Of a DNA stretch of 35,399 nucleotides, positions 1 through 35,399 are shown piece by piece (within the stretch, counting starts at the first letter, position 1; every line of letters starts with the position of its first letter). This DNA comes from Bacteroidota bacterium (GTDB lineage: Bacteria; Bacteroidota; Bacteroidia; Chitinophagales; LD1): NCBI GenBank assembly GCA_947478005.1, contig CANJVG010000025.1:1-35399 (forward strand). Direction: 5' to 3'. The notes beneath the pieces were generated by a model, which did not search any database, was not told where the DNA came from, and saw nothing but the letters and a program-made list of their open reading frames with translations. Position numbers and translations under genes: made by a program.

Positions 1-73
1 CCAGGTAACGATAACACGATTCATCATCCGGATATTTCTCAAAGAACGACTGAATACTGATTTGCTTTTTCAT
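1..73 (-). CDS. IS1595-like (ISXO2-type) transposase, 5' end only
   Basis: Read on the minus strand from an ATG at 71-73, the frame stays open to the window edge and gives 24 residues, with FFEKYPDDESCYRYL in the middle. This resembles the N-terminus of IS1595/ISXO2-family transposases, which start with a short FFxxFPxExxCxxYL stretch before a zinc ribbon. The zinc ribbon and DDE domain would lie outside the window, so integrity cannot be judged. No terminal inverted repeat was recognised between this start and icmF. The family call rests on one short motif, so confidence is moderate. Confidence 0.55.
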   Translation of the reverse strand, partial: MKKQISIQSFFEKYPDDESCYRYL

Positions 74-210
74 AACCATTTTTCAGCAAACTTACTTCGC
101 CACTACGCACTGTATTTGCGTTGCGGACTAAATGGTTAATCCAATATAAATTAATATGCCTCACGCAATATTGCTAACTATTTCTAAATAGTGCCTCCCA
201 ATATATACCT

Positions 211-3200
211 TTACATACTTCTTCTATACTGCCCGCCCACTTCATACAGCGCATGAGATATTTGTCCGAGGCTGCAATGTTTTACAGTTTCCATCAGCTC
301 GGCAAACAGGTTGCCGTTGTTAGTGGCTACGTGCTGCAAACGTTTGAGGGCTTCTTCGCTTTCTTTTTCGTGGCGCTTTTTAAAAGCGTTGAGGGCGGTA
401 ATCTGAAACTCTTTTTCTTCGGTGGTAGAGCGTATCACCTCTTTAGGCACAATAGTAGGCGAGCCGTTTTTGCTGAGGAAGGTGTTTACCCCAATAATCG
501 GAAACACACCGGTGTGTTTCTGGTGCTCGTAATACATGCTCTCTTCCTGTATTTTATTGCGCTGATACATGCGCTCCATAGCGCCCAGCACTCCACCACG
601 CTCCGTAATGCGCTTAAATTCGGTGAGCACCGCTTCCTCTACCAGTTGCGTCATTTCTTCAATTAAGAACGAGCCCTGATTCGGGTTTTCGTTTTTAGCC
701 GTGCCCAACTCGCGGTTGATGATGAGCTGAATAGCCATGGCTCTCCGCACACTTTCTTCGGTGGGTGTGGTGATGGCTTCATCGTAGGCATTGGTGTGCA
801 GGCTGTTGCAGTTATCGTAAATAGCATACAGCGCCTGCAGCGTGGTGCGAATATCATTGAAATCAATTTCCTGCGCGTGCAAACTCCTGCCGCTCGTTTG
901 AATATGATATTTCAGTTTCTGACTGCGGTCGTTGCCTTTGTATTTCTGCTTCATGGCCTTTGCCCAAATTCTGCGCGCCACGCGGCCAATCACTGAATAC
1001 TCGGGGTCCATGCCATTACTGAAAAAGAAAGAAAGGTTGGGCGCAAAGTCGTCAATCTTCATACCGCGGCTCAGGTAATATTCTACATACGTAAAACCGT
1101 TGGCGAGGGTGAACGCCAGTTGCGTAATCGGGTTGGCACCGGCTTCAGCAATATGGTAACCGCTGATAGAAACCGAATAGAAATTCTGCACTTTGTTTTC
1201 GATGAAATACTGCTGCACATCGCCCATCATCTTGAGCGCAAACTCGGTGCTGAAGATGCAGGTGTTCTGCGCCTGGTCTTCTTTTAAAATATCCGCCTGC
1301 ACCGTTCCGCGCACCGATGAAAGTGCTTTGGCTTTTAGTTTGGCGTAAACATCTGCGGGCAGCACATCGCTGCCGCTTAAACCTAACAGTTGTAAGCCGA
1401 GGCCGTTGTTTCCTTTCGGTAGTTCACCATTGTATTGCGGCAAGCCTTTCAGCTTCGCGCTTTCAATTTTGATGTTGTTCTCTTTGATATATTTCTCGCA
1501 CTCCTGGTCAATGGCTGCATTCATGAAGAAGGCCAACACCATAGGTGCCGGTCCGTTGATGGTCATGCTCACCGAAGTTTTCGGGCTGCATAAATCGAAA
1601 CCACTGTAGAGTTTTTTGGCATCATCCACGGTTGCAATGCTCACACCACTGTTGCCCACCTTTCCGTAAATATCGGGGCGGTGATCAGGGTCTTCGCCAT
1701 ACAGCGTTACCGAATCAAAAGCCGTTGATAAGCGAATAGCAGGCTGGTCGAGCGACACATAATGGAAACGCTTGTTGGTGCGCTCCGGTCCGCCCTCACC
1801 GGCAAACATACGCGTAGGGTCTTCGCCTTCGCGCTTGAGCGGAAACACACCGGCTGTGTAAGGAAACTCCCCGGGTACATTTTCCTGCAACTGCCAGCGA
1901 AGGATATCGCCCCAATCTTTGTAGCGCGGTAAATACACTTTGCGGATGGTTGTGCCGCTCAGCGATTTAGAGGTGAAAGGCAAGTCTAACACCTTGTCGC
2001 GCACCTGAAACGCGAAGGTATCGCCTGAATATTTTTTCTGTTTCTCATTCCACTCGGCAATCAGCCTCCAGTTTTCAGGAGCAAGTTTTAACTGATAGGC
2101 ATCGAGCAAGGCTTTTACTTCATCGCTGTTTTTAAAATCTTCCTTCACTCCGTTCAACTGATACAACTTGGTAGCAATGGCGCATTGCTCGTTCACCCAT
2201 TCATCGTAACGCTCATTGTTCTCCGCAATTTCTGCCAGGTAACGTACGCGAGCCGGAGGAATGATTTGCGATTTGGTCACGGTGTTCTTGGCAGAGGTGT
2301 GCTTTACTTTAAAATCAACTTTCGTTGTCTCGGTCACCTTGTGCATCAGCAATTCGAAAAGATGATTCACTCCGGCATCGTTAAACTGCGAAGCAATGGT
2401 ACCTACCACCGGCACCTCCTCATCCTTCGCCATAAATATCTGATGGCTGCGTTTGTATTGTTTGCGCACATCGGCTAAGGCATCGAGTGCACCTGCCTTA
2501 TCAAACTTGTTGATGGCAATAGCATCGGCATAGTCGAGCATGTTTATTTTCTCCAACTGTGTGGCGGCTCCATATTCGGGAGTCATGACCAGGAGCGAAA
2601 CATTGCAATAGTCCAGAATTGAAGCATCGCTTTGCCCTGTGCCTGCACTTTCCAGTATGATAAAATCGAAGTGCGCAGCTTTGCAAACGTCAATAGCTTC
2701 CTGCACGTGCACGCTTAAGGCCTTATCGCTTTCACGCGTAGCGAGTGAACGCATATAAGCGCGAGGATTTGAAATAGAATTCATGCGGATTCTATCACCA
2801 AGCAAAGCTCCTCCGGTTTTCTTTTTGCTCGGGTCAACAGAAATCACAGCGATAGTTTTGTCAGTATAATTTTTCAAAAACCTGCGAACAATTTCATCTG
2901 TCACGCTACTCTTTCCAGCACCACCTGTGCCGGTTATTCCCAATACCGGAATGTTGGATGTCGGGTGTCCGATGTCCGCTGATGCTTTGCCGTTTTCTGC
3001 TAGGGTGATGTATTGGCCAATCCGTTTCCAGTCGCTTGATTTTACTTCCGACTTCTGACTTCCGACTTCCGACTTTTTTACCGTTTCAAAATCACATTGC
3101 TTCACCACATCTTCAATCATTCCTTCGAGACCCATTGTTCTGCCGTCATCGGGAGAATAAATTTTTACGATGCCGTATTTGTGCAGTTCTTCAATCTCCT

Positions 3201-3510
3201 GCGGATGGATAGTTCCTCCGCCTCCGCCAAATATTTTGATATGGTTACATCCACGTTCCTTCAACAAATCATACATGTATTTGAAAAACTCCACGTGCCC
3301 ACCCTGATACGAAGTGATGGCAATTCCCTGTGCATCTTCCTGAATGGCACACTCCACAATTTCCTGTGCGCTGCGGTTGTGGCCAAGGTGAATTACTTCC
3401 GCACCTTTGGCCTGCATAATTCTGCGCATGATATTAATAGCGGCATCGTGCCCGTCAAATAGGGAGGCGGCTGTAACTATTCTTACTTTGTTCTTTAGTT
3501 GTAAACTCAT
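211..3510 (-). CDS. icmF: Fused B12-dependent isobutyryl-CoA mutase with G-protein chaperone (IcmF)
   Basis: A 1099-residue protein, the usual length for IcmF. Domains in order: an N-terminal cobalamin-binding domain (residues about 8-140) with the DGHDAA cobalt-ligand motif at 19-24 (His21), a linker at about 141-187, a MeaB-like P-loop GTPase with GTGGAGKS at 194-201, and the large acyl-CoA mutase TIM barrel filling the C-terminal half. The family interconverts isobutyryl-CoA and n-butyryl-CoA, and some members act on isovaleryl/pivalyl-CoA; the built-in GTPase handles cofactor loading. The enzyme is cytosolic. The ATG at 3508-3510 precedes the conserved start of the B12 domain directly. 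It is divergent from the IPExxxVDY/pyk pair across 118 bp. The linker carries two heptameric DNA repeats, listed separately. A methylmalonyl-CoA mutase is the alternative, but the B12-GTPase-mutase order is diagnostic of IcmF. Confidence 0.93.
2951..2978. repeat. Heptamer tandem repeat inside icmF (ATGTCSG-like, 4 units)
   Basis: Four consecutive 7-mers on the plus strand: ATGTTGG, ATGTCGG, GTGTCCG, ATGTCCG. They encode the end of the linker just before the GTPase domain (residues about 178-187, with the ADIGHPTSN stretch). The unit length is not a multiple of three, so successive units are read in different frames. Confidence 0.75.
3044..3075. repeat. Heptamer tandem repeat inside icmF (ACTTCCG, 4 units plus partial)
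   Basis: ACTTCCG, ACTTCTG, ACTTCCG, ACTTCCG and a trailing ACTT on the plus strand; the minus-strand unit is CGGAAGT. It encodes the [11 protein letters not shown] stretch (residues about 146-156) of the IcmF linker. Such 7-bp simple repeats are familiar from intergenic regions of Bacteroidetes genomes; here one is inside a reading frame. Confidence 0.85.
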
Positions 3511-3628
3511 AATGGGGCTAAATTAAAATAATGCCTCCAGGAAGAGCAAACCTTTCCAGTTTGCATGAGCAGGGATTTCTTTCACCCCGGATTTTCAAAC
3601 CTAATTGTAAATTCGTGGGGCGATTATT

Positions 3629-4090
3629 ATGGCAGAGAAAAAAATCAGAAATGAAATGGAGTTCAACTACCGGCTTATCGGTGTTGCTTCTTCGTTGAAA
3701 GAATATAAGTTCTGCTATCATCTGAATCAGCTATTGAGTGTTGATTTTATAAAACTGAATGACCTTGTTTTTCAATCAACGGATAGAACCCGCTCTATTC
3801 AGTTTGGTGTTTTTAAAGCAGGCGATGAGGAAGACAAGAACCAGTTTTTTGTTTTCAACAATAAAAATCTGGGCGAAGTTCTTTTACCCGAAGCCATGAA
3901 TTTCGATTTCATTATGCAGATAAAAGGAGAGTGCAGCGAAAAGGAAATGGCCGCTATTGTCGAAGGCATTAAATCCTTTCCCGAAATATTGGTGTGTGCC
4001 GAAATACCGCTGAAGAAAATTAAAAGTAAAGAGCGTCTCGTGTATTTCGAGGAGAAGCTTTCTACCAAACCAAGTAAAAAATTCAAATGA
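3629..4090 (+). CDS. IPExxxVDY family protein upstream of pyruvate kinase
   Basis: A 153-residue soluble protein with no signal peptide or membrane segment. The N-terminal half has a family-like NYRLIGVASSLKEYKFCYHLN stretch near residues 13-32. Near the C-terminus, EIPLKKIKSKERLVYFEE matches the region that names the IPExxxVDY family in degenerate form (IPLKK...LVYF rather than IPE...VDY). The family is known almost only from Bacteroidetes and commonly sits directly before pyk, as here. Its last four bases overlap the pyruvate kinase start (ATGA), so the two are very likely co-transcribed and translationally coupled. The molecular function is unknown. The start ATG at 3629 follows 118 bp of non-coding DNA shared with the divergent icmF. 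Confidence 0.82.
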   Translation: MAEKKIRNEMEFNYRLIGVASSLKEYKFCYHLNQLLSVDFIKLNDLVFQSTDRTRSIQFGVFKAGDEEDKNQFFVFNNKNLGEVLLPEAMNFDFIMQIKGECSEKEMAAIVEGIKSFPEILVCAEIPLKKIKSKERLVYFEEKLSTKPSKKFK

Positions 4091-5517
4091 AGGTTAGAAT
4101 CAACAAAACAAAAATTATTGCCACCTATGGGCCTGCGTGCACAGATATTAACGTGATGGAAGAAATGGTGCGATGCGGGGTGGATGTTTTTCGTTTCAAC
4201 ATGAGTCATGGTGACCACAAGCAGCATATTGATGGTTACAAAAAAGTGAGGCAGATAAACAAAGAGCATAATCTCAACATCGCGATTCTTGCCGATTTAC
4301 AGGGACCTAAGATTCGTTTGGGTGCCGTGCGCGATAACATGGAAGTGCTCGAGACCGGTCAGGAGGTTGAAATTACCAATAAGGAATGTGTAAGCACTTT
4401 CAAAAAGCTTTACGTCAGCTATAAGCCTTTGCCGAAAGAAGTTCAGCCGGGCGATGCGATTCTGATTGACGATGGGAAGATTGAGTTGAAAGTTATTTCG
4501 ACCAATCGCAAAGACAAAATAATTGCGAAGGTGATTGCGGGCGGAAAAATCAGCAATAACAAAGGCGTGAATTTGCCCGATACAAAAACGACTGTGCCGG
4601 CATTGACCGAAAAGGATAAACAGGATTTGAAGTTTGCGATTGCGAATGGTGCCAACTGGATTGCGCTTTCGTTTGTGCGCTCACCGCAGGATGTAATTGA
4701 GTTGAAAGAAATCATTGGCAAAAAGAATTCTTACATGAAAGTGATGGCAAAGATTGAAAAGCCAGAGGCTCTTCAATGTCTTGACGAAATCATAAAAGTG
4801 AGTGATGGCATTATGATTGCGCGGGGCGATTTAGCGGTGGAAGTGGCGCAGGAACGTATGCCTTTGATTCAAAAAGGAATTATTGCCAAGTGCATTCGAT
4901 TTGCAAAACCGGTGGTGGTGGCTACTCAAATGATGGACAGCATGATTGAGAATCCGAATCCTACTCGCGCAGAAATTACAGATGTGGCCAATGCGGTGAT
5001 TGACGGGACAGATGCGGTGATGTTGAGCGGAGAAACTTCTACTGGAAAACATCCTATCAAGGTGATTCAAATAATGGAAAAGATTTTGACGACTACCGAA
5101 ACGGTAAGCACGATTTATAATAAGGAACAGAAGGCGGATATTGATTCTTCTACTTACATCAGCGATGCTATTTGCTATAACGCAGCGCGCATCAGTAGCG
5201 AACTTGGCGCGCGCGCTATTATTGGAATGACGTTCAGCGGCTACACCGGTTTTGTGCTTTCGAGTTATCGCCCTAAGGCCGACATCTACATTTTCACCGA
5301 GAATCACCAACTGCTAAATACGCTGAGTATTTGCTGGGGCGTGCGCGCCTTTCACTACAATAAATTTGTCGGCACCGACACTTCTATTCGCGATGTTATT
5401 CGCGTGCTCAAAGAAAACGATTTGCTCAAAGCCGGGGACCTGGCGGTGAACATCGGCAGCATGCCGCTTTCGAATAAGGGAAGAGCGAACATGGTAAAAG
5501 TGACGCTGGTGGAATAA
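4087..5517 (+). CDS. pyk: Pyruvate kinase
   Basis: A 476-residue cytosolic glycolytic enzyme converting phosphoenolpyruvate and ADP to pyruvate and ATP. Visible motifs: FRFNMSHG (35-42, substrate and K+ site), ADLQGPKIR (69-77), GVNLPDT (160-166, B-domain edge), the active-site block MAKIEKPEA (220-228, catalytic Lys222), IMIARGDLAVE (metal ligands) and the NPTRAEITDVANAV helix followed by MLSGETSTGKHP. Length and order are canonical for a bacterial type without a C-terminal PEP-utiliser domain. Translation starts inside the stop codon of the IPExxxVDY gene. The gene ends 38 bp from the convergent epimerase, with no clear hairpin terminator between them. Confidence 0.97.
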   Translation: MKVRINKTKIIATYGPACTDINVMEEMVRCGVDVFRFNMSHGDHKQHIDGYKKVRQINKEHNLNIAILADLQGPKIRLGAVRDNMEVLETGQEVEITNKECVSTFKKLYVSYKPLPKEVQPGDAILIDDGKIELKVISTNRKDKIIAKVIAGGKISNNKGVNLPDTKTTVPALTEKDKQDLKFAIANGANWIALSFVRSPQDVIELKEIIGKKNSYMKVMAKIEKPEALQCLDEIIKVSDGIMIARGDLAVEVAQERMPLIQKGIIAKCIRFAKPVVVATQMMDSMIENPNPTRAEITDVANAVIDGTDAVMLSGETSTGKHPIKVIQIMEKILTTTETVSTIYNKEQKADIDSSTYISDAICYNAARISSELGARAIIGMTFSGYTGFVLSSYRPKADIYIFTENHQLLNTLSICWGVRAFHYNKFVGTDTSIRDVIRVLKENDLLKAGDLAVNIGSMPLSNKGRANMVKVTLVE

Positions 5518-5555
5518 ATCCAAAATGGGAGTCTTTCTGAAGTCGCCTATATGTT

Positions 5556-6650
5556 CTATTTCATAGCAGCTAAAAATTCATACACTTCCTTTGCGATTTT
5601 CTCTGAACTTTTACCATCCCAAAATTTTGGGACTTTTCCTTTCTTGTATGTGCCATTAAATATTGAACGCAGAATATCCAAAATTGATTCAACATCTAAC
5701 TCACACATTGTGTTTGTTCCCTGAACAACTGTTACAGGACGCTCGGTACTTTTTCGCAGCGTTATACACGGAACTCCAAGAAAAGTAGTTTCTTCCTGTA
5801 CTCCTCCAGAATCCGTAATAACAACTTTTGCATTTTTCACAAGGGATATAAAATCCAGGTATCCAAGAGGGTCGGTTATAATTATGTTTGGGTTTTCAAT
5901 TACTTTTTCAAATCCAAATTCGTGAAAGCGCTTTTTCGTACGAGGGTGAATAGGGAAGACAACTTTTCGGATTTTTGCAATTTCCACGAGAATTTCAGCT
6001 ACTACCTTTAAATTCGCATAATCATCCACATTTGCCGGTCGATGAAATGTGACGAGACAATAATCATCCAAGTTTAATTTTTTCCTAATGTCAGACTTGT
6101 CAATTATTGGAGTAAACGCTACCAAAGAATCAATCATAGTATTGCCCACGTAATGAATAGCGCTTTCCTTTTTATTCTCTTTAATCAGATTTTCTGTCCC
6201 GCTAGGCTCTGTTACAAAAAATAATTCCGTTACATCATCAATTAATATTCGATTCACTTCTTCCGGCATTGATTTATCAAAACTTCGCAAACCACTTTCA
6301 ATATGCGCCACAGGAATACCATGACGAGAAGCTACAAATGCACATGCAAAAGATGAGTTTACGTCTCCAGGCACCATAACTAAGTCGGGCTTATATCTAA
6401 GAATAAACTCTTCAAATTTTTGCATAATTTGGGAGACTACTTCAATCTGACTTCCCTGATTGATATTCAAAAAAACATCTGGCGCATTGATGCCCAATTG
6501 CTGAAAAAAAATATCATTCATATTATAATCGTAATGCTGACCTGTGTGAAGGAGTTTGTATTCAAGAGGATATTTGCTGAAACATTTTCCCAACTGAGTT
6601 ATCTTAATGAGATTTGGTCGGGTTCCTACACACACCAATACTTTTTTCAT
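5556..6650 (-). CDS. wecB: Non-hydrolysing UDP-N-acetylglucosamine 2-epimerase
   Basis: A 364-residue GT-B-fold epimerase making UDP-ManNAc or a related 2-epimer for surface glycans. Visible residues: VGTRPNLIK (8-16), HTGQHYDYNM (35-44), PGD (94-96), HIESG (116-120), PEEVNR (129-134), a histidine in FHRPANVDD (His203) and the UDP-binding loop TDSGGVQEE (279-287). The catalytic set D96/E118/E130-131/H203 matches the known Asp/Glu/Glu/His of WecB/MnaA. Two motifs are variant: GTRPNLIK instead of GTRPEAIK, and HRPANVD instead of HRREN. Other members act on modified sugars (WbpI type), so the exact substrate is open. It is the last gene of a minus-strand run, 9 bp after the preceding GT4. Confidence 0.85.
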   Translation of the reverse strand: MKKVLVCVGTRPNLIKITQLGKCFSKYPLEYKLLHTGQHYDYNMNDIFFQQLGINAPDVFLNINQGSQIEVVSQIMQKFEEFILRYKPDLVMVPGDVNSSFACAFVASRHGIPVAHIESGLRSFDKSMPEEVNRILIDDVTELFFVTEPSGTENLIKENKKESAIHYVGNTMIDSLVAFTPIIDKSDIRKKLNLDDYCLVTFHRPANVDDYANLKVVAEILVEIAKIRKVVFPIHPRTKKRFHEFGFEKVIENPNIIITDPLGYLDFISLVKNAKVVITDSGGVQEETTFLGVPCITLRKSTERPVTVVQGTNTMCELDVESILDILRSIFNGTYKKGKVPKFWDGKSSEKIAKEVYEFLAAMK

Positions 6651-6659
6651 GCCTTGTAA

Positions 6660-7952
6660 TTATATTTTATCTAATAATTCAGCTAATCTACCTGCTTGTT
6701 TTTGTCTTGAAAACTGCAACACATTTTCATTTGTCACATCATTAATTCTGAATTTCCCCCACCTGTAACTTTCATATTCTGCTTTCAAAAAAGTGACTGT
6801 TTCCTCAATTGTTTTTGTGCAAATACCGCTTTTACTTTGTCGAACAATTTCTTCAATAGCCCCGCCATCGGTGGGTGCCACTAAAACAAAGGTTCCACTG
6901 GCAATGTATTCATAAATCTTGCTCGCTATTATGCCGCTTTGCTCATCCCAAGCCACGTGCAATAGCAAGTGAGACTGTTTTTCTATTGTCAGAATTTTGC
7001 TTCGATCTACACGTTCTGTGCATTCGTAAAAATTCTCGTATCCCTTCAGAGCACGCTCGATTCGTTGCTGTTGCTCTTTATAAAAGCTAAGACCTGGGAA
7101 AATAAGTTTAATAGAAGCTTCTGGGCCCAGTACATCTACCAAATTTTTAAATGCTTCACAAAAGAATTCAACCTTTTGCCCGTCATACAAAGTGCCCACA
7201 TAAGTAATGGTGAACTCTTTGAACTTGGACAACGATTTAAGAGCATCAAAATCATCGGCCACAAAGCCATTATAAAGTGAATAGCCCTTTTTGTTTACCA
7301 AGGCTCCAACATGGTCAGCTATTGGTTGCGAACTTGCGGTTACTAACGAAGCAGTAGCAACCCACTTTTTTTCGAAATAGGTTTCGAAATAATTGAGCAT
7401 CTTATGAAGACCTCCCTTATTGATGAGATTAATTTCGCTTGTGGTCCAAGCATCGCGATAATCAGCAATCCATTTTACGCCAACTTGTTTATTTAGCTTA
7501 AAACCAAATTTGAAAAGGTTGAAGGGGTTTCCAGTAACCACCAATTTATTCACTTCAGGATTCTGCCTGAGATATTCTAAGCTGAAACTGTAGAGGTTCT
7601 TGTATGGAATTACAAAATCGAAGAAGGGCTGAAACATCAATTCGAAAAATGTAAGCGTTTTGCGAAGTAAGTTAAAACGACTCTCTTTGTGTTTCACATA
7701 AATTTTATCGCGAAGGTTTGGTGTATACGGCAGATAGAACACTTCATGCGTTTCGAATGTTTCATGTTTTATTTCAGGCGGAGTAGCTTTTGAAACATCA
7801 CTTAAATGCGAAATTTTTTCGTCCCATCTTCTGGTAATGATGATTGGCTTATAGCCATAAAACGAAAGATAATTTGCCCATGACTGTGAGCGTTGCGCGG
7901 CAGTTAAATTACAAGGCGGATAGAAGTAAGCAAGTACCAAAACTTTCTTCAA
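6660..7952 (-). CDS. GT4-family glycosyltransferase
   Basis: 430 residues, GT-B fold. The N-terminus VLVLAYFYPPCNLTAAQRSQ (about 4-23) is the typical acceptor-domain start of GT4 enzymes that begin with a YFPP-like loop. The C-terminal donor-binding block at about 339-368 contains ASKIYEYIASG and APTDGGAIEE, equivalent to the usual G-K-x-EY-x-A-x-G-x-P motif. It is a retaining, nucleotide-sugar-dependent transferase, probably peripheral at the inner membrane; donor and acceptor are unknown. It sits 9 bp upstream of the UDP-GlcNAc 2-epimerase gene and is probably co-transcribed with it. Its 5' end faces the divergent GT4 gene across 37 bp. Confidence 0.85.
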   Translation of the reverse strand: MKKVLVLAYFYPPCNLTAAQRSQSWANYLSFYGYKPIIITRRWDEKISHLSDVSKATPPEIKHETFETHEVFYLPYTPNLRDKIYVKHKESRFNLLRKTLTFFELMFQPFFDFVIPYKNLYSFSLEYLRQNPEVNKLVVTGNPFNLFKFGFKLNKQVGVKWIADYRDAWTTSEINLINKGGLHKMLNYFETYFEKKWVATASLVTASSQPIADHVGALVNKKGYSLYNGFVADDFDALKSLSKFKEFTITYVGTLYDGQKVEFFCEAFKNLVDVLGPEASIKLIFPGLSFYKEQQQRIERALKGYENFYECTERVDRSKILTIEKQSHLLLHVAWDEQSGIIASKIYEYIASGTFVLVAPTDGGAIEEIVRQSKSGICTKTIEETVTFLKAEYESYRWGKFRINDVTNENVLQFSRQKQAGRLAELLDKI

Positions 7953-7989
7953 AAGAATAAGAATATTTTCGGGCTAAAATAACCGTTTG

Positions 7990-9234
7990 ATGAATTCTGA
8001 CAGTACTTTGATTTTATTCAGCGCCTCTTTTCCCTTCGGCACGGCAGAAACGTTTTTAAAAAATGAATTTTCCCTACTCGCAAACACATTCGACCGAATA
8101 TTTATAGTAACGAATGATTTATCTTCAGAACTCACCACACAAATTTCTTCCGAAATAAAAGTAATTCGATATCCATACACCGCTTCGTTGCTATCAAAGG
8201 TTTCTGCCCTTGCTAATTTTTTGCATCTGCGTAAAGAGTTGCGGTTTATGCACAGGCGCGAGATTTCCCTGAACAAAGCAAGCCTCTTTACCTTGTTTAC
8301 TTCTTATGCAAAGGCAATTGAAGTGCATTTGTTTCTCGAAAAGCTTGTTGTCGAAAACAACATTGAGCTTTCCAAGCTTAGGTTATATTCCTATTGGATG
8401 AATGATATGGCAGCTGGCATTGCCATGTTTAGGCATAAGCATCAGGAGGCGAAAGCACTTTGCCGCACACACGGCTGGGATGTTTATTTCGAGCGACACA
8501 AACCCGCCTATTTGCCTCTGCGAAATTTCATCATCGGTAATTTAGATGCCACTTTCTGCATTTCGCAAAACGGAAAGGAATATTTAGATGAACTGACACA
8601 GCATAAGTTTTCGCAAAAAATAAAACTATCGCGCCTTGGAACGTTCAATACGAAAGGTGTTTTATCGGCAAGCAATTCGGGCAAGATGAAATTGTTGAGT
8701 TGCTCAAACATTATTCCATTAAAACGCACTCATTTAATTATTGAAGCACTTGCGATAATAAACGATCTCGAAATAGAGTGGATTCATTTCGGCACAGGAG
8801 TTTTAAAAAACAAAGTAGAAAAGTTAGCGCGCGAAAAACTTTCAGGGAAAAAAAATATTCATTTCGAATTTGGCGGTCAGGTGAACAATGAAACTCTTCT
8901 TAATTACTATTCTTCTAATGCTATTGATGTATTTATCAATGTAAGCGAAACAGAGGGTTTGCCCGTTTCTATAATGGAAGCTAACTCATTTGGCATTCCT
9001 GCAATAGCAACCGATGTAGGTGGGGTTTCGGAGATTGTTCAACACAAAGTAAATGGCTATTTATTGCCCGTAACCGCTTCCTCTTCGGACATTGCAAGGA
9101 CAATTGAGGTACTCTATTATTTATCCCCATACGAAAAAAATGAGATGAGAAAGAATGCTTTTCAGAATTGGAATAAAAATTTTAATGCCGAAATAAACTA
9201 CCTTATATTCGCGAAAGATATTTCTTCCCTTTGA
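7990..9234 (+). CDS. GT4-family glycosyltransferase (plus-strand insert in a minus-strand cluster)
   Basis: 414 residues from the ATG at 7990; a TTG one codon upstream is the only alternative and is less likely. The N-terminus has FSASFPFGTAETFLKNEF, a common start for Bacteroidetes exopolysaccharide GT4 enzymes. The donor site is ETEGLPVSIMEA (320-331; E322-x7-E330) followed by GIPAIATDVGGVSEIV. Substrate unknown. It is isolated by orientation: 37 bp from the divergent GT4 gene and only 6 bp from the stop codon of the convergent GT4. That leaves little room for terminators and suggests either an inverted or inserted cassette or bidirectional transcription through the junction. Confidence 0.86.
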   Translation: MNSDSTLILFSASFPFGTAETFLKNEFSLLANTFDRIFIVTNDLSSELTTQISSEIKVIRYPYTASLLSKVSALANFLHLRKELRFMHRREISLNKASLFTLFTSYAKAIEVHLFLEKLVVENNIELSKLRLYSYWMNDMAAGIAMFRHKHQEAKALCRTHGWDVYFERHKPAYLPLRNFIIGNLDATFCISQNGKEYLDELTQHKFSQKIKLSRLGTFNTKGVLSASNSGKMKLLSCSNIIPLKRTHLIIEALAIINDLEIEWIHFGTGVLKNKVEKLAREKLSGKKNIHFEFGGQVNNETLLNYYSSNAIDVFINVSETEGLPVSIMEANSFGIPAIATDVGGVSEIVQHKVNGYLLPVTASSSDIARTIEVLYYLSPYEKNEMRKNAFQNWNKNFNAEINYLIFAKDISSL

Positions 9235-9240
9235 AAAAAT

Positions 9241-10395
9241 TCATCCGGAGGCTTTCAACACAGCATCTCTATATATTTTCAGGAGTTTATCCGTATAGAG
9301 GTTTATGTCATATTCCGCTGCAAATCTTTTTGCATTCTCACTTAATTGAGTATATCTTGCTTCATCCTTAAAGATAGAACTTATTTTCTTTGCAAAAATT
9401 GCTGCGTCCGCCTCCACCATATACCCATTTTTATCGTCAAAAACTATGTCTCGGTTGCCCTTTCCGTCAATTGCTACAACCGGCAGCCCTATAGCCATGG
9501 CCTCTAAAAGAACCAATCCAAAAGGCTCGTAAAAAGCTGAATGCACATAAAGATTTGCCTCTTTTAAATAATCAGACACATTAGAAACATTACCTGCAAA
9601 ATGCACGGAATTATTTAATCCGTATGAATTAACCGCTTCCTGTACTTTTTCAAGTTCGGTACCGTCCCCTAAAAATGTTAAATTAGCCTCTACTTTCATA
9701 CTCCGTAAGTGCCTCATCACCTCAACTAAAAATATTTGATTTTTTTTTATTGAAAAATTTCCAACATTTATCAGGTTTACGCTCTTAAGAGATCTGTTCC
9801 AAGACAACGAATTCAATTGTTTAAAATTTATTGCGTTGTATAGCAAATACATGTTTCCCTGCAATTTAGGGGGAAGTACGTTGGTGAAATATTTTTTTGT
9901 GTCTTTCGATATCGCTATAAAAAAGTTGTTGCAGGATTTATACCTTATGAATAATCTTAATCTCTCAAAATAGTTGGTAAGCCGTTTTTTGTAAAATAAA
10001 GTAGTGCAGGAGAAGTTTTGAAATTGCACTATGTTATCATGGCAATGGGTGAAGTACACAATATCTTTCTCTACATACTCTCTTGTGATAACTTCCGCTA
10101 AATACCTATGCGAATGAATAATGTCAGGCTTAAAATTTTTCACAACATCAACGTAGTTTTCGATTTCTTTTTGTGAAGTGCCCAAAAGAGACAAGCGGAC
10201 GTTTGCCGGACAAAACTTATAATTGATATCCTCAGTTGAATATTCGTAATCAACTGTTTTGTCAAATGAGATTAATAAAACTTCTACGTCTTCATAAGAG
10301 GCCAATTGGCGAGTAATATCAATGGCAAGCTTTTCAGCACCTCCTCTACCTAAACAATAAACTGCTTGTAAAATCTTTAGTTTTCTGTTTTCCAT
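9241..10395 (-). CDS. GT4-family glycosyltransferase
   Basis: 384 residues. The N-terminal CLGRGGAEKLAIDI is the glycine-rich loop of GT4 enzymes. The linker NVGNFSIKKNQ marks the start of the donor domain, and EPFGLVLLE (290-298) is a textbook E-x7-E, followed by GLPVVAIDGKGNRDIV. It is probably an inner-membrane-associated transferase adding one sugar to the lipid-linked glycan; specificity cannot be read. It lies 5 bp downstream of the GNAT gene and ends 6 bp from the convergent GT4. It closes a minus-strand run that starts near 19756. Confidence 0.88.
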   Translation of the reverse strand: MENRKLKILQAVYCLGRGGAEKLAIDITRQLASYEDVEVLLISFDKTVDYEYSTEDINYKFCPANVRLSLLGTSQKEIENYVDVVKNFKPDIIHSHRYLAEVITREYVEKDIVYFTHCHDNIVQFQNFSCTTLFYKKRLTNYFERLRLFIRYKSCNNFFIAISKDTKKYFTNVLPPKLQGNMYLLYNAINFKQLNSLSWNRSLKSVNLINVGNFSIKKNQIFLVEVMRHLRSMKVEANLTFLGDGTELEKVQEAVNSYGLNNSVHFAGNVSNVSDYLKEANLYVHSAFYEPFGLVLLEAMAIGLPVVAIDGKGNRDIVFDDKNGYMVEADAAIFAKKISSIFKDEARYTQLSENAKRFAAEYDINLYTDKLLKIYRDAVLKASG

Positions 10396-10400
10396 GAGTT

Positions 10401-11348
10401 TTAAAAACTATCTAAATCCCCTAAACAAAAACTAACATCTTCAGAAAATTTATCTGTTGAATTTAAAACTAAGACTTGATAATGAAACGCTGACGGTTTA
10501 AGTATAGACTGCAATGCTATGTTTTGGACAGAATTTGGTGCTACATCAAACTGAGCCACGCGTATTCCCAATAAAAAGCAAAGCCATTTCACCTCTTTCA
10601 CGAAGTGACTTACGGCTTCAATGTCGAGATTCCTGATGTCACCAACCATAACAGTTCCTTTCTTAATTTTGAACCAAAATTCTGTTTCACCAATTTTTAT
10701 CAAATACGTGTTGGAGTGTTTTTTATATGTAAAGAAATCTTCGTCTTTGCAAATTTCAGCAATGTTCTTGTCGATATTGGCACGCTCAGAAAATTTCGTG
10801 AGATGTTTGTATTTTGATATAACAACTTGTGCAAATTTAGAATACACAATTTTTAACCAACTATTTTTTTCTGACATTGCCGCTATGGGGAGCGTGTTAG
10901 TTTTTATTTCGTACTCGGAAAGAGAATATAACTTCCTAAATTTTAAATGTTCAATAAACCCCTGAAATGAAGAATTCTCCCCATAAGGAATTGTAAATAT
11001 CATTTCGATACCGACTTTCAAAGCAAGAGCGTGTGTACGATTTGCCAACTCTAAAAACAATCCTTTTCTACGATGGTTGCTATGCGTCATTAAATCACCA
11101 ACCTGAGCAGCTAATACTCTTTTTCCTTGACAAATAATGTATACTGGAAACAAAGCATAAAGCGCTGCCGCTTTGTTATTTTGGTCATAAGCAATTAGGG
11201 CAATATTTGAAACTCCGAAAACTGACGTATTAAACTTAGCTTTAACCTCGTTCAGGGTCCGCATCTCTCGAAAAGCATCAAAATATAGTGGCAGTAGGTC
11301 AACTATATTTTCCTCATTTAATCTTTCATAACGATATTCGGATATCAT
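10401..11348 (-). CDS. GNAT-family acyltransferase, two-lobed
   Basis: 315 residues. The first about 150 residues form a GNAT domain: beta strands IALIAYDQNNKAAALYALFPVYI lead into the acyl-CoA pyrophosphate loop GDLMTHSNHRRKGLF (84-98), which matches the V-x-x-x-x-R-x-x-G-[IL/F] pattern with RRKG at 93-96, then FTIPYGENSSFQGFIEHLKFRK. The remaining half is not recognised but resembles the extra C-terminal lobe of Eis-like or wall-modifying GNATs. It likely N-acylates an amino sugar or glycan end. It begins inside the last codons of the deacetylase gene (4 bp overlap), which suggests translational coupling and a deacetylate-then-acylate pair. Substrate is inferred from context only. Confidence 0.7.
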   Translation of the reverse strand: MISEYRYERLNEENIVDLLPLYFDAFREMRTLNEVKAKFNTSVFGVSNIALIAYDQNNKAAALYALFPVYIICQGKRVLAAQVGDLMTHSNHRRKGLFLELANRTHALALKVGIEMIFTIPYGENSSFQGFIEHLKFRKLYSLSEYEIKTNTLPIAAMSEKNSWLKIVYSKFAQVVISKYKHLTKFSERANIDKNIAEICKDEDFFTYKKHSNTYLIKIGETEFWFKIKKGTVMVGDIRNLDIEAVSHFVKEVKWLCFLLGIRVAQFDVAPNSVQNIALQSILKPSAFHYQVLVLNSTDKFSEDVSFCLGDLDSF

Positions 11349-12340
11349 AAATTTGCATTAATTGCAGTGTACATTTGATTCGCAGCGGAATCAAAATTGT
11401 AAATGCCGGCACGGTTTTTCAAAAAACCATTTTTCCGGTCTTCTTCTTTATTAAAGCTCTCACTACAGGTTTGATGAATGATCCCGATACTAGCGGCATA
11501 ATTACAAACTTCTTCTGAATAGGAACCATCCGGATAACCAATAGAAGTTACTTCTTTTTGAATTAAATTTTCTAAATACTTTTTCGAGTTGCTTAATTCC
11601 TTCATAGCATTTGGGAATAAAATATTACCCAGATTATTGTGGTAATATCCATGGCTTCCAATTGTAGCACATTTAGATTGTGCCAAAAGCTGTATCTGTC
11701 TGCTGTTCATTAATTTCCAATACTCAAAATATTTACTGTCCTCTTTGAAATCTATCTTTCCTTCGAATGCTGAAAATATTTCTTCCTTAAAACCATATTC
11801 AGGCTTTATATTCTTAACAATATCCATCAGGCTTTTTTTACTCTCCTTGGAAAAATAATTTCCTTTTTTGTTTTGAAACTCCTCCCCGCCAATCAAAATA
11901 TCCTTCGAATACAGTTTGCTTACAATGTTAACAAAATCAGCCCAAAGAATATCCACACCCACTTCATTGATTCCAGTAATAAAAAAGGTGGCTTTTGTAT
12001 TATATTTTTCAAGAATGGGTAGCGCATTGATGAGGTTATTCAAATACCCATCGTCAAAAGTAATGCAGCATAAATTTTTTTCAGAAGAACATCGTACAAA
12101 ATAATCTTTTAGGGAAACTATGTTATAGTTTTTTGAGAGAAACTCTATCTGCTTTTTAAAATAATTTAGTGGGGTATGCCGTCCATTGAATAGATTACCA
12201 CCTATTGTATCAACACCGTGATACATTAAAACAATATTTCGTTCGGGTTTTTTAATACTAGACAAACCATAACCTAATTCAAAAACACCATCATTCAAGG
12301 TTCTAAAAATTTTTGAATACAATTTATCAACCAAATACAT
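11345..12340 (-). CDS. Polysaccharide deacetylase (NodB homology, CE4)
   Basis: 331 residues without an obvious signal peptide. The NodB core is clear: CITFDDGYLNN (D96/D97, catalytic base and metal ligand) and the metal-binding GSHGYYHNN (an H-x3-H) later in the domain, then SIGYPDGSYSEEV as motif 3. CE4 enzymes remove N- or O-acetyl groups from sugars with a divalent metal. Lack of a secretion signal fits a cytoplasmic role on lipid-linked intermediates or nucleotide sugars. It overlaps the GNAT acyltransferase gene by 4 bp and is preceded by a 44-bp AT-rich gap after the GT8-like gene. Confidence 0.85.
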   Translation of the reverse strand: MYLVDKLYSKIFRTLNDGVFELGYGLSSIKKPERNIVLMYHGVDTIGGNLFNGRHTPLNYFKKQIEFLSKNYNIVSLKDYFVRCSSEKNLCCITFDDGYLNNLINALPILEKYNTKATFFITGINEVGVDILWADFVNIVSKLYSKDILIGGEEFQNKKGNYFSKESKKSLMDIVKNIKPEYGFKEEIFSAFEGKIDFKEDSKYFEYWKLMNSRQIQLLAQSKCATIGSHGYYHNNLGNILFPNAMKELSNSKKYLENLIQKEVTSIGYPDGSYSEEVCNYAASIGIIHQTCSESFNKEEDRKNGFLKNRAGIYNFDSAANQMYTAINANL

Positions 12341-12384
12341 ATATAAATTTGTACGTTAATCTAATTTAGAATGCAAAACGGCAT

Positions 12385-13347
12385 TTATACCAAATTTTTA
12401 AACAATTGATGTGCTTTTCTTTTCAAATAAAGCCAAAGAGAACCGTTATGGTAACGTTCCAACACAACAGAAAATTCTTCGTAATAGAAATAAGCTTCAG
12501 GAGCGAATCTCCAAAGTGACTTCGTATTTCTCAGATGCAGTTTTCGAAAATAAATTTCAGGAGCCGTAAGAACCTTTCCTTGATTAGTCATAAGCGGCTT
12601 TAAACCAGCCCAATGAATAACGGTATTCTGTTTCACCACCGGCTCACCATTTGCAAAAGCAAATTTGGATTTAAGCTCTTCAGAGCTTAATACGGGTACT
12701 ATTGTTTGTAAATGCACTTCCTTCAGTGTTAATACTGATTTTTGCTGAAGACTGAAAGCCAGATAATTTATCATTCCCTGGGGTTCTGCAGGCATGAGCG
12801 ATTTGTCCTTTTTCCAAAGCCAAAATAATTGCTTGAACTGCTCTAAATCAAAAGCATTCTTTTTCCCAATAAAAACACCGCCATTAAAAAAGTGACATTT
12901 CTTCCAGTTAAATGCATCAACCCATTCAAACAGTCTATCATAGTCAAAGTATTGAGCTTTATAAACTTTTTCCGTGTAGGGCTCGTGGGGTTCGTTGTGA
13001 AAAAAATCTGCTTCACGGAGATTTATATTATTCAAAATATTTCCCCATAAAACTAAATCAGAATCAAGGTAGAGAAACTTATCAAACGGGCTTTCCCAAA
13101 AAGAAACCATGGTTGTGCATCGAGAGCCGAAACAATTGTTGCGCAGAAACTCATTTTTAACACTTTCTTTTTTTATTACGTGCGTAATATTGTATATCCT
13201 CTTGACTTCCTCTAAAGAAAAATTGCCATCCTGAATAATACAGATGGACGTAAAAGGCATAAATTTTTTGATACTGGCTAATAAAGCCTTTGTGAGATAA
13301 AAATCTCCACTATAAGTGGCGATAATTATTCCAAATGACCCCTCCAT
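12385..13347 (-). CDS. GT8-like GT-A glycosyltransferase
   Basis: 320 residues. The N-terminus GIIIATYSGDFYLTKALLASIKKF suggests a Rossmann-like nucleotide-binding strand. FLYLDSDLVLWG near residues 91-102 contains a D-x-D metal/nucleotide-sugar motif, FNGGVFIGK resembles the FNAG block of GT8, and NTVIHWAGLKPL near 240 resembles the GT8 H-x-x-G-x-x-K-P motif. Together these point to a retaining GT-A transferase related to GT8, though it is diverged enough that an automatic pipeline may call it hypothetical. It lies 11 bp downstream of the GT25 gene in the same orientation. Confidence 0.65.
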   Translation of the reverse strand: MEGSFGIIIATYSGDFYLTKALLASIKKFMPFTSICIIQDGNFSLEEVKRIYNITHVIKKESVKNEFLRNNCFGSRCTTMVSFWESPFDKFLYLDSDLVLWGNILNNINLREADFFHNEPHEPYTEKVYKAQYFDYDRLFEWVDAFNWKKCHFFNGGVFIGKKNAFDLEQFKQLFWLWKKDKSLMPAEPQGMINYLAFSLQQKSVLTLKEVHLQTIVPVLSSEELKSKFAFANGEPVVKQNTVIHWAGLKPLMTNQGKVLTAPEIYFRKLHLRNTKSLWRFAPEAYFYYEEFSVVLERYHNGSLWLYLKRKAHQLFKNLV

Positions 13348-13358
13348 TTACTTTGAAT

Positions 13359-14159
13359 TTAGATGATGGATGATGAAAAGGATTGGTCATCGCGCATTAT
13401 CATTGGATAGGCAACATAGGCGTTTATAAATCCGCCTCTTATTTGATCAATAAATAATTGATCTGAAATCATAGTGATTGGAGTATTAGCTTTAAGCAAT
13501 TTTTCCGCAGCGCTTCGGGTTATCCCATAAGCATGACTTCCAGCATGATACCCCGCTTTCCAAAGATGTTTTCGAAATGGTTTAGGATACCGTTCATTGA
13601 GGTTAACATAACTTTTGCCCAACAGTTTTGCCGACAAAAAAAGAAACGGCTCCTTAAACCAAATTCTAATCATTCTACTCAGTGTACTTTCGGAATCATA
13701 CCACCTGTAACCCCAGTAAAGCAAGTCGCAGTTATCAGGAATTTCCTTTATTATTTTAGGAATCAGGTAGGTTTTGCCAAAATCAATTCGTGTGTCGTCT
13801 TCTAAAACAAGAACCCGTTTATAACCATTATCTATCATTTCTTGATAAATTCTTCTGTGGCCATGCGCCACTCCTACTTCGCTTCTCTTTAAAGTTCTTT
13901 CCACTACTTCTCCATACCGATACAGAAAATATTCGACCAAACCAATTTTGCTTTTCGGCAAGTCTGCAATTTTGCTGATTTCTTCTTCTGAAAGAAGTGT
14001 ACCGTCCGTTCCTTCAAAAAATTCAAATTTAAGACCCGTAAAATTGTCTGTGTATTTTTGTTCCCTCTCTCGTCTGGTGCGCTTAATGCTTATCAAATAA
14101 ATTTTATCATAATAGTTCGATAAGTCTTTTAAATAAGTGTTATTTGTAGGTAGCTCCAT
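13359..14159 (-). CDS. GT25-family glycosyltransferase (LPS-type)
   Basis: 266 residues from the ATG at 14157-14159. A longer reading from 14222 exists but would overlap the methyltransferase gene by 50 bp and adds 21 non-conserved residues, so the internal ATG is preferred. GT25 features: KIYLISIKRTRRERE (19-33), a threonine/leucine block, then LKRSEVGVAHGHRRIYQEMI (90-109), VLVLEDDTRI (116-125, Glu-Asp-Asp metal site) and GSHAYGITRSAAEKLL. Family members (for example LOS galactosyltransferases) are inverting GT-A enzymes acting at the cytoplasmic face. A 13-bp gap separates it from the upstream methyltransferase. Confidence 0.87.
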   Translation of the reverse strand: MELPTNNTYLKDLSNYYDKIYLISIKRTRREREQKYTDNFTGLKFEFFEGTDGTLLSEEEISKIADLPKSKIGLVEYFLYRYGEVVERTLKRSEVGVAHGHRRIYQEMIDNGYKRVLVLEDDTRIDFGKTYLIPKIIKEIPDNCDLLYWGYRWYDSESTLSRMIRIWFKEPFLFLSAKLLGKSYVNLNERYPKPFRKHLWKAGYHAGSHAYGITRSAAEKLLKANTPITMISDQLFIDQIRGGFINAYVAYPMIMRDDQSFSSSII

Positions 14160-14172
14160 AAATATTGCCCTT

Positions 14173-14955
14173 TTATTCTCTTTTGGGTTGTGAACATACA
14201 TAAAATACTGTACTTGAAACAAACCTGAGATGCGTAATTGGAAAAAACTGAATAAAATCGGGATAAGGATAAAGGGCCGGGTGAATACGTTGATCGATGT
14301 TTAGTTCTTGTTCTAACAATCTTGTCCAATTCTTATCACTGTAATACCACAAGTCAAAAAAAACACTTTTCCCTTCATGTGAATGAGAAAGCGGAATAAA
14401 AATTTGTTTTAAAGATGGCCGCTTAATGTTCCAGCGTTTGTAAAAAAACCAACCCAACAGTTTTATATGTGTAGTAAACAAGTAAGCCGAAATCAAATTA
14501 ATAAATGCCATGTAGTTGCTAGGAACACCAATGATAATTTTACCATCTGGCTTTGTTATGCGCTTCATTTCCTTCAGCACTTTGCTTATATTTTCTACAT
14601 GTTCTATAACATGCGAACAAAAAATCGTATCAAAAACATCATCTCCAAAAGGACAGTTCTCTGCATACCCTTTTACTAGGGTTATTTTGCTATAATCAAT
14701 TTCCTTATCAAAAACCACACCAACTAAATTGTTGTCCGGATCCACGCCATAACTTTCACAAGCCAAATCTTTATAGGCTTTATAAGTAGTGTACCCTTTA
14801 CCACAGCCAACGTCCAAAAATTTTCCACGCTTAATTTCGTGCTTAATGTAATACCATTCTAAATTACGAGTTTGCTTTTGATAAAAATTTCTCCGCTCCT
14901 CACTTTGCACCGACCAGTTTAAAATTTTGGATAGCACATTTTTTAGTTTACTCAT
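14173..14955 (-). CDS. Class I SAM-dependent methyltransferase
   Basis: 260 residues. Motif I FLDVGCGKGYTT (46-57) binds SAM, GVDPDNN is the acidic loop, DTIFCSHVIEHV is motif II/post-II, and PDGKIIIGVPSNY is motif III; this is the Methyltransf_11/25 type. No membrane segment. In a glycan operon it most likely methylates a sugar hydroxyl, a carboxyl group or the non-reducing end. A terminal methyl cap would be relevant because the exporter ATPase in this window carries a C-terminal domain of the kind that recognises chain-end modifications; that link is inference. The last bases of the preceding GT2 gene overlap its start region through an ATGA-type 4-bp overlap. Confidence 0.83.
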   Translation of the reverse strand: MSKLKNVLSKILNWSVQSEERRNFYQKQTRNLEWYYIKHEIKRGKFLDVGCGKGYTTYKAYKDLACESYGVDPDNNLVGVVFDKEIDYSKITLVKGYAENCPFGDDVFDTIFCSHVIEHVENISKVLKEMKRITKPDGKIIIGVPSNYMAFINLISAYLFTTHIKLLGWFFYKRWNIKRPSLKQIFIPLSHSHEGKSVFFDLWYYSDKNWTRLLEQELNIDQRIHPALYPYPDFIQFFPITHLRFVSSTVFYVCSQPKRE

Positions 14956-15893
14956 ACCATTTTCGTTTGTCTTTCCTTAATTATTATATACAAAAAAAAT
15001 ATTGGTTTAAAGATAGTGAAGTTAGAAGTTATCAAAAACAGTTTCTGTTTAAACGATCGGCACAATAAGTATGTACAAGCATTAAATATTGCAAAAAGCA
15101 TTTTTGGGGTCTTTCCAATATGGGAATAGCTTCTTGCTAGACCCATATACCCATCATGAATGCATGTATTTATAATGAGGGCAGACGAAAAACGTGACCC
15201 GTGAATCCCTTTAATGTATTTGCATGTTTCTATATTCTTTTCATAAGCACTGGGCTTGTTGACTCCAACAGTTCTTTGGTCGTGCTCAACTATTACTACA
15301 GTAGCTTGGCCAGGAAGGTAAATAATTGGGTACTTAGTGGCTACCCTAAGCCAAAGTTCTTTATCCTCTCCTATCGTAAATCGAGTGTCATACCTAAATT
15401 CCTTTAGTATAGAGGTTGCGCAGCAAATTTGCTGGCTATGAATAGTTCTATCCAGCAAAAGATCAAACACATTTTTGTATTTGTGCTCTATATAAGAATG
15501 TGTTTCTATTTTTCCATCACCCTCCCTAAGAATATCTGTATAAAAAAGAGTTGTAGGGGTATTCATTTTTAATATAGTGTTATACAACAACAAAAGCCGA
15601 TCTGCTAAAAAATAGTCATCGCTATCAAGGAAACAGAGATATTTACCTTCAACAACACTTACTCCATTATTTCTAGCAGCACACCTTTCTTCATTTTTCT
15701 GATACCTGTATTTTATCCGATTGTCTTGGTGGCTATATTTCTCCACCACCTCTTTCGTATTATCCGTAGAGCCATCATCCACCACAATTAATTCCCAGTT
15801 TGTGAATGTCTGGACAAGTACACTTTCTATAGCCTTTCTGAGGAGAGCTACTCGATTATAGGTAGGTATGATTATCGAAAAAAAAACGCTCAT
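14952..15893 (-). CDS. GT2-family glycosyltransferase
   Basis: 313 residues. SIIIPTYNRVALLRKAIESV is the GT2 start, VVDDGSTDNT the nucleotide-binding loop, ERCAARNNGV the central block, and CFLDSDDYF the D-x-D equivalent. It is an inverting GT-A enzyme. The C-terminal part has a hydrophobic stretch (FNACTYLLC...LFLITSNFTIFKPIFFLYIII) that may be membrane-attached. It is clearly related to the GT2 encoded at 18824-19756; the two flank the asnB/GT2 pair, suggesting a local duplication. It overlaps the methyltransferase gene by 4 bp. Upstream is a 72-bp AT-rich gap. Confidence 0.9.
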   Translation of the reverse strand: MSVFFSIIIPTYNRVALLRKAIESVLVQTFTNWELIVVDDGSTDNTKEVVEKYSHQDNRIKYRYQKNEERCAARNNGVSVVEGKYLCFLDSDDYFLADRLLLLYNTILKMNTPTTLFYTDILREGDGKIETHSYIEHKYKNVFDLLLDRTIHSQQICCATSILKEFRYDTRFTIGEDKELWLRVATKYPIIYLPGQATVVIVEHDQRTVGVNKPSAYEKNIETCKYIKGIHGSRFSSALIINTCIHDGYMGLARSYSHIGKTPKMLFAIFNACTYLLCRSFKQKLFLITSNFTIFKPIFFLYIIIKERQTKMV

Positions 15894-15965
15894 AAATGTA
15901 CTGATCCGATTTCTTAATATTTGAACAAATTAATTTATTACCTGCAAGGCGAAACGGCTATTATA

Positions 15966-16970
15966 CTACAATAAGCTACGTAATTTAAATTTTAGGCGAC
16001 TGAAGCAATCCATCCTTTTTTCATCGAGCAATTTGGAAGAATAGTATTTTTGATAGCGCATAGAAGCCAATACATTTGAATTATAGCAGAGATGAAACCA
16101 CTTTTCTGTAACAAATTCACTAAAAATTGTTTTAGTTATGAAACCAGAAACATCATTTGCTACAACTGCTCTTTCTAAAAACTCTTCAAGTTTGTTCAAT
16201 TCTTCCACATTAAACTCGAAGTTCGAATTGCAAAACTTAACAAATAAATCAATTTCGGTATGGCTAATAGCTACTCCCATTTTTTCAAATTGACCGATAA
16301 TGATTCTATTTCTGTTGGATAATTGTTGCTCTTTCTTTTTTGCAGAAATACTTTGAGCATGAACACGGTACTGAAGCAACACTTCAGGAACATTAGCACT
16401 TATGCATACATGAGCCATACGAGCCCAGAGCTCATAATCTTGGGCAGTAATAAAATTAGTGTTGTATAGAAGGGAATATCGGCTCAATACCTCTTTTCTC
16501 ATAATAACACTAGGATGACAAAATTGGCATTGATATAAAAGTCCGACTAAAATCTCGTTGTGGTTGGGATTATATTTTGCTATACCCCTAATATCACCAA
16601 AATTTTCGAACCAACTCCCACATAATCCAATTTCAGAATGTTTTTCGAGGAATTGAACTTGTGTTTCAAAACGCCTTGGCAAACAAATATCATCTGCGTC
16701 AGTACGAGCTATGTATTTACCTATGGACGATTCAATGGCGCGATTTAAGCTCTTTGTCAGACCCAGATTTAACTCATTGTTAAAAACCTTTATTCGTGAA
16801 TCTTTGTACGAATTCAAAATTGTAGATGAGTTATCAGTACAAGCATCGTTTATTATAATGAATTCGAAATCTGAAAAAGTTTGGCATAACACACTTTCGA
16901 TGCTGTCGCGCAGATAGCTTTCTGCGTTAAACACAGGCATAATGACCGATATGGTTGGAGCCTTATTCAT
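15966..16970 (-). CDS. GT2-family glycosyltransferase
   Basis: 334 residues from the ATG at 16968-16970. A start six codons upstream would overlap asnB and adds residues before the conserved core, so the internal ATG is chosen. Motifs: ISVIMPVFNAESYLRDSIES, INDACTDNS, NLGLTKSLNRAIESS (the N-x-G-L-x-x-x-x-N-x-G block), YIARTDADDICLP (D-x-D), and AQDYELWARM, all typical of WcaA/EpsE-like GT2 enzymes. The C-terminal about 100 residues are unclassified. It follows asnB by 5 bp. Donor and acceptor are unknown. Confidence 0.9.
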   Translation of the reverse strand: MNKAPTISVIMPVFNAESYLRDSIESVLCQTFSDFEFIIINDACTDNSSTILNSYKDSRIKVFNNELNLGLTKSLNRAIESSIGKYIARTDADDICLPRRFETQVQFLEKHSEIGLCGSWFENFGDIRGIAKYNPNHNEILVGLLYQCQFCHPSVIMRKEVLSRYSLLYNTNFITAQDYELWARMAHVCISANVPEVLLQYRVHAQSISAKKKEQQLSNRNRIIIGQFEKMGVAISHTEIDLFVKFCNSNFEFNVEELNKLEEFLERAVVANDVSGFITKTIFSEFVTEKWFHLCYNSNVLASMRYQKYYSSKLLDEKRMDCFSRLKFKLRSLL

Positions 16971-16975
16971 AAGAG

Positions 16976-18814
16976 TTACTCTAAACAATAGTCATATTTT
17001 TCCATCCACATGCTCAAATTGAGCAATGCCCATGTTTGATTGTTGTCCAGATAATAAAAGTTTGAAACAACATCATAATTAAGTACTGAAAAGATTTTTT
17101 TATCCCTATTCCTCAGATATTTCTCTTTTAGAGAAACTACAGAATTAACACTCAGCCACTCATTTACGGCAGCTGCAAATCCTTGCTTTTTTCTTTTTCT
17201 AATTTCGTTCGTCCAAAGGTAACCACAGGTCTCTCTTAGCAATATCTTTTCAGTGGTACTGTTCATTTTAAACTTAGAAGGTAATGAAATGCAAAATTCT
17301 GCGAAGTTTTTGTCAAGAAATGGTGCACGTAGTTCCAGTCCGTTTGCCATTGACGCCCTATCCGTTTTTACGAGAATATCTCCTACCATATAGTTTGTCA
17401 AATCCTCATTAAGTATTGTGTTTAGGTCTTGTGCAACTTTGCAATCATTTTTTTTATTTTCGGAAGAGGGAGTTTTAAAAAGACTAGCAATTTCGCTAGC
17501 CTTGAAATAGTCCTTTTGATTTTCATGCAATTGAAAGACATCATCAAAATGACCTTTGTCATTAAACCCTTCAACCTGCTGATGATAATAATCGTGTTGA
17601 GACGATTTTAACCTGTAACTAATGCTTCTCATCAGCATATAGTAATAAACCAACGCGTCCGGCTCTCTCACTGCTTTTTCAAATTGAAATAATCTGCGGT
17701 ACCAAAAATTATAACCAGCCATAAGTTCGTCACAACCGTCACCCGTTAAAACAACCTTCCCATATTTACTTGCCAGTTTTGAGATTAAATAAGTAGGAAT
17801 ATTTGAGGAATCGGCAAATGGCTCATCATAGATACAATGCATATGCATTAATATTTCAGCAATGTCAAACTCCTTCTCTTCCAGAATAATGTGGTTCGTG
17901 TTATACTTCTTTGCAATCTGCTCCGCATATTTTAACTCGCTCTTATCACCTTCAAATCCAAAAGTGAAAGTTGTGAGATTGTCTTTGTATTTTGAAGCAA
18001 TAGCTACAATAGTACTTGAATCCAATCCTCCACTTAAAAAAGCTGCCACTGGCACATCTGCCACTAACTGGTTTTGCACCGCTGTATCGAGTAGCTTAAC
18101 AAATTTTCCTTTTGCCTCCTCAAAAGAGATTTGTTGATTTGCTTTTGGTAAATCCCAATATCGCCAACGTTTAATTTCTCCGTTCTCAAAACTTAGTGCA
18201 TGAGCGGGAGGAAGAGTAAAAATATTTTTAAAAATTGTTTTCTGTGGATGCACATACAGTCTGCGTAAATAATATTCTACACTACGAGTATCAAGAACAG
18301 GCCTAACTAAGCCAGAGGAAAGAATAGCTTTCATTTCAGAAGCAAAAACAAACTCTCCGTTTTTTCCAATCGCATAGTATAAAGGCTTTTCCCCAAATCG
18401 ATCGCGTGCTACAAAAAGCTTCTTTCTTTTTTCATCCCAAATAGAAAAGGCAAACATACCAGGCAATTCACCTAACATTTTTTCACCATTTCGTTGATAC
18501 ATTGCAAGCAACAATTCCGTATCTGAATGAGTTACAAATTTGTAATCAGCATAATTTGCCTTGATACTTTTATACCCATAAATTTCTCCATTAAACACAA
18601 CGACATTTTCCGAACCCGCTTCTTTCATTGGCTGTTTTCCATCCACCAAATCCACAATTGAAAGTCGAGCATGACCAAAACAAAAATCATTTCCGGTGTA
18701 AGTGGTTTGCGCATCAGGGCCCCGATGTGCAATTTTTTGAATCATGCTCTTAACCAGCAATGAATATTTTTCTGCTTCTAAATTCGGTTTTACAATTCCG
18801 GCTATTCCACACAT
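16976..18814 (-). CDS. asnB: Glutamine-dependent asparagine synthase-like amidotransferase
   Basis: 612 residues with two domains. The N-terminal class II glutaminase has the nucleophile Cys2 (MCGIAGI), IAHRGPD, VVFNGEIY (82-89 region) and DTELLL. The C-terminal synthetase has the PPi loop SGGLDSS (261-267), FTFGFEG and LTGDGCDELMAGY. Members inside O-antigen/capsule loci (such as WbpS-type proteins) are thought to amidate uronic acid sugars rather than make asparagine, so glycan amidation is the contextual guess; free asparagine synthesis is the alternative. It is flanked by GT2 genes with 5- and 9-bp gaps. A second gene of the same family begins at the right window edge. Confidence 0.88.
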   Translation of the reverse strand: MCGIAGIVKPNLEAEKYSLLVKSMIQKIAHRGPDAQTTYTGNDFCFGHARLSIVDLVDGKQPMKEAGSENVVVFNGEIYGYKSIKANYADYKFVTHSDTELLLAMYQRNGEKMLGELPGMFAFSIWDEKRKKLFVARDRFGEKPLYYAIGKNGEFVFASEMKAILSSGLVRPVLDTRSVEYYLRRLYVHPQKTIFKNIFTLPPAHALSFENGEIKRWRYWDLPKANQQISFEEAKGKFVKLLDTAVQNQLVADVPVAAFLSGGLDSSTIVAIASKYKDNLTTFTFGFEGDKSELKYAEQIAKKYNTNHIILEEKEFDIAEILMHMHCIYDEPFADSSNIPTYLISKLASKYGKVVLTGDGCDELMAGYNFWYRRLFQFEKAVREPDALVYYYMLMRSISYRLKSSQHDYYHQQVEGFNDKGHFDDVFQLHENQKDYFKASEIASLFKTPSSENKKNDCKVAQDLNTILNEDLTNYMVGDILVKTDRASMANGLELRAPFLDKNFAEFCISLPSKFKMNSTTEKILLRETCGYLWTNEIRKRKKQGFAAAVNEWLSVNSVVSLKEKYLRNRDKKIFSVLNYDVVSNFYYLDNNQTWALLNLSMWMEKYDYCLE

Positions 18815-18823
18815 GGATCAATA

Positions 18824-19756
18824 TTATTTATTTCCTGCTATTGATTTTAAAAATCCTACAAAGCGCTGAAAATAGTTTCCTAAAGGCATGCTGTATAACA
18901 ACAAAACTATTCTCGCTTTGTTTTTGGGGTCAAAGGGATAACGAAACAGGTAACGCAAAATAGCGCGATTCATTTTTTTAGTTTCGCCCAACTGTTCCCA
19001 TACCATAATATACTGACTATCAAAGCTGAGTTGAATTTTTCTTTTGAACCTTCTTGAGATTTTTCCTTTCAATTCAGGATTAGCAAAAATAAGTTCCATC
19101 GCTTCTACCTGTGGCGTGATATATTCTTTGAACTGAAATTTAGTGCTTGCTGCGTGAATGAAAATTTCAAGCGTTACCTCAGGTATTTGTACCAAAGGGT
19201 ATTCATTCGTGATTCGAGTGTTCAACTCCACATCTTCATTAACTCTAAGAGAAGTATTGAATTTGTGCTTTTGCAAAATTTCACGTGGTAAACATTGCGA
19301 AGGAGGACCTACCTGATTTTTGATAACATATTCTACAGGATTTTGGTTTTCGGGAGATGGCAACAAAACATCCATTCTTCTGCCATCATCATAACACCAC
19401 CGCATTACAGTGAAATAAAGGGCGGGCTTAAAATCATTTTTCTTTACGGCATCAAACATTGTTTGCAAGTGGTGCGGAAGCCAAACATCATCACTATCCA
19501 AAAAACAAACAAACCGGCCATTAGCTTTTGAAATACCCTTGTTTCGAGCAGCACTTCTTTCTGTATTTTGTTGATAAAAATATTTTATCCTGATATCATT
19601 AAAGCTGCTAACGATGTCAGCTGTGTTATCTGTACTCCCATCATCAATAACAAGCAGTTCCCAGTCACCAAAACTTTGCACTATTACGGAACTAATAGCA
19701 CCAGTTATTAAATGTGCGCGATTGTATGTGGGAATGATAACTGAGAAAAAGGGCAT
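18824..19756 (-). CDS. GT2-family glycosyltransferase
   Basis: 310 residues from the ATG at 19754-19756. A GTG two codons upstream (19760-19762) is possible but adds only two residues. Motifs: FFSVIIPTYNRAHLITGAISS, VIDDGSTDNT, ERSAARNKGIS, CFLDSDDVWLP. It is a paralogue of the GT2 at 14952-15893 (nearly identical order of the PTYNR, DDGSTDNT, ER-AARN-G and CFLDSDD blocks). A TATTTTTG element that fits the TAnnTTTG -7 consensus lies at 19767-19774 on the minus strand, 10 bp before the ATG, so this may be the first gene of the minus-strand run. The gene is divergent from the epimerase. Confidence 0.9.
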   Translation of the reverse strand: MPFFSVIIPTYNRAHLITGAISSVIVQSFGDWELLVIDDGSTDNTADIVSSFNDIRIKYFYQQNTERSAARNKGISKANGRFVCFLDSDDVWLPHHLQTMFDAVKKNDFKPALYFTVMRWCYDDGRRMDVLLPSPENQNPVEYVIKNQVGPPSQCLPREILQKHKFNTSLRVNEDVELNTRITNEYPLVQIPEVTLEIFIHAASTKFQFKEYITPQVEAMELIFANPELKGKISRRFKRKIQLSFDSQYIMVWEQLGETKKMNRAILRYLFRYPFDPKNKARIVLLLYSMPLGNYFQRFVGFLKSIAGNK

Positions 19757-19823
19757 TTTCACCGTTCAAAAATAAATGTTTTTTTTGCCCTGTAAAGCTT
19801 CACGCTATTTAATCTATAAGAAA

Positions 19824-20795
19824 ATGAAATCAGTTTTGGTAACAGGATGCGCGGGATTTATAGGCAGTACCTTGTCCGAGAAATTATTAGCCACTGGTTT
19901 TAGCGTCATCGGCATTGATAATTTCGACCCATTCTATCCTCGTCCGGTGAAAGAAAATAATTTAAAAACCTGTTTGTCAAACCCGTCCTTTAAATTTTAT
20001 GAAGGAGATATTTCTAATGCACTGGTATTAAATTCTATCAAAGAAACCGTTCATGCAGTCGTCCACATTGCAGCAAAAGCAGGTGTTCGTCCATCTATTT
20101 ACAATCCTCATACATACATACAGGCGAATATTGTTGGAACACAAAATATTCTAGATTGGATGAATAAACGCGAATTAAAAAAAATAATATTCGCTTCTTC
20201 GTCTTCTGTTTATGGCAATGACACACTGGTTCCTTTTTCAGAATCAGCTAACGTTGACCATCCTATTTCCCCTTATGCTTTTACGAAAAAAGCCTGTGAG
20301 CTACTCAATCATACGTATCATTACTTATATAATTTCGACATTATAAATCTGCGATTCTTTACCGTCTACGGTGAGCGCCAACGGCCCGATTTAGCAATAC
20401 ATAAATTTGTAGATGCCATTTCTAAAAAACAGCCTGTAACAATGTATGGCGCGGGCGATACCTCCCGAGATTATACTTATGTGCAAGATACCGTAGTCGG
20501 AATTACCGGTGCATTAAACTATGTTTCAGAAAACAAAAATGTTTTTGAGATTGTAAACTTAGGAAACAGCAAACCTATTTCGTTGAAAGAATTAGTGGAA
20601 ACCATATATGAATTAATGGGAGAAGAACCAAATATTCTTTACGAGATAAAACAACCAGGTGATGTGGATGTAACATTTGCTGACATCTCAAAAGCAAGAC
20701 GACTATTCGGCTATAATCCAGAAACAAGTATACGCGATGGATTACAAAATTTCATTGCTTGGTATAAAACTCAACAAACTGAGGAGTATCGGTAG
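19824..20795 (+). CDS. NAD-dependent nucleotide-sugar epimerase, UDP-glucuronate 4-epimerase-like
   Basis: 323 residues from the ATG at 19824; an earlier in-frame ATG at 19776 would add 16 residues before the Rossmann strand and is less likely. This is an extended SDR: VTGCAGFIGS (6-15), GDI, HIAAKAGVRPS (81-91), the serine triad region ASSSSVYG (124-131), and the catalytic Y151-x3-K155 in SPYAFTKK. VGIDNFDPFYP-like spacing and FFTVYGERQRPDLAIHKF are typical of UDP-glucuronate 4-epimerases (capsule protein I type), giving UDP-galacturonate, but UDP-Glc/GlcNAc epimerases are not excluded. It is on the plus strand with the dioxygenase gene 45 bp downstream, forming a two-gene unit opposite to the surrounding genes. 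Confidence 0.82.
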   Translation: MKSVLVTGCAGFIGSTLSEKLLATGFSVIGIDNFDPFYPRPVKENNLKTCLSNPSFKFYEGDISNALVLNSIKETVHAVVHIAAKAGVRPSIYNPHTYIQANIVGTQNILDWMNKRELKKIIFASSSSVYGNDTLVPFSESANVDHPISPYAFTKKACELLNHTYHYLYNFDIINLRFFTVYGERQRPDLAIHKFVDAISKKQPVTMYGAGDTSRDYTYVQDTVVGITGALNYVSENKNVFEIVNLGNSKPISLKELVETIYELMGEEPNILYEIKQPGDVDVTFADISKARRLFGYNPETSIRDGLQNFIAWYKTQQTEEYR

Positions 20796-20840
20796 TGAAC
20801 TAATTTCTAAAAAAACTTACTTTACAACAAAATTATACCT

Positions 20841-21614
20841 GTGGAATTTTTTACTGCTGTACCATTTACCAATGCCGAAGAAACAGCTTGGAACATTAAA
20901 TCTGCTTTAGCAAAAACCAAGGTCGTTCAATTATTGTCAGCGCCACCCGAAATTGACATGAAGCAATTTTTTGAAGGGCTTGCTGACAGCATCGGCAACT
21001 ACTATGACGTGAATGAAGATTTAGAAACCGGGGGTATTCAGGAAGGCAGATGGATTGATATTACGTACGACCCGAAAGTGCCCAACCGTTACCGTTCAAG
21101 CAATACACGTCAGCCGTTGCACACCGATGCCTCCTATTATCCTATTGACAACAACATTCAATATTTCTATTGCGCCTCACACGCTTACCTAGGCGGTGCG
21201 ACTACCTTCATTGATACCAGATTACTGGTTGAGTCTATGTTGATAGATGGTCGCGAAGATTTGTTGAATCGTTTGCAGCAAACACCTGTTCACTTTTCAA
21301 AGTTTGTGCGCCACAAAATCAAGCCGATTTTTGTGCAGGATGGAGACGATTGGAGAGTAAATTTCAATTATTACTGTCTCGATAAAAATATTTCGCCTGA
21401 AGCAAAAGCACTGGCCGATGAGTTTTTTGAATTTCTGGAAACCAGAATTCAGAACGCAGGATTGTTCACGCCAGTAAATTTGCAAAGACGCGAAGCGGTA
21501 TTTTTTCACGATGAAAAAGTAATGCACGGTCGCAATGCATTTTTTGCGCGTACACCTGCTGAGCGCAGCCTTATCAAGGGTACCATTATAGAATGGGAAA
21601 ACCGCTTAGGCTAA
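20841..21614 (+). CDS. TauD/TfdA-like Fe(II)/2-oxoglutarate-dependent dioxygenase
   Basis: 257 residues with a GTG start at 20841; the frame is open only to 20811 upstream and has no ATG before Met40, so GTG is the best start. The facial triad is visible: H94-T-D96 in QPLHTDASYYP and H229 in VMHGRNAFF, with R242 (ERSLIKG) as the likely 2-oxoglutarate carboxylate ligand 13 residues later, the spacing seen in TauD-type enzymes. GGATTFIDTR supports the jelly-roll fold. Such enzymes hydroxylate or oxidatively trim small molecules. Finding one in a glycan cluster, paired with an epimerase on the opposite strand to its neighbours, suggests oxidation of a sugar or sugar substituent, but the substrate is unknown. 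Confidence 0.82.
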   Translation: MEFFTAVPFTNAEETAWNIKSALAKTKVVQLLSAPPEIDMKQFFEGLADSIGNYYDVNEDLETGGIQEGRWIDITYDPKVPNRYRSSNTRQPLHTDASYYPIDNNIQYFYCASHAYLGGATTFIDTRLLVESMLIDGREDLLNRLQQTPVHFSKFVRHKIKPIFVQDGDDWRVNFNYYCLDKNISPEAKALADEFFEFLETRIQNAGLFTPVNLQRREAVFFHDEKVMHGRNAFFARTPAERSLIKGTIIEWENRLG

Positions 21615-21643
21615 GTTCGAATTATATCCGTCAATAGTTAGCG

Positions 21644-22657
21644 CTACGATTGGTTTAACACGGTCACGTTTTTATAAACCGTTTCAAACAATTGCGAGTA
21701 CTTTTCTTTTAGTCGCCATAACTCGCTGACCTCTCCCCTCATTCCATAGTAGCGCAACACATCTTCGTTGCCTTCTTCTTTCATTTTACCCACCACTTTG
21801 GGATAAAACTTTAGCAGCGCTTTTGATCTATGAATCAAGGTATCTAACCAAAAAGGCAATCGCAGATTTTGATTCGGCACCCCTTGGTTTGCTTCCACAT
21901 ACTGATAGGCCTGCATGTAAATATTGGTTCTTCCAAAACCGAAATACAGCTTCTTCAAATAATCCCAATTCATTCTGCCGGTGGTCATCAGGTGTTTAAA
22001 TTTTAAATCGCGGCAGTACCAAACCTCTTTTCCAAAATAGCGCGCCAGATAACACCACTCCGTATCACCACCTGAAATCAACTGCCCTCCAATTCTGTCA
22101 GAAAGCACATTCTGGATTCCTGACCCGAAAAGCTGCTGAAGAAAGGATTTGCGCACGGCAAACCCTGCCCCATATACATCAGACACTTTCGATAAATTTT
22201 CTTTGGTAGAAGACTGGTCGCCAACCGCAAAATTCAGTTCCAGTTTTTTAAACCATGTTGGCTCCTTGCCTTCAAAAACAGCCTCTCCCAAGCCTCCGAG
22301 TATCGCTATTTGCTTATTGGCCTGCATAATCTCAAAAGCCCTCTGCGCATAGTTTTCTGCCAGCCAGTTATCATCATCACAATAAAGCAGATAATCAAAT
22401 TTCGAAACCGAATATCCTTTTCGTCTGGCACTGGAAAGCCCAGCTGTAGTTTCCTTTACTACCTGAAACTGAATGGATGATTTCTGTAGAATCTCATTGG
22501 CCAGTTCAAAGGTATTATCGGTAGATGCGTTGTCCACTATAATCAATTCCCAACCAAAACTGTTCTGGGTTTTCTGCCGAACAACATGGCCGATAGTATC
22601 GTGCAGACGCTTAACGCTGTTATAGCAGCAAACAATAATCGAAACACCTGTGCTCAT
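21644..22657 (-). CDS. GT2-family glycosyltransferase
   Basis: 337 residues. VSIIVCCYNSVKRLHDTIGH, ELIIVDNASTDNT, AGLSSARRKGYS and LLYCDDDNWLA (D-x-D) define a GT2 enzyme. GAGFAVRKSFLQ and SGGDTEWCYLARYFG are the acceptor-side motifs common in Bacteroidetes GT2 proteins that carry an (E/D)D-W catalytic region. The C-terminal segment is basic and soluble. It overlaps the upstream GT2 gene by 4 bp (ATGA) and ends 29 bp from the convergent dioxygenase. Confidence 0.9.
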   Translation of the reverse strand: MSTGVSIIVCCYNSVKRLHDTIGHVVRQKTQNSFGWELIIVDNASTDNTFELANEILQKSSIQFQVVKETTAGLSSARRKGYSVSKFDYLLYCDDDNWLAENYAQRAFEIMQANKQIAILGGLGEAVFEGKEPTWFKKLELNFAVGDQSSTKENLSKVSDVYGAGFAVRKSFLQQLFGSGIQNVLSDRIGGQLISGGDTEWCYLARYFGKEVWYCRDLKFKHLMTTGRMNWDYLKKLYFGFGRTNIYMQAYQYVEANQGVPNQNLRLPFWLDTLIHRSKALLKFYPKVVGKMKEEGNEDVLRYYGMRGEVSELWRLKEKYSQLFETVYKNVTVLNQS

Positions 22658-23604
22658 TTTCCTGTTTTTAAAAACTTTCGGTAAAGGCTATAAACTTTGA
22701 GTGGAAGCATACCATTGATGACATAACCCTTCAAGAGATTCAAATGCTTCTTTGGTCGAATTTTAAGTAGGCCAAACAAGGCTTTTTTATAAGCATCCGA
22801 GCGAAGCGGGTTCCCCCGAATAATGCTCAGGTAATAAAACTCGATTTTGTCTTCCACCTCTTTATTAAACGAATAGTTCGAAAAAGCATTAAACTGATTC
22901 AACACAAACACCACATCAAACTCAAAGGCGTTTTGCCTGGTAGTCCAACTTACATACGAAATGCCTCCTTCATGAATTCTATAGCAACTCATCTTTTCCG
23001 CCATGTAGTAATAGTTGCCTTTAGAAGATAGCAGTAGATACATCAGAGTATCTATTGTCTTAATCCTTTTATCGGCCCATGGCGGAAAGGAAGGAAAGGC
23101 CGAGCGCCTGAAAACAACAGAGGCCGTTTGCAGAAAAATGCCCTTCGCCAAAAAATCGCGGATAGTAAAGACACCGCATCCGGGAAGGTGAAGCAGGTAA
23201 TCATTTTCTACCTTGCCTCCTTCTCTCACCACCTCCACATCGTGTGCCGCAAAAACATAGTCCTTGTTTTTATCCAATAAATCTACCTGCTTTTGCAGCT
23301 TATTTTCATCTGTCCAATAATCATCGCCCTCCAGTAGCGCAATGTATTCTCCCCGACAGGCAGCTATGCTGCTCACCCAGTTCAGCGTCATGCCCACGTT
23401 CTTTTCCAACACATTCAGCCGCACCTTGGCGGGGTGCTTGTCAGCAAAGTCCTTAATAATTTCAGCTGTGCCATCAATGGAACAATCATCGCTAATAACC
23501 AATTCCCAATCAAAATTGCAGTGCTGCATCAGCACGCTTTCCAGCGCCTGGGTCACATACTTTGCATGGTTATAAGTGATGAAACAAACACTGAGCTTTG
23601 GCAT
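22654..23604 (-). CDS. GT2-family glycosyltransferase
   Basis: 316 residues. LSVCFITYNHAKYVTQALES, ELVISDDCSIDGT, NVGMTLNW and ALLEGDDYWTDENKL are the standard blocks of the GT2 subgroup that includes many O-antigen enzymes with the EGDDYW signature. The ATG at 23604 is followed at once by the conserved first strand, so the start is firm. A near-consensus Bacteroidetes promoter sits immediately upstream (23609-23639). It is the first gene of a two-gene minus-strand unit whose second member overlaps by 4 bp. It borders the repeat-rich gap. Confidence 0.92.
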   Translation of the reverse strand: MPKLSVCFITYNHAKYVTQALESVLMQHCNFDWELVISDDCSIDGTAEIIKDFADKHPAKVRLNVLEKNVGMTLNWVSSIAACRGEYIALLEGDDYWTDENKLQKQVDLLDKNKDYVFAAHDVEVVREGGKVENDYLLHLPGCGVFTIRDFLAKGIFLQTASVVFRRSAFPSFPPWADKRIKTIDTLMYLLLSSKGNYYYMAEKMSCYRIHEGGISYVSWTTRQNAFEFDVVFVLNQFNAFSNYSFNKEVEDKIEFYYLSIIRGNPLRSDAYKKALFGLLKIRPKKHLNLLKGYVINGMLPLKVYSLYRKFLKTGK

Positions 23605-23608
23605 GGGA

Positions 23609-23639
23609 CAAATGTATAAGAGTAAAGGAGTTGTTCAAA
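23609..23639 (-). promoter_or_regulatory. Bacteroidetes-type promoter (TTTG-N19-TACATTTG)
   Basis: On the minus strand TTTG (23639-23636) is followed after exactly 19 nt by TACATTTG (23616-23609), a full match to the TTTG/TAnnTTTG -33/-7 pattern known from Bacteroides. Only 4 bases separate the -7 element from the GT2 ATG at 23604, so the transcript would be leaderless or nearly so. Confidence 0.55.
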
Positions 23640-23884
23640 TGACCGGACGCGGGCAGCAAACTGTCCTTAGAGAAGGACAGTTTGTTCATCTACCGCTTAC
23701 AAATGAGTTTCGGACAGTTACAAATATGTTTCGACCGTCTACAAATGAAATTCTACCACTTACAAATGAATTTCGAACGGTGACAAATGACTTGCGGAGG
23801 GTGACAAATAAGTTTCTACCGGTTGCAGTTGAGTTTCGGACAGGTTTGGTTGGTTTTTACCCTAAAGGGGTGATAGCTTGGTAG
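23639..23884 (+). CDS. Possible 81-residue heptapeptide-repeat protein
   Basis: No known family is recognised. The ATG at 23639 follows an AAAGGAG Shine-Dalgarno-like sequence by 8 nt. After about 20 residues come seven tandem heptapeptides that keep frame with a 21-bp DNA repeat: TNEFRTV, TNMFRPS, TNEILPL, TNEFRTV, TNDLRRV, TNKFLPV, AVEFRTG. Units 1 and 4 encode the same peptide yet differ at four bases, all synonymous, which hints at selection on protein. Against coding: the first two codons (ACA AAT) are invariant at DNA level in six units, there is no homologous domain, and the start overlaps the promoter of the opposite gene. The array may instead be a DNA-level repeat with an accidental open frame. 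Confidence 0.3.
   Translation: MTGRGQQTVLREGQFVHLPLTNEFRTVTNMFRPSTNEILPLTNEFRTVTNDLRRVTNKFLPVAVEFRTGLVGFYPKGVIAW
23657..23684. other. Perfect hairpin, 12-bp stem with AGAG loop
   Basis: CAAACTGTCCTT (23657-23668), loop AGAG, AAGGACAGTTTG (23673-23684). There is no following T-run on the plus strand and no plus-strand gene upstream to terminate. On the minus strand it lies upstream of the GT2 promoter. It could be an operator, an RNA structure in the leader of the small plus-strand frame, or a recombination remnant. Confidence 0.8.
23699..23845. repeat. Seven-unit 21-bp tandem array (ACAAATGARTTTCGNACGGTN-like)
   Basis: Units start at 23699, 23720, 23741, 23762, 23783, 23804 and 23825, each exactly 21 bp. 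ACAAAT opens the first six units without change; the seventh begins GCAGTT. The rest varies around GARTTTCGNACGGTN. The 21-bp period equals two helical turns and seven codons. It is not a CRISPR array: there are no spacers and units are adjacent. Confidence 0.9.
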
Positions 23885-23954
23885 ATGAAGAAGAGATTTA
23901 GATGGATTAGCAACCCCTTAATGGGTTGAACCTGTTTCTTATTTATTCTTCTCT

Positions 23955-23992
23955 CCTTTTGCCTTGATGCAAAAGGACCAAAAAATCAAGGC
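23955..23992. other. Two mutually exclusive 8-bp hairpins
   Basis: CCTTTTGC (23955-23962) pairs with GCAAAAGG (23969-23976) around a 6-nt loop. GCCTTGAT (23961-23968) pairs with ATCAAGGC (23985-23992) around a 16-nt loop. The two helices share bases 23961-23962 and the second uses the loop of the first, so both cannot form fully at once. The surrounding sequence looks like a dispersed Bacteroidetes intergenic repeat. Confidence 0.6.
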
Positions 23993-24052
23993 GGTGTGAC
24001 TTTTGGCTAAACAGCAATCCGACTGCGCAAACTCGCGCTTTATGATTTGACC

Positions 24053-24060
24053 TAATTTTG
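24053..24060 (+). promoter_or_regulatory. Possible -7 element (TAATTTTG)
   Basis: An exact match to TAnnTTTG on the plus strand, but without a TTTG at the expected -33 distance. If used, transcription would start near 24066 and run about 215 nt to the intrinsic terminator at 24257-24282. Confidence 0.25.
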
Positions 24061-24082
24061 AAGTGTGTGTTGCGTTCAAATA

Positions 24083-24268
24083 ATGCACAGTTTACTCACA
24101 TCATATTTATTTTCAAAGGAGTTCGTGAATCCATTTGCTATGTTTATTTTAAAGGAAGCAAATGGATTTGTAACGGCAATCGAATTACTGTTTTTAACAC
24201 CAAAATTCACAAGGCCGGGGATTGCGCTTCATCTTCTTAGAAATACAGGATATAATAAAGGTTGGTGA
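24083..24268 (+). CDS. Possible small protein of 61 residues, unknown
   Basis: A frame from the ATG at 24083 to a TGA at 24266-24268, whose stop lies inside the downstream terminator hairpin. The peptide is hydrophobic in its first two thirds (segments such as NPFAMFILKEANGF and AIELLFLTPKF) and ends LLRNTGYNKGW. No family is recognised. The alternative +1 frame is also open (60 codons from a TTG at 24058), so openness alone is weak evidence. The same segment contains a perfect 12-bp inverted repeat, so a non-coding RNA is equally possible. Confidence 0.22.
   Translation: MHSLLTSYLFSKEFVNPFAMFILKEANGFVTAIELLFLTPKFTRPGIALHLLRNTGYNKGW
24128..24168. other. Perfect 12-bp inverted repeat with 17-nt loop
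   Basis: AATCCATTTGCT (24128-24139) and AGCAAATGGATT (24157-24168) are perfect reverse complements. They lie between the possible promoter at 24053 and the terminator at 24257, so the stem could form in a short RNA. Confidence 0.75.
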
Positions 24269-24282
24269 GAGCCAACCTTTTT
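24257..24282 (+). terminator. Rho-independent terminator
   Basis: AAAGGTTGG (24257-24265), loop TGAGAG, CCAACCTTT (24272-24280) running into a five-T tract to 24282. A 9-bp perfect stem with a U-tail on the plus strand is a standard intrinsic terminator. No confident plus-strand gene precedes it, which implies a small RNA or small protein gene upstream, or a remnant. It stands 5 bp outside the left end of the IS5-family element. Confidence 0.75.
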
Positions 24283-24283
24283 G

Positions 24284-24305
24284 AATAGACCTCTTTCCTA
24301 ATTCA
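24284..24305 (+). repeat. Left terminal inverted repeat of the IS5-family element
   Basis: This 22-bp stretch (core GACCTCTTTCCTAATTCA from 24288) matches the reverse complement of 25198-25219 at 18 of 22 positions. TA flanks the element at 24286-24287 and 25216-25217, consistent with a 2-bp TA target duplication as in part of the IS5 family. Confidence 0.7.
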
Positions 24306-25215
24306 CAAGAGCGACTTGATAAGAAATAAGCGTAGATAAGCGTTTGGCGTTACGGAGTAGTTAAACTTCGGAATGAAATGGAAAAACGTTAAACAATTGA
24401 AGTCGGAACAGTTCAAAAGATTAGTAGGTGTAACCCGAAATACATTCGATACAATGGTATCGGAATATAAACGCCTGGTCCCTGTTTCCACCCATAAAAT
24501 ACCAGGTAAAAAGCGCGGTCCGAAAGCCACCTTACGAAAGGAGGATGAGTTATTAATGATGCTCCTGTATTATCGAGAGTACAGAACATTTTATCACATT
24601 GCCGGTGATTTCGCAATGAGTGAAACACAATGCTGGCGCATTGTTACTATCGCTGAAAAGCTACTCATTAAAAGTGGACTGTTTCATTTGCCGGGGAAGA
24701 AGAAATTAGCTGATGAGCAGATGGCATGGGAAGTGGTTTTGATAGACGCCTCGGAGCATAGCATCGAGCGACCTAAAAAAAACAGCGACAGTATTACTCC
24801 GGCAAAAAGAAAAAGCACACGCTCAAAACACAGTTAGTAGTAGACAAGCGAACACAATAAATTATTTGTATACAGGTAGGAAAAGGAAGAAGACACGACT
24901 TTCACCTCTATAAATCCAGTCAAGTGCATGTATATCCTGCCACAGAAATGATAGTAGATACCGGCTATCAAGGAATACAAAAATACATGCACAAACCCAA
25001 AAGCCACAAAAAGGAAGTAAGAAGAAACCGCTAACAAAAGAGGAGAAAAAAGTAAATCAGCAAATCAGTAGTGTTAGGGTAACCGTAGAGCATGTGATAA
25101 GAAAGGTGAAAGTCTTTAGAATCATGGCAGAACGATACCGAAATAGACGAAAGAGATTTGCACTGAAACTTAATCTTATTTGTGCCATCTACAACTTTCA
25201 ATTATCAAAGAGATC
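24288..25215 (+). mobile_element. IS5-family insertion sequence, degraded
   Basis: About 928 bp between imperfect terminal inverted repeats with TA at both borders, the size of IS427/IS1031-like members of the IS5 family. It contains one transposase coding region split by an A8 tract, a nonsense codon and a second A-tract frameshift, so it is unlikely to be autonomously active. Ends were set by aligning the inverted repeats (GACCTCTTT left, AAAGAGATC right). It separates the two minus-strand glycan operons. Confidence 0.75.
24775..24782 (+). promoter_or_regulatory. Slippery A8 tract, candidate -1 frameshift site (A AAA AAC)
   Basis: In the zero frame the codons are CCT AAA AAA AAC, giving the heptamer A_AAA_AAC, a classical -1 slippery sequence. 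Slipping back one base yields PKKKQRQYYSG, which restores the IS5-type transposase. Two-frame transposases with -1 shifting are known in IS5 subgroups. Confidence 0.5.
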
Positions 25216-25219
25216 TATT
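25198..25219 (-). repeat. Right terminal inverted repeat of the IS5-family element
   Basis: Reverse complement reads AATAGATCTCTTTGATAATT and matches the left end with four mismatches over 22 bp. The transposase remnant reads through it, so the element itself does not supply a stop codon. Confidence 0.7.
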
Positions 25220-25332
25220 GTAGCGCCCGCCTGAACGGAACGGGCAGGGATAGTCCGACCGCACCTCGCGGGAACCCCATGAAGTTGATTGGGCTTTTAA
25301 AAAACAGGGTGCTTGTTCGGAGTTGGTCTTGG
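25216..25332. other. Non-coding flank with GC-rich inverted repeat
   Basis: 117 bp between the IS right end and the formyltransferase stop. It is more GC-rich than its surroundings and contains GCCCG (25225-25229) pairing with CGGGC (25241-25245), then GCAGGGATAGTCCGACCGC. The motif resembles short GC-rich intergenic repeats I recall from Bacteroidetes, unverified. It could serve as the 3' end or terminator zone of the minus-strand operon. Confidence 0.35.
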
Positions 25333-26079
25333 CTAATTCTTATTCTTCCCTTTCTCCAGGTTTAGGCTCACATAAATTTTCTCGCCTGTTTCGGGATGTG
25401 TGAACCAGGCGTTTTTGTATTCGCCATGGGTGAGGGCGCGCAGGCGGTCAATGGCTTTGCCCATCGTCAGTTCCTCGTTGAGGTCTAACTGGCACAAAGC
25501 ATTAAAATCCTTTTTCAAATTGACATTGCCCTCCACTTCGGGCGTGATGGTTTGGTAGGTATTGTTGAGGATGGCGGGCAAATATGCATCTAGCAATTCG
25601 ATTTCAGCGTGCACAATCTTGTTGTAAACATCAATGGACGTTTCCCAAAGCTCGCCCGTTACTTTTTTCTGCGCAATAATGGCCCCGTGGTCGAGCTGCT
25701 CATCAATTTCGTGGATGGTGGCGCCAAACGGCAGACCATTTAAGATGGAAAACACCTGCGGAAACCAGCCGCGGTTGTAAGGATTATAGCCGGGGTGCAC
25801 ATTAATGCACTTCACGGCCTTCACCATTTCGGCAGGGAAGAGTTGTTTGCAGTGCAGGGAAATCACCAAATCATATTTCGCAATCACCTGCGGCCAATCC
25901 TGCTTGAGTGTAATGGCGGTTAGCTTCACGGGCAGCGAGGTGTTGTTCCGCAAACTAGTGTTGACCGCTGAGCAGTTATAATCTACGTGGAGACCCTCAT
26001 ACTTTTTTGCCAACGAGCAAAAGCCGTTGATGAGAAAAAAGTTGTCGGAGATGATGAGGATGTTTTTGTAGTGATACAT
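25333..26079 (-). CDS. vioF: VioF-like dTDP-4-amino-4,6-dideoxyglucose N-formyltransferase
   Basis: 248 residues of the formyltransferase fold. The catalytic triad is visible: N93 and H95 in CINVHPGYNPYNRGWFP and D130 in EQLDHGAII. The NVHPGYNPYNRGW signature with GLPFGATIHEIDE separates sugar N-formyltransferases from Met-tRNA formyltransferase, which has H-S-L-L-P and about 310 residues. The family transfers formyl from N10-formyl-THF to the 4-amino group of dTDP-Qui4N. It is the last gene of the minus-strand operon, 7 bp after the SGNH gene, and its aminotransferase partner (VioA-like) is in the same operon. A dTDP-Fuc4N or Qui3N formyltransferase is the alternative. Confidence 0.82.
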   Translation of the reverse strand: MYHYKNILIISDNFFLINGFCSLAKKYEGLHVDYNCSAVNTSLRNNTSLPVKLTAITLKQDWPQVIAKYDLVISLHCKQLFPAEMVKAVKCINVHPGYNPYNRGWFPQVFSILNGLPFGATIHEIDEQLDHGAIIAQKKVTGELWETSIDVYNKIVHAEIELLDAYLPAILNNTYQTITPEVEGNVNLKKDFNALCQLDLNEELTMGKAIDRLRALTHGEYKNAWFTHPETGEKIYVSLNLEKGKNKN

Positions 26080-26086
26080 ACCTATA

Positions 26087-27133
26087 CTACTTTGGGTTGA
26101 TCAATGATTTAAATTCCTGTGAAAGAGCTTCGGTATAAAATCTGGCACCCACTTCATTCACGTGCCCCAGGTCATATGCATATTGCAATTCATAGAACAG
26201 CGGATACTTAACCGGATTTCCCAAATCAATTCTATTAGCTGCAGGAAGCGCGTTGAAAACCGGCCAGACGTTTCTGTAATGAATCTCTTCCAGTTTTGGC
26301 GGCAATACAAAAATCACTTTCACCGACCTTTTATTTCCCTCTTCAATCATTCGCTGTGCAATAGAAAAATAGGTGCTGCCGGGCGTATTGTTTACAGAGC
26401 TACCGGCATACAGTTCCTTGGTATTTTTCCTTAAAAAGGTAAGTTGATCGATATGTTTCAGCAATTCTTTATGAGGTGTGGTCACCTCTCCGTTTAATCC
26501 GAAATTGTGCGTAGAGTCTTTCTCGCTAAGCGGGGAATAAAAATTATTGCAGCCATAGGGCGCATTTAGTTCGTTCTTTCTGAAAGGAACTATTTCGTTC
26601 AACGAATTAAAGTGAGAAACACATTCAAACAGGTTAACTGTATGGGCAAAAGTGCTCTGAAGTTTTCGTGTAACGGAATAAGCTGACTGCCACAAAACTT
26701 TTACTGAGGTGAGATAAGCCTTGGTATCGTAATAATATTTCTTTCGAACGGTGTGCAGATTTTCTTTAGCGAAAGTGTCCACATCACACAGCTCTACGAT
26801 AATATATTTGGCCTTTAAATCCCTAATCTTCAAAATATTTTCAAACTCATAATACGACTCCGCAATCGTCACACCATCAATGCCAAAATTAAAGGTGTGT
26901 GTATCTGTACTGTTCTGATTCAGTGAATCAAAAAGCAGTATATCAACCTGCCGGTAAACACGACTGGAACCAATCAGAACCGTGTTGAATTGTCCGGCAT
27001 TTTTTTCCAAACAATATTCCTTTTCATAAAAGTTTCCCCAAGAAAATGGCAGCTTTATAAAGGAGAACAAAAACAGATTAACGGTAGTTAAGAACAGAAA
27101 AAGAACTACTATTTTCAGAAATAATTTCCCCAT
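26087..27133 (-). CDS. SGNH-hydrolase-like partner of the MBOAT acyltransferase
   Basis: 348 residues with an N-terminal membrane anchor (residues about 5-27, LFLKIVVLFLFLTTVNLFLFSF) and a periplasmic remainder. VLIGSSRVYR (52-61) is the nucleophile-serine block I and DLGHVNEVG (321-329) is the block V Asp-x-x-His, the layout of DltD/AlgX/AlgJ-type proteins. These work with MBOAT O-acyltransferases to acylate exported polysaccharide. The gene is 3 bp from the MBOAT gene, so the two form a pair. No single family name is certain; many Bacteroidetes homologues are listed as hypothetical. Confidence 0.72.
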   Translation of the reverse strand: MGKLFLKIVVLFLFLTTVNLFLFSFIKLPFSWGNFYEKEYCLEKNAGQFNTVLIGSSRVYRQVDILLFDSLNQNSTDTHTFNFGIDGVTIAESYYEFENILKIRDLKAKYIIVELCDVDTFAKENLHTVRKKYYYDTKAYLTSVKVLWQSAYSVTRKLQSTFAHTVNLFECVSHFNSLNEIVPFRKNELNAPYGCNNFYSPLSEKDSTHNFGLNGEVTTPHKELLKHIDQLTFLRKNTKELYAGSSVNNTPGSTYFSIAQRMIEEGNKRSVKVIFVLPPKLEEIHYRNVWPVFNALPAANRIDLGNPVKYPLFYELQYAYDLGHVNEVGARFYTEALSQEFKSLINPK

Positions 27134-27136
27134 TTC

Positions 27137-28576
27137 TTAAAATTGAAAGTAGATAAATTGATGATTGCCAAACACTCCGAAATTGATAACTAAAAGCAAA
27201 AACACCAAGTATATTACCCAGCGAACGAAGGCGGGTTGATTGTTTAGTAAATGATTTAAATCTCCCTTTCTCATTAACCAATGCACCAATTCCATTAAAC
27301 CAATAAATACAAAGCAGAGGATGAAGTTGTATTCATCCTTACCAAACATAAACAATTGTGCCTTCGAAATGTGCAAGCTGTTTTTAATGATGGTAACCGC
27401 ATCTGCAAATGTGGCCGCGCGGAAAAATATCCAAGCAAAGGCCGCCAAAGCAAAAGTGGTTGTGACCTGAACCAACTTGTTTAGATGAGGCGTTTTGCCT
27501 AAACCGATATTGGCTCCGATTTTGCCACGAAATTTTTTTGTCCGCTCGCCAATAATCAGGTAGCCTCCATGCAGTGCCCCCCAAATAACGAAGGTCCAGT
27601 TGGCACCATGCCATAAGCCACTAACCGTAAACGTTATAAACTGATTGAGGTAAGTGCGCGTTTTGGAAACTCGATTGCCACCCAAGGAAATGTAAAGATA
27701 ATCGCGAAACCAGGTGGAGAGCGAAATATGCCACCGTTTCCAGAACTCGGAAATTGATTTGGAAAAGTAAGGACGATTGAAATTGACCATAAGGTCAAAG
27801 CCCATGACCTTGGCAGAGCCAAGAGCAATGTCGGAATAGCCGGAGAAATCGCAGAAAATCTGAAACGAAAAGAAGATAGTAGCCAGAATGGTTTGGAAGC
27901 CGTGGTAATCATTTGGATGATTGTACACCGGGTCGACAAACAAGGTTAGGCGGTCGGCAATCACCACTTTTTTAAACATACCCCAAAGCATCAGACGCAA
28001 GCCCTGAACAGCACGGGTATAATCGAAAACATGTTTTTCGTAAAACTGATGCAACATGTTTTGCGGGCGCTCTATTGGTCCGGCTACTAACTGCGGATAG
28101 AACATTACATAGAGGGCATAAATTCCAAAATGGCGTTCGGCTTTTTGATGGCTGCGATAGACTTCAATTGTATAACTCATTGCCTGGAAAGTATGAAATG
28201 AAAGACCGATAGGCAATAAAATACTTAGGTAAGGAATCGGGTTGGTTGCGCCAAACAAAGTGCACAGCCCCAATATATTTCCATTAAGAAAGTTGAAATA
28301 CTTGAAAACAGCCAGCACCCCAACGTTTGCCACTAAGCTGGCAATGAGCCACCATTTTTTTCTTTTGGCATTCTGTTCGTTCTCCAACAAAATTCCCGCG
28401 AAGTAGTCAATGATGATGGTGAAGAATAGAATGAGAATGTAAACCGCTTTGAAGAACATGTAGAAATAGCAACTGGCAGCCAGCAACCATGCCCATCGTG
28501 CTCGTTGAGGCAACAAAAAGTAAATGATTGTTACAATCGGAAAAAATAGAAGAAAGGTAAATGAATTGAAGAGCAT
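27137..28576 (-). CDS. MBOAT-family O-acyltransferase (AlgI-like)
   Basis: 479 residues, about 11 hydrophobic segments. The MBOAT core is complete: YPQLVAGPIERP (160-171), FFSFQIFCDFSGYSDIALG, FWKRWHISLSTWFRDYLYI (278-296, His283), and the invariant histidine in SGLWHGANWTF (His323), with a further His336. AlgI-like proteins move an acyl group, commonly acetyl, across the inner membrane to an SGNH partner that O-acylates the exported glycan. The neighbouring SGNH gene 3 bp downstream fits this exactly. The upstream neighbour is the WbiB-like epimerase with a 9-bp gap. Confidence 0.95.
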   Translation of the reverse strand: MLFNSFTFLLFFPIVTIIYFLLPQRARWAWLLAASCYFYMFFKAVYILILFFTIIIDYFAGILLENEQNAKRKKWWLIASLVANVGVLAVFKYFNFLNGNILGLCTLFGATNPIPYLSILLPIGLSFHTFQAMSYTIEVYRSHQKAERHFGIYALYVMFYPQLVAGPIERPQNMLHQFYEKHVFDYTRAVQGLRLMLWGMFKKVVIADRLTLFVDPVYNHPNDYHGFQTILATIFFSFQIFCDFSGYSDIALGSAKVMGFDLMVNFNRPYFSKSISEFWKRWHISLSTWFRDYLYISLGGNRVSKTRTYLNQFITFTVSGLWHGANWTFVIWGALHGGYLIIGERTKKFRGKIGANIGLGKTPHLNKLVQVTTTFALAAFAWIFFRAATFADAVTIIKNSLHISKAQLFMFGKDEYNFILCFVFIGLMELVHWLMRKGDLNHLLNNQPAFVRWVIYLVFLLLVINFGVFGNHQFIYFQF

Positions 28577-28585
28577 GAATCCTTC

Positions 28586-29719
28586 TTATTGTTTCAGTAA
28601 ACCTTTGGCGGCCAGTTCAGCCATGCTTTTATCGTAATTATCCTTTTCAATCTGCTGCGTATTTACCCAATCGGCAAAAAGTTTTATCCCTGTTTCAAAA
28701 TCCGTCTTCGGAACAAATCCCAGTCTTGATTTTATTTTTTCGAGTGCCGCAAAATTGTGTCGAATATCGCCCAATCGATAATTGCCGGTAGTTTTTATTT
28801 CAATGTTCGATTGATAGAGGCGCTTTAAAGTTTCTGCCACCGTTAAAACCGAAGTAGCAACGCCAGAGCCTACATTAAACACTTCATTATTTGCCTCCGG
28901 ACTTTCGATTCCGAGAATCGTGGCATTCACCACATCATCTACAAAAACAAAATCGCGGCTTTCCAATCCATCTTCAAATACGTTGATATTGTTGCCGTTT
29001 TTGATTTGTGTAGAAAAAATAGAAAGAATGCCGGTATAAGGATTTTTAAGTGACTGACCTGGGCCATAAACATTCTGATAGCGGAAAATTACAAACGGAA
29101 TTTTTGCCGCATCGCACATCATGCTAACATACTGCTCCTGATTGTATTTGGTAATGCCGTAGAGCGAAAGCGGGTTGATATTTGAATTTTCGTCAGTGGC
29201 AACAACCACTAAATCATTCCCATCTTCATCTTGGGGCTCAAACTTTTTCCGCTGCATCTGCTCCTCACTTCGCGATGCAGGATAAACAGCCTCTCTTTGA
29301 GCGTTCTCATATTTCCCTTCGCCATAAACAGCGCGTGATGAGGAAAGCACCACCTTCTCTACGTGGTGTTTTTCGTTGAGCAACACATCGAGCAAAACTC
29401 CCGTGCCGGTACAATTAACATCAATATACTTCGCCACCGAATACATGGATTGGCCCGTGCCGGTTTCTGCTGCGAGATGAACAATCATGTCTGCCTGTTT
29501 TACCGCATCAACTAAACTTGCTCTACCGCGAACATCTGCTTCTATAAACCGGACTTTGTCTTTTATCGAATTGTATAAAGGCGATTCGTCTTTTGAGCCG
29601 TGAATTTGCGGAGAGAGATTATCCAGTACAATTACCTCATATCCTTTCTTCAAAAGTTGAAGCGAAAGATTTGAGCCAATGAAGCCTGCACCACCTGTTA
29701 TCAGAATTTTTTTCGCCAT
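28586..29719 (-). CDS. Nucleotide-sugar 4-epimerase, WbiB-like (dTDP-L-rhamnose 4-epimerase type)
   Basis: 377 residues, extended SDR. ITGGAGFIGSN (7-17) binds NAD, VLDNLSPQIHG (31-41) is a hallmark of the WbiB subgroup, HLAAETGTGQSM (81-92), SSSRAVYGEG (126-135) and Y187-x3-K191 (SLYGITKYN) complete the active site. WbiB-type enzymes interconvert dTDP-L-rhamnose and dTDP-6-deoxy-L-talose. The mid-protein insert (about 145-180) aligns with a segment that in several relatives carries paired cysteines, but here it reads FEPQDEDGND and has none. The stop codon shares one base with the fucosyltransferase start side (1-bp overlap at 29719). Substrate is likely a 6-deoxysugar nucleotide but unproven. 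Confidence 0.72.
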   Translation of the reverse strand: MAKKILITGGAGFIGSNLSLQLLKKGYEVIVLDNLSPQIHGSKDESPLYNSIKDKVRFIEADVRGRASLVDAVKQADMIVHLAAETGTGQSMYSVAKYIDVNCTGTGVLLDVLLNEKHHVEKVVLSSSRAVYGEGKYENAQREAVYPASRSEEQMQRKKFEPQDEDGNDLVVVATDENSNINPLSLYGITKYNQEQYVSMMCDAAKIPFVIFRYQNVYGPGQSLKNPYTGILSIFSTQIKNGNNINVFEDGLESRDFVFVDDVVNATILGIESPEANNEVFNVGSGVATSVLTVAETLKRLYQSNIEIKTTGNYRLGDIRHNFAALEKIKSRLGFVPKTDFETGIKLFADWVNTQQIEKDNYDKSMAELAAKGLLKQ

Positions 29720-30624
29720 TAGAATTTGTTTTCCAGTTTAATCCAGCTCTCAGGAATTACGGTTGAGTAATCTTCGTCTGAATTCAACCATATTTTAGGA
29801 GCAATAATTTTCTTGTCTTCGTTTTGTGTAAGCCATGCGCCCCACCAACTAAAGGTGGAATTTGGAATCACATGGTTTCGACAGTAAGTCATGAGACGGA
29901 GATCTTCATAAAAATCAGGGAAATTGTGCGTCACAAATTCGTGTTCATACGGAATCTTGTAATTATTCAACACCCATTCATTGTCATCAGAGAAAATAAA
30001 GACCCGCATGTTTTTCCCAAGCATGTCGGCCATTGCCTTTAGCCCATCGGTGTAGTATTGCTCCCTGCAAACATTCATAATCGGATTAGCGAGAAAATTG
30101 GTTCTGCGAATGCTGATACAAACAGAATCGGTATTCTGCATTCGTTTTATCACTTCTGCATTCTTTTCATTAACCGGATTCTTCAAAGTAAATTCTTTCA
30201 GAATTACATTTCTATGCTTTCTAAAATAAAGTTCACTCACAAAATATCCTTCTACGTAGGTATTGTCCTTAATGCGAAGCAGATTAGGGTCAAAAACAGT
30301 TTCCTTTTCTTTTACCCAACGTTTCCGATAATAGGGGGCGCGTTCGTGTAACTTTTTATTGATGTAGTAAGCAATTCGGTTACTACCGTCTACTGTTTTT
30401 ACTTTTCTGATCTCTTCTTCGCTGGCCACATTGTTTAGAATGTTAAAGTGGTCCAAACCGTAATCACGCTTATATGTAAATCCATATTGAGTTACTTCGG
30501 AGTAGTTGATGTAATAGGAGTTGTCAATTTTAAATTCTACACCCAAGTCAAGCCCGCGCGCACGACCGTAGGCGTATTGGCATAATTGATTGCCTATTCC
30601 CTGAAAAATTTTGACAATAATCAT
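29719..30624 (-). CDS. GT11-family (alpha-1,2-fucosyltransferase-like) glycosyltransferase
   Basis: 301 residues. The N-terminus VKIFQGIGNQLCQYAYGRA (4-22) is the GT11 GGLGNQ-type loop with a changed first glycine. VCISIRRTNF (168-177) is motif I, normally H-x-R-R-x-D, here S-I-R-R-T-N. MRVFIFSDDNEW and NSTFSWWGAWL are motifs II/III and intact. GT11 enzymes transfer fucose from GDP-fucose; with the altered motif another donor such as a different 6-deoxyhexose is possible. No GDP-fucose pathway genes are in the window. The gene sits 10 bp after the ABC ATPase gene and overlaps the epimerase by 1 bp. Confidence 0.83.
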   Translation of the reverse strand: MIIVKIFQGIGNQLCQYAYGRARGLDLGVEFKIDNSYYINYSEVTQYGFTYKRDYGLDHFNILNNVASEEEIRKVKTVDGSNRIAYYINKKLHERAPYYRKRWVKEKETVFDPNLLRIKDNTYVEGYFVSELYFRKHRNVILKEFTLKNPVNEKNAEVIKRMQNTDSVCISIRRTNFLANPIMNVCREQYYTDGLKAMADMLGKNMRVFIFSDDNEWVLNNYKIPYEHEFVTHNFPDFYEDLRLMTYCRNHVIPNSTFSWWGAWLTQNEDKKIIAPKIWLNSDEDYSTVIPESWIKLENKF

Positions 30625-30634
30625 TCCCCTATCT

Positions 30635-31864
30635 TTAAGAAAGTTTCCAATTTAATTTGGGACGCACAGCTCCGGAGATATTTCCGAACCATTTTTCGTT
30701 CTCTCGATTGTCGAAAATTTCAAAATTTAAAACATTTTGAAAGTAGAAGAGGGTAATTGAACGCTGGCTTACTGCCATAATTGAAACGGTAAAATCTCCA
30801 CTGTTCATTAAGTCTGCGGGAACCAAACAACTTGCGACTACTCGCCCCCTTTTTGCGCTTACAACCGGTGAAACTGTATTGAAAATATGTTCCCCGGTAA
30901 TGGCAAACAGATTTAAACTATAACTGAATTCAGAATAGTCATTTTCTAAATCGAATTCGAACTGTAATTCAAATCCATGGTTGATATCTAAAATCTCCCC
31001 CTGCTGAATATGTAATTCGGCACGCCTTAGTTTCACAAGTTCGTTTCCTGGAGCTTCTTGTTCATTAAAAAGAATTTGAGAGTTGTATTGCGTGTTTCGC
31101 TTAAAGTAGGAATTGATAACCGCAGCGGGTTTTCCTATTTCGGCCACTTGTCCCTTTTCAAGCAGTACCACTTCCTGGCAAAGATTTTTTACTGCTTCCA
31201 TATTATGGCTCACGAACAAGACGGTTCTACCATGAGACGAAACGTCTTTCATTTTACCCAGACACTTCCGTTGAAAATCTGCATCGCCTACAGCTAAGAC
31301 TTCATCCACAATTAATATTTCGGGTTCGAGGTGGGCGGCTACGGCAAATGCTAATCGCACATACATTCCGCTGCTGTATCGCTTCACCGGGGTATCAATA
31401 AATTTTGATACTCCGCTAAACTCAACTATCTCATCAAACTTTCTTGCCACTTCCTTGTTGGTCATGCCCAAAATGGCCCCATTCAAAAATATATTCTCTC
31501 TGCCGGATAGTTCGGGATGAAAACCAGTGCCTACCTCCAGCAAACTGGCTAAGCGACCTTTCATTTTTACTTTGCCTGTAGTAGGTGCAGTAACACGCGA
31601 AAGGATTTTTAGCAAGGTGCTTTTTCCTGCTCCGTTCTTTCCAATGATGCCCAAAACCTGTCCTTGAGTAACATCAAAACTGACATCGCGTAAAGCAATA
31701 TGGATTGCCTTTTCGTCATAGGTTTCACCTATACGTAACAAGGGGTCCTCTTTGCCGGTCATGCGCGCAAACGCTCGTTGTATATCACTCGCGAGAGTGC
31801 CCGTGCCCATTTTACCGAGCTCGTACACTTTTGAAACATTTTCTACTTTAATAACGGTGCTCAA
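30635..31864 (-). CDS. wzt: Polysaccharide ABC exporter ATPase with C-terminal Wzt-type domain
   Basis: 409 residues. The nucleotide-binding domain has Walker A GKNGAGKST (75-83), the signature YSSGM (163-167) and Walker B ILIVDE (183-188), plus the long N-terminal extension typical of TagH/Wzt (residues 1-60). The last about 150 residues form a beta-rich domain (HGFELQFEFDLEND, SGDFTVSIMA) as in Wzt, where it binds the exported chain and often recognises a terminal modification. It pairs with the Wzm-like permease 9 bp upstream. It powers export of an undecaprenyl-linked glycan across the inner membrane. Confidence 0.93.
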   Translation of the reverse strand: MSTVIKVENVSKVYELGKMGTGTLASDIQRAFARMTGKEDPLLRIGETYDEKAIHIALRDVSFDVTQGQVLGIIGKNGAGKSTLLKILSRVTAPTTGKVKMKGRLASLLEVGTGFHPELSGRENIFLNGAILGMTNKEVARKFDEIVEFSGVSKFIDTPVKRYSSGMYVRLAFAVAAHLEPEILIVDEVLAVGDADFQRKCLGKMKDVSSHGRTVLFVSHNMEAVKNLCQEVVLLEKGQVAEIGKPAAVINSYFKRNTQYNSQILFNEQEAPGNELVKLRRAELHIQQGEILDINHGFELQFEFDLENDYSEFSYSLNLFAITGEHIFNTVSPVVSAKRGRVVASCLVPADLMNSGDFTVSIMAVSQRSITLFYFQNVLNFEIFDNRENEKWFGNISGAVRPKLNWKLS

Positions 31865-31873
31865 TTTCTTTGT

Positions 31874-32722
31874 TTAAACGGTATCCATAAAACTATTCTC
31901 AACTCTCCGAAACATCAAAACTCCCAAGATTAAAATACCGAAGGCAAATACGGTGCTGTATAAAATAGTCTCTATCGAAAAAGTTCCTTTACCCAAAAGC
32001 GCGCAACGGAAAACCTCCACTATCGGAGAAAGTGGATTTAACGAGGCGATTGCTTTAAATCTACCCGGAATTAACGAAAGAGGATAAATTACAGGAGTAG
32101 CATACATAGCCAATTGAACACCAAAGGCAATCAGGTAATTTAAGTCCCTATATTTTATTGTGAGCGATGAAACCAAAATACCCAGGCCCAAACCCATCAT
32201 AGCTAAAAGAAGGATTAGAAAGGGAATAGCAAGGATATAAATGGTGGGATGTATATTTTGACGATAGTAAATCAAAAAAGGAATGAGGAGCAAACACTGA
32301 ATTGCAAAGCTCATCAGATTTGAGATAATAACTGAGATTGGGATTACAAGACGCGGAAAATAAACCTTGCCGAAAATGCTGGCATTTCCAATGAATGTAT
32401 TTGAGGTCTTAATCAAACAAGAGGAGAAATAGTTCCAAAGTACTACACCAGTTAGAATAAAGAGGATACGTGGAATCTCGTCCGTGGGGACTTTTACGAT
32501 GGAAATAAACAGGGTGTAAACGGCCGTGGTAAAAAGGGGTTGTAAAAAATGCCAAAGCGGGCCGAGTACCGTTTGTTTGTAAACGGCAATAAAATCTCTT
32601 CGCACAAACAGCAATATCAAATCACGATATCGCCACAGTTCGCGTAAATTAAACTTGAATAGCCCTTCGGTGGGTTCAATTACCTGGGTCCAGTCTTCTC
32701 TGTTACTATCTAGGGCTGCCAT
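31874..32722 (-). CDS. wzm: Polysaccharide ABC exporter permease
   Basis: 282 residues, ABC-2 type with about six transmembrane segments. The N-terminal amphipathic region FNLRELWRYRDLILLFVRRDFIAVYKQTVLGPLWHFLQPL (about 23-62) is the hallmark of Wzm/TagG/KpsM-like permeases. IMGL-like and SLNPLSPIVEVFRCALLG (about 225-243) complete the fold. The partner ATPase gene follows at 9 bp. It is preceded by the VioA-like gene with a 26-bp gap. Substrate specificity cannot be read. Confidence 0.94.
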   Translation of the reverse strand: MAALDSNREDWTQVIEPTEGLFKFNLRELWRYRDLILLFVRRDFIAVYKQTVLGPLWHFLQPLFTTAVYTLFISIVKVPTDEIPRILFILTGVVLWNYFSSCLIKTSNTFIGNASIFGKVYFPRLVIPISVIISNLMSFAIQCLLLIPFLIYYRQNIHPTIYILAIPFLILLLAMMGLGLGILVSSLTIKYRDLNYLIAFGVQLAMYATPVIYPLSLIPGRFKAIASLNPLSPIVEVFRCALLGKGTFSIETILYSTVFAFGILILGVLMFRRVENSFMDTV

Positions 32723-32748
32723 AAGCCTCGCGAAAGTATCTTTTTCCC

Positions 32749-33840
32749 TTAGGAATTAAAGCGCAGTACCTGACGCATAATCTGGCAAATGCGCCTTACC
32801 TGCTCTGTTTCCAGCTCATAATAAAGCGGTAGGCAGAGAACTCTCCCCGACACATCTGTGGTTATAGGCACATTGTGCGGCTTCACATAATTGACCGTTG
32901 AAAGAGGGGGATAGAAGTATCTACGTGGATGAATAAAATCTGCATGAAGAGATAAGACGACACTTTTTAAAACAGCCTCACTCTCAAATAAAATCGGGTA
33001 GTATGAATAATTGTATTCAGTTTCTGCGGGTATGGATGGTCGAGTAACATGCAAGTCATCTTGCAGCAAAAGTTCATCATAAAGCTCCGTAAGTTCCTTG
33101 CGCTTCCTTATTATCTCTTCCACATAAGGGAACACACACAAACCCATTGCCGCATGAAACTCTGAATTTTTCGCATTGATACCTACCCCCCAAAACTCTT
33201 CCTGCCCTTTGTGCCCGAAGTTGCGCATATAACTGAATTTATGTGCTGCCGTCTCATCATTGGTAACAATTCCTCCGCCTTCTGTTGTATGAAAAAGTTT
33301 GGTGGCATGGAAACTCAAGGTAGAAGCATCGCCATAATTTACCAATGGCTTGCCCTTGTATTTAACGCCAAAAGCATGAGCGGCATCGTAAATAATTTTC
33401 AGGTTGTGTTTTTTCGCAATTCTTTCAAGCGCTTCAACATCGCAAGGAATTCCATAGACGTGGGTGGCTAGAATACCGGTAGTTTTCGCAGTAATAAGCG
33501 CTTCTACTTTAGATGCATCAATAGTTAAAGTATTAATATCAATGTCAGCGAATACCGGTTCGCAATTTTCCCAAACGATAGAAGATGTGGTTGCAACGTA
33601 GGAAAACGGTGTGGTTATTATTTCACCGGTAAGGCCTAATCCTTTTATCGCAATCTGAATGGCGGACGTACCATTATTGAGAAAAACAAAATGCTTTGAC
33701 TCAAAATAAACTCTCAGCTTTTCTTCCAATTCAAGGAGTAGCGGCCCGTTATTGGTGAGGTGGGCTCGTTCCCAAATTCCTTTTAGATATTTTTCGTATT
33801 GCTCTGTTGGCGGGAGAAATGCGCGTGTAACATTTATCAT
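32749..33840 (-). CDS. vioA: VioA-like dTDP-4-amino-4,6-dideoxyglucose aminotransferase
   Basis: 363 residues, DegT/DnrJ/EryC1/StrS fold-type I PLP enzyme. FLPPTEQYEKYLKGIWER (8-25), LTNNGPLLLELEE (28-40), NNGTSAIQ (55-62), YDAAHAFGVKY (151-161, Asp152 to the PLP ring nitrogen) and SFHATKLFHTTEGGG (177-190, Schiff-base Lys181). The blocks follow VioA closely (LTNNG near the start, ITTPFSYVAT, DAAHAFGVKYKGK). It would transfer an amino group from glutamate to dTDP-4-keto-6-deoxyglucose to give dTDP-Qui4N, the substrate of the VioF-like enzyme at the other end of the operon. RffA/WecE (Fuc4N) or Qui3N-type aminotransferases are the alternatives. Confidence 0.85.
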   Translation of the reverse strand: MINVTRAFLPPTEQYEKYLKGIWERAHLTNNGPLLLELEEKLRVYFESKHFVFLNNGTSAIQIAIKGLGLTGEIITTPFSYVATTSSIVWENCEPVFADIDINTLTIDASKVEALITAKTTGILATHVYGIPCDVEALERIAKKHNLKIIYDAAHAFGVKYKGKPLVNYGDASTLSFHATKLFHTTEGGGIVTNDETAAHKFSYMRNFGHKGQEEFWGVGINAKNSEFHAAMGLCVFPYVEEIIRKRKELTELYDELLLQDDLHVTRPSIPAETEYNYSYYPILFESEAVLKSVVLSLHADFIHPRRYFYPPLSTVNYVKPHNVPITTDVSGRVLCLPLYYELETEQVRRICQIMRQVLRFNS

Positions 33841-33891
33841 GATGCTATTTTTGCTGTGAAAGTAAAAAACAAGTGGCAGTTAAAACAATAA

Positions 33892-35223
33892 TTATGCTGC
33901 TTCGGGATTGTTGATTCTATAATTGGTAATGATAAGTAAGATCGCTAAAAGAGGTTGAATGGGTATGCGATAGCGGACAAGGGCGCCATAATTAAAGCTT
34001 GTCATGCCTATGGCTATGCCAATAATGACGATAACCGGAATACAAAACATCACGATGTGGTCGCGAAATAAAATGTTGAGCGCCCGATAGGCCCTTACGT
34101 TCAGAAAGACTTTAAAAAAATAAAACAGGAACACCAGACTTTCTATCCCGGCCATGAGCATAACTGCATTTCTGATTTGCCAAACAAAAGGCCCAAACAA
34201 GCAAATCACCAGGGCTATAGGTGCTTTTTTAAGAATTCCGGCTATCGAATAATCGACATCGTTACCAAGTGAATAAGTAGAACCACCTTGTGTTTCCCCC
34301 AGATAGGTATGCCAACTGTGAAAGCCTTCCGCCTTTTGTGCCAAAATATCGAGGTTATAGGATTGAACTGTATTGCCAATACCCTGAATAAAAAGATAAG
34401 ACATCAGCACGCCCACACCTAAAAAAACAGGTCCTATAATTACACGCACAAGAGCATTTTTGAAAGACGACCGGTAATAGACCGCTGTCATAAGCAACAG
34501 GCCGGGAACAATAGAGAATAAAATAAAGCCCCGAATCGAAGAAATGACATAGGCCGAAATGACAACCCAAATCAGATTTGACAGAGGATTTCGCTTACTG
34601 ATTACCAGTTGATAATATGCAGTTATCAAGAGCAAAATACTACCCAACATAATAGTGTCTTTAGAAACGCCAGACCCCCAAAATAAAACGGACGGAATCA
34701 TAAGAAAGGCAATAGATAATTGTTTCTCCAGCTTAGGATAAATGGAGCAGAAAAGTGCGAATGCTCTGAAAATAAAAACGTAGGAGATAAAGCTAAATAC
34801 AACCGAACAGACTAAGTAAGAGTTAAAGCAGAATAGATTAATGAAAGCCCCCAAACGAATGGTAGACAGAGATGCTGTTCCCCGACAAAGATACCCGACT
34901 CCCTTCATCATAGCTTCATAGAGGCAGTCTAACGGATATGCTGAAGTTGGGGTCAATAGAAAAAAGAAAAACTCTCCGGGGTTTTGAAAAAACAACCGGT
35001 ATAGTGGTTGCATGGTGATGTGAAAGTTGATGCTGTCGCCACCGCGGTAGTAGAAAAGGTAAATAGTAGCGAAACCTAAGGACCCAAACATTTTATAGTT
35101 GAGGCCTTTCATGTAATAGCGCTGATAAATCTGATTGCCGCTGTTTTTACCCCGGATATAATTGGCAAATACATAGATTAAGCCAATGTAAACCGGTAAC
35201 AGTAATAGGTCAATTACTTCCAT
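33892..35223 (-). CDS. Integral membrane protein, possible polysaccharide polymerase
   Basis: 443 residues with roughly ten hydrophobic segments and short loops. YYRGGDSINFH (near 58-69), MIPSVLFWGSGVSKDTI (near 176-192) and FNYGALVRYRIPIQPLLAILLI (near 409-430) are conserved-looking blocks found in Bacteroidetes multi-pass proteins of glycan loci, reminiscent of EpsG/Wzy-type polymerases; no family is certain. It is the first gene of the operon, 51 bp before vioA. A minus-strand TAGTTTTG (35233-35240), matching TAnnTTTG, precedes the ATG by 9 bp. In an ABC-dependent pathway a Wzy polymerase is not required, so its role deserves testing. Confidence 0.6.
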   Translation of the reverse strand: MEVIDLLLLPVYIGLIYVFANYIRGKNSGNQIYQRYYMKGLNYKMFGSLGFATIYLFYYRGGDSINFHITMQPLYRLFFQNPGEFFFFLLTPTSAYPLDCLYEAMMKGVGYLCRGTASLSTIRLGAFINLFCFNSYLVCSVVFSFISYVFIFRAFALFCSIYPKLEKQLSIAFLMIPSVLFWGSGVSKDTIMLGSILLLITAYYQLVISKRNPLSNLIWVVISAYVISSIRGFILFSIVPGLLLMTAVYYRSSFKNALVRVIIGPVFLGVGVLMSYLFIQGIGNTVQSYNLDILAQKAEGFHSWHTYLGETQGGSTYSLGNDVDYSIAGILKKAPIALVICLFGPFVWQIRNAVMLMAGIESLVFLFYFFKVFLNVRAYRALNILFRDHIVMFCIPVIVIIGIAIGMTSFNYGALVRYRIPIQPLLAILLIITNYRINNPEAA

Positions 35224-35303
35224 TTCTTAAATCAAAACTAAGCGATTATTTCGGTCTCATTAGTAAACCCTTAAAAATTACACGTATTTTTAAAGTTGTT
35301 TGC

Positions 35304-35333
35304 TTTGTAAGATTATGCCTTGTAGCATATTTG
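35304..35333 (+). promoter_or_regulatory. Possible promoter for the right-edge asnB (TTTG-N18-CATATTTG)
   Basis: TTTG at 35304-35307, then 18 nt, then CATATTTG at 35326-35333, which differs from TAnnTTTG at one position. The ATG is 23 bp further on, a plausible leader length. Confidence 0.4.
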
Positions 35334-35356
35334 CAGGAAACCTGAATTGAAACCAG

Positions 35357-35399
35357 ATGTGTGGAATTGCCGGATATTTTTCGAAGGAAAGTAATCACC
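35357..35399 (+). CDS. asnB: Asparagine synthase-like amidotransferase, 5' end only
   Basis: ATG at 35357 followed by TGT gives MCGIAGYFSKESNH up to the window edge. MCGIAG with Cys2 is the N-terminal nucleophile motif of class II glutamine amidotransferases, as in the asnB at 16976-18814. Only 14 codons are present, so GlmS is unlikely (different context) but not excluded. It is divergent from the membrane-protein gene. Confidence 0.75.
   Translation, partial: MCGIAGYFSKESNH

Follow-up and report, generated by a model that had tools for sequence, protein, structure and literature searches.

What could an oxygenase of the TauD/TfdA family, which depends on Fe(II) and 2-oxoglutarate (2OG), do among the genes for a bacterial surface glycan? 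This question is raised by a gene on a 35.4-kb stretch of DNA (hereafter called the window), which is a complete contig from the assembly of a freshwater Bacteroidota bacterium (4.0 Mb, 97% complete) whose near relatives originate from lake and reservoir metagenomes. The content of the window is mostly a glycan locus of the ABC-transporter type (Table 1). It comprises many GT2 and other glycosyltransferase genes, including GT25 and GT11, as well as genes for a polysaccharide deacetylase and a UDP-GlcNAc 2-epimerase-like protein, the latter assigned by sequence reading. The formyltransferase encoded in the locus implies that the glycan contains an N-formylated amino-dideoxy sugar. Moreover, the Wzt-like and DegT genes fall into the same clusters as the corresponding genes of another bacterial locus, L078, which itself carries a TauD gene. 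The glycan locus also contains a short ORF (23576-23884) made up of VTNEF-like repeats and a solitary HTH_Tnp_4 transposase fragment (24373-24837), and the region from 23576 to 24837 is likely an insertion-sequence remnant.

Table 1 Features of the window and viral contigs carrying relatives of its TauD gene
Feature	Position or locus	Strand	Basis
Asparagine-synthase-like amidotransferase	16976..18814	-	PF00733 and PF13537; TIGR01536 above cut-off
GT2 glycosyltransferase, divergent from epimerase	18824..19762	-	PF00535, 114.3 bits
SDR sugar-nucleotide epimerase/dehydratase	19776..20795	+	PF16363/PF01370
TauD/TfdA-family Fe(II)/2OG oxygenase, 257 aa, GTG start	20841..21614	+	PF02668, 59.4 bits
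Scar of 29 bp; spot occupied by AKR gene in three sisters	21615..21643		L004 alignment; L079, L080, L015
GT2 glycosyltransferase, convergent with TauD	21644..22657	-	PF00535, 83 bits
GT2 glycosyltransferase	22654..23604	-	PF00535, 89.9 bits
dTDP-4-amino-4,6-dideoxyglucose formyltransferase	25333..26079	-	NF005755, 310 bits vs cut-off 238
ABC-2 type export pair, Wzt-like	30635-31864	-	Role from sequence reading
ABC-2 type export pair, Wzm-like	31874-32722	-	Role from sequence reading
DegT aminotransferase	32749-33840	-	PF01041, 290 bits
WbqC-TauD phage contigs	L100-L107, L114, L115, L118, L120		IMG/VR, 7.6-459 kb

The TauD gene of the window and its product

The TauD gene follows the epimerase gene at a distance of 45 bp. 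Both genes are located on the plus strand, the flanking genes are located on the minus strand and GT2 genes are present on either side of the pair, which agrees with the arrangement given in a preliminary description of this DNA. The two genes probably share one transcription unit. In the NCBIfam collection, the epimerase stayed below the cut-off of each of the specific equivalogs. The idea that the epimerase and the oxygenase form a recurring pair did not hold up, because the epimerase gene directly adjoins TauD only in the window and in three genomes of the same genus (L015, L079 and L080). Three loci of another family hold an epimerase of the same cluster somewhere, separate from TauD. Thus, a conserved epimerase-TauD unit was rejected.

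The protein itself belongs to the TauD/TfdA family, as its score of 59.4 bits is well above the curated Pfam cut-off of 27 bits for PF02668. The active site that had been read from the sequence in the preliminary description was found to be intact. The metal ligands H94, D96 and H229 and the 2OG-binding arginine R242 are invariant in an alignment of 38 homologues, and they are still invariant among 55 relatives including phage and distant ones. R70, W71, Q91, N176, D224, R231 and K246 are also invariant or nearly so; for instance, R70 is conserved in 38/38 members of the close clade and K246 in 50/55 relatives. K246 is located four residues past R242, at a position that we take to be the site of the sulfonate-binding arginine of TauD, which would make it an arginine in TauD and a lysine in the window protein. 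Judged from their conservation, R70 and K246 could bind an anionic group, either a pyrophosphate, a carboxylate or a sulfonate. The E. coli TauD enzyme has the same HxD...H iron triad, a 2OG arginine 13 residues past the distal histidine and the double-stranded beta-helix. However, the identity is about 13%, and the relatives of the window protein are encoded together with an aldo-keto reductase (AKR), WbqC or glycosyltransferases rather than with a taurine importer.

An AlphaFold model of the window protein (pLDDT 82.8, pTM 0.85; 12-sequence alignment) adopts the TauD-type double-stranded beta-helix. Among the matches listed, the human gamma-butyrobetaine hydroxylase BBOX1 (Z 21) and TmpA (Z 20) have the most similar folds over 240 residues, with 17-18% identity, and both enzymes are also top profile matches; unlike these enzymes, the window protein lacks the N-terminal domain. 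The TauD structure 1gy9 aligned with a Z score of 17.9. A profile search of the PDB matched BBOX, DfmD, TtnM, PIsnB and TmpA, and the structural kinship extends to clavaminate synthase. A close solved relative was not found, the best single-sequence match in the PDB having an E value of 0.011. The substrates of the closest solved structures are amino acids, betaines or phosphonates, and none of them is a sugar. The sulfoquinovose-cleaving enzyme SqoD is absent among the fold matches listed, which says nothing about kinship.

In the 97%-complete assembly, one TauD gene of this kind was found. Sister genomes carry relatives in the same place that are 92-95% identical, and dN/dS between these and the window gene is about 0.03-0.04, showing that the gene evolves under purifying selection. 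ATG is the aligned start codon in the relatives, and the window gene starts with GTG. The syntenic sister copies, the low dN/dS and the existence of copies that are 45-51% identical in other families argue against a chance ORF; indeed, a chance ORF and a pseudogene are both ruled out by the PF02668 score, the invariant residues and the dN/dS. An assignment as a carnitine or trimethyllysine (TML) dioxygenase was rejected as well because the scores are below the equivalog cut-offs (TIGR02409, 26.4 vs 414.75 bits; TIGR02410, 25.4 vs 268.3 bits). By its sequence features, the enzyme looks active.

An aldo-keto reductase partner and its absence from the window

In the cluster of close relatives, an AKR gene (PF00248) is located directly 3' of TauD in 30/39 loci. 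The three sister loci encode an AKR of 316 aa whose gene overlaps the TauD stop codon by 22 bp. The AKR catalytic residues D57, Y62, K88 and H130 show full or almost full conservation. The association is best documented in the family f11, in which the TauD copies are 41-51% identical to that of the window. Of its 222 genomes, 40 contain TauD and 35 the AKR, the two being found together in 34 (Fisher p about 1e-32, uncorrected for the kinship of the genomes). The co-occurrence is far beyond chance, even though related genomes are not independent of each other. A single genome has TauD and the AKR on different contigs, and another one has the AKR and lacks TauD. The pairwise distances of the two proteins are correlated (r = 0.92), a value that shared genome ancestry alone could produce. 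Moreover, TauD and AKR genes are adjacent again in a third family, f66, whose TauD is 39% identical to that of the window. On a tree of 55 TauD proteins, about eight changes in the presence of the AKR are required. The AKR scores far higher against IolS-type enzymes (86.8 bits) than against the structures 7bbz/7bby (36.7 bits), which presumably represent SmoB, the reductase of the sulfoquinovose (SQ) pathway.

In the window, the AKR gene is missing. An alignment with L004 sets the 29 bp between the TauD stop codon and the convergent GT2 gene of the window against an entire AKR gene, and the rest of the window assembly contains no AKR with more than 30% identity, the nearest one having 30%. Since the sister copies all retain the AKR, a loss on the branch leading to the window is the simplest reading; the absence may also be an artefact of the assembly or of strain mixture. 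The AKR is also missing from the phage copies and from part of the bacterial relatives in glycan loci, and thus the reductase is not required in all contexts. In the sister genome G401, the TauD gene (L015, 9717-10480) is frameshifted near codon 159 and the AKR gene is intact; the frameshift may reflect either an error in the assembly or genuine decay of the gene.

Genomic settings of the relatives in bacteria and viruses

TauD relatives recur in glycan loci of the Bacteroidota families f1, f10, f11 and f66 and on viral contigs. In f11, many loci have the order GT2-TauD-AKR-GT2 with all genes on one strand, and they often include a GH130-like gene and a second Fe/2OG oxygenase, either PhyH or an unclassified protein that matches 2OG-FeII weakly. 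The last GT2 of this arrangement has dolichol-P-mannose synthase and ArnC as its nearest matches, which makes the loading of a sugar onto a lipid carrier probable. According to a group profile, a GT2 gene related to the one at 22654..23604 is located at most five genes away from TauD in many relatives; for instance, in L017 and L016, whose TauD proteins are 33-35% identical to that of the window, a related GT2 gene is found one and three genes downstream. The f66 locus has the order DegT-WbqC-TauD-AKR-sulfotransferase-like-GT2, in which the sulfotransferase is our own reading. In L078, genes for a chain-length-determinant-like protein, Wzm, Wzt, DegT, a membrane protein and WbqC precede TauD, which is followed by genes for a hexapeptide transferase, a GH130-like protein, PhyH and a GT2. 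In L098, TauD overlaps a gene for a bacterial sugar transferase (Bac_transf PF02397, 202 bits). In glycan-type loci of this kind, such as L013, L014, L060, L073, L076 and L078, TauD and a GH130-like protein are often accompanied by one or two further Fe/2OG oxygenases of a distinct type, namely PhyH or the unclassified protein.

Other relatives are encoded elsewhere. The TauD genes of L071 and L069 adjoin ftsZ and parAB, respectively, and in the small-genome genus g175 the TauD-AKR pair adjoins a YdjC/amidase group in some cases and a sugar ABC importer in others. In four related genomes of the family f88 (L089-L092), a TauD gene whose product is 40% identical lies within a C39-peptidase ABC-exporter cluster, behind the genes for the exporter, a secretion-type membrane protein and an ATP-grasp protein whose C-terminal domain is of the L-amino-acid-ligase type. 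The cluster, which also holds several GT-like genes, looks like one of the peptide or natural-product type. In L062, L063 and L065, which have the order TauD-AKR-GT2, a TauE/SafE-type exporter is encoded on the opposite strand two genes past the AKR (PF01925 150 bits, L062). Because many close relatives are placed outside glycan loci, membership in such loci is frequent and not universal. Across the lineages, the setting of TauD that could be recognised most often is a glycan locus, and others exist.

Viral TauD relatives were recovered only with an alignment as the query; scans of phage, plasmid and viral sequences with a single TauD sequence gave no match, the GenBank phage records gave no match to the TauD queries used and PHROGs held no family matching TauD or WbqC. 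On 12 of the 13 distinct viral contigs, which include three near-duplicate pairs, a WbqC gene is located one to three genes 5' of TauD, and on ten of these 12 contigs WbqC lies directly behind DegT. Four viral TauD contigs carry NeuB and/or a polysaccharide-pyruvyltransferase-like gene, and PhyH and hexapeptide-transferase genes occur in some of the viral glycan islands. The phage copies of TauD lack the AKR. The combination of WbqC and TauD, mostly with DegT, recurs in two bacterial loci, L094 and L078. The sole WbqC gene found in the window genome is located on a separate contig from TauD (G000:C123:2223-2921), where none of its neighbours could be recognised as a glycan gene. Our literature search found no described function for WbqC, which is a common protein family.

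The preliminary description had proposed that the oxygenase modifies a glycan. This part of the proposal is strengthened by relatives in glycan loci of several families and of phages, and it is weakened by the many relatives outside such loci; a distribution in which homologues never occur in glycan loci was not observed. The proposal is therefore partly supported: the TauD subfamily has gained real support for acting on glycans, and the pairing with the epimerase is local.

Candidate reactions of the TauD subfamily

The statement in the preliminary description that TauD/TfdA enzymes act on small molecules and are not a standard part of O-antigen clusters is reasonable as far as TauD is concerned. 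However, there are known Fe/2OG oxygenases that act on surface glycolipids, namely KdoO and LpxO. These enzymes belong to other Fe/2OG subfamilies than TauD, and we know of no AKR partner of either. In contrast to the reaction considered here, KdoO and LpxO hydroxylate a surface glycolipid at Kdo or at the lipid A acyl chains (PMC8533242, PMC10865791). We assign a probability of roughly 0.5 to the reading that the window gene encodes an active Fe(II)/2OG oxygenase of a TauD subfamily employed in the biosynthesis of surface or phage glycans, in which it would oxidise a sugar or its substituent. TauD would oxidise a single carbon, which would belong either to an activated or lipid-linked sugar or to the acyl or amino substituent of an amino sugar. 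The neighbouring DegT and WbqC genes suggest an amino-dideoxy sugar as the most likely substrate. In most relatives, the co-encoded AKR would then reduce the carbonyl product of TauD, and the net result would be an inverted or exchanged substituent.

Such oxidise-then-reduce editing of sugars is already established for an antibiotic and for the breakdown of sulfoquinovose. In kanamycin B, the carbon bearing the 2'-amine is converted to a ketone by KanJ, and KanK reduces the ketone (PMC5533434). In architecture, KanJ and KanK resemble the proposed pair, as an Fe/2OG dioxygenase acts first and an NADPH reductase second on an amino sugar; however, their substrate is a finished antibiotic, and the window lacks a reductase. 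The Fe/2OG alkanesulfonate dioxygenase SqoD releases sulfite by oxidising C6 of sulfoquinovose, and it works together with SquF (PMC12890257), an aldo-keto reductase (PF00248) that reduces 6-dehydroglucose (PMC9594981). Compared by enzyme type, most TauD relatives have an oxygenase-AKR pair, whereas the window has no AKR, and the SqoD/SquF pathway is catabolic. The tight link between TauD and the AKR suggests the same two-step logic as in KanJ/KanK and SqoD/SquF. As the AKR is missing, the two steps cannot take place in this form in the window, and the locus encodes the first step only. The oxidised sugar would either persist or be reduced by another enzyme, possibly the SDR encoded upstream. 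Our more specific proposal is tentative: the TauD subfamily and the AKR may form a sugar-editing module. In the surface glycans that aquatic Bacteroidota make, it would oxidise and then re-reduce a single position of an amino sugar in activated or lipid-linked form, so that the stereochemistry is changed or one substituent is exchanged for another. Phages would have a DegT-WbqC-TauD version of it, and the window, whose lineage would have dropped the reductase, may display the oxidised sugar.

Three other readings have to be weighed against the proposed glycan oxidation. The main rival is a desulfonation of the sulfo-ASDO type. Since SqoD and SquF are the same two enzyme types as TauD and the AKR (PMC12890257, PMC9594981), TauD might cleave the C-S bond of sulfoquinovose or of a similar sulfo-sugar and the AKR might reduce 6-dehydroglucose to glucose, the glycan setting being secondary. 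Anion binding by R70 and K246 is conceivable, and sugar importers are encoded near some of the relatives. The TauE/SafE-type exporter that a hydrophobicity scan revealed close to three TauD loci also fits, but it is on the opposite strand and in these three loci only, which is too little support. Moreover, a motif scan of the flanks found no signature of GH31, the sulfoquinovosidase family, the AKR is far nearer to the IolS-type enzymes than to 7bbz/7bby and the sulfo-ASDO pathway has been reported in Gammaproteobacteria (PMC13372026). As desulfonation would also leave the WbqC, DegT and GT2 neighbours and the phage copies unexplained, we regard it as unlikely.

A hydroxylase that acts on its own on a substituent of an amino sugar is rather unlikely, too. 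In that case, DegT would make the amine, WbqC would help to acylate it, TauD would hydroxylate the acyl or aminoacyl group and the AKR would be a later accessory. This would suit the phages, L094 and L078, which share WbqC and TauD, usually with DegT, the phage copies lacking the AKR, as well as the window locus with its DegT and amino-dideoxysugar formyltransferase, and amino-acid and betaine hydroxylases have the closest folds among the matches listed. However, the window contig is devoid of WbqC, the only copy in the genome being located elsewhere, and the link to the AKR is very tight in the clade nearest to the window. It appears quite improbable that TauD is an oxygenase for an amino acid, a betaine or a natural product that moves together with the AKR and has landed in a variable glycan region by accident. 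The patchy distribution of TauD, the many relatives in non-glycan settings, the clade in the C39-peptidase ABC-exporter/ATP-grasp cluster and the structural kin BBOX, TmpA and clavaminate synthase would be in line with this explanation, but hitchhiking is an unlikely source of the pattern, since relatives of differing degrees of divergence have independently come to lie next to glycosyltransferases, WbqC, DegT, Bac_transf and NeuB.

Our literature search found no paper on oxidise-then-reduce editing in a bacterial surface polysaccharide or in phage glycans, and a search for TauD, aldo-keto reductases and glycans together returned nothing on point. If the proposed oxidation and re-reduction of a glycan sugar by TauD and the AKR is true, it would represent a new route to O-antigen and capsule diversity, and it would explain why the gene pair recurs in several Bacteroidota families. 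Moreover, it would provide a handle on what WbqC does, and the strain that has lost the AKR would offer a natural experiment to reveal what the second step contributes.
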